From: Rhodobacteraceae bacterium Water-Bin34
Lineage (GTDB): Bacteria > Pseudomonadota > Alphaproteobacteria > Rhodobacterales > Rhodobacteraceae
Assembly (NCBI GenBank): GCA_900197625.1
Contig: FZLS01000020.1
Location: 1-43,467, forward strand
DNA: 43,467 nt
Direction: 5' to 3'
In this document: positions 1 to 43,467 of the stretch, one piece after another
Numbering within the stretch: position 1 is the stretch's first letter
How the letters are laid out: the number at the start of each line of letters is the position of its first letter
Program-made: the position numbers and the translations under genes
Notes under the pieces: generated by a model
What the model saw: the letters and a program-made list of their open reading frames with translations, nothing else
Told to the model about the DNA's origin: nothing
Database searches by the model: none

Positions 1-485
1 AATAGATATAGCATTATTACCAGCTCTCGCATTTCTACCTAGTGCTATTCCATCTGCACCACTATCAACTAATGTGTCTTTACCGATTGCGATACCATTT
101 GCTTGATTTACTTTTGCCAGAGAACCTATCGCAATGCTGTTAGCACCCAATGCGCCATAACTTGAACTGTTGTTGTCTATAGCCGCCGCAAAACTACCCG
201 TACCTGATGCGTAAGATTTACCAATAGCTGTTGCTAGAGTTCCTGTTGCCTGTGCTGTGTAACCTAAAGCGAGAGATGAGTTTCCAGAAGCTGTAGTCTT
301 ATTACTCGGAGTACCTGCACCAATAGCAGTTGAATAATAATCTGCTACTGTATTAGCACCAATAGAAACTGCTTTTGAAGTACCATGTACTGTAGTATGA
401 GTAGCATCAAGTCCAATAGCAATACCATCTTCGCTTGAACTTATTGCCCCGTCACCTATCGCGATTGCATTGGCACCCGTTGCAC
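1..485 (-). repeat. YadA/Hep_Hag head-like repeats in the fibre
   Basis: The fibre frame here gives repeated AIAIG, GIAIG, SIAIG and LALG units spaced roughly 14 to 30 residues apart, with SGN/GAN turns. This is the pattern of the left-handed beta-roll in trimeric autotransporter heads such as YadA. The repeats continue to the window edge, so their total number is unknown. Confidence 0.7.
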
Positions 486-3090
486 TTGGTTGAGCCGCAG
501 GGGAACTTTCGTTTGCAGCGTAGAGATCAGCGCCTCCTCCGCCACCACCGACTTCAGTCCAAGCAGAACCATCGTAAGTATTGATTTTGTCTGTAGTTGA
601 GTTCCAAACCATATCTCCATCTGTCATACCAGTTAGAGCAGCTATTTCTGTAGTTGTTCGAGAATAAAATCTAATCGGATTAGAGAAGTAATCAGCCTTT
701 GCCGCAATTATGGCATCTGCGTTATATTCTGAAACGATATTGTAGTTGGTTGCAGTACCGTTAACAACACTCGTAAGTTTAAAAGCAGAATTTGAAATTG
801 TTGGAAATAACGCGAGCTGAAGATAATTAGTTATAGGATTTGCAGCGTCTTGATCAAAAGATTCTATTTTAAGTGAACCATTTTGGTGATAAAAAGAAGC
901 CCTCAGTTGTTCGTTTGATGTACCATCAATTGCTTTGAAGTTCATAAAAATGCCAGCATCGCTTGTTATATCTGCCGTATCTGTTACGACATCATAAAGA
1001 TCGAATTGTTGGTTTTGATTTGCATCAATCCACACTTTATCCGTAAACGTTGTACCATAACGAGCTGCGCTTGGTGTTGTAGGATTAACTGGATCATATC
1101 CAAATTTTACGATTTCTGTAGCAACTGAGTTGATATTAACTTCTATTGGTATTTCGCCATATGTACCAATCGCAGTAATTTTGTTAGAATTAACGTCTAA
1201 ATTACCGCCAAGCTGTGGTGTTGTATCTTCAATAACGTTTAATATACCAGTATCGGTATCTGCGGTTACAAAATCATAGTAAGTTGATCCATCATTAGTA
1301 AACTGCCACTTATCATCAATTTCGTTCCAACGCACAGAAACATCTGTGCTTGTTCCTCTATTAACAGTAATATATGAGTGGTTAGTTGCTGAGGTTGCTG
1401 GAGTTCCTGTTTGATCGTGATTAAGCGTAAGTTTACCACCAGTAGCTGTAGTGCTACTAATACCGACATGACCGTTAGTTGATGTTGGATTAAGAACGAT
1501 GTCGCCGCCGTTTGTAATTTGCCAACTGTTTAAATCGAGAACACCGCCAAGTTGTGGTGTTGTATCTTCTACAAGATTTGATATGGCACCAATTGGCCCA
1601 TCTAAACCTTGAATTCCCTGAGCACCGGTAGATCCTGAATTACCGAGTAAACCCTGTACGCCTTGGAGTTCCCCAGCAATACCTTGAACACCAGTGCCTG
1701 TTGTACCTTGCAAGCCTTGTAAACCTAATGTGCCCTGAACACCTTGATTCCCTGCTAAACCGTCATCGCCGTCTGTACCATTTGGTCCTTGAATACCTTG
1801 ATCACCCTGATTACCTATGCTACCTGCAAAGCCTTGCGTACCCTGTTGAGCATCGTTTCCTTGTAAACCTTGAATACCTTGCGTAGATCCGGCTGCACCC
1901 TGAACACCTACGCCGATTAAACCCTGTGTACCCTGTGTGGAATTACCTTCAGTGCCCTGTAAACCTTGAACGGAACCAGCTGGTCCTTGAACACCTATTC
2001 CAGTTAATCCTTGAGTACCAGTAAAGCCTTGAACGCTTACTCCATCTTGGCCTGCAGCCCCTTGAAAACCTTGAGTACCTTGCGATCCATCTTGACCGTC
2101 ATCTCCATCAATTCCAGCTGTACCAGCACCAGTAAAACCTTGTAAACCTTGAGCACCAGTTCCACCAAAACCTTCTGTACCCTGTGTACCTTGGTTACCT
2201 GCTCCTGTTTGGCCTTGTAAACCTAATGTACCCTGAAATCCTTGAAATCCAGAACCGCCTTGAATACCCTGCAAACCAATCGTTCCTTGAGTACCAGCTC
2301 CGCCATCAACACCATCTTGGCCAATATCACCTTGAACACCCTGAATACCCTGAGATCCAAAACCTGGAGCACCATCACCGCCTGTTATACCCTGTAAACC
2401 CTGAGTACCAGTTCCAGTAGTACCTTGAGGGCCAGCTTGGCCAGGTTGACCGTCGTTACCAATTCCAGCTGTACCCTGTAAACCTTGAATAGTACCAGCT
2501 TGGCCCTGTAAACCCTGAACACCTAATCCTGTTGTTCCCTGAGGCCCGTCACCGCCTGCATCACCGTCATCACCTTTAAAACCTTGCAAACCTTGAATAC
2601 CGGTAGGACCTATAGGACCATCATTACCAATTGTACCAGACGCGCCTTGAAGCCCAACTCCTAAAAAACCTTGAACACCTTGAGAACTACCAGCAGGACC
2701 TTGAATAGATTCTCCTATAAAACCTTGAGTACCCTGAGCTGCATCTTCTCCATCTGTACCAGCCGCGCCTTGAAGCCCAAGTCCAGTAGTACCTTGAGTT
2801 CCAGCGCCTGTAAATCCTTGAACACCTTGCGATCCAGGAGTACCACCGCCACCGCCGCCACCTGATCCTAATCCTGTCCAAACTGTACCTTGAAAACCTT
2901 CAAACAATTTTGAAGCTGTATTAAATCGTAATTGACCTTCAGCACCTGGAGAAGGTCTTTGTCCTGTTCCACCAGCGGGAATTTGAATTGCGCCATCTGC
3001 AGATGTTCGAGGTGCGATAGCTTCGAAGTTATCGTCCATTTCGTTATAGGTTAACGATGAACCTTTATCGCCTCTTTTTGTAATAGCCAT
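1..3090 (-). CDS. Large tail fibre/adhesin with collagen-like and YadA-head-like repeats (C-terminus beyond window)
   Basis: The reading frame is open for 1030 codons from the ATG at 3090 to the left edge, so the C-terminus is missing. The first 75 or so residues are a typical phage fibre N-terminus, followed by a short glycine run. About 426 residues of Gly-X-Y repeats rich in QG then form a collagen-like rod. Next comes a mixed region with two copies of a DTTPQLGG motif. The last 160 residues visible carry AIAIG-type repeats like the YadA/Hep_Hag head beta-roll. It is the last gene after a PAAR spike-tip gene and a small protein, so it probably belongs to the distal tail and binds the host. 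Its start overlaps the stop of the upstream gene (TAATG). The fibre role is inferred from repeats and position; no receptor-binding tip is visible. Confidence 0.85.
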   Translation of the reverse strand, partial: MAITKRGDKGSSLTYNEMDDNFEAIAPRTSADGAIQIPAGGTGQRPSPGAEGQLRFNTASKLFEGFQGTVWTGLGSGGGGGGGTPGSQGVQGFTGAGTQGTTGLGLQGAAGTDGEDAAQGTQGFIGESIQGPAGSSQGVQGFLGVGLQGASGTIGNDGPIGPTGIQGLQGFKGDDGDAGGDGPQGTTGLGVQGLQGQAGTIQGLQGTAGIGNDGQPGQAGPQGTTGTGTQGLQGITGGDGAPGFGSQGIQGVQGDIGQDGVDGGAGTQGTIGLQGIQGGSGFQGFQGTLGLQGQTGAGNQGTQGTEGFGGTGAQGLQGFTGAGTAGIDGDDGQDGSQGTQGFQGAAGQDGVSVQGFTGTQGLTGIGVQGPAGSVQGLQGTEGNSTQGTQGLIGVGVQGAAGSTQGIQGLQGNDAQQGTQGFAGSIGNQGDQGIQGPNGTDGDDGLAGNQGVQGTLGLQGLQGTTGTGVQGIAGELQGVQGLLGNSGSTGAQGIQGLDGPIGAISNLVEDTTPQLGGVLDLNSWQITNGGDIVLNPTSTNGHVGISSTTATGGKLTLNHDQTGTPATSATNHSYITVNRGTSTDVSVRWNEIDDKWQFTNDGSTYYDFVTADTDTGILNVIEDTTPQLGGNLDVNSNKITAIGTYGEIPIEVNINSVATEIVKFGYDPVNPTTPSAARYGTTFTDKVWIDANQNQQFDLYDVVTDTADITSDAGIFMNFKAIDGTSNEQLRASFYHQNGSLKIESFDQDAANPITNYLQLALFPTISNSAFKLTSVVNGTATNYNIVSEYNADAIIAAKADYFSNPIRFYSRTTTEIAALTGMTDGDMVWNSTTDKINTYDGSAWTEVGGGGGGADLYAANESSPAAQPSATGANAIAIGDGAISSSEDGIAIGLDATHTTVHGTSKAVSIGANTVADYYSTAIGAGTPSNKTTASGNSSLALGYTAQATGTLATAIGKSYASGTGSFAAAIDNNSSSYGALGANSIAIGSLAKVNQANGIAIGKDTLVDSGADGIALGRNARAGNNAISI
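1205..1569 (-). repeat. Two copies of a 26-nt direct repeat coding for DTTPQLGG
   Basis: Copies lie at 1205-1230 and 1544-1569 and differ at one base. They encode an EDTTPQLGG motif that begins each of two consecutive fibre modules (one continues VLDLN, the other NLDVN). This motif is common at module junctions of marine phage fibres and suggests duplication of a roughly 110-residue module. Confidence 0.7.
1585..2862 (-). repeat. Collagen-like Gly-X-Y coding repeat
   Basis: About 142 Gly-X-Y triplets in the fibre gene, with very frequent GLQG, GIQG and GTQG units. At DNA level it shows many near-repeats such as accttgaac and taaaccttg. Such segments form triple-helical rods in phage fibres and are prone to length change by recombination. 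The repeat also creates several spurious open frames on both strands, which are not genes. Confidence 0.9.
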
Positions 3091-3488
3091 TATGATACTT
3101 CCCCGTTTTCGCTATAGTATTGACCTATATAAGCGGTCCATCCGCTAGGATTGTTGCCAACATTCTGTTCGTTTGGTGTATTTATATAATTATCGATAAC
3201 ATATCCTGCTGTCACGTATAATCCTGCTTCTAATGCGCTCTGTGTATTTATATAACCCTCAAGAACATAGCCTTCAAGAACGTAAAGACCTGGAGATTGA
3301 TATGAGCCATCTACATATCCTGGATTATTTTCTGTATGATCAAATGCGTGGAATTCAAATAATTCTCTTTCCGCTTCAGTTAGCTCTTCATTAAACACAT
3401 AACATTGTGCTTCTAAAATAGCTTTAGCCGCAGGATCGCTCTCTGCGGCTATTAATGGTAATAATGTTGCGTAATCAGGATTTGCCAT
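3090..3488 (-). CDS. Small tail-associated protein with Tyr-rich repeats
   Basis: A 132-residue acidic protein of unknown family. The ATG at 3488 is chosen because AGGAT precedes it; a longer frame would run back into the PAAR gene. The N-terminal half is helical and acidic. The C-terminal half holds tandem units of the type GLYVLEGY, GYVLEGYINT and GYVIDNYINT, which look like short beta repeats. It sits between the spike-tip gene and the fibre gene and overlaps the fibre start by one base, so a baseplate or fibre-attachment role is likely but unproven. GATAAATA just upstream resembles the T4 late promoter. Confidence 0.75.
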   Translation of the reverse strand: MANPDYATLLPLIAAESDPAAKAILEAQCYVFNEELTEAERELFEFHAFDHTENNPGYVDGSYQSPGLYVLEGYVLEGYINTQSALEAGLYVTAGYVIDNYINTPNEQNVGNNPSGWTAYIGQYYSENGEVS

Positions 3489-3496
3489 AATCCTAT

Positions 3497-3796
3497 TTAT
3501 CCGCCTGCGGTTACCTTCGGCGAACCTGAAGCTGCAGCATTTGCAACCCATGAACCATGACCACTTGTTGCGTCACCAGTTCTATGAACCCCATATCCTC
3601 CTGCTGTTACTTTTGATGAACCACCTACGGCATCATCGCCGCATGCAGTTGATCCTGCAGTAGTAATAACAAGGCCTCCTTGTGCGGAGACCTTGCTTTG
3701 ACCTGCTACTACGTATTTTGATTTATGAAAAGGGTTGGGTGTAGGCGACGCATGACCTATATGCGAGTCTATACCTTTCCTTATTACTGATGGCAT
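3497..3796 (-). CDS. PAAR-like baseplate spike-tip protein
   Basis: A 99-residue Gly/Ala/Ser-rich protein. It starts MPSVIRKGIDSHIGHASP and has repeated SKVTAGG and SPKVTAGG beta-hairpin units plus GYGVHRTGD and SGHGSW segments. Regularly spaced histidines and a late cysteine suit the metal-binding point of PAAR cones. In T4-like phages such a protein (gp5.4) caps the gp5 needle. Its start overlaps the phoH stop by one base and it precedes tail genes, which supports the call. PAAR proteins are diverse, so the family assignment rests on length, composition and context. Confidence 0.75.
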   Translation of the reverse strand: MPSVIRKGIDSHIGHASPTPNPFHKSKYVVAGQSKVSAQGGLVITTAGSTACGDDAVGGSSKVTAGGYGVHRTGDATSGHGSWVANAAASGSPKVTAGG

Positions 3797-4545
3797 TATG
3801 CTACCTCTAATAACCTTTCTTTCGCCATAATATATTCCTTTACTAATCCAGAGCGTACGATGTCACTTATGCCGAATCTAATTACGTCAAACGATGGAAT
3901 TGCCATTAAAACTTTAATAAAGTCATGAAGGCCTGTTACATCATTTCTATTTCTTGATTGTTGTAGATCATCTTGTTTCGTGTCTCCACAAAATATAATT
4001 TTTGATGATTCTCCAACTCGTGTAATTATACTATCAAGTTCGTGGTATGTCATTGATTGGCATTCATCTACAATGATGATTGCGTTATCAAAAGTGAGTC
4101 CTCTTACAAACGATGAAGTTTTAAACTCGATCATACCTTTTTGTTTTAATAGTTGATAAGCATCCTTTCTTTCGAATAAGTCATTTACAATATCGGTATA
4201 TGGTGCTTCAAATACCGCCTCTTTCTGTGCCTGAGAACCTGGCATAAAACCTTGCTCTCTTGTCTGAACTGCAGATCTTATAATGACGACCTTTTCATAC
4301 TCTCCTTTCTGTAGTACATCTTGTAACGCTAAAAAAGTAGCGCACATTGTTTTACCTGTACCTGCTGTTCCGATGGCCGCGAGATTGTATCCTTGATAAT
4401 AAGACTCGAATAAATCACCCTGTGATGGTGTGAGAGGATTTATCTTTCGCATCGAAAACTTATTGTTTAAGATGCCCATTAAATGATCTTTCTCTCTTTC
4501 TTGTCTGCGTTTTTCTTTGCGGGATAGTCTGCGCTGTTTTGCCAT
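3796..4545 (-). CDS. phoH: PhoH-like P-loop ATPase
   Basis: 249 residues from an ATG with an ideal AGGAGG site. A Walker A motif (GTAGTGKT) lies near residue 61 and a Walker B (IIIVDECQSM) near 155, followed by the FCGDTKQ motif and a C-terminal SDIVRSGLVKEYI segment, all typical of PhoH. The N-terminus is short and basic (KQRRLSRKEKRRQER). PhoH is very common in marine T4-like phages. It is a presumed ATPase linked to RNA metabolism or phosphate stress, but its role in infection is not settled. It is cotranscribed with the spike and fibre genes. Confidence 0.93.
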   Translation of the reverse strand: MAKQRRLSRKEKRRQEREKDHLMGILNNKFSMRKINPLTPSQGDLFESYYQGYNLAAIGTAGTGKTMCATFLALQDVLQKGEYEKVVIIRSAVQTREQGFMPGSQAQKEAVFEAPYTDIVNDLFERKDAYQLLKQKGMIEFKTSSFVRGLTFDNAIIIVDECQSMTYHELDSIITRVGESSKIIFCGDTKQDDLQQSRNRNDVTGLHDFIKVLMAIPSFDVIRFGISDIVRSGLVKEYIMAKERLLEVA

Positions 4546-4564
4546 GAAACCTCCTATAAGGATT

Positions 4565-4816
4565 CTACCATGTATTGATATTATCCTTTTTATGATGATG
4601 TTGAACGTTGCGTAATACATCACGAAAACCGTCGTCTGGCTTTCTAAGGCCTAAACGAACGGAGTCACCGATAGACGGTGGCTTTCCAATTTGTTGTTTG
4701 ATTTGCGGGTTTTCTGTAAGGAAAGTTTCCCTCTCGGCCATTGTCATGATCGAGTCAAAAATTTCATTTGTTTCAATATTCTTAAAAGTATAGCTGGGCA
4801 ATACGTTTCCTTCCAT
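4565..4816 (-). CDS. FmdB-like small regulatory protein of T4-like marine phages
   Basis: An 83-residue protein starting MEGNVLPSYTFKN. Key segments are YTFKNIETNEIFDSIMTMAERETFL, here split as YTFKN, EIFDSIMTM and AERETFL, then GDSVRLGLRKPDDGFRDVL. This is the pattern of the short FmdB-like proteins of marine T4-like phages, without the zinc ribbon cysteines. An alternative TTG start at 4855 would overlap the upstream gene and has no good ribosome site. The ATG at 4816 lies only five bases after a TATAAATA box. Function unknown. Confidence 0.7.
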   Translation of the reverse strand: MEGNVLPSYTFKNIETNEIFDSIMTMAERETFLTENPQIKQQIGKPPSIGDSVRLGLRKPDDGFRDVLRNVQHHHKKDNINTW

Positions 4817-4821
4817 GTTTG

Positions 4822-4829
4822 TATTTATA
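4822..4829 (-). promoter_or_regulatory. T4-type late promoter box TATAAATA
   Basis: An exact match to the T4 late consensus on the minus strand, inside the end of the HAD gene. It would serve the FmdB-like gene, phoH, PAAR and fibre genes. The start codon at 4816 is only five bases beyond the box, so the first gene would be leaderless or poorly translated from this transcript. Confidence 0.55.
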
Positions 4830-5403
4830 ATATCAGTTCGTAAATCTCGCGCCAATTGGCAACTTTAATTGCATTTCCGTCATAATTTTTATTATGATCA
4901 TGTTGGATTAATATAGAGTTTAAACCTAATTCTAAACCTAGATCGGCGTTTTCGGGTTTATCTTCTACCCAAAAACAACCAGTATCACGGTATGGTTTTA
5001 AAGCTTCGTCTTTATCTCCACCACATTCTAAACAAATTACTTCTTCAAAAACCTTTTTGCCAAAGATTGCTTCAAGATTCTTTTTACGTAGTTTACCAGC
5101 GTATTTATCTGTAGATAAAGATGTAATACAATGAAATATGAAGCCGTGATCTTCATGTAACTTTCGTACATATTTCTTTGCATCTCGAAAAGGTGTTAAC
5201 CAACCTATTGCTGCTGAACAATTGAAGTATTCACACATTTCTTTTGCTTTTGAATAGGGCATATCGAATGTTTTGCCCATATCGTATTGATCTTCTAGGA
5301 TCGGATAATGTCCACGTTTAGCCATCCAATTGTAAAAGGAGTACTGCCAATCTAGCAGTACCCCATCACAATCAACTAATATTAATTTTTCGTTGATTTT
5401 CAT
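4825..5403 (-). CDS. HAD-superfamily 5'(3')-nucleotidase-like phosphatase
   Basis: A 192-residue protein with the HAD motif I ILVDCDGVLLDW (residues 7-18), a Ser/Thr motif II in HCITSL near 92, and motif III/IV in FWVEDKPENADLG near 145. This is the layout of the 5'(3')-deoxyribonucleotidase (NT5C) group, frequent in T4-like phages, where it may recycle nucleotides. AAGGA precedes the ATG. The substrate cannot be read from sequence. The protein ends with a tail overlapping the late promoter of the next genes. Confidence 0.75.
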   Translation of the reverse strand: MKINEKLILVDCDGVLLDWQYSFYNWMAKRGHYPILEDQYDMGKTFDMPYSKAKEMCEYFNCSAAIGWLTPFRDAKKYVRKLHEDHGFIFHCITSLSTDKYAGKLRKKNLEAIFGKKVFEEVICLECGGDKDEALKPYRDTGCFWVEDKPENADLGLELGLNSILIQHDHNKNYDGNAIKVANWREIYELIL

Positions 5404-5413
5404 TTATTTTCCT

Positions 5414-5776
5414 TTATGCTGAAAACCGAGCTTGAACGCCGCGCTCATCAGTTCTATACATTTTTCCATCTGGTGATGACCAAATGAAAGGAGTTTTACG
5501 TGCTCGTGTCTTATAAGAAACTAGCTTTTCGCCTTGTGCATTTTCCATAACAAGACCTAAACGATCTGCTTCCATTTGTAAGATACGATCAACTTGTGTA
5601 GTTGCGCCTTTTACTTTAGCTGCAACTTTGATGTTTACTTCTGCTTCTGAAAAGCTCATGTTTCCTACACTAAATTCTAGGTTTGTTTGAACACCGTATG
5701 ACTCAAGCAAAGCTTGCATTTCGTCACGCAAGTTGCGAAGTGTTGAACGATCGAATTTTGTAATTGAAGTAGCCAT
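5414..5776 (-). CDS. Conserved hypothetical phage protein
   Basis: A 120-residue mixed-charge protein with AGGA upstream of the ATG. It has an N-terminal helical segment (STLRNLRDEMQALLESYG) and a beta-rich middle (VNIKVAAKVKG), and it ends in a short basic and aromatic tail (FIWSSPDGKMYRTDERG). No catalytic motif is visible. It has its own sigma70-like promoter directly upstream, so it is probably an early gene. Function unknown. Confidence 0.75.
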   Translation of the reverse strand: MATSITKFDRSTLRNLRDEMQALLESYGVQTNLEFSVGNMSFSEAEVNIKVAAKVKGATTQVDRILQMEADRLGLVMENAQGEKLVSYKTRARKTPFIWSSPDGKMYRTDERGVQARFSA

Positions 5777-5813
5777 TTTATTTTTTCCTGTGTTTAAGTT
5801 TGTTTATAAGTTA

Positions 5814-5842
5814 AGTCTACACTGATTCTAAACCAGTGTAAA
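5814..5842 (-). promoter_or_regulatory. Sigma70-like early promoter (TTTACA-17-TAGACT)
   Basis: One of five near-identical promoters in the window: TGTTTACA, a 17-bp spacer, then TAGACT. The spacer contains an inverted repeat (ACACTG...CAGTGT) that could be an operator. It lies in the gap before the gene starting at 5776. Confidence 0.7.
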
Positions 5843-5848
5843 CAGTTA

Positions 5849-6235
5849 TTACGCACTTTCTTTAAGAACATCTGTTGCAATTGTCCAAAAACGATCTCTT
5901 CCACGAAACTGAGTAGATGATACTAACCAGTCTTGTCCGTCAAAAAGGTAAAGATAGTTTGCACCTTCGCGACAGTCACCGCATTTTAAGAAAGTTTCTG
6001 CTTTGTCGTAGATTACAGGAGGATTTTTATGTACTGAGCGTTCTTTTGAAAACTCTAAGTCTTCGGTCAACGCTGACAAATAGCCTGTTTCTGCAACTGC
6101 TTTTGCAAGTTCAGGAGTATTATATGACTGAGATAAAAGACGGCCCATGTAAGAAACGTAGCCATCGTAATGGCAATAAGTTGCCGTTACTGAACCGTCT
6201 GGCATTATTTTACCGATCATCGCTGAAGTACCCAT
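5849..6235 (-). CDS. Conserved hypothetical phage protein (IGK...YCHYDGY type)
   Basis: A 128-residue protein beginning MGTSAMIGKIMPDGSVTA, followed by YCHYDGYVSYMG. This N-terminal pattern occurs in many unrelated phages and is of unknown function. Two cysteines in KCGDCREG near residue 85 could bind metal. The C-terminus has an aromatic FDGQDWLVSS segment. AAGGA precedes the ATG and an early-type promoter lies just upstream, so it is likely expressed early. Confidence 0.78.
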   Translation of the reverse strand: MGTSAMIGKIMPDGSVTATYCHYDGYVSYMGRLLSQSYNTPELAKAVAETGYLSALTEDLEFSKERSVHKNPPVIYDKAETFLKCGDCREGANYLYLFDGQDWLVSSTQFRGRDRFWTIATDVLKESA

Positions 6236-6271
6236 TTTATATTCCTTATCTTGATTTGTTTATCTAGAATC

Positions 6272-6300
6272 AGAATAACTTGTATGGGTATAGATGTAAA
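6272..6300 (-). promoter_or_regulatory. Sigma70-like early promoter (TTTACA-17-TATTCT-GATTCTA)
   Basis: Same layout as four other sites in the window: TGTTTACA, a 17-bp spacer, a -10 of TATTCT, and a GATTCTA extension at 6265-6271. It drives the gene starting at 6235. Confidence 0.75.
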
Positions 6301-6303
6301 CAG

Positions 6304-6477
6304 CTATTTTCTTTTTTTATCGTCTTTTTCATCGAAATTAGCTAATTTTTCTTGTCGCTTATTTCGTTTTCTATCTCTACGATTTTTCATTCGTTCTTCT
6401 TTTGCTGAAACGGAGTTGTCCTCGTCTGAACCCCACTCATCATATTCTTCACGGAATTTTTTAAAAGTTTTAGCCAT
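6304..6477 (-). CDS. Small, highly charged protein (57 aa)
   Basis: An ATG at 6477 opens a 57-residue frame starting MAKTFKKFREEYDEWG and ending in KDDKKRK. More than half its residues are charged, with an acidic patch (SDEDN) and then a basic helix (RRDRKRNKRQ). It fits exactly between its neighbours. It could be a nucleic-acid binding or scaffold-type peptide. Family not recognised. Confidence 0.65.
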   Translation of the reverse strand: MAKTFKKFREEYDEWGSDEDNSVSAKEERMKNRRDRKRNKRQEKLANFDEKDDKKRK

Positions 6478-6482
6478 TTTTA

Positions 6483-6908
6483 TTATTCTTCTATTAGGTT
6501 TGGAAATGCTTCCATAACACAGGATTTGGTAAGTCCTTTGATAGACTTCTTTGAGATCATATTATTTGCCAATAACTCGGCATCGTCGTTATCTATGTCT
6601 TCAAGTAATGATATAAACAAAGCTTCACGTTTTATTTGATTGAGCTCGTCATATCCTCCACCTTTAACGAAGATCTTAAGACGACGAGCTTCTCTAAATA
6701 GTAAAGCTTTTGCTTCGTCTTCGTATTCGTTTTTCTCCCAAGGTGGCGGAGTATCAGGTATCAAAAATTCAACGTTCTTATCATATATATTCTTTAGAAC
6801 AGTTCTAAGCGGACCTGAGTCGTTTTTCTTTAACCATTCAACCTTTTCTGCACGACCAAGAGAGTCGCACTTTGCACAAATTTCCGAAATTGATATTCTT
6901 ACTGCCAT
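6483..6908 (-). CDS. Conserved T4-like protein (DUF6433-like)
   Basis: A 141-residue protein with the segments WLKKNDSGPLRTVLKNIYD, FLIPDTPPPW, REARRLKIFVKGGGYD, LLEDIDNDDAELL and AFPNLIEE. I recognise this order from a conserved uncharacterised family of marine T4-like phages, probably DUF6433. It directly follows rnh and shares its transcript. AGGAT precedes the ATG. Its position beside RNase H suggests a link to DNA replication, but nothing catalytic is visible. Confidence 0.8.
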   Translation of the reverse strand: MAVRISISEICAKCDSLGRAEKVEWLKKNDSGPLRTVLKNIYDKNVEFLIPDTPPPWEKNEYEDEAKALLFREARRLKIFVKGGGYDELNQIKREALFISLLEDIDNDDAELLANNMISKKSIKGLTKSCVMEAFPNLIEE

Positions 6909-6909
6909 A

Positions 6910-7770
6910 TTAAAAATCCTGTATATCTGTAACTAAGTTTTTAAGTTTCTTTTTAATAAAGAAGTTAAATAGTTGTGAACGACCAACTTCTTTTTCTTTG
7001 TCGAATTCTGAACGAATTTGATCTTTATACTTCTGAGGGATTTCTGTAAGATCAATCATCATCTTATTTCTATGATAACGACGTAAGGTCTCTTCATCCA
7101 TATTTTCAGTAGTACCTTTATATAAAGCTAATCTCTTTTGTGTCATAGCTTTCTGGCGCTCACGAATTGCTAAGCAATTATCTGATGATAGAATATTTGG
7201 TACTCCATCTCCTGAGTCGCCTTTGATAATGTGCTCTTCTAGATAACCAGAAGGATCTGGATTATCGAGCCAACGCTTACGAATTGGATCATATTGTTTA
7301 ACATTAGCGTATGTTTGCAATTGAATAAAGTCTTTATCTGCAGACAATATTAAGAATTTTTCAGCACCCATGTTAAGCTCAGTTCCGTTATCATGAATAA
7401 TTGTACCGATAATATCATCAGCTTCACATCTATCAATATGTATTACTTTATAAGGGAAGTAATCTTTAAGTTCTTCTCTTACAGTATTCATAATATTAAA
7501 TAGATTAGTCCAATCAAGATCGGATTTATCACGACTTGTTTTACGATTCGCTTTATAATAAGGGTAAGCTTCTTTTCTCCACGTGTTTTTTCCATCAGCG
7601 CAGATTACGATTTCACCGTATTCTTCGTTAAATTTCTTACGATTCTGTCGTAAAGAATTAAGGAACATATGACGGATAATATTCTCATCTATCTCTATGT
7701 TTGTATGGTTACCGATACTCGCGAATAACGAGGCTAAGATAACCTGATTATAGTCTATTAGTATAGCCAT
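6910..7770 (-). CDS. rnh: T4-type RNase H / 5'-3' flap exonuclease
   Basis: A 286-residue FEN/5' nuclease. Metal-binding acidic motifs are in order: LIDYNQV (residue 6), ICADGKNTWRKE (about 57), CEADDIIGTI (about 115), SADKDF (about 143) and KGDSGDGVPNI (about 183). In T4 this enzyme removes RNA primers and flaps from lagging strands. Length and motif order match T4 Rnh. A TTGACA/TAATAT promoter lies just upstream, within the end of the preceding gene. Its partner primase is at 28866-29876. Confidence 0.92.
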   Translation of the reverse strand: MAILIDYNQVILASLFASIGNHTNIEIDENIIRHMFLNSLRQNRKKFNEEYGEIVICADGKNTWRKEAYPYYKANRKTSRDKSDLDWTNLFNIMNTVREELKDYFPYKVIHIDRCEADDIIGTIIHDNGTELNMGAEKFLILSADKDFIQLQTYANVKQYDPIRKRWLDNPDPSGYLEEHIIKGDSGDGVPNILSSDNCLAIRERQKAMTQKRLALYKGTTENMDEETLRRYHRNKMMIDLTEIPQKYKDQIRSEFDKEKEVGRSQLFNFFIKKKLKNLVTDIQDF

Positions 7771-7802
7771 TTATTTTCTCATTTTTACATTGTATAAATT
7801 AT

Positions 7803-7831
7803 ATATTACTCTTCATCATCAGAAATGTCAA
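7803..7831 (-). promoter_or_regulatory. Possible sigma70 promoter upstream of rnh
   Basis: TTGACA at 7826-7831, a 17-bp spacer and TAATAT at 7803-7808, 33 bases before the rnh ATG. It overlaps the end of the preceding coding region, so chance is possible. Confidence 0.4.
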
Positions 7832-8162
7832 CAACATCTTTCAGTTCTTCCTCAAACGCTTCTATATCGATTGAATCTTTAGCGAAGTCCTGTAAAGGAT
7901 GATGTATTCCGTTTGTTAGTAAGTGAAGAGATTTAATCGACTCAAGAATAAGAACCATGGCTGGAAAATATTTCATAGTGTCTTGTTCGAAAACTACACC
8001 TGATCTTATCATTTCAGTTAAAACATATTGCCAAAGAGCTTCAGAAATTTGATCTGCATGACCAAGTTTAAATTCTTTTACTGAGTCTGCCAACTCCTGC
8101 GCATTTTGCGGTGGAGTTAACAGTTTGTCTTTGGGAAACGATATAATATTATCTTTGCTCAT
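7806..8162 (-). CDS. Conserved hypothetical phage protein
   Basis: A 118-residue mostly helical protein that starts MSKDNIISFPKDKL and ends in a strongly acidic tail (VVDISDDEE). A central stretch (QYVLTEMIRSGVVFE, FPAMVLILESIKSLHLL) suggests a helical bundle. Its start overlaps the upstream glycosyltransferase by 14 bases, so the two are translationally coupled. Similar proteins are found in other marine T4-like phages, but the role is unknown. Confidence 0.75.
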   Translation of the reverse strand: MSKDNIISFPKDKLLTPPQNAQELADSVKEFKLGHADQISEALWQYVLTEMIRSGVVFEQDTMKYFPAMVLILESIKSLHLLTNGIHHPLQDFAKDSIDIEAFEEELKDVVDISDDEE

Positions 8163-9114
8163 TTAGTTCACTTATGAGTTTATTCCAACGATTTTGGAAT
8201 ATGTCGATTGTATTGCGGGTTAAGAAGGCTCTATCACTCGTAGTAAACTTCTTAAAGAATTGATTATCTGCTTTGTGTGTTTCGATAACCTGTTTTGTAA
8301 CTGAATATGCTACATTCGCATGATCTTGCGGATCTTCTGTATAATCATATGAAATCGTTGCTCCACCGCTTGTTTCTGTTAAAGCGCCATAATTTGGGTG
8401 AATGCATAATACTCCACTTTTAATAGCTTCGATCAGTGCGATACATGAAGTTTCTTTCCAAATATTTGGATACAAGAATACGTCTGCTTTATCTAAAGCA
8501 GTTAATACTTGCGCATTTGGAACAGAACCATGGTAAGTCATATTAGGATGATTATGTATTCTAGTAAATAAATCTACATATGGCTCGTCTCTATGAGCCC
8601 AACCGTAAATAGCAAACGAAGAATACACGTCAAGATGAATATCCTTATATTCTTTAGATAACTGATCAATAATTGGATACACCAATTCTAAACCTCGGTG
8701 AGGAGTAGTATGATAAATGAATTTAATTTTACCTTGATGATCGTTATTTTCAGGTACAACAAAGTTCTTTTCAACTGCGTTTGGAATTACGGAGCACATG
8801 GCATAAGGTATATCATACGCTCCGATGTATTGATCTCTTTGCCATTGAGTTACAAAAACAAGATGATCGAATTTATTCCATCCACCGTTTAATAAGATAT
8901 TATTTTCAGGATCTTCAGCAAGATCATGACAGTACAAAATATTAAGGTCTACATCTGTTGGTATATCACGAGGACGTGAGAAATGTATCGCTACATTTGC
9001 CAATAAATTAGAGTCCACGTTGTCGATTACACGTTGTCGCATCATTTCTGTGCCACCGCTAGAATTTTTTGATTGCTCAGACTCTACGACCTGACCTTTA
9101 TAAATCATACTCAT
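8149..9114 (-). CDS. GT4-type glycosyltransferase
   Basis: A 321-residue GT-B fold enzyme. The C-terminal half has the retaining GT4 signature: VIPNAV, then FIYHTTPHRGLELVYP, DVFLYPNIWKE and TSCIALIEAIKSG, which contains the E-x7-E donor-site pair. The N-terminal half is short, with a GGTEMMRQRV acceptor-side loop. GGAG precedes the ATG. It may modify host surface glycan, virion protein or DNA. The sugar cannot be read from sequence. It is isolated from the two other sugar clusters in the window. Confidence 0.82.
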   Translation of the reverse strand: MSMIYKGQVVESEQSKNSSGGTEMMRQRVIDNVDSNLLANVAIHFSRPRDIPTDVDLNILYCHDLAEDPENNILLNGGWNKFDHLVFVTQWQRDQYIGAYDIPYAMCSVIPNAVEKNFVVPENNDHQGKIKFIYHTTPHRGLELVYPIIDQLSKEYKDIHLDVYSSFAIYGWAHRDEPYVDLFTRIHNHPNMTYHGSVPNAQVLTALDKADVFLYPNIWKETSCIALIEAIKSGVLCIHPNYGALTETSGGATISYDYTEDPQDHANVAYSVTKQVIETHKADNQFFKKFTTSDRAFLTRNTIDIFQNRWNKLISELNEQR

Positions 9115-9117
9115 ATA

Positions 9118-9375
9118 TTATGCTCCGGTATTAAATTCCGTAATGCTATCCCAACGAAATGAGCGCCAACCTTCGTTATCGAGGTCGAACACAGCAACTA
9201 CGTCTGGGTTTACTTTACGTTTTGGTTTGATTGATGTTTCGTCTACAGGCTTTTGAGGAGGTAGTTTTGAAGCCTCAAGAGTGCAACGCATTTCTCGCTT
9301 ATCACCATTTACTTTCGTGAAAGTGATATTAACGATTCCAGCACGTAGTGCTGTCAAGATTGTATCTTTATCCAT
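9118..9375 (-). CDS. SH3-barrel-like small conserved phage protein
   Basis: An 85-residue protein with segments VNITFTKVNGDKREMRCTL, NPDVVAVFDLDNEGWRSFRWDSI and EFN near the end. This pattern (often annotated as an SH3 beta-barrel fold protein) is widespread in T4-like phages, with no assigned role. AAGGA lies upstream of the ATG. A TTGACA/TAGATT promoter candidate sits just before it. Confidence 0.75.
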   Translation of the reverse strand: MDKDTILTALRAGIVNITFTKVNGDKREMRCTLEASKLPPQKPVDETSIKPKRKVNPDVVAVFDLDNEGWRSFRWDSITEFNTGA

Positions 9376-9409
9376 AATTTAGTTCCTTTTCATTTTAAGT
9401 TGTAAGTCT

Positions 9410-9438
9410 AATCTAAACTGCAAACTTAAAAATGTCAA
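9410..9438 (-). promoter_or_regulatory. Possible sigma70 promoter (TTGACA-17-TAGATT)
   Basis: TTGACA at 9433-9438 overlaps the end of the upstream gene; TAGATT lies 17 bases on. It would transcribe the gene starting at 9375. It lacks the TGTTTACA form of the main early promoters. Confidence 0.4.
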
Positions 9439-9683
9439 TACTTTCTTTCTTCAAATTTCATTAATTCTAGATCTTTAGTCAAAACATTAAATACGACAGT
9501 AGAAACTTCTTGAAGAGGGTCTATTCTCATATGTGTTAGTACTCTATCTATAAACTGAAACTCTCTATTCTGTTTGGCTGCTATAGTACAACCTTCGATA
9601 AACGTTTCAATATCGTACGGGTTCTCGTAAAATATTGGCTGCTTCGCCTTTTTGGGCTTTGTAGCTCGTTCTCGTTCCTCCAT
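9435..9683 (-). CDS. Small conserved hypothetical protein
   Basis: An 82-residue protein with a basic start (ERERATKPKKAKQP) and a helical, acidic remainder (NPYDIETFIEGCTIAA). It overlaps the 3' end of the dNMP kinase gene by 77 bases in another frame, but AAAGGA stands before its ATG and the frame extends well beyond the overlap. No known domain is recognised. Confidence 0.65.
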   Translation of the reverse strand: MEERERATKPKKAKQPIFYENPYDIETFIEGCTIAAKQNREFQFIDRVLTHMRIDPLQEVSTVVFNVLTKDLELMKFEERKY

Positions 9684-10296
9684 TAAATTCCTTTCGATAT
9701 ATATCTTCTAACGCAGTTTCGAAATCCTGAACTGTTCCGTTATTATGTATTCTGTGCGTTACTACATCAAACTTATGAGGTAATACGTATTTATTATTGA
9801 TTTCCGTGATATGACCTATAATATGTTCTTGAACTACATTGCCGTCAAAGTATCTACGAGAGTCAGAAGAATAATCGCATCCTTCTCTTGTAAGTTGAAC
9901 TAAGATGAAATTTTTAGATCCAACTTTATTTATAACAGGTATTAGCTCATCTACAAATCCACCATCAGAGATAGCGTAGTTCTTCTTTAAGTCAATTTCA
10001 TCAGCTACTTGTTTACCGAAATAATCTAATCCACGCCTCGGTTTAATTACTTTTTCTGAAACATAGATCATTGCTTCGCGACAAGACATATGCCCAAGAT
10101 CTATATGAGGAACTTCTTTTACAGAACGATCATCATAACGATCCATAAACCAATCGTATCTGCAACCAAAATATTTGCAAGTTTCTTTATATAATTGATA
10201 TTTAAAAGAAAGGTGTTTCCAACCTTTACCGTGTTTAAAATAATCTGCAGCGCAATCTTTCCCAGCGCTTGGTGGGCCGTTAAAAAGTATTATCAT
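9607..10296 (-). CDS. Deoxynucleoside monophosphate kinase (T4 gp1-like)
   Basis: A 229-residue P-loop kinase with Walker A FNGPPSAGKD at residues 5-14. An LFN start and later RYDWFMDRYDDRS and SCREAMIYVSEKVIKP segments match the T4 gene 1 dNMP kinase group. The IRREGCDYSSDSR-like lid (here TREGCDYSSDSR) lies near residue 135. It would phosphorylate dNMPs for phage DNA synthesis, alongside ribonucleotide reductase and ThyX from this window. Its start overlaps the upstream gene by four bases, and its own tail overlaps the following gene. Confidence 0.82.
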   Translation of the reverse strand: MIILFNGPPSAGKDCAADYFKHGKGWKHLSFKYQLYKETCKYFGCRYDWFMDRYDDRSVKEVPHIDLGHMSCREAMIYVSEKVIKPRRGLDYFGKQVADEIDLKKNYAISDGGFVDELIPVINKVGSKNFILVQLTREGCDYSSDSRRYFDGNVVQEHIIGHITEINNKYVLPHKFDVVTHRIHNNGTVQDFETALEDIYRKEFNGGTRTSYKAQKGEAANILREPVRY

Positions 10297-10520
10297 GCAA
10301 TCGTGTCCTCAACTATGTTGTTGATTTCTGCGCAAGCTTCTTTCCACTCTTGTGGAATCATGCCAGACAAAATAAATTCACGATCTGTGTCTGTAAGATA
10401 AGGCATCATTTCGTTTATGTTACCGTATCCTTTTTGATATAGAACCCAATCGTTAGGATCTAATGCGATGTTTCTTCTATGTTCTTTTCCAGAATATGCT
10501 GATGTGCGTGTGATGATCAT
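10293..10520 (-). CDS. Small conserved hypothetical phage protein
   Basis: A 75-residue protein starting MIITRTSAYSGKEHRRNIALD, with a FILSGMIPQEWKEA segment. The N-terminal TRTSxxSG pattern is frequent in small phage proteins upstream of nucleotide-metabolism genes. GGAG lies before the ATG, and a perfect consensus sigma70 promoter stands directly upstream. It is coupled to the dNMP kinase. Function unknown. Confidence 0.75.
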   Translation of the reverse strand: MIITRTSAYSGKEHRRNIALDPNDWVLYQKGYGNINEMMPYLTDTDREFILSGMIPQEWKEACAEINNIVEDTIA

Positions 10521-10552
10521 TTAATTTCTCCAAGGTTTCACAGTCTAATAAT

Positions 10553-10581
10553 ATTATACATCATTCTAATAAAAATGTCAA
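10553..10581 (-). promoter_or_regulatory. Consensus sigma70 promoter (TTGACA-17-TATAAT)
   Basis: Perfect -35 and -10 hexamers with a 17-bp spacer. The -35 lies in the last codons of the GIY-YIG-like gene. It drives the gene starting at 10520 and the dNMP kinase behind it. Confidence 0.75.
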
Positions 10582-10983
10582 TCCTTTCACATGATTCTTG
10601 TGGATACGGCATTGAATAATACCGTTGTAGTAATCGTCTCTTAATAAAACATTATGATCGAATTGGTACTTAGCTTCTAGATAGCCAAGCTCACCTTTAG
10701 TCATGCAGAGAGTGATTATCTCTCTGTGGAAGTTATCTTCTCCTTTTTCTTCGACCATCGTTTTAACTTCATCTGATGATCCATAATATTTTTTCCAGTC
10801 TGATTCGACTACCTTTTTTCTTTTACGTGTTTTACCCTTTAGAGGAGGAAGTCGCCTTGTAGATTTAAGCAATTTCTTTCCTACGTATTTCTTATCGTTA
10901 GATCTATCGGTAATCACATATAAAAATCCTATGTAATCTTCTATCATCTCAGAAGTAAACTCTTCACCCTTGTAGTACCACAT
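10561..10983 (-). CDS. GIY-YIG-like nuclease-domain protein
   Basis: 140 residues from the ATG at 10983, which has GGAG six bases before it; a second ATG 12 bases upstream lacks a site. It starts MWYYKGEEF, followed by IGFLYVITD and DKKYVGKK, which match the GIY-YIG core. Later segments are ESDWKKYYGSSDE and RDDYYNGIIQCRIHK. Relatives are single-copy conserved genes of T4-like marine phages and need not be homing endonucleases. It could act as a structure-specific nuclease. No flanking intron or split gene is seen. Confidence 0.7.
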   Translation of the reverse strand: MWYYKGEEFTSEMIEDYIGFLYVITDRSNDKKYVGKKLLKSTRRLPPLKGKTRKRKKVVESDWKKYYGSSDEVKTMVEEKGEDNFHREIITLCMTKGELGYLEAKYQFDHNVLLRDDYYNGIIQCRIHKNHVKGLTFLLE

Positions 10984-11011
10984 AATATTCTCCATAATGC
11001 TATGGAGTTAT

Positions 11012-11227
11012 TTATGCTGGTTCCATCTCTTGTCGGATACATACTGCTTGAGTTCCTTCAGGAAAATGCCCAGGGTTTCCAGTATATTCAAATCCTAATA
11101 CAGAACGAGCTTGAAAACATTCGATCATAGTGTCGTATTTCCAATATCCTTCAATAAACGGTTCCTGATAACCTGAACTACTACTAAACATTATGTTGAT
11201 AAACACCAATGTCCACACCTCAATCAA
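11012..11227 (-). CDS. Small protein with N-terminal membrane or signal segment
   Basis: 71 residues, probably from a TTG at 11227 that follows AGGAG by seven bases and overlaps the upstream stop. The N-terminus (IEVWTLVFINIMFSS) is hydrophobic and may be a signal peptide or anchor. The rest has two cysteines (IECFQARSV and AVCIRQE), and similar small proteins with CxxxxxxL/CIRQ ends occur in phages. A longer version starting upstream lacks a ribosome site. Function unknown. Confidence 0.55.
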   Translation of the reverse strand: MIEVWTLVFINIMFSSSSGYQEPFIEGYWKYDTMIECFQARSVLGFEYTGNPGHFPEGTQAVCIRQEMEPA

Positions 11228-11387
11228 TGCAAATCTCCTCTTGTTCCTCAAACGTAACAAAAACTTTCAGAGTTCGACCATCGTCTTGCTCTGAAAGCCA
11301 AACACGTTCAACTGAATTTTTTACATAGACTCTTCCGTTGTTGTCTATGACTTCAACTCGATCTACGCTTTCAAAATCTTTATTCAA
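11220..11387 (-). CDS. Small acidic hypothetical protein
   Basis: 55 residues from a TTG at 11387, spaced seven bases from GGGAG and overlapping the upstream stop at 11380. An ATG at 11429 would extend it but has no ribosome site and lies inside the previous gene. It is predicted to be a beta-rich protein (VDRVEVIDNNGRVYVKN, VWLSEQDDGRTLKVF). Family not recognised. Confidence 0.55.
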   Translation of the reverse strand: MNKDFESVDRVEVIDNNGRVYVKNSVERVWLSEQDDGRTLKVFVTFEEQEEICID

Positions 11388-11568
11388 TTTCTTGCTCCCA
11401 TTGTCTAAGATATGGGAAGAAATCGCCATGCTTTGCCAGTTCTATTTCTGGATAACCTTCAGACAATAACCAAAGGGTTAAATTCCAAGGCTCTGGACGA
11501 GGTTCAGGAAGCGGTTTCGGAAAACCATACTTCCATCCTCCTGGCGGATCCACCATAGTTACTTTCAT
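11380..11568 (-). CDS. Small conserved phage protein (MVDPPGGWKYGFPKP type)
   Basis: 62 residues with the pattern MVDPPGGWKYGFPKPLPE, then WLLSEGYPEIELAKHGD. I recognise this N-terminal pattern from small proteins in marine T4-like phages, where the role is unknown. GGAG precedes the ATG. It is part of a chain of overlapping small genes. Confidence 0.75.
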   Translation of the reverse strand: MKVTMVDPPGGWKYGFPKPLPEPRPEPWNLTLWLLSEGYPEIELAKHGDFFPYLRQWEQEIE

Positions 11569-11569
11569 T

Positions 11570-11731
11570 TTATCTCCTACTAAAATCTCGCTTATAAACT
11601 TTGTAAGCTTTAATTGTTAAATCGGTTTGTGCTAACGGAGCACGTTCAATGAACTCTATAAGTTGATCAAAGTTCATTCCTAAAAAATCACACTGCTTAT
11701 TTAAAACAGTCATTGCACCTTTAATTTGCAT
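11570..11731 (-). CDS. Small hypothetical protein (53 aa)
   Basis: An ATG at 11731 overlaps the stop of the preceding gene (TAATG) and opens 53 codons ending just before the next start. The product begins MQIKGAMTVLNKQ and is helical, with a basic end (YKRDFSRR). The overlap at one end and two-base gap at the other support a real gene. Function unknown. Confidence 0.6.
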   Translation of the reverse strand: MQIKGAMTVLNKQCDFLGMNFDQLIEFIERAPLAQTDLTIKAYKVYKRDFSRR

Positions 11732-11994
11732 TATACATACTCCAACATGTTGATTTCAGCTGCACGATCTTCATCTTCCATTTCAACCATGTAATCGAAA
11801 GCTTCATCGATCAATGTTGATGCGTACCATGTACTAAGATCCATGTGCATATCTGCTGAAACATAGTTCCAAAAGTCTGTTGAACCATAACCTTGCTCAA
11901 GGTTTTCTTCACTAACGATTGCTTTTTGAAATGAAGCAACGATGTCTGATTTATAAGTTACGCCGTTAGTTAAGTTTGTGATTGTATATGACAT
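11731..11994 (-). CDS. Conserved hypothetical early protein
   Basis: An 87-residue acidic protein starting MSYTITNLTNGVTYKSD. Its C-terminal half is a helical acidic segment (FDYMVEMEDEDRAAEI). An early-type promoter lies immediately upstream and the downstream gene overlaps its stop. No catalytic motif is seen. Confidence 0.7.
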   Translation of the reverse strand: MSYTITNLTNGVTYKSDIVASFQKAIVSEENLEQGYGSTDFWNYVSADMHMDLSTWYASTLIDEAFDYMVEMEDEDRAAEINMLEYV

Positions 11995-12027
11995 TTTATT
12001 TCTTTCTTTGTTTCAGCTTATAGAATC

Positions 12028-12056
12028 AATATACGGCTTTTTAACAGGCTTGTAAA
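12028..12056 (-). promoter_or_regulatory. Sigma70-like early promoter (TTTACA-17-TATATT-GATTCTA)
   Basis: TGTTTACA, a 17-bp spacer and TATATT followed by GATTCTA at 12021-12027. It is the same as four other sites. It serves the gene starting at 11994 and the overlapping chain behind it. Confidence 0.75.
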
Positions 12057-12064
12057 CAGCTAAT

Positions 12065-12355
12065 TTATCTTAAAGTAAAACCAAGAATATCTTCAACGAA
12101 TTCATCACCACAATCTTTTTGAAATGCTACTACCAGATTGTCACGTGAGCACGTATCTAAGTCTGAGACATGCTCTGCAAGCTTTTCTGCATCTGACTTA
12201 CGGAACAATTCTAAAGCTGCCTGATAGTCAGCTGAGTCGCTCAAATATACATCTTTAAGATCTTCAATACAACGTTCTGCGCATTCGTTATACTCTACGA
12301 TTAATGCTTCAAGATTTGTTAATTCAGTTTTGATCCAGAAGTTTTGAGCGTTCAT
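12065..12355 (-). CDS. Conserved hypothetical early protein
   Basis: 96 residues from the ATG at 12355, seven bases after AGGA; the ATG nine bases further up overlaps that site. The product is an acidic helical protein with four cysteines (NECAERC, DTCSRD, KDCGDE). It has its own early-type promoter. Function unknown. Confidence 0.7.
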   Translation of the reverse strand: MNAQNFWIKTELTNLEALIVEYNECAERCIEDLKDVYLSDSADYQAALELFRKSDAEKLAEHVSDLDTCSRDNLVVAFQKDCGDEFVEDILGFTLR

Positions 12356-12386
12356 TTTTTTCATCCTATATCTTGTTTCTAGAATC

Positions 12387-12415
12387 AGTATAAGCTATTT
12401 GAGTATGTATGTAAA
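12387..12415 (-). promoter_or_regulatory. Sigma70-like early promoter (TTTACA-17-TATACT-GATTCTA)
   Basis: CGTTTACA, a 17-bp spacer and TATACT, followed by GATTCTA at 12380-12386. This is the clearest member of the recurring promoter family. It drives the gene starting at 12355. Confidence 0.78.
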
Positions 12416-12418
12416 CGG

Positions 12419-12673
12419 TTAAAAGCCACCATCTCCATAAGTTCTCGTATTATCTATTTCTTCTGAGAACTCTTGATAACCGCCAATGTGTTTATCATAC
12501 CACCAAATCTGAGGTACAGTTTCCGCGGCTTTAGATCCTAAAGCTTCATTCATTTGATCTCTATATTTTGAATATGTAATGTCGAAATATTCATAAGTTA
12601 ATCCGTGTCTTTCTGCTAGTTTCTTTGCTCTTAAACAAAAACCACAAGTTGGAGTTCCATAGATTTTAATCAT
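12419..12673 (-). CDS. Glutaredoxin
   Basis: 84 residues from the ATG at 12673 (GGGAG upstream). The active site CGFC occupies residues 10-13 in GTPTCGFC, followed by the TVPQIW cis-Pro loop and a GGYQEF glutathione-site segment. It is the likely hydrogen donor for the phage ribonucleotide reductase at 25036-28040, as T4 NrdC is. It overlaps the upstream gene by eight bases. Confidence 0.92.
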   Translation of the reverse strand: MIKIYGTPTCGFCLRAKKLAERHGLTYEYFDITYSKYRDQMNEALGSKAAETVPQIWWYDKHIGGYQEFSEEIDNTRTYGDGGF

Positions 12674-12899
12674 TTTTATCTCCCAATAAGTATGCACCAT
12701 CTGGTAAATCCATTGCTGCCATTAATTCATGAAATTGATCAGGCGACATTTCAATAACTGTATGACGGTTTGAGTCGTTATCAAATTGTCTAATATAGAC
12801 TGCATCTTCGTACAAAAGAAATTGAACATCTTCATGTTCTCCACTTTGATCTAATACTGTTACCGCTGTCTCGTCCCAATCAATTTCTACTGTAAACAT
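12666..12899 (-). CDS. Conserved T4-like hypothetical protein
   Basis: A 77-residue acidic protein (MFTVEIDWDETAVTVLD, DVQFLLYEDAVYIRQFD, LPDGAYLL). The same pattern of segments is found next to nucleotide or HAD genes in marine T4-like phages. It overlaps glutaredoxin downstream and touches the HAD gene upstream. Function unknown. Confidence 0.75.
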   Translation of the reverse strand: MFTVEIDWDETAVTVLDQSGEHEDVQFLLYEDAVYIRQFDNDSNRHTVIEMSPDQFHELMAAMDLPDGAYLLGDKND

Positions 12900-13612
12900 T
12901 ACTGTTCCTCTCTTAAAATCTTATATGTTTCTTCCCAATTTTTTACGTGGTGGTTTGTTCCACATTTATTCATTTTTGCCAACGGATAATCGTTTCCACC
13001 GTTATCCATCTTATCTCCGAAAAAATGGATATTATCATCTTCGTTAAAATCATCAAGAATTTGTGATTTATCATTGCCTATTGGGTATATATCTATTCCA
13101 GTCTCGCCACCAATTACGGCTGAAATACCTAAAGATTCGATGCCAAAAACATAGTTGAAAGTGTTTACGATATCTCTGCGCTCGTTATTTATCTCGTCAT
13201 ATTTAATATATAATTTACGTTCACCAAGTGTTGCATTCCTGCCTACTACACTGAAGTTACAAGTTCCTCTTCTTTCTTCTAAATGATTTCCAGTTCTTAA
13301 AACAAAAGGAGATCTTATAAGTTCATCGCTCAACCACCTTCTACATTCTTCTGGTAACTTCCACCCTGAAGCGTTTACTATTTTCCCGCGATGTCGAGTT
13401 TCATTTCCACTGCAATTATAGCACGTGACTACGTTTTCAGTTATATCTGAGCCCAACTGTTCTTTTGTTTTAACATAGTCAGATCCTGTTACTAACCATA
13501 CTTTGTTATCTTTTATAAATTGTAAGAAGAATTTTTTAAACTCTTGATCCATTTTTTGTCTGCTTGGAGTAAGTGTTCCATCGACATCGAATATGTATCT
13601 AATCGTCTTCAT
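12899..13612 (-). CDS. Eukaryote-type phosphomannomutase-like HAD phosphatase
   Basis: A 237-residue HAD-IIB protein. Motif I is FDVDGTLTPSRQ (residue 8 on), motif II VTGSD near 42, and the C-terminal part has GGETGIDIYPIGNDK and HFFGDKMDNGGNDY near 200. The SVVGRN segment (about 125) and this end are characteristic of the alpha-phosphomannomutase (PMM2/Sec53) family, with length similar to PMM2. It would interconvert mannose-6-P and mannose-1-P and feed GDP-sugar synthesis for nearby glycosyltransferases. It may be a phosphatase instead. Confidence 0.8.
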   Translation of the reverse strand: MKTIRYIFDVDGTLTPSRQKMDQEFKKFFLQFIKDNKVWLVTGSDYVKTKEQLGSDITENVVTCYNCSGNETRHRGKIVNASGWKLPEECRRWLSDELIRSPFVLRTGNHLEERRGTCNFSVVGRNATLGERKLYIKYDEINNERRDIVNTFNYVFGIESLGISAVIGGETGIDIYPIGNDKSQILDDFNEDDNIHFFGDKMDNGGNDYPLAKMNKCGTNHHVKNWEETYKILREEQ

Positions 13613-13676
13613 ATATAAATCTTTCTTCGTTGCTGGCTTTGGTTTCTTCTTTTTTAAATCTCATTTTCCAAATCAT
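13599..13676 (-). CDS. Possible tiny protein (25 aa)
   Basis: An ATG at 13676 gives 25 codons, beginning MIWKMRFKKEE, that end overlapping the start of the HAD gene. It fills the gap between the HAD and SGNH genes, but no ribosome site is visible, so it may be only a chance frame. Confidence 0.3.
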   Translation of the reverse strand: MIWKMRFKKEETKASNEERFIYEDD

Positions 13677-13692
13677 AAACTTAAACTTTAGT

Positions 13693-14478
13693 TTAAGAAA
13701 CAGAATTTTTATACGTTTCGTAATACTTTTCTGCAATGAACTCGTGTCCTTCTTTATTGGGGTGCGCGTCTTGTTTACTTATCCTATAATTGTTTAGTTC
13801 TTCAGATAAATTATAACCGCCCAATGCATTTAAAATAGGATAGCCGAAAAATTTATTTCCATCTATTTCGTAGAATTCGGCTGGTTCAGACATTATTCTA
13901 GCCCATTCTCTTTCATTGTACTGCAACTCTTTTCCGTAATGTTTTTCTAACCAATTAAATCTACGAATTTCAAGATTGCCGCATACAAAACCGTGCACTA
14001 AATCTATGTTTAGTAATTCGCACATATTTTGAACTAAAAGTACATTTTTATAAAAATTATCTCTAATGGCTGTGAGAGGAGAGAGTTTAAAAGATACGTT
14101 TTTATCTAATAAATCATTCCACATCAAATCATAAAAATCCTTAGATTTAATATCAAGTGTACCTGCACCAAAAACCCCCTTTGAATATCTGACATTGTTT
14201 GCGTTTAAATTGTAATCGTTCCATACAGTATATCTTTCGGGTTGTGTCCAACCAACACAAACTAAATCTATTATATCAAAGTCTTTTATTAATTTTTGTA
14301 TCGCGCCAGTTGCGATCTTATCGTTACTTACACCTGACTTCCCAAGATTAATTACCTTTTTATTTAAACGTTTGCCTAAAATCTCAGGCCATTTTGGATA
14401 AGATACGTCATTCCCTGGCTCACGTGATATAAAATTTGGATCTGTAAAACTACAACCACTTGCTAAAATAAAACCCAT
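13693..14478 (-). CDS. SGNH/GDSL-family hydrolase
   Basis: A 261-residue protein with SGNH blocks: ILASGCSFTDP (Ser near residue 10), NLGKSGVSNDKIA (about 44), VCVGWTQPER near 75 and the catalytic DAHPNKEGHEF near 240. Members cleave esters, often acetyl groups on sugars. It is coupled to the carbamoyltransferase gene by a TAATG overlap. The two may remove and add groups on the same glycan. In phages such proteins are also used as glycan deacetylases on fibres, but no fibre domain is present here. Confidence 0.78.
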   Translation of the reverse strand: MGFILASGCSFTDPNFISREPGNDVSYPKWPEILGKRLNKKVINLGKSGVSNDKIATGAIQKLIKDFDIIDLVCVGWTQPERYTVWNDYNLNANNVRYSKGVFGAGTLDIKSKDFYDLMWNDLLDKNVSFKLSPLTAIRDNFYKNVLLVQNMCELLNIDLVHGFVCGNLEIRRFNWLEKHYGKELQYNEREWARIMSEPAEFYEIDGNKFFGYPILNALGGYNLSEELNNYRISKQDAHPNKEGHEFIAEKYYETYKNSVS

Positions 14479-15830
14479 TAAAAAACTTTAACCTTGTATT
14501 TCTTTTCAAAGTCAAGAGCGTGCTGCCAAGTATCAACCATGGGCTGCCCTTTAATATTAAGACTCGTATTTAATAACATAGGGCATCCTGTTTGTTCATG
14601 CCATTCTTCAAGAATAGGCCTTAATATAGATTTACAATTCTGTTTTACAACTTGAACTCTTGCTGTTCCGTCAACGTGAGTTACTGATGAGTAGTCATGC
14701 TTTGCTTTTGAAACAAATTGCATGTATTCGTTCATTGGCCCTTCGAAGTATTTATCAGCAAATTCTTCCAAGATTGAAGGCGCAAAGGGTCGAAATTTTT
14801 GTCTACGTTTAATTTCATTAACAGTATCTCTAACGTCTCGTCTAGGATCAGCAAGAAGGCTACGATTACCAAGGGCACGAGGGCCAAACTCAGCACGACC
14901 ATTCGCAACGCCGCAATAGGAATGATTAATAAGATGGTTAACAATTTCTTTAATTTTGGGGTCACGTTTAATCTCCGTTCCAAGATATGGATCAATCCAG
15001 TTTAATTTTTTACCATACGCTAAAGCAGCGGCACCAAGTGACGATCCGCAATCTCCTGGGTTTGGCATAATCCAAATGTTTTTGCCAAGCTCTGCTACTT
15101 TAGTATTAGCTACACAATTAAGAGCAACTCCTCCGCTTATAATCAAGTTTTCATGCAGACAATACTCATTAACCAATTCTAGTATTTTATCTTCAACAAC
15201 ACTTTGAGCTGATGCTGCTATGTCTTCATTTCTAAAACAAGAAGGTAAGTAACGTATTCCTTTGTGGTTATTGTGATATTCTAAATGGTCTCTCATAATT
15301 TCGTAATGAATTGGCTCTCCATACGCTGCCATACCCATCGTTATATATTCATCTTCTTGAGGGTTTAATCCTATATATTGAGTAATCGCAGAATAAAATA
15401 ATCCTATCGAATAAGGATATTTAAATGATTTGATTTTTGCCATGCGAGGTTTGCCACGTTTAACCCACGCTTTCCAAATAGAAACAGTATCCCATTCACC
15501 TATTGAATCGATAACTAATATATTACACGAGTCAAACTTTGAAGTGTAAAATCCAGAAGCAGCATGAGACTCATGATGGTAAAAAGAAACGTCGTAATTA
15601 ATCCTGGACTTTTTTCTTTGTTGACCAGCATACCATTGACGTGTTCGTTTTAACCAGTCTTTTTCAAAGAAGGCAATTTTATCAGCGTAATCTATCTGCG
15701 TGTAATGCAACCATTTATCATGTTTGATTCTACTAATTCTTTCAGAATGACTAGCAGATAAAATTTTACCATCTTTGATCAGAGTAGCTCCAGCATCATG
15801 AAAGCCTTCACTAATGCCTAGTATTTTCAT
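14478..15830 (-). CDS. NodU/CmcH-type O-carbamoyltransferase
   Basis: A 450-residue carbamoyltransferase. The Kae1-like N-terminal half shows ILGISEGFHDAGATLI, then SHSERISRIKHD and the metal-site YHHESHAASGFY near residue 88. The ISGGVALNCVANTK and NGRAEFGPRALGNRS segments follow. These proteins transfer carbamoyl from carbamoyl phosphate to sugar hydroxyls. It is somewhat shorter than NodU, mainly in the C-terminal domain, yet all key motifs are there. It lies in the sugar-modification region beside an SGNH hydrolase. Confidence 0.9.
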   Translation of the reverse strand: MKILGISEGFHDAGATLIKDGKILSASHSERISRIKHDKWLHYTQIDYADKIAFFEKDWLKRTRQWYAGQQRKKSRINYDVSFYHHESHAASGFYTSKFDSCNILVIDSIGEWDTVSIWKAWVKRGKPRMAKIKSFKYPYSIGLFYSAITQYIGLNPQEDEYITMGMAAYGEPIHYEIMRDHLEYHNNHKGIRYLPSCFRNEDIAASAQSVVEDKILELVNEYCLHENLIISGGVALNCVANTKVAELGKNIWIMPNPGDCGSSLGAAALAYGKKLNWIDPYLGTEIKRDPKIKEIVNHLINHSYCGVANGRAEFGPRALGNRSLLADPRRDVRDTVNEIKRRQKFRPFAPSILEEFADKYFEGPMNEYMQFVSKAKHDYSSVTHVDGTARVQVVKQNCKSILRPILEEWHEQTGCPMLLNTSLNIKGQPMVDTWQHALDFEKKYKVKVF

Positions 15831-16012
15831 TTACCAGAGCGTTCCAACAATATATCTAACTTGGCTTCTATTTCATCACACTTGTCTAGCACTTGCTCAA
15901 ACACTGTTGGCGTATGATCAATGTTAGCTTCTACACTTGGAAACATGCTAACATCTTCTGTATAGTCTATCTCATCAAGATAATCGTTTCTAGTTTTAAA
16001 CAATTTAAACAT
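15827..16012 (-). CDS. Small hypothetical protein
   Basis: A 61-residue acidic protein starting MFKLFKTRNDYLDE and ending in a helix (VLDKCDEIEAKLDILLE) with coiled-coil character. AGGAG precedes the ATG, and its stop overlaps the carbamoyltransferase start. No known family is recognised. Confidence 0.65.
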   Translation of the reverse strand: MFKLFKTRNDYLDEIDYTEDVSMFPSVEANIDHTPTVFEQVLDKCDEIEAKLDILLERSGK

Positions 16013-16021
16013 AATAATCTC

Positions 16022-16195
16022 CTATTGATCTGTCTTATCACACTTGACTATGCCGTCACCATGATATATTTCTTTAAACTGAGAGAGTGAAACTTCACAA
16101 CCCCATCTGTCATTGTGTCTTGAAATCACGGTATAATTCATATCCATCGGTTCAGACAATGAAGTTGTGATAACTAGTAAGGTCCAATAAACCAT
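16022..16195 (-). CDS. Small hypothetical protein with hydrophobic start (57 aa)
   Basis: An ATG at 16195 directly follows the upstream stop and has GGGAG nearby. The 57-residue product begins MVYWTLLVITTSLSEP, which could be a short signal sequence, and contains two cysteines (WGCEVSL, VKCDKT). The tight fit between neighbours supports it. Function unknown; small secreted-like proteins with this layout occur in many T4-like phages. Confidence 0.6.
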   Translation of the reverse strand: MVYWTLLVITTSLSEPMDMNYTVISRHNDRWGCEVSLSQFKEIYHGDGIVKCDKTDQ

Positions 16196-16396
16196 TTATT
16201 CGCTCCCAGTCCAGTGTTTGCGAGTATGAGCCTTTGCACTTAAAATAGAAAATCGTTTTGCTATCTTCATGATAAAATCACTATCTTCTCTGCGTGCCAA
16301 CTCATATAAAAACGTTTCCATTTTAGAATCAATTCTACGAATTTCTGTAGTATCATACGTATCATAAAACTGAAATTCTAGTTGTTCTTCAATCAT
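16196..16396 (-). CDS. Small hypothetical protein
   Basis: About 66 residues from the ATG at 16396; a GTG two codons upstream is also possible. It is helical and charged (YDTTEIRRIDSKMETFLYELARR). Its start overlaps the cytidylyltransferase stop. Family not recognised. Confidence 0.6.
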   Translation of the reverse strand: MIEEQLEFQFYDTYDTTEIRRIDSKMETFLYELARREDSDFIMKIAKRFSILSAKAHTRKHWTGSE

Positions 16397-16805
16397 GTTC
16401 ACATACTCTCTTTCTTAAATCGCTGGAACTAAATCTATGGTCCCGTTTGTTAAAATATAGATCTATATCTCTTTTACGGCATATATCTTTGCCTGTAAAC
16501 TCTTTATCTCTATACTCTTCTCCTAATATTCTAACATTTATTTGGTATAATGTCAATATATCTTCGACATCTCTTTCTGAAGAGTATGGTATAATCTCAT
16601 CAACATATTGTACACCCTTTAATTGCGTATATCTTTCTACAATAGATTGTACTGGATTATTCTTATCAGGACGATCTGACGAAGGATCCATTTGCAATCC
16701 TACCATTAAATAATCGCATTGAGTTTTAGCTTCGCGCAGCATAGCAATATGTCCTGCGTGAAGTAAATCGAACGTGCTGAAAGTTATTCCTATTTTATTT
16801 GGCAA
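16389..16805 (-). CDS. Cytidylyltransferase-like nucleotidyltransferase
   Basis: 138 residues starting at a TTG with AAAGG seven bases upstream. It has the nucleotidyltransferase HxGH motif (LLHAGHIAML, His16 and His19) and the RFSSSDLRKRV segment near the C-terminus that replaces the usual RTxGISTT. It resembles the glycerol-3-phosphate/FAD-synthase type of short cytidylyltransferase. It would make a CDP- or other NDP-linked precursor for the nearby sugar enzymes. It overlaps the dehydrogenase-like gene by 11 bases. Confidence 0.82.
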   Translation of the reverse strand: MPNKIGITFSTFDLLHAGHIAMLREAKTQCDYLMVGLQMDPSSDRPDKNNPVQSIVERYTQLKGVQYVDEIIPYSSERDVEDILTLYQINVRILGEEYRDKEFTGKDICRKRDIDLYFNKRDHRFSSSDLRKRVCEHD

Positions 16806-17550
16806 GCTTTAGCCTTTCGTTATAACTTTGAACTTCTGATAAAATAGATAAATCGGTTCCAGATTTATGACCAGAAGCTATAATAGCTGAAACATCTTTA
16901 GGAAAGCAATGGCCTCCGTAACCTCGATCTTGAGTAACAAACGTATGACTATCTCCTATACGCGTATCTGCAGCAACTCCATTTCTCACTGTTTCATAAT
17001 CAATACCTGTATTTTCGCACATATCATAAACTTGATTAAAGAAAGCTACTTTAGAAGCAAGAAATGAATTTCTTAAATATTTTATCATGATTAATTCTTC
17101 AACATCAAACCCGCTTACAATTGTAACTGCAGAATAGTCGAATGTTTTAACCCAGAATTCTGAGTCTCCCCCTATTTGCATAGTATTGTTTGATTTGAAA
17201 TCATCAATAGCGTGAGCTGCTCTTAAATATTCAGGAGAGAACGCTATTTTTTCGTCAGGATATGCTCTCTTAATTAAGCGCCAACCTTCTAAACTTATAG
17301 TTGACTTAATTAAGATAGGAGTGCCGGGGTCGCATTTTTCTATGACATTATATACGTTAGACATATCGCACTCCCCGGTTTCTCCTTCTGGGGTTGATAC
17401 GCAGATTATTACTCCATCAACTTTATCAAATTGCGTATGAATATCACCATAGCCCATTGCAGGATCATAGATTGTAACGTCATGCTCGTACTCTAACCAA
17501 AGGGCGTGAGCCTTTCCTACAAATCCATATCCTGCAACGACTATATTCAT
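16795..17550 (-). CDS. UDP-glucose/GDP-mannose dehydrogenase-like protein lacking the C-terminal domain
   Basis: 251 residues from the ATG at 17550 (GGAG upstream). It holds the Rossmann motif VVAGYGFVGKAHA (residues 4-16), VSTPEGETGECD, SPEYLRAAHA near 105, and the catalytic-Cys motif GGHCFPKD (Cys215). The family is usually about 430 residues with a C-terminal UDP-binding domain, and that is absent here without a visible frameshift. It may still oxidise a nucleotide sugar or have another role. It overlaps both neighbours. Confidence 0.85.
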   Translation of the reverse strand: MNIVVAGYGFVGKAHALWLEYEHDVTIYDPAMGYGDIHTQFDKVDGVIICVSTPEGETGECDMSNVYNVIEKCDPGTPILIKSTISLEGWRLIKRAYPDEKIAFSPEYLRAAHAIDDFKSNNTMQIGGDSEFWVKTFDYSAVTIVSGFDVEELIMIKYLRNSFLASKVAFFNQVYDMCENTGIDYETVRNGVAADTRIGDSHTFVTQDRGYGGHCFPKDVSAIIASGHKSGTDLSILSEVQSYNERLKLAK

Positions 17551-17885
17551 TTTATATAACTCCATTCATAATTTAGCCAATCTCTATTGTCTTTCATTAT
17601 TTCGCATTTATGACCTTTTTGATCTAACAAAGATCTTGAGACATGATGAATTTGGCTAGACAAATCGTATTCTTTCTTTTTGCAAATATAACAAGAACCA
17701 GACGAGCAATGAAACGTATATGTTTCTTTATCTCCTTCAACTCTAATTATATCTTTACTTATTCTCCAATCGTCACCGTGTTTTAATTTTTCTTCAAAAC
17801 CAGCGAGTACTCGATAGTGTGTTCCTTCTTCTTCTGTTACTTTAATTAGAACCCAACATATCGGCAAATAAGTTCGATCAGACAC
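17547..17885 (-). CDS. Conserved hypothetical protein with cysteine pairs
   Basis: 112 residues from a GTG at 17885 with GGAAG upstream; this start overlaps the end of the previous gene. A central SSGSCYICKKKEYD segment (CxxC) and a later GHKCEIM suggest metal binding or a redox site. The product otherwise has beta strands (IRVEGDKETYTFHC) and ends in WLNYEWSYIK. Proteins with this CYxCxK pattern occur in T4-like phages without a known role. Confidence 0.65.
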   Translation of the reverse strand: MSDRTYLPICWVLIKVTEEEGTHYRVLAGFEEKLKHGDDWRISKDIIRVEGDKETYTFHCSSGSCYICKKKEYDLSSQIHHVSRSLLDQKGHKCEIMKDNRDWLNYEWSYIK

Positions 17886-18213
17886 CTTTCTTCCAATTAT
17901 CTTGCCACTTATCAATAAATTCTAGTTTCTGTTCTTTAGTCCATTCTGAAAGATATTCGTTATCTTTATCAAAAAGTTTAAGAATTCGCTCTTCATCCAA
18001 AATCATTGTATCGATGATTTGCTCTCCCAGAAAATGCTGGGAAAATTCTTTTACTTCTTCGCATGTGACTGAGTCGTTAACATACTCAATTACAGACGCT
18101 TCTGTCATACTTAATGGGACGCCATCTTCAGTTTCCATCTTACTCACTGGAATTGCATAGCGCATCCTATGAGTAGAGACAACCGTCGCTACGACGTATC
18201 GTTCATCTGACAT
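17878..18213 (-). CDS. Conserved hypothetical protein
   Basis: 111 residues from the ATG at 18213 (AGGAG upstream). The product starts MSDERYVVATVVSTHRMRYAIPV and continues with acidic helices (VTCEEVKEFSQHFLGEQIID, EWTKEQKLEFIDKWQDNW). Similar small proteins (VVSTHRMRYAIPV) occur in marine T4-like phages. Role unknown. Confidence 0.7.
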   Translation of the reverse strand: MSDERYVVATVVSTHRMRYAIPVSKMETEDGVPLSMTEASVIEYVNDSVTCEEVKEFSQHFLGEQIIDTMILDEERILKLFDKDNEYLSEWTKEQKLEFIDKWQDNWKKGV

Positions 18214-18224
18214 AATTTTTCTCC

Positions 18225-18353
18225 TTAGTGATTTATCCATTGAACTTGAGCGTATCTAGCATCAAGCCAATCGCGATATTCTTGTGCATCTAATACACAA
18301 GTGAAGTATTTATTCACCCACATATTAGCGTAATATGCTTTAATTTGTATCAT
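18225..18353 (-). CDS. Small hypothetical protein (42 aa)
   Basis: An ATG at 18353 next to the upstream stop gives 42 codons, starting MIQIKAYYANMWVNKY and ending in YAQVQWINH. It is rich in aromatic residues. The stop falls just before the ribosome site of the next gene. Accepted on fit and composition only. Confidence 0.55.
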   Translation of the reverse strand: MIQIKAYYANMWVNKYFTCVLDAQEYRDWLDARYAQVQWINH

Positions 18354-18354
18354 A

Positions 18355-18879
18355 TTAATCTTCTCTATAGAAGATATGAGAGCCCATACGCGCAATTCTA
18401 TGCATAGATGGAGCCCAATAAGCTTTCATCCAATGTGCATGATAATGTGTTGCACCTTCTGTAATTCCTCGGTATTGGTTGCTGAGATACATGTCACGTG
18501 CATATTTACGAGATTTTTCCCATGCATCATTATCATACGGCGTATCGTGTTTACCATCGCAATACCAGCTAAATTGGCATGATCTTTTTCCTGGTTTAAA
18601 ACCTTGATGAAGAACATCACATATACTATCAGGAAAACGCTTACTCATTACTCTATTTAATACAACATCAGAGACTGACATTGCATCAACTAATGATACT
18701 GCATGAGTCTCAAAGTATATATTGAGAGCTAAGCAATTCATTTCTTGAGCTTGATATTCAATAAAGTCTTTTTCTACTTCTTGAGCTTTAAGCTCTTGAC
18801 CTGTGTAGACAAGAGCTCCAAACGCAGCTGTGTTAATAGCTACAGCGATAAGTGCTGATGTGAATTTTTTAAACTTCAT
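18355..18879 (-). CDS. SleB/CwlJ-type cell wall hydrolase with N-terminal anchor
   Basis: A 174-residue protein. The first 30 residues contain a basic start and a hydrophobic stretch (ALIAVAINTAAFGALVY), so it is secreted or anchored. The Hydrolase_2 domain follows: CLALNIYFETHAVSLVDAM (Glu near 57), VVLNRVMSKRFPDSICDVL, CQFSWYCDG and GATHYHAHW...WAPSM. It would cut peptidoglycan. It is a second wall enzyme besides the GH19 endolysin at 31669, and its early-type promoter suggests a role apart from late lysis, perhaps superinfection or early wall remodelling. Confidence 0.85.
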   Translation of the reverse strand: MKFKKFTSALIAVAINTAAFGALVYTGQELKAQEVEKDFIEYQAQEMNCLALNIYFETHAVSLVDAMSVSDVVLNRVMSKRFPDSICDVLHQGFKPGKRSCQFSWYCDGKHDTPYDNDAWEKSRKYARDMYLSNQYRGITEGATHYHAHWMKAYWAPSMHRIARMGSHIFYRED

Positions 18880-18913
18880 AGTACTGCCTCATAGTTTATA
18901 TTATTATAGAATC

Positions 18914-18942
18914 AGTCTATACTGTTTTCTATAGATTGTAAA
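18914..18942 (-). promoter_or_regulatory. Sigma70-like early promoter (TTTACA-17-TAGACT-GATTCTA)
   Basis: GGTTTACA, a 17-bp spacer and TAGACT, followed by GATTCTA at 18907-18913. It is the fifth member of the family and lies directly before the wall-hydrolase gene. Confidence 0.75.
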
Positions 18943-18947
18943 CCGTT

Positions 18948-19193
18948 TTAGTGGCCAAAATTGTTTTTTATTTGTGTTAGTACATTTGTAAGTTTAAAGA
19001 CAATGCCAGTCTTCTTTGCTTCATCTGACCAATAACTTTCGTCACCGGTCAGATCTGTTAATACTTCGAGAAGCATCATATTTTGATTTCTTACTATATC
19101 GTGCTCTTTATATAGATCGCTAATTTCTCTATTTAAATCTTTTATTTCAAGTCTTAGAACATCTATATTAGCACTACCTGCCCTAACTTTCAT
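18948..19193 (-). CDS. Small coiled-coil protein
   Basis: 81 residues from the ATG at 19193, overlapping the stop of the GT17-sulfotransferase gene. A heptad-rich helix runs through IDVLRLEIKDLNREISDLYKE. Some SYWSDEAKKTG surface follows. No known domain is recognised. Confidence 0.65.
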   Translation of the reverse strand: MKVRAGSANIDVLRLEIKDLNREISDLYKEHDIVRNQNMMLLEVLTDLTGDESYWSDEAKKTGIVFKLTNVLTQIKNNFGH

Positions 19194-20724
19194 CTGGTTT
19201 GTACTTATCCCAAAAGGCATAGTCTACTGCGTAAATACGTTTAAGAAAATCAGTTTGTTCTTTACTAAAATCTTGCTCAAAGATTTCTTTATGGGTTTGG
19301 TTTAGTTTATGTTTAACGTTAAAGGTTGAAGAAACATCTTCTTTTTTAACTAAAGTAAACTTCTTAAATTTATCAGTATCAACGAACCAAGCTTGAGGGT
19401 GAAAATGATGAAGTTGATGAGATGAGCCTACTTTATGCAGATGTTTAAAGAATAAATCTATCTTTTCTTGCTTAGTACATTCATTAAGTTTTTTACCAAA
19501 CGATGCAAAAATATCTTCGCCGTAATGATAGTAACGTTGTTTTTCTACAAGATAACCGTTAATACACGAAACAAATCTGTTAATAGGATCTGAGTAAACT
19601 ACAATTGGCCTACCTCGTGCTTCATCATATTCATCTGTATCTCTAAATACTTGACGTCTTTCAGGAAATGATTCTTTAATAGTTACACTACAACTTCTCG
19701 GAACTTCAAACCAATTTCTTTCGCCGTCAAGATTATACATTAAAGGGAACTTAAGCTTTTGACACCAAAAACAATCGCACTTATTAAACTTAAACTCTTC
19801 TTTCATATCAGTAGGAGGTAACAAGAAGTCACGTAAGCTTTCATCTTCGAAAATAACGCTAGGTAAATTTTCTATTCCGTACCTTTTAAGCTTATGATTA
19901 ATGTTTCCATCTGGTGCTGGACCTTCTTCAGTAAGATGCATATCCCAATTAGCATAGTCTTGATATCCCTTTACATCTTCCATCCAATCAAAATTATCAA
20001 ACGCGTGTGCAAAAGAATCTGCTTTTACTTTTCTCATCTCAGAATCGCCCATCCAAGCAAAATGCCAGCCCATATCTTGTATCACACGATTGTTATGTGT
20101 AGGCCAACGAATTGGTAGGTTCATAGAACCACAACGAATCTTGTTTACTGAAAAATCCATAATTTGTTTTTTACTTGCAAAGAACATGGCTTTCCACCAT
20201 ACAACTGGACTATCGTCAGTATTATGTGCTCTTAAGTCGGCACGACCCTGTAAATAAACTAATGGTATTTTAAGAATAATCTCTTGATGAGCAAGAGCCA
20301 TTCTTGCAACCCATTTAACATTTTCAGGTTTAATGATCTCATCAGCATCACCGTATAAGAATACATCGTTATCTCTGAAACCAGACATACCCTCCATTAC
20401 CGCATCTTTTTGCAGTCTTTCTCTTGCACGAGCATACAATGAATCCTCATTATCTTTGTTTACACCTGCATTAATCTTATCAATCTTTTCAATTACAATA
20501 TCTTCTTGTTCTGGAATGTGATGTTCAACATAGATGATTTTTTCCATTGGAAGACCATGCTTCTGAGCAATCTCAAGAAACTTTCTTTGCACTGGTTTAC
20601 CGCTGTGAGTTTTATCAGACTCAACAATAATAAATTTATCGACTACATCTTTTAAAAGATTAACTCTTAGTTTTAAAAGTTCTTCTCCTGTTGGAGCAAA
20701 AAATGGAAAGCAATCTACAATCAT
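19183..20724 (-). CDS. Fusion of GT17-like glycosyltransferase and sulfotransferase-like domain
   Basis: A 513-residue protein. Residues 1 to about 290 match GT17 (MGAT3-like) enzymes: MIVDCFPFFAPTGEELLKLR, KFIIVESDKTHSGKP, LYARARERLQKDAV, DVFLYGDADEII (the acidic DxD-type motif) and MGWHFAWMGD. Residues 330-513 look like a Sulfotransfer_2 domain: VPRSCSVTIKE, then VVYSDPINRFVSCINGYL (3'-phosphate loop) and an HFHPQAWFVDTDKF segment. A CDCFWCQ cysteine cluster joins them. The coding is continuous. It would add a GlcNAc-like sugar and a sulfate, but the substrate is unknown. Confidence 0.75.
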   Translation of the reverse strand: MIVDCFPFFAPTGEELLKLRVNLLKDVVDKFIIVESDKTHSGKPVQRKFLEIAQKHGLPMEKIIYVEHHIPEQEDIVIEKIDKINAGVNKDNEDSLYARARERLQKDAVMEGMSGFRDNDVFLYGDADEIIKPENVKWVARMALAHQEIILKIPLVYLQGRADLRAHNTDDSPVVWWKAMFFASKKQIMDFSVNKIRCGSMNLPIRWPTHNNRVIQDMGWHFAWMGDSEMRKVKADSFAHAFDNFDWMEDVKGYQDYANWDMHLTEEGPAPDGNINHKLKRYGIENLPSVIFEDESLRDFLLPPTDMKEEFKFNKCDCFWCQKLKFPLMYNLDGERNWFEVPRSCSVTIKESFPERRQVFRDTDEYDEARGRPIVVYSDPINRFVSCINGYLVEKQRYYHYGEDIFASFGKKLNECTKQEKIDLFFKHLHKVGSSHQLHHFHPQAWFVDTDKFKKFTLVKKEDVSSTFNVKHKLNQTHKEIFEQDFSKEQTDFLKRIYAVDYAFWDKYKPDES

Positions 20725-21302
20725 TACTTTGTCCTTTCTAGAACGGTTAGTCCGTTATTATTTGTTCTTAATTCTTTAAACTTCCATTCAGGGTTTTCGA
20801 TAACGAAATCAATTATTGATTTAAGTAACCCTTCACCTGCTATTGGTCGTTTGTCTGCAAAGTCTCTCCAATTTTGTTTTTCGTCTCTGCATCCATATGT
20901 GTGTGTATCATGGAATATCAAATATTTGTTAGCCTTATTACCATGTATTGCTAGCTCGCGTTTTAATTGAGAACCAGAATGCCAGGTATCAATAAACAAT
21001 AAATCACATTGCTCAATCTCAATATTTAAAACGTTTTCTTTTTCATAAGTTACATCTTTTCCAACAGACTTTGCTCTTGCGAATAGGTTTTGAACTTCTT
21101 CGTTTAATTCGATATCGTATGATCTCAAAGATGCATTAGTATTAAGAAACGCTCTAGTACTAGCACCATCTCTAACACCCATTTCACATATTCTATCACA
21201 TTCCATTCCTAATGTATACAGTAATTCGATGTGTTCGTTAATATCAGAGAAAGTGTTCTTTACTCTGTTATATTCACCTTCTATAAATTGTACAAAACTC
21301 AT
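20724..21302 (-). CDS. Class I SAM-dependent methyltransferase-like protein
   Basis: 192 residues from the ATG at 21302, which overlaps the upstream stop by ATGA. The SAM motif I is CEMGVRDGASTRAFL, followed by LRSYDIEL, a DLLFIDTWHSGSQL block and YLIFHDTHTYG. This is the CmcI/Methyltransf_24 pattern. Its position inside the sugar operon suggests glycan O-methylation. A related protein lies at 41770. Confidence 0.78.
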   Translation of the reverse strand: MSFVQFIEGEYNRVKNTFSDINEHIELLYTLGMECDRICEMGVRDGASTRAFLNTNASLRSYDIELNEEVQNLFARAKSVGKDVTYEKENVLNIEIEQCDLLFIDTWHSGSQLKRELAIHGNKANKYLIFHDTHTYGCRDEKQNWRDFADKRPIAGEGLLKSIIDFVIENPEWKFKELRTNNNGLTVLERTK

Positions 21303-22321
21303 ATGTCTAACCACCTTCTATTGTTTAAAGTCCATTGAACCACTTCGTCAATTCTTTCTCTAACTGGTTGTGGAGTCCAACCCATGTTCGCCATACGATC
21401 ACCGCTAAGAGCATAACGAAGATCATGCCCAGGACGGCTAGAATGGAAATCCATAAATTCATAATTTAGTTCCTTCCCTTGAGACTCTGCAATTAATTGA
21501 GCTAATTCTAAATTGTTTAATTCTGTAGATCCACAAATATTAAACTTAGGACACTTAATGCCTGTATTGTTTGTCATATCAAGAGTGCGTTCGTTTTCTA
21601 ATAAGAATAACGTAGCATCTGCAACATCTTCAGCATGAATATAATGACGTGAACCTGGAATTGTTTTTGTTTCATCGCTGTGGATCGTTACTGTTCCGCC
21701 ATCTCTTACATTACGAATGGTCATAGGAATAAACTTTTCTGGATGTTGTCTCTGGCCAAATACGTTCATTGTATGAGTAATGTATATCGGCATTTTGTAT
21801 GTATTTTGGTAAGCTACTGCGAGTTCTTCTGCTCCAGCTTTAGATGCAGAGTAAGGATTAGTACAATTATAACGATCGTATTCGTCGTATTTAACACCTT
21901 CTGGTGCAGGACCAAATACTTCATCAGTTGAAAAGTATAAGAAACGTTCTAGATTATCTTGTCTTCGACCATAATCTAAAAGGTTTGCAGTACCGACAAC
22001 GTTATCCATCACAAATTCCATTGGTCTATCAATAGAACGATCTACGTGAGAACCTGCGGCAAGATGCGCAATGATATCAACAGGTCCGATGTCTGCTTCT
22101 AGCATCGGGTTGATTTCTGCTTTTAAATCGTGGAAGATTGTGCGAACTCTTTTACGCTCAGTTGGAGTACGTTCTTGAAGTAAGTCGTGTAAACGATTAA
22201 GATTACCACTATAATCTAAGCGATCTAGTGTTACAATTTCCCAATCTGTTCGCATAAGCACTTGGTTAATTAAATGATGGGCAATAAAGCCACCGCCACC
22301 AGTAATTAATATTCTCTTCAT
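21299..22321 (-). CDS. dTDP-glucose 4,6-dehydratase-like SDR enzyme
   Basis: 340 residues, an extended SDR. The NAD motif is ITGGGGFIAHH, with DRLDYSGNLNRL and HLAAGSHVDRSI after it. The catalytic residues are in YFSTDEVFG and NPYSASKAG (YxxxK). RHYIHAEDVADA and a TELNNLELAQLI segment follow, as in RfbB. It would make a 4-keto-6-deoxy nucleotide sugar. It leads the sugar operon in this half of the window, after a late-like promoter and hairpin. Confidence 0.9.
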   Translation of the reverse strand: MKRILITGGGGFIAHHLINQVLMRTDWEIVTLDRLDYSGNLNRLHDLLQERTPTERKRVRTIFHDLKAEINPMLEADIGPVDIIAHLAAGSHVDRSIDRPMEFVMDNVVGTANLLDYGRRQDNLERFLYFSTDEVFGPAPEGVKYDEYDRYNCTNPYSASKAGAEELAVAYQNTYKMPIYITHTMNVFGQRQHPEKFIPMTIRNVRDGGTVTIHSDETKTIPGSRHYIHAEDVADATLFLLENERTLDMTNNTGIKCPKFNICGSTELNNLELAQLIAESQGKELNYEFMDFHSSRPGHDLRYALSGDRMANMGWTPQPVRERIDEVVQWTLNNRRWLDI

Positions 22322-22354
22322 TATATACTCCTCATCAATAACATTTTGTAAAGA

Positions 22355-22383
22355 ACAACCACGTGATAATCAGAGGTGGTTGT
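22355..22383 (-). terminator. Hairpin between porin and dehydratase genes
   Basis: An 8-bp perfect stem (ACAACCAC/GTGGTTGT) with a 13-base loop on the minus strand. It is followed by only a weak T run (TTCTTT), so termination would be partial. It follows the porin gene and may end the nrd-ALAS-porin transcript. Confidence 0.5.
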
Positions 22384-22393
22384 CATATTAACT

Positions 22394-23347
22394 TTATTTA
22401 TAATCAGAATTTATATTTGATTGTAGCCTTAATGCTATCATCGATTCTGATTTTTGACCAGTCCAAGGGTTTACTTGGTCTTTTCCTTGATGTAGATATA
22501 GTCCTAACTCAACTGGACCTTTTGTATGGATAGCTGCTAGGTAATTATATGTAAATCCTAAATCGTCGTCTGCAACTCTGTGCGCAGTAAACATTAGTTC
22601 TCTGCTATAATTATACATTACACCAAAGTCCATGCGAGTATTCTCAGCGTCTTCCCATCTTTCAATGCCGAGACCTACTGGAACTCCCATACGATGGAAT
22701 GATGTACCAACTGAATAACCATGTTGTGTTTCATCATCTTTCTTAATGCCCATATACGAAACATCGAGAATACTTACTCGAGCAGTTGCACCGTAATATA
22801 GTGAATCGTCTTCAGGATTCCAACCAACTACGCCGCCATATGGCATATCACGCTTTAAACGATAAGTATTAAATTCAAACTCATCATTATTTTCCCAACC
22901 ACCAAAAGTAAGAACTACTTTTTCATTGTGATCAATACGAGAACTTGGTTTTGTAATAATAACAGGCGCACCAATTTTAGATGTTTTTGCAAAACCTAAA
23001 CGTTGAGCATCTGTTTCACCTACGTATAATCTCGCGTTATTACCGATACCAAATCCCATTTGTTTTTCAGTAATTGTATTATCTTTTGTTCTATTTAATG
23101 CATAGTTCGTATCGAACCTTGCGCTGAACCCTGCCCAATTTGCTAATGGATGATCGATGTCTGTTTCGTAACCACCCATGGCTTCAAAACGAGTATCAAC
23201 AGTTCCTTCAGTATTTGTGTCGTCAATATAGATTTCAAAAGTGCCGTTAACGAACGGTCCGTTTTTTTCTTCAGGTTGTTCGTGTCCACCTGCCATAGCA
23301 CCTGATGCTATGGTTGTGGCTAAAACCGCACTCAATATTTGTTTCAT
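22394..23347 (-). CDS. Outer-membrane porin-like protein
   Basis: 317 residues from the ATG at 23347, with a clear signal peptide (MKQILSAVLATTIASGAMA, cleavage before GGHE). The mature part is a run of alternating strands: VNGTFEIYIDD, WAGFSARFDTNYAL, NARLYVGETDA, VVLTFGGWEN, YYGATARVSILDVSYMGIK, DFGVMYNYSRELMFTAHRV and VELGLYLHQGKD. It has the acidic turns and YG/GA content of Gram-negative porins. The final residues are DYK, so the usual terminal aromatic is second last. It sits after ALAS and a DUF454 gene. It may alter uptake or replace a host receptor. Confidence 0.78.
   Translation of the reverse strand: MKQILSAVLATTIASGAMAGGHEQPEEKNGPFVNGTFEIYIDDTNTEGTVDTRFEAMGGYETDIDHPLANWAGFSARFDTNYALNRTKDNTITEKQMGFGIGNNARLYVGETDAQRLGFAKTSKIGAPVIITKPSSRIDHNEKVVLTFGGWENNDEFEFNTYRLKRDMPYGGVVGWNPEDDSLYYGATARVSILDVSYMGIKKDDETQHGYSVGTSFHRMGVPVGLGIERWEDAENTRMDFGVMYNYSRELMFTAHRVADDDLGFTYNYLAAIHTKGPVELGLYLHQGKDQVNPWTGQKSESMIALRLQSNINSDYK
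22395..22402 (-). promoter_or_regulatory. Late-promoter-like box TATAAATA at the end of the porin gene
   Basis: Exact TATAAATA that includes the porin stop codon. It lies 73 bases before the dehydratase ATG, with the hairpin in between. It may be used late or be a chance match. Confidence 0.4.
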
Positions 23348-23361
23348 GTTAACCATATCCT

Positions 23362-23835
23362 TTACTTTAACCAACCGATTTTTTCACCGGCTTCAATACG
23401 ACGTTCTGCTTCCGCTTTACTACCCGGGTAACGCCATGCCCAAATAACGATTAGTGCAAATGTAATAAACATATATAATGTTGCTTTAACATTTCCTGTT
23501 CCAAAGAACATAAATCCTAATGATGTTGACATTACTGCTACCATTAAGTATTTTGCTTTCTGAGGATAAACTCTTAGTCTTGACCAGTTTTTCACAAATG
23601 GACCAAAAGTTTTATGGTTCATAATCCAACTGTGTAGACGATCTGAAGACTTGGCAAAACAAAATGTTGCTCCCAAAATGGGTGTACTCCAAGGTAAGCC
23701 AGGTAGTAATACCCCTAAGTAAGCTACGCCTACTAGAATAATACCAAGGCAAAACCAAAATGCTTTTTTAATCTTAGTCATACTATTATCTTTCTGTGTT
23801 TGACCGCTAAAGAAAGCGGCTTCTAATTGATTCAT
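23362..23835 (-). CDS. DUF454 (YbaN-like) inner-membrane protein
   Basis: 157 residues with an AAGGA site inside the end of the ALAS gene; a later ATG at 23781 is also possible. The DUF454 pattern is clear: FWFCLGIILVGVAYLGVLLPGLPWSTPILGA split over the first membrane segments, then FCFAKSSDRLHSWIMNHKTFGP, and a second hydrophobic pair (LMVAVMSTSLGFMF and MFITFALIVIWAW). Function of the family is unknown; members often lie near heme or metal genes. It is coupled to ALAS by a TAATG overlap. Confidence 0.85.
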   Translation of the reverse strand: MNQLEAAFFSGQTQKDNSMTKIKKAFWFCLGIILVGVAYLGVLLPGLPWSTPILGATFCFAKSSDRLHSWIMNHKTFGPFVKNWSRLRVYPQKAKYLMVAVMSTSLGFMFFGTGNVKATLYMFITFALIVIWAWRYPGSKAEAERRIEAGEKIGWLK

Positions 23836-25028
23836 TATAATACATCCTTTAGAGCTGATACCAACTCCATCATCATGTTATCTGTATGGAATGGGGTTGG
23901 AGCAATACGCAATCTTTCTGTTCCAGCTTCTACAGTTGGTGAGTTGATTGCTTGAATATATATACCGTATTCGTTAAGTAACCGATCGCTTGCTTCTTTG
24001 CATTTAAACGCATCATTTACCATTATAGGAACAATATGAGTACATGAGTTTTCGTGCACTGGTATATTCCTTCTTCTAAGCATTTTCTTGAGCTGCTTAG
24101 TTTTCTTTTGATGTTTTTCTCTAAGTGATTTGTGGTCTTTTACATAATTTATAGAGGCGATAGCCCCAGCACACAATACAGGTGAGATGGATGTTGTGAA
24201 TATAAATCCGCTTGCGACCGATCTAATAGCATCAACAATCTTTTTATTAGCTGCAATATAACCTCCTTGTACACCAAAAGCTTTGCCAAGCGTTCCGTTA
24301 ATTATATCTATATCGTCAGAGTACATGTTTAGATATTCACAATATCCTCCACCAGTCTCTCCGTATAAACCTACTGCGTGAACTTCATCAATATAAGTTA
24401 ACGCGTTATATTTATGCGCCAACGCGACAATATCTTTTATAGGAGATATATCACCGTCCATACTGTATACAGACTCGAATACGATTACTGGATTTAGTTT
24501 TTCTTTAACAACTTTCTTTAATGTTGTTTCTAAATCATTCATATCATTGTGCTTAAATATTCTTTTTTCACTGCGAGAATGTTTTATTCCCATGATTAAA
24601 GAAGCATGATTTTTGTTATCTGATATAAAACAGATGTTTGGTATAATTCTAGATAAGGCTATTAAAGTCCACTCATTTGCTACATAAGCACTAGAGAAAA
24701 GTAATGAAGACTCTGTTTTATGTAATGATGCTAATTCTCTTTCAAGTGTTACGTGGTAGTGAGATGTTCCACCAATATTTCTTGTTCCTCCAGAACCAGC
24801 ACCAGTTTGATCCAGAGCTGTATGCATAGCATCAATAACATATTGATTTTGACCCATACCCAAATAATCATTTGAGCACCAGTTAACTATATTCTTTGGA
24901 GCATATTTTCCATACCAGATTGAGCGAGGGAAGTTCCCCCGCTCTCTTAATATATCGTTAAAGACTCTATATCTTCCGTCTGATTTGTATTCGTCAATTG
25001 TGTTTTCAAAGTATTTCATATATTCCAT
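23835..25028 (-). CDS. hemA: 5-aminolevulinate synthase (Shemin pathway)
   Basis: 397 residues from the ATG at 25028, eight bases after the nrdA stop; a longer frame overlaps nrdA and is not needed. The whole ALAS layout is present: [58 protein letters not shown] (Asp214, His217) and the PLP lysine in [12 protein letters not shown] (Lys249). It joins glycine and succinyl-CoA to 5-aminolevulinate, the first step of heme synthesis in alphaproteobacteria. It is near full length for that group. ALAS genes in phages from aquatic samples have been reported. It is cotranscribed with nrdBA. Confidence 0.95.
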
Positions 25029-25035
25029 AGTATTT

Positions 25036-26733
25036 TTATGCTTCACAAGCTGCGCAATCCGCCGACATAACTCTTTTACGAGTAAGAGATTGTGCTGCTG
25101 ACATAGAATATGCATAATATAAACTCTTAACACCCATCTCGTTTGCATACAAATATAGAGCATTAATATCTTTGACCGTCATATCTGGATCTAACATTAG
25201 GTTTAAGCTTTGACTTTGATCAATATACTGCTGACGAATTGCAGCTTGGTCAATAATAGTATTTGGACTAATTTCTGAGAATGTTTTAAATACTGCGCGT
25301 TCGTCTTCACTTAAGAATTCTAGGTGCTGAACAGATCCGTCACGGTTTTTGATTGATTCCCATACATCAGTAGTATCCATATCTTTTTCAATTAGTAATT
25401 CTTTAAGATATGGATTGCGAATAGTAACTTTCATTTTCGCCAAATCTTTAACATAAGCGTTAGAGAATTCTGGTTCAATAGATTGAGATACTTGACCAAG
25501 GATAAAGCTTGATGATTTTGTTGGAGCAATAGCCATTGTTGTGGTATTACGCATTCCATAACCTTCAAGTAATTCTGGTTCACCTAATGTTTTAGCCATT
25601 TGACGAGAAGCTTCATATGATTTTTCCTGCATCGTTTTGGCAATCTCGAGGTTTAACTGAGCTGCTTCTTTTGACTCAAAGGAAATCATTTTAGATTGCA
25701 GATGAGAATGCCAACCTAAAATACCAGCACCAAGGGCACGGTGTTTCATAGCAAAATCACGAGCACGTTTCATATAGATTTGACCCTCAGTCTTACGAAC
25801 AAACTCTTCACATACTGTATCAAGGAACATAGTCAATGTTTCAATAGCGTCTGTTTCTTTAATCTCATCCCAATGTAAAACATTAAGAGATGATAATACG
25901 CATGTAAACGTTTCTTCGTGTGAAGATGGCAATGCGATTTCAGCACACATATTTGAAGCATGTACTCGCATATCTTTATCTTTATATACTTGTGGTCTAC
26001 CATCGTTTACGTTATCTGAGAATAGAATATAAGGGAAACCAATTTCAGAACGACGTTGTAATACCTTTGCCCATAGACGACGCTTTTCTGGATCGCCAGC
26101 TTTCATTTCGTCAATGAATTTGTTACTAACATTAATACCAGTCGTTAAGCCTTGGATAGGATTACCTTCTGTACCAATATCTAAAAACTCATCAGCATCT
26201 GGGTGTTCAATATCTTGGTAGGCAGCGAAGAAGCCTCGACGTACTGAACCCTGTGATACAACTGACGCCAACGTATCATACATTTGCATAAAGTGTACTG
26301 AACCTGAAGATTCACCTGAGTCTCTAATAGGAGCACCACGATGACGAATTGCACCAAAGTAACCTGATGTACCACCACCGTTTTTCATTAACATACCATT
26401 CTCGGCATGACCAAATAAAATAGCTTGCATACTATCATCAATGAATGAGCCAAAACATGATACTGGTAAACCTCGTTCTTTACCATAGTTAGCCCATATA
26501 GGTGATGCTAATGAATAAAATCCACGACTCATATAGTCATAAAATTTATCAGCAAAGCCATCGTATTTGGCTTTACTTGCTTTTGTTTTTGCCATATCCT
26601 TTAGGTACCATTCAGCTTTATCAGCAATGACACGGATGCGGTCTTGTGGCTTTTCTTTTTCTTCTAGATAACCGCGCGACAAAAATGTACGCGCATCATC
26701 GTTTAGCCAATAAAATTTCTTGTATTTTCTCAT
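25036..26733 (-). CDS. nrdA: Class I ribonucleotide reductase large subunit without ATP-cone
   Basis: 565 residues. Catalytic parts are all visible: [12 protein letters not shown] (first redox Cys), the [18 protein letters not shown] block (radical Cys, Glu and second redox Cys), [14 protein letters not shown] and LYYAYS (the Tyr pair for radical transfer). The C-terminus ends in CAACEA, the redox-active Cys pair (560 and 563). The roughly 100-residue ATP-cone found at the start of E. coli and T4 NrdA is absent. The cone is instead found in NrdB, upstream. Start has a weak GAAAGA site. Confidence 0.95.
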
Positions 26734-26744
26734 AATATATCTTT

Positions 26745-28040
26745 CTAAAAGAGGTCATCTTCAGTGAAGGCCTTTGTTTTCTTTGAATAAGCAGTTGAAC
26801 GTTTGACAAAGAAATCAACATTTTTAGTACTTAATATTTCTTCTACGAACCATTCAGTACTTGCAATTGCTTCTTCGTCAACCTCGTACAACGGCTTCAT
26901 ATCAATAGCTTTCAAAGATTGATTAAAACGATGCTTAAGGAATTCTTTCACTGTTGCTTTAGGTAAAAAGTCTAAATCATGATCGGCATAAATCCAATCA
27001 ACAATTGCAGACTCTGCTTTGAATGCGTCACGGCAAAGACGATTAACTTCATTGTTACTATCTTTGTCGAACCATTCTGGGTTTTCTTCACGGATAATAT
27101 TTACAAGCTCAAATCCGAAACGAGCGTGAATATCTTCTTCTTTTGATGTTGCTTCAACTGCATTTGAAATGCCTTTGAGAACATTCTTATGTTTATTGAA
27201 AGCCATCATAATAAGGAATTGACTAAACAACGAAACGTTTTCCACAAACATAGAGAATAGAATAATTTTGTGGAAATAATCTTTGTCATCTGCAGGAGAA
27301 CCTATTGATTGTTCTAAATAAGCAATACGCTTTTTCATAGCAGGTACTTCTACTACTTTTTCAAACTCTTCATTAAGACCCATAATCTCGATTAAGTTTG
27401 AATATGCATCTGCATGGCGAACTTCTGATTCACCAAAAGTAATACCAACTGCTGCGATTTCAGGTTTGGGAAATCTGTCACCTATTTTAGCCCAGAAAGT
27501 TTTAACCGCAACTTCAATTTGAGAGATAGCCAACATAGCTTTCTTTACAATTTCGACTTCTTCTGGTTCCATACGAACCTTCATATCTTGGATATCAGCA
27601 GAATAATTAAACTCAGTATGAACCCAATAAGAATGACGGATAGCATCTGTATATTCTACTAATTGAGGATATTCGTATGGTTTTAAACTTGTACGCTTAC
27701 GAAAGATATCTGGTTTGTTATTAAAACGAAATAGGATATACTCGCGAGCTAAATCGTGTAAACCCATATCCATTATAACATTCTCTACTGTTTTATGGAT
27801 AGTATCAACATTTACAATAACATCGTTTGATTCTAGATTGATAGTTTCTACGACTTCAGAAGTAATCTCACTTGATAAGTTTTTACTTCTAATCCCAATG
27901 CCTTTCATAGCCTTTTCTACGGCTGCTGTAATCTTGTCTTTGTCGAAATCTTTGGTAGTTCCGTCACGTTTTGTTACATAATTAACCGGTCTTAATAGTT
28001 CTATTACATTTGAAATTGGTTGCGTATTCTCTAACATCAT
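26745..28040 (-). CDS. nrdB: Ribonucleotide reductase small subunit with N-terminal ATP-cone
   Basis: 431 residues. Residues 20-110 form an ATP-cone: VTKRDGTTKDFDKDKI, then VDTIHKTVENVIMDMGLHDLAREY and ILFR. The ferritin-like part follows, with metal-site residues Glu176 (SQIEVAV), Glu206-x2-His209 (ESEVRHADAY), Glu268 (FVENVS) and Glu302-x2-His305 (EEDIHARFG). Tyr213 stands at the radical-Tyr position. Cone-bearing NrdB proteins are known from Leeuwenhoekiella blandensis, where dATP acts through the small subunit. The end (AFTEDDLF) is the usual NrdA-binding tail. Confidence 0.95.
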   Translation of the reverse strand: MMLENTQPISNVIELLRPVNYVTKRDGTTKDFDKDKITAAVEKAMKGIGIRSKNLSSEITSEVVETINLESNDVIVNVDTIHKTVENVIMDMGLHDLAREYILFRFNNKPDIFRKRTSLKPYEYPQLVEYTDAIRHSYWVHTEFNYSADIQDMKVRMEPEEVEIVKKAMLAISQIEVAVKTFWAKIGDRFPKPEIAAVGITFGESEVRHADAYSNLIEIMGLNEEFEKVVEVPAMKKRIAYLEQSIGSPADDKDYFHKIILFSMFVENVSLFSQFLIMMAFNKHKNVLKGISNAVEATSKEEDIHARFGFELVNIIREENPEWFDKDSNNEVNRLCRDAFKAESAIVDWIYADHDLDFLPKATVKEFLKHRFNQSLKAIDMKPLYEVDEEAIASTEWFVEEILSTKNVDFFVKRSTAYSKKTKAFTEDDLF

Positions 28041-28067
28041 AGGCGCCTCTTTGTTTAAAAGTGTAAA

Positions 28068-28103
28068 GTAATACGCATCACAAAACTATGCAACGTGTAT
28101 TAC
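28068..28103 (-). promoter_or_regulatory. Hairpin in the leader of nrdB
   Basis: An outer stem GTAATAC/GTATTAC and an inner GCAT/ATGC stem with one bulge, followed by TTTACACTTTT. It lies 28 bases before the nrdB ATG. It could be an attenuator or regulatory RNA element; termination strength seems low. Confidence 0.45.
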
Positions 28104-28162
28104 TTTTATTTGGAATTCTACCAACGAGTCTATCAATTGGTAGGTGTATTTATCAACTACGG

Positions 28163-28178
28163 TACCACATATGTGGTA
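28163..28178. promoter_or_regulatory. Perfect 16-bp palindrome between thyX and nrdB
   Basis: TACCACATATGTGGTA, a perfect inverted repeat without loop, five bases after the thyX stop. On the minus strand it follows TTGACA at once, so it might be an operator. No T-run follows, which argues against a terminator. Confidence 0.5.
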
Positions 28179-28183
28179 ATATG

Positions 28184-28855
28184 TCAATCTTTTTCAATAA
28201 AAGCGCCGATGCTTGGGAATATTTTTGTGATAGCTTCAGCGCAAGCAACAGCAATTTCCATATGTTCTTGTTGTGTTCCGTTAGACGAACGTAGTTCAAC
28301 ATAATGGATCCATGAACGAATAGAACCTTGCATATATAAACGGCTTGGTGTATTACCTTCAGGTAAAATGGCGCGAGCCTGCTCTTTTGCGATACCATTT
28401 TCAATAGCCCATGCGTATGATTTCATTGCTTCGTTCCAAACATTTCGTTGATGAACTTCCCAAGCCATATGCAGAGAAACATCATCAGTCATAACACTGT
28501 TTTGACGGTTCTTTAGATCTTGTAATCTAGCTTTACGAACAACCATTTTACTATCTAAGTCACGAATATCGGCATAGCGTTGACTAAACTCTTGGAATGC
28601 AAATGAACGGTGGCGTAACATCTGTCTTGCTATATCACGAGTTGTTTCAATTTCCAATGTTGCATTAGCCATTTCAAACGGTGACCAATGGGCATGCTTA
28701 GCAAGATATGACAATAGCTTAGGAGCTGTTTCTTGGTTTAATTGGTTTGATGGGTTTGATACTCTTGCGCAGTACGCGATTAAATCTTGTACATCGTCCA
28801 AACCAATGATTTCATCTTTGGCCGGTTGTGAATATGCGATTAGTCTAGCTTTCAT
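28184..28855 (-). CDS. thyX: Flavin-dependent thymidylate synthase
   Basis: 223 residues. The ThyX signature RHRSFAFQEFSQRYAD starts at residue 81, and HWSPFEMA precedes it. The C-terminal part has EGNTPSRLYMQGSIRSWIHYVELR, here in two pieces (EGNTPSRLYM, RSWIHYVELR), which gives the dUMP-binding arginines. It makes dTMP from dUMP using folate and FAD. AAGGA precedes the ATG. It is upstream of nrdBA in the same direction, forming a nucleotide-synthesis unit. Confidence 0.95.
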   Translation of the reverse strand: MKARLIAYSQPAKDEIIGLDDVQDLIAYCARVSNPSNQLNQETAPKLLSYLAKHAHWSPFEMANATLEIETTRDIARQMLRHRSFAFQEFSQRYADIRDLDSKMVVRKARLQDLKNRQNSVMTDDVSLHMAWEVHQRNVWNEAMKSYAWAIENGIAKEQARAILPEGNTPSRLYMQGSIRSWIHYVELRSSNGTQQEHMEIAVACAEAITKIFPSIGAFIEKD

Positions 28856-28865
28856 TTTTAATCCT

Positions 28866-29876
28866 TCAAGTTTTACGCCATGCGGCTAATTTTAATTCGG
28901 CTGTTAAACCATGATACGTGTTTTCTTCTATTATTCTTTCAGGATTTAATCCTGCTAGAAACATTTCGTTTATATCTTTACCATCTATGTCAGATGGCCA
29001 AATACAAACTTTATGACCGTTCTTAATAACCTTCTCCATGCGATTGCATATCTCTTTATTCCTAGGCTCTGCATCAAAGACATATACTGCGTTATCATTA
29101 GCAGAATTACTATTACCTTCAGCACCGTTCATTGATATGGCATTTGATAAAAAGAAACTATCAATAGCGCCTTCTACGATATAATATATTTGTGTCTGAT
29201 CTACTTTATCTAAACCAAATATCTTTGGTCTATCTTCAAACATTATAGTTATATATCTAATACCGTCAGGATCAAATCCACGAGCAGAGACACCAAAACA
29301 GTTACCGCGTTCGTCTAGAAACGGAATGATTAAACGAGGTTCATCGTGCTTTGCATTTGGAAACTTACCAGGAATAATTTCATTAATCCATGTTTTAAAC
29401 TTGCGTGCAAAATATAAACGATAGTGATGTGATGATGGAATTTTACGTTGATCGATATAACGCTTTATAGGATGATCATGTTTAAGCTGACTTACTTTTT
29501 TAATTTTGGTAAGAGGATTTGTTTTATTAAAGACAGGAGCCTTAGTCTTAAACTTATCATCGTCTTGTTTGGTATCTTTAATAGTATTATTAGCTTTACC
29601 TACAAACTTATCAGCCACATAATCATTATATAACTGCATATCTTGGCCTTTAAGGAAATATGAAAATCCTTGAGAAGCATTACAGTTATGACAATAGAAC
29701 GAGAATTTATTATCTCGTTCTAACAACCAAGCGCGTGCCTTTGAGCGTGACTTCTGAGAGTCACCACAAATAGGACAACGAAAGTTGATTTTATACGGAT
29801 TGGTATGCTTTATCTTAAACTGATCTAGGCGACCAGAAAGCATTTGAGCATATTGTATGTCTACAAAATCTACCAT
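28866..29876 (-). CDS. DNA primase, T4 gp61-like
   Basis: 336 residues. An N-terminal zinc site uses Cys34-Cys37 (FRCPICGDS) and Cys62-Cys65 (YCHNCNAS). The TOPRIM part follows: RLIIPFLDERGNCFGVSAR, YYIVEGAIDSFF (the Glu motif), AVYVFDAEPRNKE and CIWPSDIDGKDINEM. Length and layout match T4 gp61, which makes RNA primers with the gp41 helicase. A clear promoter lies just upstream. Confidence 0.92.
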   Translation of the reverse strand: MVDFVDIQYAQMLSGRLDQFKIKHTNPYKINFRCPICGDSQKSRSKARAWLLERDNKFSFYCHNCNASQGFSYFLKGQDMQLYNDYVADKFVGKANNTIKDTKQDDDKFKTKAPVFNKTNPLTKIKKVSQLKHDHPIKRYIDQRKIPSSHHYRLYFARKFKTWINEIIPGKFPNAKHDEPRLIIPFLDERGNCFGVSARGFDPDGIRYITIMFEDRPKIFGLDKVDQTQIYYIVEGAIDSFFLSNAISMNGAEGNSNSANDNAVYVFDAEPRNKEICNRMEKVIKNGHKVCIWPSDIDGKDINEMFLAGLNPERIIEENTYHGLTAELKLAAWRKT

Positions 29877-29908
29877 TATAAATTAATTCCATGTTGCGTG
29901 ATAATAAC

Positions 29909-29937
29909 ATTATACGCTGGAATCTGCTAGATGTACA
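29909..29937 (-). promoter_or_regulatory. Sigma70-like promoter (TGTACA-17-TATAAT)
   Basis: TGTACA at 29932-29937, a 17-bp spacer and a perfect TATAAT at 29909-29914, 32 bases before the primase ATG. It probably drives primase, thyX and possibly nrdBA. Confidence 0.65.
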
Positions 29938-29941
29938 CAAC

Positions 29942-30430
29942 TTAATTAAAAAGATATGGCCAATTAATTCGCGCAACAAGAAGAACGATTACCCCGCCAA
30001 TGCCCATCATATAGTATTTCCAATTTTCTAAAGCATTAACTTTTTTATTCTGGTCGTTAATTCTACTATGTAAAGATTTTTCCATTTCTTGAAGTTTTTC
30101 TAATATCTCTTTATTAGACGTTGCCCGTTTTTCTGCATTGTGCTGTGCAAGTTTCTCGTGATCACCGCGTGATGATCGTCTGTATTCTTCTAATCTATCG
30201 CTAAGCACTTGTAAACGTAAATCTTCAGTACGTCTTGTTTCGTCTACTGTTCTTTCAATTTCTTCAAGCTTTTCTTTAGTAAAAGCAATTACTTCTGATT
30301 GAACAGCTACGTTCTTGCTAAGGTCAACCATAACATCCATTGATGTTTCAACCTTGTTAAAGAACTTTTGAATCTGTTTGATATCGCTTTGTATTAGGCG
30401 GATATCTGTTTCCCAATTATTGTTGGACAA
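29942..30430 (-). CDS. Coiled-coil protein with C-terminal membrane segment
   Basis: 162 residues from a TTG that follows AAGGA by nine bases. The body is a long helix with heptads (IRLIQSDIKQIQKFFNKVE; EEIERTVDETRRTEDLR; EILEKLQEMEKSLH). The end (YMMGIGGVIVLLVARINW) is a membrane segment. This looks like XhlA/holin-associated proteins. Its position next to spanins and the endolysin supports a lysis-linked role, but a holin itself is not clearly identified in the window. Confidence 0.65.
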   Translation of the reverse strand: MSNNNWETDIRLIQSDIKQIQKFFNKVETSMDVMVDLSKNVAVQSEVIAFTKEKLEEIERTVDETRRTEDLRLQVLSDRLEEYRRSSRGDHEKLAQHNAEKRATSNKEILEKLQEMEKSLHSRINDQNKKVNALENWKYYMMGIGGVIVLLVARINWPYLFN

Positions 30431-30594
30431 AATATTATTCCTTTAATGCCTTTTGATAACGGAGGCTGGTGGCGAACTCCATGATTAACTTAATCACTAT
30501 GAAATAATATATTGATATTGATATATGTATTTATGTACTGAAATTGTAAAAATGAAAAAATACAGACTTTTTTATTGCATAATAGCTATTCTTA

Positions 30595-30954
30595 TCAGTC
30601 ATACTGAGATTCATATATGCCTATAATTTTCTTTTGTTGCTGTATATATGCTCTCAAATCTGCAAGATTTAAAGCTATATCTCCATAACCTTTATCTGTT
30701 ACACCAAATATTGCCTTATCTTCAGATTTAAGTTTTTCGAATACTTCATCTACGTTTTCTGGAGTTACAATTATAAATTCTATTTCTCTCATAGTCAATT
30801 GAGGAGGAGTAGGAACAATTGGTTTAGATGGTTTAATGTATTCTGTTTCAGTTATTATTTTCGGCGGTGGTTCCACTATCGGCTTCGATGAGCACGCCGC
30901 TAGCGATAAGATCATCGTAAACCCAAGGACACTCGCTATTAAACGCTTTTGCAT
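30595..30954 (-). CDS. Rz1-like outer-membrane lipoprotein (o-spanin)
   Basis: 119 residues from the ATG at 30954 (GGA nine bases upstream). It has a signal peptide with a lipobox (LSLAACSS), then a proline-rich stretch (PIVEPPPKI, KPIVPTPPQLT), both usual for o-spanins. The C-terminal half is helical. Its first 107 bases lie inside the i-spanin gene in another frame, the classical overlap of Rz and Rz1. It would join inner and outer membranes for the last step of lysis. Confidence 0.78.
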   Translation of the reverse strand: MQKRLIASVLGFTMILSLAACSSKPIVEPPPKIITETEYIKPSKPIVPTPPQLTMREIEFIIVTPENVDEVFEKLKSEDKAIFGVTDKGYGDIALNLADLRAYIQQQKKIIGIYESQYD

Positions 30955-31372
30955 TTTTAGCTTTCCTTTCATTATCCGTTAGTTCAGCTCCTGATTCCAA
31001 TTCAAAACATCTAAAAGCTTTTTTAGAAGCTCCGTTAACAACCCTTTCTACTAACCTAGGTTTAGCAGCAGCTAATGCTCCTAAATCGTGGTCACCTAAA
31101 CGGGCTTGCAATTGGTTTTTCTGAGAGTTAATTTCACTGAACGATTTTTGTAGCTCGTCATATTGCTCTCTTTGACGTTCAAAGTTTGCTTGCATGTCAG
31201 CAATTGTTGCTAAGTTCTTTTCGTTAACTTGAGCAATTTGATCTACTTGTGCTGTCAATGTCGCATTATATTGTACTAGTTGTACTATTTTGGCTTGGGT
31301 GGATTTGTAGTAAACTGCACCGCCTCCACCCATTGCCATGATTATAATGCCTAAATATAAAAATGATGGCAT
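30848..31372 (-). CDS. Rz-like inner-membrane spanin (i-spanin)
   Basis: 174 residues with a single N-terminal membrane segment (FLYLGIIIMAMGGGGAVYY) and a long periplasmic coiled coil (NEKNLATIADMQANFERQR, QKNQLQARLGD). Two cysteines (FRCFELE, SECPWVYDD) lie in the C-terminal part. It overlaps the o-spanin gene. No strong ribosome site precedes the ATG at 31372. The i-spanin call rests on layout and on the overlap. Confidence 0.75.
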   Translation of the reverse strand: MPSFLYLGIIIMAMGGGGAVYYKSTQAKIVQLVQYNATLTAQVDQIAQVNEKNLATIADMQANFERQREQYDELQKSFSEINSQKNQLQARLGDHDLGALAAAKPRLVERVVNGASKKAFRCFELESGAELTDNERKAKNAKAFNSECPWVYDDLIASGVLIEADSGTTAENNN

Positions 31373-31393
31373 AATGAATCAGATTAGACTAAA

Positions 31394-31630
31394 TTAGTCT
31401 TCATCCTCATCATCATCTTCGTCATCATCATCTTTTTGATCTTCGTCGTCTTCATCCTCATCTTCGTCTTCATCATCGTCTTTTGCTTCTTCTAAATCTT
31501 CTTCCATAGCTGCTTTGTACTTTTCTTCTAAAGCCAAAGAGATACGAGAACTAATTTCTTCATTAAACGATTTGTTGACTTCAACTGCATCGCCTTCAAT
31601 TGCAGCTGCAATAATTTTTTCTAATGACAT
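31394..31630 (-). CDS. gp67-like acidic prohead core protein
   Basis: 78 residues. The first half is helical (LEKIIAAAIEGDAVEVNKS); the second is almost all Asp and Glu. T4 gp67 (PIP) has the same size, a helical start and a run of acidic residues, and is a prohead core protein cleaved by the gp21 protease. AGGAGG precedes the ATG, and an exact TATAAATA late promoter stands 30 bases upstream. Acidic composition alone is weak evidence, so the call is moderate. Confidence 0.65.
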   Translation of the reverse strand: MSLEKIIAAAIEGDAVEVNKSFNEEISSRISLALEEKYKAAMEEDLEEAKDDDEDEDEDEDDEDQKDDDDEDDDEDED

Positions 31631-31660
31631 TTTACTGCCTCCTTTGTTTAAACTATATTC

Positions 31661-31668
31661 TATTTATA
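31661..31668 (-). promoter_or_regulatory. T4-type late promoter box TATAAATA
   Basis: Exact consensus, 30 bases before the ATG of the gp67-like gene and in the gap after the endolysin gene. Spacing and position are ideal. Confidence 0.75.
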
Positions 31669-32517
31669 CTAACTAAACATTTTAGCTTGAGTTGCTGGTC
31701 CAACGATGCCATCAGCTGTTAAACCGTTCATTTTTTGCCATTTCTTTACGGCAGTAAGAGTTCCAAATCCAAAATCACCGTCAGCTGTTACGCCAATTGC
31801 TTTTTGCATTTTCTTAACGTCATCTCCTTGCATACCTTTACGTAGAGTACGTACTGCGCCTTTTGATGTTTTCTTAGGAGCTGGTGCTTTACCGCCAAGG
31901 ATTGCTAATGCTTCGTCCCAACGGCGATTACGGTCGTCTAAACCAATAGTACCACCATTAATCTTTTTAGTTAATCCTTTATTATCGCCTTTATCTGCCC
32001 ACTTTTCTAATTTATTAGTAGACCAAAACCAGCAAGCAGACTCAATAGCGCCAGTAGGTGTTGAAACATACTCAGCCGCTTCTTCAGCAGTCATATCTAC
32101 TGTATTTGCGAATTGTGTATAATTATTTCTTCCTGTAAGCTGCTTGATACCTCTACCCCTAAAGAGCCAGCCATCGCCGGGATTAACGTTTCCCAAGGCT
32201 CCTCGTTTGGATCTAAACTCATCTTGATAGACATAGTTTGCGATTTTTTCTTGGTTTCTAGCATAGTCTTTTGCATTTCTTTTACCCTTTCCAAAGTAAC
32301 GACCAAATACTGAATTTAATGCTTTTTCTGAATAGTTAAGATTTTCTACTAAACGGGTAAAGTCTAATGACTCATGCGCACACTGGGCCATAAAGCCTGC
32401 GATACGATTATTTGTATTGATTTCATATTTTTCAAACATAGGAACTGCTGCTTCATACCAAGCTTCAGGATTTTTATTTGAAGGAATCATTGCACTGAAT
32501 TGTTCTAACGTAATCAT
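31669..32517 (-). CDS. Endolysin: GH19-type lysozyme with peptidoglycan-binding domain
   Basis: 282 residues. Residues 1 to about 205 form a GH19-like domain with the catalytic Glu in MAQCAHESLDF (Glu49), LFRGRGIKQLTGRNNY and SACWFWSTNKL. A linker leads to a PG_binding_1 domain at the end (VRTLRKGMQGDDVKKMQKAIG, DGDFGFGTL, GIVGPAT). It would cut the host wall at lysis. There is no signal peptide, so a holin is needed. Its ATG overlaps the upstream stop (ATGA). Confidence 0.92.
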   Translation of the reverse strand: MITLEQFSAMIPSNKNPEAWYEAAVPMFEKYEINTNNRIAGFMAQCAHESLDFTRLVENLNYSEKALNSVFGRYFGKGKRNAKDYARNQEKIANYVYQDEFRSKRGALGNVNPGDGWLFRGRGIKQLTGRNNYTQFANTVDMTAEEAAEYVSTPTGAIESACWFWSTNKLEKWADKGDNKGLTKKINGGTIGLDDRNRRWDEALAILGGKAPAPKKTSKGAVRTLRKGMQGDDVKKMQKAIGVTADGDFGFGTLTAVKKWQKMNGLTADGIVGPATQAKMFS

Positions 32518-33182
32518 ATTTTATCTCCAATAATATCTCTTAATCTTTTTCTTTTACCAGATTTGTTACCAGATGTCCACTTTTTCTGAGATGCTTTAGA
32601 CATATGGCCGCCGTCCATTCCTGCGATGTTACCACCACCGACGTTATTTACTGGTTCTTCATCCATAGCACTTAACTTTGCAGCAATTGCCATTTTACGT
32701 TTTTTCTCTTTTGATTTACCTTTAAACTGAGGAGCGTCTGAGTCTTGAAAATCGTCTATCCAAGCACCCATATCATCACTCTTTTTCAACTTTTCGTTGA
32801 CATTTTCAGCTAATACAGTATAATGGTTATACCTACTAGAAAATAATTCCATAGATTCTTGTAGTTGTTCATCACTCATGTCTTCGGTAAGAGTTGATTC
32901 ATCTGTGAAGGCTTTATATTCTTTAATAAGGAATAACGCGGCTGCGTATGTAGCAAACCTAGAACTACCGCCAGGCACTTTAGCTAGGAGTTTCTTTAGA
33001 TTGGCTATCATTCTATCAAAAACACCCCACGCCTTTCTTTGACGAGAGTTCGTAAAGTCTTTTGATTTTATTAAGTTATTGCCCTTATCATCAATGATAC
33101 CTAGCTTATACGCCTGCCATTTTGTAAATGGTGTAGCTAAACGTCTTATGAATTGATAGACTAAAAAAAGATCTACTACCAT
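32514..33182 (-). CDS. Conserved T4-like marine phage protein, probably virion-associated
   Basis: 222 residues. Start MVVDLFLVYQFIRRLATPFTKWQAYKLGIIDDKGN and a central SSRFATYAAALFLIKEYK are conserved in marine T4-like phages, given here in pieces: VYQFIRRLATPF, YKLGIIDDKG, FATYAAALFLIKE. The C-terminal third is polar and basic, with Gly-rich spacers (NNVGGGNIAGMDGG). It is grouped with late genes. Function unknown. Confidence 0.7.
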   Translation of the reverse strand: MVVDLFLVYQFIRRLATPFTKWQAYKLGIIDDKGNNLIKSKDFTNSRQRKAWGVFDRMIANLKKLLAKVPGGSSRFATYAAALFLIKEYKAFTDESTLTEDMSDEQLQESMELFSSRYNHYTVLAENVNEKLKKSDDMGAWIDDFQDSDAPQFKGKSKEKKRKMAIAAKLSAMDEEPVNNVGGGNIAGMDGGHMSKASQKKWTSGNKSGKRKRLRDIIGDKI

Positions 33183-33186
33183 AGTT

Positions 33187-33561
33187 TTAAATTCCTTTAA
33201 GCTTTTCGCTTATCGTTTTATCTGAGTCGATGTTATCTCTCATAAGAACAACATCATCGTATTGTATAGTTAAAGGCATGAAGTTTAAATACTCCACAAA
33301 AGGCTTTAGATACCCGTGGTAATCATGAAGTTTCATAAAGAGCATGTTAGTTGCTTCAGGCCCAAAGATATTATATATGACGATCAAGTGGTTCAGGATC
33401 AACCTTTCTTTCAAATCATTATCTTGTCTATATCTACCAAATAGTTTACGTAAATATTGAAATCTTTTCAAGTCCTCATCGAATTCGACTATATCAGTAC
33501 AATTAGGATTGTCGTAATATTTCGAAGCAAATAACAGAAAGGTTGATTCTGTTAATATCAT
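33187..33561 (-). CDS. Conserved T4-like hypothetical protein (DUF7207-like)
   Basis: 124 residues with a helical pattern: TFLLFASKYYDNPNC, FDEDLKRFQYLRKLFGRY, RLILNHLIVIYNIFGPEATNML and LKPFVEYLNFMP. I recognise this set of segments from a protein conserved in T4-like phages, next to structural or late-transcription genes. No enzyme motif is seen. The ribosome site is weak. Confidence 0.72.
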   Translation of the reverse strand: MILTESTFLLFASKYYDNPNCTDIVEFDEDLKRFQYLRKLFGRYRQDNDLKERLILNHLIVIYNIFGPEATNMLFMKLHDYHGYLKPFVEYLNFMPLTIQYDDVVLMRDNIDSDKTISEKLKGI

Positions 33562-33566
33562 TTTGT

Positions 33567-33869
33567 TTATGCGTCAGCTACGATTGCATCTTCAACTGCG
33601 GTATCGCCAGTAACACCTAAGTCGCCAGCTGCAACTGCGGTTACTTTCATCGGTACCAAGCATTCTGCATAATGACGGCTGTTTGATGTATGATACAACC
33701 ACCAACCTGGGCCAGTAATACCCTTAGCGCGGTTAGAAGCAATACCAGCCTCGGTTAAGTCAACAAAGATTGCGTTATCTCTATCGTTTGATTTGTTTGT
33801 GTTTGAAGCAGCATCTTCCAACCATTTTGGTACGGAAGCTAACGCATCTGTTTTTCCCCATAGTGCCAT
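33567..33869 (-). CDS. Small virion protein (MALWGKTDALAS type)
   Basis: A 100-residue Ala/Asp-rich protein starting MALWGKTDALASVPKWLED. Middle segments include FVDLTEAGIASNRAKGITGPGWW in overlapping beta-type pieces (AIFVDLTEAG, RAKGITGPGWWLYH). Similar proteins with MALWGxxD starts are structural components in marine T4-like phages. AGGAG precedes the ATG. The exact place in the virion is unknown. Confidence 0.7.
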   Translation of the reverse strand: MALWGKTDALASVPKWLEDAASNTNKSNDRDNAIFVDLTEAGIASNRAKGITGPGWWLYHTSNSRHYAECLVPMKVTAVAAGDLGVTGDTAVEDAIVADA

Positions 33870-33893
33870 TTTAGTTCTCCTAGTTTGGGTTAA

Positions 33894-34211
33894 TTAATAG
33901 TTTGTAACATCATCTTTATTGCCACCGGCTTTTGTAACTAATTTCTTAGTAGCTCTCATAATACCTTTTTTACGCTTAGACGTATTCTGGAAATCAGAAG
34001 CGTCATCAGAAGCTTTGTTAATATAAGTTCCCAACTTTTCAGGTGATAATTCATCGAGTTGCTCAGTTGACTCGTTTTTCTTTTTGCGCATCATAGCGAA
34101 ATCATCACCGTCGATGTCTCCATCGTTATCTTTATCTAACGCTTTTTGACCAGCAGAAAGTTTCTTTTTCATTTCGTCTAATTCGTTAATGAATGTACTA
34201 AACCGTTTCAT
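33894..34211 (-). CDS. Putative internal head protein with CTS-like start, EF-hand-like loop and DELSPE module
   Basis: 105 residues. The start MKRFSTFINE matches the recurring capsid-targeting-like peptide of this cassette. Residues 26-38 (DKDNDGDIDGDDF) form an EF-hand or dockerin-like calcium loop. ESTEQLDELSPEKLG near residue 47 is shared with the 713-residue protein at 37599. The tail is basic. It has its own TATAAATA promoter at ideal spacing and an AAGGA site. This suggests a late protein packed into the head. Confidence 0.72.
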   Translation of the reverse strand: MKRFSTFINELDEMKKKLSAGQKALDKDNDGDIDGDDFAMMRKKKNESTEQLDELSPEKLGTYINKASDDASDFQNTSKRKKGIMRATKKLVTKAGGNKDDVTNY

Positions 34212-34242
34212 TTTGATTTCCTTTTTGTATGTTTATTGGTAG

Positions 34243-34250
34243 TATTTATA
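34243..34250 (-). promoter_or_regulatory. T4-type late promoter box TATAAATA
   Basis: Exact consensus 31 bases before the ATG at 34211, in the only intergenic gap of the cassette. Same spacing as the boxes at 31661 and 39773. Confidence 0.75.
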
Positions 34251-34256
34251 AAAAAA

Positions 34257-34565
34257 TTACCATTTGACCTTATCAGCCCAGTATGCAGCTGACATTTTAC
34301 CCTTAGCAATATTTTTGCCGTGGCGTGCTTTAAACGATTTACGTTTAGCTTTCATTCTATCAGACTCACCCTTTTTAGGATCGCCGGCAGTTGAAGCACC
34401 TTGCTGACCAAAACGAATTGTTTTAACTCTATCGCCGTCTTTAGCAACAACAATATGACTTTTAGTAGGATGCGAAGGAGTACCTTTAGCTTTGTTGAAA
34501 CCTTTTACACCAGCTCGAGCTAAACGTGGATCTTTTTCTTCTGCAAACTGTTTAAACTTTTTCAT
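34257..34565 (-). CDS. Putative internal head protein with basic RFG/RKSFKARH domain
   Basis: 102 residues from the ATG at 34565 (AAGGA upstream). It starts MKKFKQFAEEKDPRLARAG (CTS-like). The domain after it has VKTIRFGQQGAST, RMKAKRKSFKARHGKNI and MSAAYWADKVKW, a pattern seen in many phage virion proteins of unknown role. It is very basic, so it could bind packaged DNA. It follows the HD-domain gene by one base. Confidence 0.72.
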   Translation of the reverse strand: MKKFKQFAEEKDPRLARAGVKGFNKAKGTPSHPTKSHIVVAKDGDRVKTIRFGQQGASTAGDPKKGESDRMKAKRKSFKARHGKNIAKGKMSAAYWADKVKW

Positions 34566-34566
34566 C

Positions 34567-35124
34567 TCAGTATTCCTTAATCTTTTTCTCAATAGCAGAC
34601 ATAATCTTATTATGAGTTTTACTTAAGTATCTATCTGATCTGAGACGTTTTAGAGCCAGCCTCGTATCAGCAGCATATTTCTTTTGAAATTTAGCCGGTC
34701 GTGTATCAATATCCTGTACGTTAGCAAGCCGATCCGCGAGTTTAACTACTAATGCCCAGCTTGACATCTTAGCCATTTTACCAGCAATGTATTCGCCTTT
34801 ACCAATCGCATCAGATGCAGCCTTATCAGTTGTTAATTCCTGAACCATATCAGCTACAAGAGCACCAAACTGTTTAACCAAATCTGCATATGTAGTATCA
34901 GTATCTTCAATAGTATCATGCAAATATGCTGCTTGTACTAATGCAGAAAGATTGTTTGATTTTTTAAACTTTTGTACGAACCTAGCAACTTCTTTTGGAT
35001 GCTCAATGTATTTACCACCGCTTTTCCTAAACTGGCCTTTATGAGCCTTAGTCGCAACCCTTAAAGCTTTAAGTGCGCTTTCGTTTAAAGTATCTTCAGC
35101 TATGTATGTTTTAAAACTTTTCAT
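34567..35124 (-). CDS. SpoT/Mesh1-type (p)ppGpp hydrolase with CTS-like start
   Basis: 185 residues. After a start like the T4 capsid-targeting sequence (MKSFKTYIAEDTLNES) comes an HD domain with all metal and substrate motifs of the SpoT hydrolase group: AHKGQFRKSGGKYIEHP (His42), YLHDTIEDTDTTY (His69, Asp70, Glu73, Asp74), LVADMVQELTTDK, KMSSWALVVKLADRLANV (Asp131). No synthetase or regulatory domain is present, as in the small alarmone hydrolases. It would remove the 3' pyrophosphate of ppGpp. Presence in a cassette of internal proteins suggests delivery with the DNA. Confidence 0.85.
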   Translation of the reverse strand: MKSFKTYIAEDTLNESALKALRVATKAHKGQFRKSGGKYIEHPKEVARFVQKFKKSNNLSALVQAAYLHDTIEDTDTTYADLVKQFGALVADMVQELTTDKAASDAIGKGEYIAGKMAKMSSWALVVKLADRLANVQDIDTRPAKFQKKYAADTRLALKRLRSDRYLSKTHNKIMSAIEKKIKEY

Positions 35125-35148
35125 CTAATATCTCTATTTCTTCTTTAG

Positions 35149-36045
35149 TTAGGCCCGTTCTTTATCGTAAGGCTCGTGGTCCTCTTGGCTATGAACTTTG
35201 AAATGATGTACATTAAATCCATCTGTTGTTTTGTGAGATTTAATATGTTTTAATTTAGTGCCTGATGGAACTACTGTTTCTTTTTCACTGCTTCCTTCAG
35301 ATTTAGAACCTTTTCCATCCACATGAACAGCTTTAGTTTTTTTATGAGCATGAATTACAACAACATGTCCGCTCCCAAAATTTGTTGCTGACTTATGATC
35401 GTGCGAAGTAGACATATGAGCTGGATTGTGAATTATACCATCTTTACTCTTTTTAGCAGCTGCACCAAAGTCGTGATGTGACCCATGATACAAAGTCATT
35501 TTCTTACCAAGAGGCTTAGCATGCTTATGGATTGTATGATGCACGTGAGCTTCAGATTTATGAATATCTATTAGTTGTTTATCATTGGGAAAATATTTGT
35601 GATCGTCCATATGCGCATGATTACTTTTGTAGACTTGATGTTTACGTGCCTGAAATTTACTATAGCCATGGCCCTGATTTTTTTGGTGACTACCTATCAA
35701 ATGCTCATTCATCTCTGTTGAGTTACGTTTAAAATGATCGAAAGCTTTTGCCTCATGTTTATCTTTATGTGCACCCGCAGAATGATCAGACAAATGTTTA
35801 CTGTGATCTTTTTTATTATACTTAGCGGCATGTTCATCTAAAGATTTTTCATGATCTGCTTTACCGCCAAAGGCTTTTTTAACCTTAGCTATTATAGATT
35901 CATTAGTATCTTTTTTCTTTTCTTTTTTTCTGTCGAATGAAGTATCATGCGCAACAAAAACGTTTCCGTCCTTATCTGTATCAAATCCTTTTGTTGGGCC
36001 CTTATTTTCTTCTTCTTCTGCTATGTATTGCTTAAACGTTTTCAT
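35149..36045 (-). CDS. His-rich protein with ADP-ribosyltransferase-like C-terminus and CTS-like start
   Basis: 298 residues. The start MKTFKQYIAEEEEN closely resembles the T4 internal-protein targeting peptide. Residues 60-180 are very rich in His and Lys. The last third looks like an ADP-ribosyltransferase: TLYHGSHHDF (185-192), PAHMSTSHDHKSATNFG with an STS motif (212-214), VVVIHAHK strand, and SSEKETVVPSGTK with an ExE pair (Glu254, Glu256). The first-motif Arg of the R-S-E class is His here. T4 Alt, an injected RNA polymerase modifier, is a parallel. Activity is inferred. Confidence 0.65.
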   Translation of the reverse strand: MKTFKQYIAEEEENKGPTKGFDTDKDGNVFVAHDTSFDRKKEKKKDTNESIIAKVKKAFGGKADHEKSLDEHAAKYNKKDHSKHLSDHSAGAHKDKHEAKAFDHFKRNSTEMNEHLIGSHQKNQGHGYSKFQARKHQVYKSNHAHMDDHKYFPNDKQLIDIHKSEAHVHHTIHKHAKPLGKKMTLYHGSHHDFGAAAKKSKDGIIHNPAHMSTSHDHKSATNFGSGHVVVIHAHKKTKAVHVDGKGSKSEGSSEKETVVPSGTKLKHIKSHKTTDGFNVHHFKVHSQEDHEPYDKERA

Positions 36046-36500
36046 TTTTTTGCCTTTTTCGCCAGATCTTTATCTGCTCCACCCCAAGTACCAGATGATT
36101 TTGTAATAAAAGAATTTACTCGTGCATGACCCCATTGTTGTGGTGTAGTACCAGGTTTATGACCAGTACGCCATGCCGCAACACCTCTATTATATACTTT
36201 ACGTAAAATACCTGCGGCCATACCTGATTTTTTTGCTTTATCTGCTAAAGATTTACCAGCAGCGTCTTCTCCTAAGAAATCAAACTCTTCGTTTGTAAAG
36301 CCCATTGCGCGTGCTTTCTTTGTATGCTTTGACTCTTTAGTCTTAGCATCTTTATCTCCTGGAGCAGGTTTATAGGCAGCTGGATTACCATCATCCATCT
36401 TTGCACCCTTTTCAAAATGACGTTCTCTATCGTCTTTTTGTTTTTTAGGGATGCCTTTATAGTAACTAGCATTTTCTGTAAACTGAATAAATCTTTTCAT
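36042..36500 (-). CDS. Putative internal head protein with RGVAAWRTGHKPG domain
   Basis: 152 residues starting MKRFIQFTENASYYKG. The C-terminal 60 residues (GMAAGILRKVYNRGVAAW, RTGHKPGTTPQQWGHARVNS, FITKSSGTWGGADKDL) match a small domain found in many phage structural or internal proteins without a known activity. The stop overlaps the next start (ATGA). Lys-rich and acidic patches alternate in the middle, as in scaffold-core proteins. Confidence 0.7.
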   Translation of the reverse strand: MKRFIQFTENASYYKGIPKKQKDDRERHFEKGAKMDDGNPAAYKPAPGDKDAKTKESKHTKKARAMGFTNEEFDFLGEDAAGKSLADKAKKSGMAAGILRKVYNRGVAAWRTGHKPGTTPQQWGHARVNSFITKSSGTWGGADKDLAKKAKK

Positions 36501-36877
36501 ACTTTCACCACGTCGTTTGGGGTTCTAAAGTTCTTTTTACGCATGATAGTTTTATGCGTAATCTCGAATTCACCTTTGTTATAATGAATAACAATAGGCA
36601 AATTTAAATCTGTATCAATATCTTTTAAGACAGCTTGTACATCAGGCCCTAACTGTTTAATCGATTTGCCTTTTCTCTTAGCAATCTTTTTAAATAGTTT
36701 CTGAAGTTCTGCTATCTTAATCTCTGGTTTGTTTCTTGGATCATTCATTCTATCTGCAAAATGTCTAGAAAACTCGATATCTATGTTGTACTTATTAAGC
36801 AGTTTATCGCCGAATTTTTCTAAATCAGTAATCTGTCTCTGAGTTACTCTTTCGCAAAACAGTTTAAATCTTAACAT
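36497..36877 (-). CDS. Putative internal protein, conserved in T4-like marine phages
   Basis: 126 residues starting MLRFKLFCERVTQRQ (CTS-like). The rest has LEKFGDKLLNKYNIDIEFSRHF, here in pieces (DKLLNKYNIDIEF, SRHFADRMNDPRN), then ELQKLFKKI and LNLPIVIHYNKGEFEITHKTIMRKK in pieces (LPIVIHYNKGEFEI, THKTIMRKKNF). The layout of helix followed by strands with a conserved His and Arg could be a RelE/barnase-like nuclease fold; this is only a suggestion. Similar proteins are common in marine T4-like phages. Confidence 0.68.
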   Translation of the reverse strand: MLRFKLFCERVTQRQITDLEKFGDKLLNKYNIDIEFSRHFADRMNDPRNKPEIKIAELQKLFKKIAKRKGKSIKQLGPDVQAVLKDIDTDLNLPIVIHYNKGEFEITHKTIMRKKNFRTPNDVVKV

Positions 36878-36881
36878 TTAA

Positions 36882-37112
36882 TTAACTCTTTTCCGACTTC
36901 ATATAATCTCTTGCAGTATCAATGTAATCTGTGGCTTTGGTAATTTTACCTTGAACCCATTCTGGCAGATTATCATCATCACCCAACATATTAGATAATT
37001 CGGTTGCTGCATCTATCATTGTGCGTAAAGATGTCTTAGCCATACTACCTTCTTGATCGTATTCGCCAGGATTTTGATTTTTTGCTTCTAAGAAGTATTT
37101 AAAATTTTTCAT
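36882..37112 (-). CDS. Small putative internal protein, conserved in T4-like marine phages
   Basis: 76 residues starting MKNFKYFLEAKNQNPGEYD (CTS-like). The rest is helical and acidic: AKTSLRTMIDAATELSNML, then DDDNLPEWVQGKITKATDYID in two pieces (DDNLPEWVQGKI, TKATDYIDTARDYM). The NLPEWVQxK motif is conserved in marine T4-like phages. GGAG precedes the ATG. Function unknown. Confidence 0.72.
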   Translation of the reverse strand: MKNFKYFLEAKNQNPGEYDQEGSMAKTSLRTMIDAATELSNMLGDDDNLPEWVQGKITKATDYIDTARDYMKSEKS

Positions 37113-37606
37113 GAAGTAGCTCCAGTTTTAGCAGGTTTTATAGGTGTATTAGCTCTTTCTCTTGCTTTCTTTTTTGCATCGTCGTATCTTGCTTTCATCT
37201 TAGTAAGTCTTTCACGATCTTTATTCTTTTGTTCAGCTTTTTTAGCTTTTTTCTCAGCTGCGTCTGCCCTACCTGCAACAGATGCTCTCCTAACGCCTTT
37301 ACCAGCTAATCTTGCTCCACCCACAACTGTTTTAGCAGCGCCTCTAAATACTCCTGATAAAGCTTTTCCAACAAGACCTTCATCTACGTCTTCTTTAGGC
37401 ACACAATCTGGTACCATCTTATCGCCTTTTTTCTTCATTCCTACCTGTTTATGAGTATCCCAACAAGCTTCATTCTTTGCATTGCAGTTACAATGTTCAC
37501 AAGTTGGTGGGCAATCACAATCTTCTCTTTTAACATCGGAACCACAACATTTATCTGAGCAATGTGTGTCTCTCGCTTCAGCAACAAATTGTTTAAAACT
37601 AAGCAT
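37109..37606 (-). CDS. Cys-rich putative internal protein
   Basis: 165 residues starting MLSFKQFVAEARDTHCSDK (CTS-like, very close to the T4 peptide MKTYQEFIAEA). Residues 15-50 contain about ten cysteines (HCSDKCCGSD, REDCDCPPTCEHCNCNA, EACWD), suited to a zinc or other metal cluster. A CWDTHKQVGMKKKGDKM module (common in marine phage head proteins) follows, then an amphipathic Gly-rich part and a long Lys/Ala helix. It overlaps both neighbours. Confidence 0.68.
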   Translation of the reverse strand: MLSFKQFVAEARDTHCSDKCCGSDVKREDCDCPPTCEHCNCNAKNEACWDTHKQVGMKKKGDKMVPDCVPKEDVDEGLVGKALSGVFRGAAKTVVGGARLAGKGVRRASVAGRADAAEKKAKKAEQKNKDRERLTKMKARYDDAKKKARERANTPIKPAKTGATS

Positions 37607-39740
37607 TAGGTGTATCCTTTTTAAACCTATTAACTAATTTATCAGTGCCTTGTTCTCCTGCACCGGCTTCTTCGCCGTAATTAGCTTTTAGTGATTTGTT
37701 TGCACCGTATCCGTCGCCTTTATCTTTGTTGAGTCTATCTCTTAAAGCTTTTAAATCAGCCTTTAATTTAGGTGTATCGCCAACTTTTCTAAGGCCAGAT
37801 TTAGTAATAGACTTAACAGAAATATCCATCTCGTCTACTTGAGCTTCGTTCTTCTTATCGTTTCTCGATGCCCACACAGCTTTACGTTGAGCATCTGAAG
37901 CGTATTTCTCATTCGTATTTTTCTTTGCGCGTTCTTTATCCATCATTGCTTTAATTTTAAGAAGCTTATCTCTATCGCTATCTGTCACATCTGGTGTTTT
38001 TGTAAAAGCAGTTTGTCCATCAGGAATTGTAGCTTCTTTTCTAAGAGCCTTTCTTAACTTATCAGCAGCTCTTGTATTATAAAGTCTATCGCCTTCTCTG
38101 CGCTTTTTCATAGTCTTAAGTTCAGGAGAATGATCGGCACGATTACCGTCTTTATCTTTACCTCTAAGAATTTTAGCTGCTGCAGAATTAGCTGCACGAT
38201 CCGCGCTATAATCAGCTTTCTTTTTATAGCTCATCATTGTTTCTGGAGACAATTCGTCAAGCTGTTCTGTTGACTCTTTCATTCCGTGCTTTTTTCTGAA
38301 ATCAGCTAAATCTTTTTCAGCTTCAGCCGATCTTTTCTTTGCAGCTTCAGCATCTTTAATATTGTCGGAATGCATTTTATTTACATCCATTCCTTTTCTT
38401 TTTAGTTCTTGAGAAAATCTTGCACGACCAAAAGCTTCGTTCTTTGCAGCAATAGAAGCTAATGATCTTTGAGGCGCTCCTTCTTCCATATCATTTTTTT
38501 CAATTTCTTTATCAACTATGGTTTTACGACGTTTAAATTTTATTTCGCCGTCTTTTGGTATTTCACCAATGTCTTTTTTATCTTTAATCTTTTCATTTGC
38601 AAGATCCGCTAGATCAGCTGCTTCTTTCTTAGGCATACGTGCTGCAAGATCAGTAGTCGATACACTGGTTTTTCCTTTAGCATTACGTTCCTTTTCTTGT
38701 CGTTTCTTTGCCATCGCTGTGGCCTTTTGAACGTCAGCAATCGATAGCTCTTTGATCTCTACTTCTTCTTTTACCCAGCGGCTACCACTTTTTACATATC
38801 CTCTTTTTTTCATTTCAGGATGGATATATTTTTGCTTATGGTGCTCAGGCGCTCTTTCAAAATCTGATCCAGGATTATCTTTGTGATATTTATCTTTAGC
38901 ATCTTGATATGCATAATAACCATCACTTTCACCAAGCTCTTCTGCTTTTTCCTTTTTAACTGGTGCGTCTTTTGACATGGAACCTGTTTTAACTACTCCA
39001 GAATTTTTAATTTTATTAATTAATCTTAATCTCGTGTTCTCTTTAAAACTTTGCATATCTTCTTGTCCCTGATCGCTGCTAACGTAATCTTCAGTTGTTT
39101 CTAATAAGTTAAGAATATCATCGAAGTCATCAAAACTTTCTTCCATTTTAGGCTTATACATTCTAAAACGCTTATCAAACTTTGGTTTATTATCTTTATC
39201 AAGAAGCATATGAGGACGCTTACCTTGTCTTTGGCCCCACATTGTTGCTTCATTTAAATTATTATCTACCATATTCGTCAGAGAAACAGACTCTTTCTTT
39301 GCATGCGTTTTTCTTGCACGCTCAGCAGTTTTAACACTTGGTAATAACTTACGAGCCATAGCATTTAATCTGGATGCTGGTAACTTAGAAATTCTTTTAT
39401 CAATGACTATCTTTTCTCCAGCACTCATTTCTGCGTATCTTTTATTTTTAGAAAATTTAGCTTTTAAATTACGTATAGCTTGCTTACGTGCTCTCTTTTT
39501 CAATATTTCTACTGATGCCATCCTACGTGCAGCTTTTTCTCTACCTCTTTTGATTTTAAAACGATTTTTACGCATTGTGATACCGCGTGCTCGCCTTTGC
39601 ATTCTAGTTAAAAGAGCCTCGTTAGTATCTTCTTTTTCATCTAAAGTTGGTTCTACATCTATGTATTTTGAACTATCAAAATCCTTAAATGCTTTCTTTT
39701 TAGATTTTTCATCTTTTTTAACGTCTTTATCATCAGCCAT
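37599..39740 (-). CDS. Large Lys/Glu-rich putative internal or core protein (713 aa)
   Basis: 713 residues from the ATG at 39740 (AGGA upstream), which has a late promoter 32 bases before it; a longer frame upstream would cross that promoter. The protein is of low complexity, rich in Lys, Arg, Glu and Ala, mostly helical, with basic stretches at 60-140. Two modules recur in related phages: SDQGQEDMQSFKE near 245 and ESTEQLDELSPETMMS near 487, the latter shared with the protein at 33894. It is the first gene of the cassette. It may be a core or DNA-condensing head protein cut at several places during maturation. Confidence 0.7.
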   Translation of the reverse strand: MADDKDVKKDEKSKKKAFKDFDSSKYIDVEPTLDEKEDTNEALLTRMQRRARGITMRKNRFKIKRGREKAARRMASVEILKKRARKQAIRNLKAKFSKNKRYAEMSAGEKIVIDKRISKLPASRLNAMARKLLPSVKTAERARKTHAKKESVSLTNMVDNNLNEATMWGQRQGKRPHMLLDKDNKPKFDKRFRMYKPKMEESFDDFDDILNLLETTEDYVSSDQGQEDMQSFKENTRLRLINKIKNSGVVKTGSMSKDAPVKKEKAEELGESDGYYAYQDAKDKYHKDNPGSDFERAPEHHKQKYIHPEMKKRGYVKSGSRWVKEEVEIKELSIADVQKATAMAKKRQEKERNAKGKTSVSTTDLAARMPKKEAADLADLANEKIKDKKDIGEIPKDGEIKFKRRKTIVDKEIEKNDMEEGAPQRSLASIAAKNEAFGRARFSQELKRKGMDVNKMHSDNIKDAEAAKKRSAEAEKDLADFRKKHGMKESTEQLDELSPETMMSYKKKADYSADRAANSAAAKILRGKDKDGNRADHSPELKTMKKRREGDRLYNTRAADKLRKALRKEATIPDGQTAFTKTPDVTDSDRDKLLKIKAMMDKERAKKNTNEKYASDAQRKAVWASRNDKKNEAQVDEMDISVKSITKSGLRKVGDTPKLKADLKALRDRLNKDKGDGYGANKSLKANYGEEAGAGEQGTDKLVNRFKKDTPNA

Positions 39741-39771
39741 GAGAGCAATCCTATTGTGTTGAGATTTATTT

Positions 39772-40455
39772 CTATTTATAATATTTATGAAAAGAGGGTA
39801 TAAATTCATAATTACTATCAGAACTTTGTTGCCATATAGTAGATTCCCTTAACCATCCTATAGCTGGTGTAGGTGATGCTATAGTTAAAGGCATTGCAGT
39901 TCTGCGTTGTCTTCTAATAAAATAATCATTATCTATTGCACTATGAATGCCCTGTACACTCAATTCGTTGAGTAAGAATTTAGCAGTTCTTTTAGTTATT
40001 GCATAAGCATGAGCCCCTTCATGTCCGTCAATTCTTATTAAATCGTTAGGAACACCAGCAGATTTGTGATCGTATCTATCTTTATCTTTAACCTTATAAC
40101 CAAGAACAACGATAGTGTTCTCTGGTATTTGTATAGTTATTGGTTGTAACATGACTGCATCATGTTCTAAAACTATACCTACATCATGTTTAGACTTAGC
40201 AATTTTCTGCCATATAGCAAAATGACCAGCAGTAGCACACATAGCTTTATGGCCAGTAGAAGGATTATCGATATGACTATATGTTTCTACTGGTAGATTT
40301 TTAATATTTAAAGTATTGAAAGCCATCTTTCCAGACATGTTCTGAAACCCTTGAAAATATTCCCAATCAAGTCCTACGTTATCACAACTATCAGAACAAA
40401 CCTTAGCATACTCATTCGATGCTTGAGTATTAATCTTTAATATGTAAGCTTTCAT
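39772..40455 (-). CDS. GT25-like glycosyltransferase
   Basis: 227 residues. GT25 (LPS/procollagen galactosyltransferase) segments: YILKINTQ at the start, GHKAMCATAGHFAIWQKI near 68, and the acidic motif VGIVLEHDAVML near 93, followed by GAHAYAITKRTAKFLL near 144. It would add a sugar, usually galactose, to surface glycan. It is the last gene of a four-gene sugar cassette and overlaps its neighbour by four bases. Confidence 0.8.
   Translation of the reverse strand: MKAYILKINTQASNEYAKVCSDSCDNVGLDWEYFQGFQNMSGKMAFNTLNIKNLPVETYSHIDNPSTGHKAMCATAGHFAIWQKIAKSKHDVGIVLEHDAVMLQPITIQIPENTIVVLGYKVKDKDRYDHKSAGVPNDLIRIDGHEGAHAYAITKRTAKFLLNELSVQGIHSAIDNDYFIRRQRRTAMPLTIASPTPAIGWLRESTIWQQSSDSNYEFIPSFHKYYK
39773..39780 (-). 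promoter_or_regulatory. T4-type late promoter box TATAAATA
   Basis: Exact consensus 32 bases before the ATG at 39740, overlapping the end of the upstream GT25-like gene. It fixes the start choice and probably drives the whole internal-protein cassette. Confidence 0.75.
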
Positions 40456-41123
40456 ACGTAAGTCTCTTCTAATAACTCGTTGTATAATTCAACATCTGAA
40501 CCAAAGAATTTGTTTAAATTATCAGTGGCAAACTCGTTAAACTTTATTTCGTTATCTCTGTTTTTTCTAAAATCTGTCTTGTGCTGTGGTAACATATGTG
40601 TTACCGATAAGTTTAGTTCTCGCATTAGTTGACTTAAATCGTTATGAAAGTTCTGATACAACCAATACTCTCCTGCAATTTTGTTATCGATTTTTAAAAA
40701 AGATGATTGTAATATACCTGAGTTAGGTTCGCCGAGAAAATGGCCTCTTGGTGTCCAAGCATTGTATTGTTCAATGCTTGCCCGAGAACCAGGTTGTTTC
40801 CATTTTTTATAAAAATAGTAAAAGCTTTTTTGTCTATCGACTGGATCTCTTATAACACAAATAGAACGATACGATAATGCTTGTTCTTTCGTAATAATAT
40901 TATTATCAATTATATCTTGCAAAGTAAAATGATAAAATTTAAAATCGGTTTTATATCTATTAATAATATCCTGACTTAATGTTCCTTTTATATTACTATC
41001 TTCTACTGGAGTGTATATGGCGCCAGGATCAGGTATGTTTCTAATAAAAAATTCTGATAAACTACTACTAGCTGTTTTCGGAGATCTTAAAAATATCAAT
41101 TTATATTTGTGAGATATGTACAT
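40452..41123 (-). CDS. Sulfotransferase-like protein
   Basis: 223 residues. The 5'-phosphosulfate loop is FLRSPKTASSSLSEF (residues 11-25) and the 3'-phosphate motif is CVIRDPVDRQKSFYYFY near 90. Both are typical of the Sulfotransfer_2 group. It would move sulfate from PAPS to a glycan or other hydroxyl. It lies between two glycosyltransferases, which points to a sulfated sugar. A second such domain is fused to a GT17-like domain at 19183. Confidence 0.82.
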   Translation of the reverse strand: MYISHKYKLIFLRSPKTASSSLSEFFIRNIPDPGAIYTPVEDSNIKGTLSQDIINRYKTDFKFYHFTLQDIIDNNIITKEQALSYRSICVIRDPVDRQKSFYYFYKKWKQPGSRASIEQYNAWTPRGHFLGEPNSGILQSSFLKIDNKIAGEYWLYQNFHNDLSQLMRELNLSVTHMLPQHKTDFRKNRDNEIKFNEFATDNLNKFFGSDVELYNELLEETYV

Positions 41124-41773
41124 TATAAGCCCTTATCATATGTTATACTATTTGCATGGCCTGTTGATCCCCATTTATGATCTGCATAAACTTTATCAGG
41201 TCCGTCATATCTTTTAGCTCCGCCAATGTAAAACAAAGGAATAAAGTAATGAGAAGGCCAAACTCTAAGTTTATGCATCCAATGAGGAACGTGACGAGAT
41301 AAGAATAGATTACCTGTTGATCTAAAAGGTTCTGGGCTTAATTCGTTTGGCGTTAAGATGTGTAATGTATCTATAACATGTTTTACGAAATCATTGCCAG
41401 GATTACATGCCATGATAGGCTGAATAAAGTTTTGTCTGCCTCTTTCATTTTCATAACAAGAATAAGCATGATCCTCTGGTGCATTAAATAATTCTTCGGT
41501 GTTTTCTAAACAAGTCATATCTGCTTCTGGCCAAAAACCACCTCTTTCATATAACAACTCATACCTTATTAAGTCTGATACACCAGGCCATTTTTGCATC
41601 GCGTAATAACGATCAATTAAATGTTGGTTATGCCATTTACGATTATGAAGCATTTCGTCAGTGAAAATAGAATATTCCCAGTCTGGGTGTTTATCTCTCC
41701 AAGTGTGCATCCATGTAAGCGGAGCGGGTTTAGGTCCTATCCAAATCTGTGTCAGCTTCTTTTCAATGTTCAC
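41123..41773 (-). CDS. GT32-like (OCH1-type) glycosyltransferase
   Basis: 216 residues, probably from a GTG at 41773 that overlaps the upstream stop. TQIWIGPKPAPLTWMHTWR at the start and SDLIRYELLYERGGFWPEADM near 70 follow the GT32 layout, given here as WIGPKPAP, SDLIRYELLY and GGFWPEADM. The usual DxD (GGIYLDTD) is replaced by EAD, so metal binding may differ. A TTG further upstream is possible as a start. Substrate unknown. Confidence 0.78.
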   Translation of the reverse strand: MNIEKKLTQIWIGPKPAPLTWMHTWRDKHPDWEYSIFTDEMLHNRKWHNQHLIDRYYAMQKWPGVSDLIRYELLYERGGFWPEADMTCLENTEELFNAPEDHAYSCYENERGRQNFIQPIMACNPGNDFVKHVIDTLHILTPNELSPEPFRSTGNLFLSRHVPHWMHKLRVWPSHYFIPLFYIGGAKRYDGPDKVYADHKWGSTGHANSITYDKGL

Positions 41774-42333
41774 TTTTGCACCCACCAAATAAAATCATCT
41801 TCAACATTCCACGAGTTTTCTCCGTAAAATTCTGTAACTGCTTTTTGTACAGTAGGGAAATGAATATCATGTCCAAATACGATACCACCATCTCTCACCT
41901 TACTATCCCAAGCTTTAATATCTCTTAGGCAACCTTCATATCCATGATCAGCATCAATGAATACAAAATCCAACGAACCATCATAAACTGTTTTTGCAGC
42001 TTCTGTAGTATAGTCTTTAATTATATCAGTTCTATCTGGGTGTTTTATTGAAAACTCTCTCATATCATTATAATATGCGTTATGGTTCCAAGCATGACCA
42101 TGTTCGCCTGGAGTCCACTTTTCTGGACCGGTATTTTCTGGTTGTGGCTCGTATAAATCTACGCCGATTAAATGTAAATTGGGACAATTATTAATTAAAT
42201 ATTTGTAATTAACACCGTCATGAACTCCTAGTTCTGCGCCTCTTCTCCAACCGTTGGTATTTACAAATCTCGCTAATGTTTGCCACCTATAGACGTTTCC
42301 GCCATCATTACCTCTATCACGTATTCTTCCCAT
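41770..42333 (-). CDS. Class I SAM-dependent methyltransferase-like protein
   Basis: 187 residues from the ATG at 42333 (GGAG upstream). SAM motif I is RGAELGVHDGVNYKYL, then LIGVDLYEP, and DFVFIDADHGYEGCLRDIKAW, split as VFIDADHGYEG and CLRDIKAWDS, with GGIVFGHDIH. This is a Methyltransf_24-type protein. First gene of the sugar cassette, just after a terminator. It probably methylates a sugar. Confidence 0.8.
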   Translation of the reverse strand: MGRIRDRGNDGGNVYRWQTLARFVNTNGWRRGAELGVHDGVNYKYLINNCPNLHLIGVDLYEPQPENTGPEKWTPGEHGHAWNHNAYYNDMREFSIKHPDRTDIIKDYTTEAAKTVYDGSLDFVFIDADHGYEGCLRDIKAWDSKVRDGGIVFGHDIHFPTVQKAVTEFYGENSWNVEDDFIWWVQK

Positions 42334-42352
42334 AATATTTCTCCGTTGAATC

Positions 42353-42385
42353 AAAAAAAGGTAGACAACTTAATGCCTACCTTTT
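42353..42385 (-). terminator. Rho-independent terminator after the energy-gene cassette
   Basis: Stem AAAAGGTAG/CTACCTTTT with a 12-base loop, followed on the minus strand by seven Ts. It would end transcripts from the pseudoazurin/AtpE cassette. The complement also has a T-rich end, so it may work in both directions. Confidence 0.85.
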
Positions 42386-42392
42386 ATTTATA
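42385..42392 (-). promoter_or_regulatory. Late-promoter-like box TATAAATA directly before the terminator
   Basis: Exact consensus whose first base touches the terminator stem. A transcript from here would start within the hairpin and so could escape it, leading into the sugar cassette. Confidence 0.5.
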
Positions 42393-42408
42393 AGTTTTTT
42401 TGAAGTTA

Positions 42409-42516
42409 TTATAAACCTAAATACCACATCCAAATTGGTATTAATCCAACGTGTAAGAATACGCACAAGAATAACATTAACCAAACAATTTTAATGTTAC
42501 CTCTATCACCGTGCAT
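42409..42516 (-). CDS. Tiny single-span membrane protein (35 aa)
   Basis: An ATG at 42516 overlaps the upstream stop (TAATG) and opens 35 codons: MHGDRGNIKI, then a hydrophobic segment (VWLMLFLCVFLHVGLIPIW) and WYLGL. A single membrane helix of this size resembles small subunits of respiratory complexes, but no family is recognised. It is the last gene before the terminator. Confidence 0.6.
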   Translation of the reverse strand: MHGDRGNIKIVWLMLFLCVFLHVGLIPIWMWYLGL

Positions 42517-42578
42517 TACTTGCCGCCTTTTTTCTTTTCACCTTTTGGCTTTACGTAAGTATGATCTGGATCTATCAT
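42516..42578 (-). CDS. Tiny ORF (20 aa)
   Basis: An ATG at 42578 overlaps the pseudoazurin stop (ATGA), has AGGAG at good spacing and encodes MIDPDHTYVKPKGE plus a Lys/Gly end. It may be a real peptide or only carry ribosomes to the next ORF. Confidence 0.45.
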   Translation of the reverse strand: MIDPDHTYVKPKGEKKKGGK

Positions 42579-42997
42579 AGTTCTCCTAACAAAGCCTTAA
42601 GCTTTTTCTTTGATTTGCCTTTTACTTTAGCTTTTGAAATATCGTTATCTCCGTCACCTACAACTACAATAGCAATCATACCCATTGTTTTATGTGGCGA
42701 ACATTGATACAGATATACGCCTGGCGTATCAAAACGCATCTCAACTACTTTATTTAATTTTGATTTCTTTGGTTTTTTCCAACCATCTGGTCCTGCAATA
42801 AATTCTACGTTATGACCTTTTGATGTTGGTACCCATGTGATGATCTCACCTACTTCAATACGTGTAATATCTTGTGAGTAAACCATCTTAGCGCCATCGT
42901 CGCGCTTATTTAACATTTCGATTGTTACATCAGCATTGGCAGCTGACACTGTAAAAATTGCGGCAAACATTGCCAAGTAAAAATAAAGTGTTTTCAT
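42575..42997 (-). CDS. Pseudoazurin (blue copper protein)
   Basis: 140 residues. A signal peptide (LYFYLAMFAAIFTVSAANA) directs it to the periplasm. The mature protein follows the pseudoazurin layout: VTIEMLNK, GEIITWVPTSKGHNVEFI (ligand His62) and the C-terminal loop YQCSPHKTMGM with Cys99, His102 and Met107 at the right spacing. All four copper ligands are present. It carries electrons between c-type cytochromes or a bc1 complex and periplasmic reductases or oxidases. It is part of the cassette with AtpE. The last 20 residues are a Lys-rich tail. Confidence 0.92.
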   Translation of the reverse strand: MKTLYFYLAMFAAIFTVSAANADVTIEMLNKRDDGAKMVYSQDITRIEVGEIITWVPTSKGHNVEFIAGPDGWKKPKKSKLNKVVEMRFDTPGVYLYQCSPHKTMGMIAIVVVGDGDNDISKAKVKGKSKKKLKALLGEL

Positions 42998-43009
42998 ATC
43001 ATTAATCCT

Positions 43010-43144
43010 TTAATAAGTTGGGTACATTTTCTGTTTGAACTCAGAGATCTCATCAGCCTTTGAATAGTAACCTCTGTTTCTTAGTTCTCTTATTGCCATA
43101 CAGTAACTTCTGTATTCCATTGCCCTCATAAATTTTTTAAACAT
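43010..43144 (-). CDS. Small basic hypothetical protein (44 aa)
   Basis: An ATG at 43144, preceded by GAGGAAA, opens 44 codons between the membrane protein and pseudoazurin. The start MFKKFMRAMEYRSYCM and the Arg/Tyr-rich rest (IRELRNRGYYSKADE) resemble short proteins of other marine phages. It is soluble and basic. Function unknown. Confidence 0.65.
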   Translation of the reverse strand: MFKKFMRAMEYRSYCMAIRELRNRGYYSKADEISEFKQKMYPTY

Positions 43145-43159
43145 TACGTTTCCTCTTCC

Positions 43160-43381
43160 TTACATCTTTTTGCAGTCAAAGAATGATTTCTCTAACTGTA
43201 TTGGTACACCGCCTTTTGCGATGCATACTTCTTTCCAACTCGGTTGTTTATATTTGTCAATTACAGCATAAAATCCGAATGCTATACATATTACTATTAA
43301 TGAAGTCATAACTACAAACATATAGAAACCTAACTTCTGCACTACCTGTGCTGATATTTCCATATGTTGATCGCCAATCAT
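43160..43381 (-). CDS. Small membrane protein
   Basis: 73 residues from an ATG overlapping the stop of the AtpE-like gene (TAATG); a second ATG at 43363 is also possible. One strong membrane helix (LGFYMFVVMTSLIVICIAFGF) is followed by a soluble end with two Cys (EVCIAKGG and FFDCKKM). It is translationally coupled to AtpE. No family is recognised. Confidence 0.7.
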   Translation of the reverse strand: MIGDQHMEISAQVVQKLGFYMFVVMTSLIVICIAFGFYAVIDKYKQPSWKEVCIAKGGVPIQLEKSFFDCKKM

Positions 43382-43467
43382 TAGATGGCAAACATTAATA
43401 ATAATGCTACCAGGAATGCAAAGATACCTAATGCTTCAGCGAATGCTACGCCAACAAACATTGTACC
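43381..43467 (-). CDS. atpE: F-type ATP synthase subunit c, C-terminal end (partial)
   Basis: The frame enters from the right edge and gives 28 residues with segments FVGVAFAEALGIF and FLVALLLMFAI, then TAA. This is helix 2 of the F0 c subunit with the proton-carrying Glu in FAEALG, and is almost the same as alphaproteobacterial AtpE ends. The N-terminal helix lies outside the window. It overlaps the next small gene, so it is part of the phage operon and not a joined host fragment. Confidence 0.85.
   Translation of the reverse strand, partial: GTMFVGVAFAEALGIFAFLVALLLMFAI

Follow-up and report, generated by a model that had tools for sequence, protein, structure and literature searches.

The window, which is the whole 43,467-nucleotide stretch of DNA analysed here, ends at its right edge within a phage gene for the c subunit of the F0 part of ATP synthase. 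The gene is of phage origin and of Rhodobacterales type, it is under purifying selection, it has no subunit a or alpha/beta genes beside it in the 25 viral records tested and it is tightly linked to a small partner gene and to a DUF1127-like gene. We propose, at slightly under an even chance, that its product is a copy of the ATP synthase c subunit that has kept the proton helix and, in the full relatives, lost the loop motif that holds F1, and that it would join or mimic the host Fo ring and let protons pass without ATP being made.

The c-subunit gene at the contig edge and its surroundings

The fragment on the minus strand at 43381..43467 comprises the last 28 codons and the stop of the phage gene and translates to GTMFVGVAFAEALGIFAFLVALLLMFAI-stop. 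The gene is cut at this edge because the window spans all of contig C102, one of the 274 contigs of a 3.6 Mb bin. What is visible is the second helix including the proton-binding glutamate. It matched positions 37-60 of the PF00137 profile with 25.4 bits, above the curated cut-off of 24, which bears out the original prediction of a proton-binding F0 c helix. The overlap with a small membrane gene was also seen correctly, since the stop of c and the ATG of the next gene have one base, position 43381, in common. Two markers of the phage type are present in the 28 residues: position 51 is Gly and position 55 is Val. These were found in 26/45 and 44/45 unique phage proteins, respectively, with Ala and Ile at the same positions in 67/67 unique Rhodobacterales sequences.

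Elsewhere on the contig there are phage families for a tail fibre, PhoH, an exonuclease, the large and small subunits of ribonucleotide reductase, thymidylate synthase, a primase and an endolysin. Judged from these families and from relatives that carry gp23, the contig is probably that of a T4-like phage. The bin has another contig, C78 (16,954 bp; locus L004), that begins within a phage-type c gene of which 62 residues are present, scoring 49.6 bits with PF00137 (cut-off 24). Its neighbours in common with the window are the partner, a 44 aa gene, a glycosyltransferase and a sulfotransferase. C102 and C78 share an identical stretch, the final 54 bases of C102, which would account for the assembly break at that point by an ordinary cause. 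C78 is a related phage contig within the bin, whose contamination of 5.1% is possibly in part phage. The cellular c gene of the bin is found on contig C106, flanked by genes that by inspection appear to be those of subunits a and b.

The partner (43160..43381, minus strand) follows c and codes for 73 residues with one predicted membrane helix and a cysteine-containing tail. An AlphaFold2 model showed one long helix from 3 to 44 and a tail of low confidence, and an alignment of 21 sequences had 10 invariant columns. The protein matches no family in Pfam, PHROG or NCBIfam. Its 78 database homologues all lack a Pfam domain and any name more specific than hypothetical protein. A Foldseek viral search with the model gave no match below E 0.9, and a search of the genome contigs with the partner gave no match. 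Next after it on the minus strand is a gene of 44 aa (MFKKFMRAMEYRSYC...; 43010..43144), the pattern of which was present in 20/51 unique related loci; neither the window copy nor the homologue in locus L016 matched a Pfam family. It is followed by a pseudoazurin-like blue copper protein (42575..42997, minus strand) with a signal-like N-terminus, a PF00127 match of 53.7 bits and membership in the PHROG PetE family. Its best PDB relatives are pseudoazurins (E 7.8e-22), and the product is likely a soluble electron carrier. Such a gene stands near c in 6/49 unique related loci; it is accessory and outside the core cassette. It would fit a phage that keeps electron flow going, though it is no constant part.

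Several other features of the window were recorded, all on the minus strand. Four consecutive genes at 39772-42339, for a GT25 glycosyltransferase, a sulfotransferase, a DXD glycosyltransferase and a methyltransferase, resemble surface-sugar modifiers, and a carbamoyltransferase with N- and C-terminal Carbam_trans domains is encoded at 14478-15830. Neighbouring genes at 33894-37606 have a common N-terminal signature like MKxFxxFIxE. The strict pattern was found in 5/69 minus-strand and 0/16 plus-strand ATG ORFs of 60 or more aa, with looser cases at 36042, 36497 and 36882. T4 internal proteins have a capsid-targeting signal similar to this signature, and the gene products may be packed in the head and injected. 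Within this run, the product of 35149-36045 has a weak ADP-ribosyltransferase match (PF03496, E 0.0011, below cut-off), which is reminiscent of T4 Alt, and 34567-35124 codes for a protein with an HD domain of the PF13328 type (58 bits), as occurs in ppGpp hydrolases.

The word TATAAATA, the late promoter word of the T4 type, occurs nine times on the coding (minus) strand of the window, at 42392, 39780, 34250, 31668, 22402, 9934, 4829, 3252 and 3186, and 0 times on the opposite strand; about 4.6 per strand would be expected from base composition. Among the related loci it was found within 900 bp upstream of the cassette in 11/46 unique cases, and a T4-type late promoter near upstream is therefore not supported. 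Nor is a sigma-70 promoter upstream, for which 4/48 regions reached at least 10/12, compared with 5.4% of shuffles.

Distribution and gene order on viral contigs

In IMG/VR, the host c subunit as query led to 70 loci and the partner gene to 12 further contigs, making 82 distinct contigs. When the phage c alignment was used for the scan, no further contigs appeared among the 80 listed of 83. An ORF of the partner family lies after c in 81/82 contigs, and the 82nd ends 21 residues into the partner. In the other direction, c was found within 400 bases upstream of the partner in 67/67 loci that had been found via the partner. In the unique loci having at least 700 bases upstream, a DUF1127-like gene precedes c in 48/48 and a gene of about 62 aa in 46/48, both counted with models for which eight of these loci had served as the basis. 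PF06568 was above its cut-off in all three DUF1127-like proteins submitted to Pfam, and the gene of about 62 aa gave no Pfam family above cut-off. At two loci, L113 and L115, other small genes stand in for the latter, one of them coding for a short hydrophobic protein, and the DUF1127-like gene is kept.

Viral marker genes were present on some of these contigs. The T4 gp23 capsid family was found in 4/25 viral records and a terminase family above cut-off in 5/25. For the other parts of ATP synthase, the same 25 records were searched for the alpha/beta family (PF00006) and for subunit a (PF00119), leaving out b, gamma, delta and epsilon; each gave 0/25 in these records, which may be fragments. 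That the c subunit is phage-encoded, as originally predicted, is well supported by 82 viral contigs, some with T4-type capsid or terminase genes. A Rhodobacterales-type c gene is fixed on phage genomes, as expected of a phage auxiliary metabolic gene.

Neither the phage c query nor the partner matched any of the 50,697 phage records of INPHARED, and PHROGs had no family for the composite c query or the partner. With the host c, three partial matches of E 0.03-0.2 were obtained in INPHARED. The E. coli c matched 11 records, five at full length with 100% identity and six partially; two of the five full-length matches lie in Salmonella genome records, where they carry the annotation ATP synthase c. 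Two of the 11 were inspected, one labelled Acinetobacter phage MD-2021a and the other a Campylobacter phage. In the former (L292; CAKLQH020000035.1 15798-23929), an atp operon of bacterial type lies beside zinc-uptake genes, so that the record looks like bacterial DNA filed as phage; the latter carries the mark 'unverified' and is unannotated. When IMG/VR was scanned with diverse cellular c subunits, the two patterns of the scan confirmed none, showing that stray bacterial operons are no visible part of that set.

Loop, helices and ancestry of the phage c subunit

The phage proteins were compared with cellular c subunits in sets of unique sequences. For the phage set, two scans gave 118 locus records, a few of which are truncated by the end of a contig; they reduce to 45 unique proteins. 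The Rhodobacterales set has 67 unique proteins, namely the bin's own c and 66 from public genomes; there were at least 575 genome loci, and the 66 are the unique sequences of the best 80. The polar-loop motif R[NQ]P was found in 0/45 unique phage proteins and 0/118 c records, and R-N-P in 67/67 unique Rhodobacterales proteins; R[NQ]P was present in 80/80 Rhodobacterales-like genome loci, again the best 80 of at least 575. Among other alphaproteobacterial loci, 27/29 had R[NQ]P and the remaining two QQP; this class sample consisted of the 30 loci of the first listing, one of which (L124) gave no alignment.

The loss extends beyond the motif. G38, A39, L40, R41, N42, P43, Q49 and A51 are each present in 67/67 unique Rhodobacterales c subunits. 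In the phage c the block G38-A39-L40-R41-N42-P43 together with Q49-x-A51 is lost, and single members remain in a few proteins. Position 41 is K in 37 of the 45 phage proteins, A in 5, S in 2 and L in 1, and a loop deletion of 3-5 residues was found in 37/45. The composite phage query had 490 database homologues; among the 120 that were listed, shortened entries included, 82 were without R[NQ]P. For the window phage itself the loop lies beyond the contig end, and the motif loss is predicted from the relatives.

The helices behave differently. Glu61, the ion-binding carboxylate of helix 2, is present in 45/45 unique phage proteins, and positions 58-66, 68-69 and 72-75 are almost invariant in the phage and Rhodobacterales sets alike. 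Helix 1 is present in the full phage homologues, for which a two-helix membrane hairpin is predicted. The original prediction had counted a full frame without the first helix or the polar loop against a c subunit; the full phage homologues retain the first helix and show the second of these refuting features, the loss of the polar loop motif. Positions 27 and 29 lie on the ring-packing face of helix 1 and hold Gly in 67/67 cellular sequences. Among the phage proteins, 19/45 have Ala at position 27, with Gly kept in 26/45, and 9/45 have Ala or Ser at position 29, with Gly kept in 36/45. The dN/dS of 52 unique coding sequences was 0.117 overall and 0.039 for helix 2; the loop gave 0.186, with dS close to saturation. 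The value for helix 2 shows that the phage c gene is under strong purifying selection.

The helix-2 segment also points to the source of the gene. Its identity was 0.78 to Rhodobacterales c (45 x 76) and 0.36 to other alphaproteobacterial c (45 x 21), where 76/80 and 21/29 sequences, respectively, were taken in and the rest lacked the pattern. Because of this difference, 78% vs 36%, the gene source is assigned by sequence to Rhodobacterales, and the phage host is probably also a member of this order.

NCBIfam's curated models for c subunits divided the phage proteins. With the general c-subunit model TIGR01260 (cut-off 43.95) the bin's own c passed at 44.5 and 0/4 phage c proteins did (25.6-34.0). 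With PRK07558 (cut-off 85), which gave 111.3 for the host's own c, the 78 aa phage forms L005 and L008 passed at 91.9 and 88.0, and the short-loop forms L016 and L012 failed at 64.9 and 67.6. By these scores the 78 aa forms are nearer to ordinary c subunits than the short-loop forms. A tree was computed from 45 phage rows, 35 of the 66 unique cellular sequences, the own host and 12 outgroup rows. In it the phage rows require two label changes, with or without the loop columns. In the tree without loop columns the starred branches force two changes, but a single clade is not rejected (p-AU 0.29). The loop may have been lost once or twice, both being compatible with the tree of such a short protein.

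Compared with the Rhodobacterales AtpE, for example that of Paracoccus denitrificans (5dn6) or of the own host on C106, the phage c thus has the predicted two-helix hairpin, the Glu61 site, a near-identical helix 2 and the PF00137 match in common. Unlike AtpE, it has no R-N-P and a loop that is usually 3-5 residues shorter, it is accompanied by no subunit a or alpha/beta on the 25 records, and it is tied to a partner gene without known family.

Possible action on the host ATP synthase

In the c-ring, the conserved helix 2 region is the contact to the adjacent c subunits and to subunit a, and the lost loop is the grip on gamma and epsilon. With the first contacts kept and the grip on F1 lost, the simplest reading is a subunit that enters or mimics the rotor and passes no torque to F1. 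The phage c would enter rings alongside the host c and work against the host subunit a, because the helix that contacts these partners is the conserved part. Rings containing phage c would hold the F1 foot (gamma/epsilon) poorly, and with F1 poorly bound Fo would leak or stall and respiration would be free of ATP demand. Proton flow and respiration would then go on while ATP synthesis falls. The partner may aid the assembly, or it may plug or cap the ring, sitting in or on it instead of F1. The absence of R-N-P from all 45 proteins disfavours a spare coupled c subunit, and we infer that the phage c would uncouple respiration from ATP synthesis. For the original suggestion of continued ATP synthesis there is no support, with R-N/Q-P in 0/45 phage proteins vs R-N-P in 67/67 of Rhodobacterales.

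Published work on cellular rings is consistent with parts of this proposal. The polar loop is described as belonging to the link between the ring and the central stalk (PMC3542316), the purified human c-ring is reported to form an ion channel that is inhibited on addition of F1 (PMC9433415), and a single altered c per ring (cE56D) is reported to reduce ATP synthesis (PMC8809890). The likeness to the human leak channel is that a c-ring unheld by F1 conducts, which the phage c would also do; in the human case the loss of F1 is a mitochondrial stress event (PMC9433415), whereas here the virus-coded subunit itself is without the F1-holding motif.

Three other readings of the conserved helix and the altered loop were weighed. 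The phage c could be functional in the ring and change its number of c subunits and hence the proton/ATP ratio, suiting infection. Helix 2 is conserved, and the two 78 aa forms pass the curated model PRK07558. Gly27, invariant in the 67 cellular proteins, is replaced by Ala in 19/45 phage proteins, and Gly29, likewise invariant in cells, by Ala or Ser in 9/45; replacements of Gly by Ala in this motif are reported to increase ring stoichiometry (PMC5376962). A changed ring size, as originally suggested, may follow from these replacements, but with Gly27 kept in 26/45 and Gly29 in 36/45 the change is not universal. Moreover, the R-N/Q-P expected in a coupled rotor is missing from all 45 unique phage forms, and we consider a working subunit unlikely. 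Distinctly unlikely is a stand-alone pore, in which c and partner would form a ring without host a or F1 and act as a channel or holin-like depolariser that times lysis or blocks a second infection. The 25 records with c and without a or alpha/beta, the partner gene fixed beside c and the conduction by purified human c-rings (PMC9433415) are in line with it. However, the proton-binding Glu and the host-type helix 2, which a simple pore does not need, are retained. The position of the gene also speaks against it: a holin typically sits in a lysis cassette beside the endolysin, and the window endolysin is at 31669-32517, about 10.9 kb from c at 43381-43467.

An inhibitor would likewise act on the host enzyme: phage c or the partner would halt it without a leak, for example against reverse-running ATP hydrolysis in starved or anoxic cells. 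Whole-ring activity is reported to be reduced by one altered c (PMC8809890), and a one-helix partner sits after c; the proton site, however, is intact, which argues for conduction over block and makes inhibition improbable. Host contamination or misassembly, by which a cellular atpE would have been joined to phage DNA, we regard as extremely improbable. It is true that the window gene is truncated at the contig end and that some INPHARED 'phage' records hold bacterial c genes, one of those inspected with a whole atp operon. This explanation was rejected, as it is refuted by the c-partner order common to 82 contigs from many assemblies; R[NQ]P in 0/118 c records and the scan with diverse cellular c subunits, which had none confirmed by its two patterns in IMG/VR, also speak against it.

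The proposed uncoupling rotor subunit can also be compared with known viral genes. Host-derived genes of central metabolism are carried on phage genomes as auxiliary metabolic genes, for example psbA, nrdA and phoH, and these are generally considered to retain their working motifs. The phage c is also host-derived, and the window has ribonucleotide reductase and PhoH families; unlike such genes with working motifs, it lacks the coupling motif in 45/45 unique proteins. A cyanophage clone from GOS is cited as carrying a, b and c genes (PMC3877843). It resembles our case in having an ATP synthase c gene on phage-like environmental DNA, but is reported with a, b and c together, whereas here c is without a in the records tested, of Rhodobacterales type and altered in the loop. 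A description of a lone viral c subunit without coupling motif was not found in the literature covered, which excluded most subscription journals.

ATP synthase is among life's most conserved machines. As a more doubtful extension of the uncoupling proposal, the phage c may be a virus-coded uncoupling protein made from a part of the rotary motor. In this view, phages would have removed the F1 grip from a host Fo subunit and combined the subunit with a small membrane plug; respiration in infected cells would then run with an open Fo and free of control by ATP synthase. If true, phages would steer host energy by exchanging a motor subunit, and the respiration of infected marine Rhodobacterales would be altered. 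A natural c subunit without R-N-P would be available for probing the role of the polar loop, and a virus would have a protein-coded means of setting the membrane energy via the cell's own motor.
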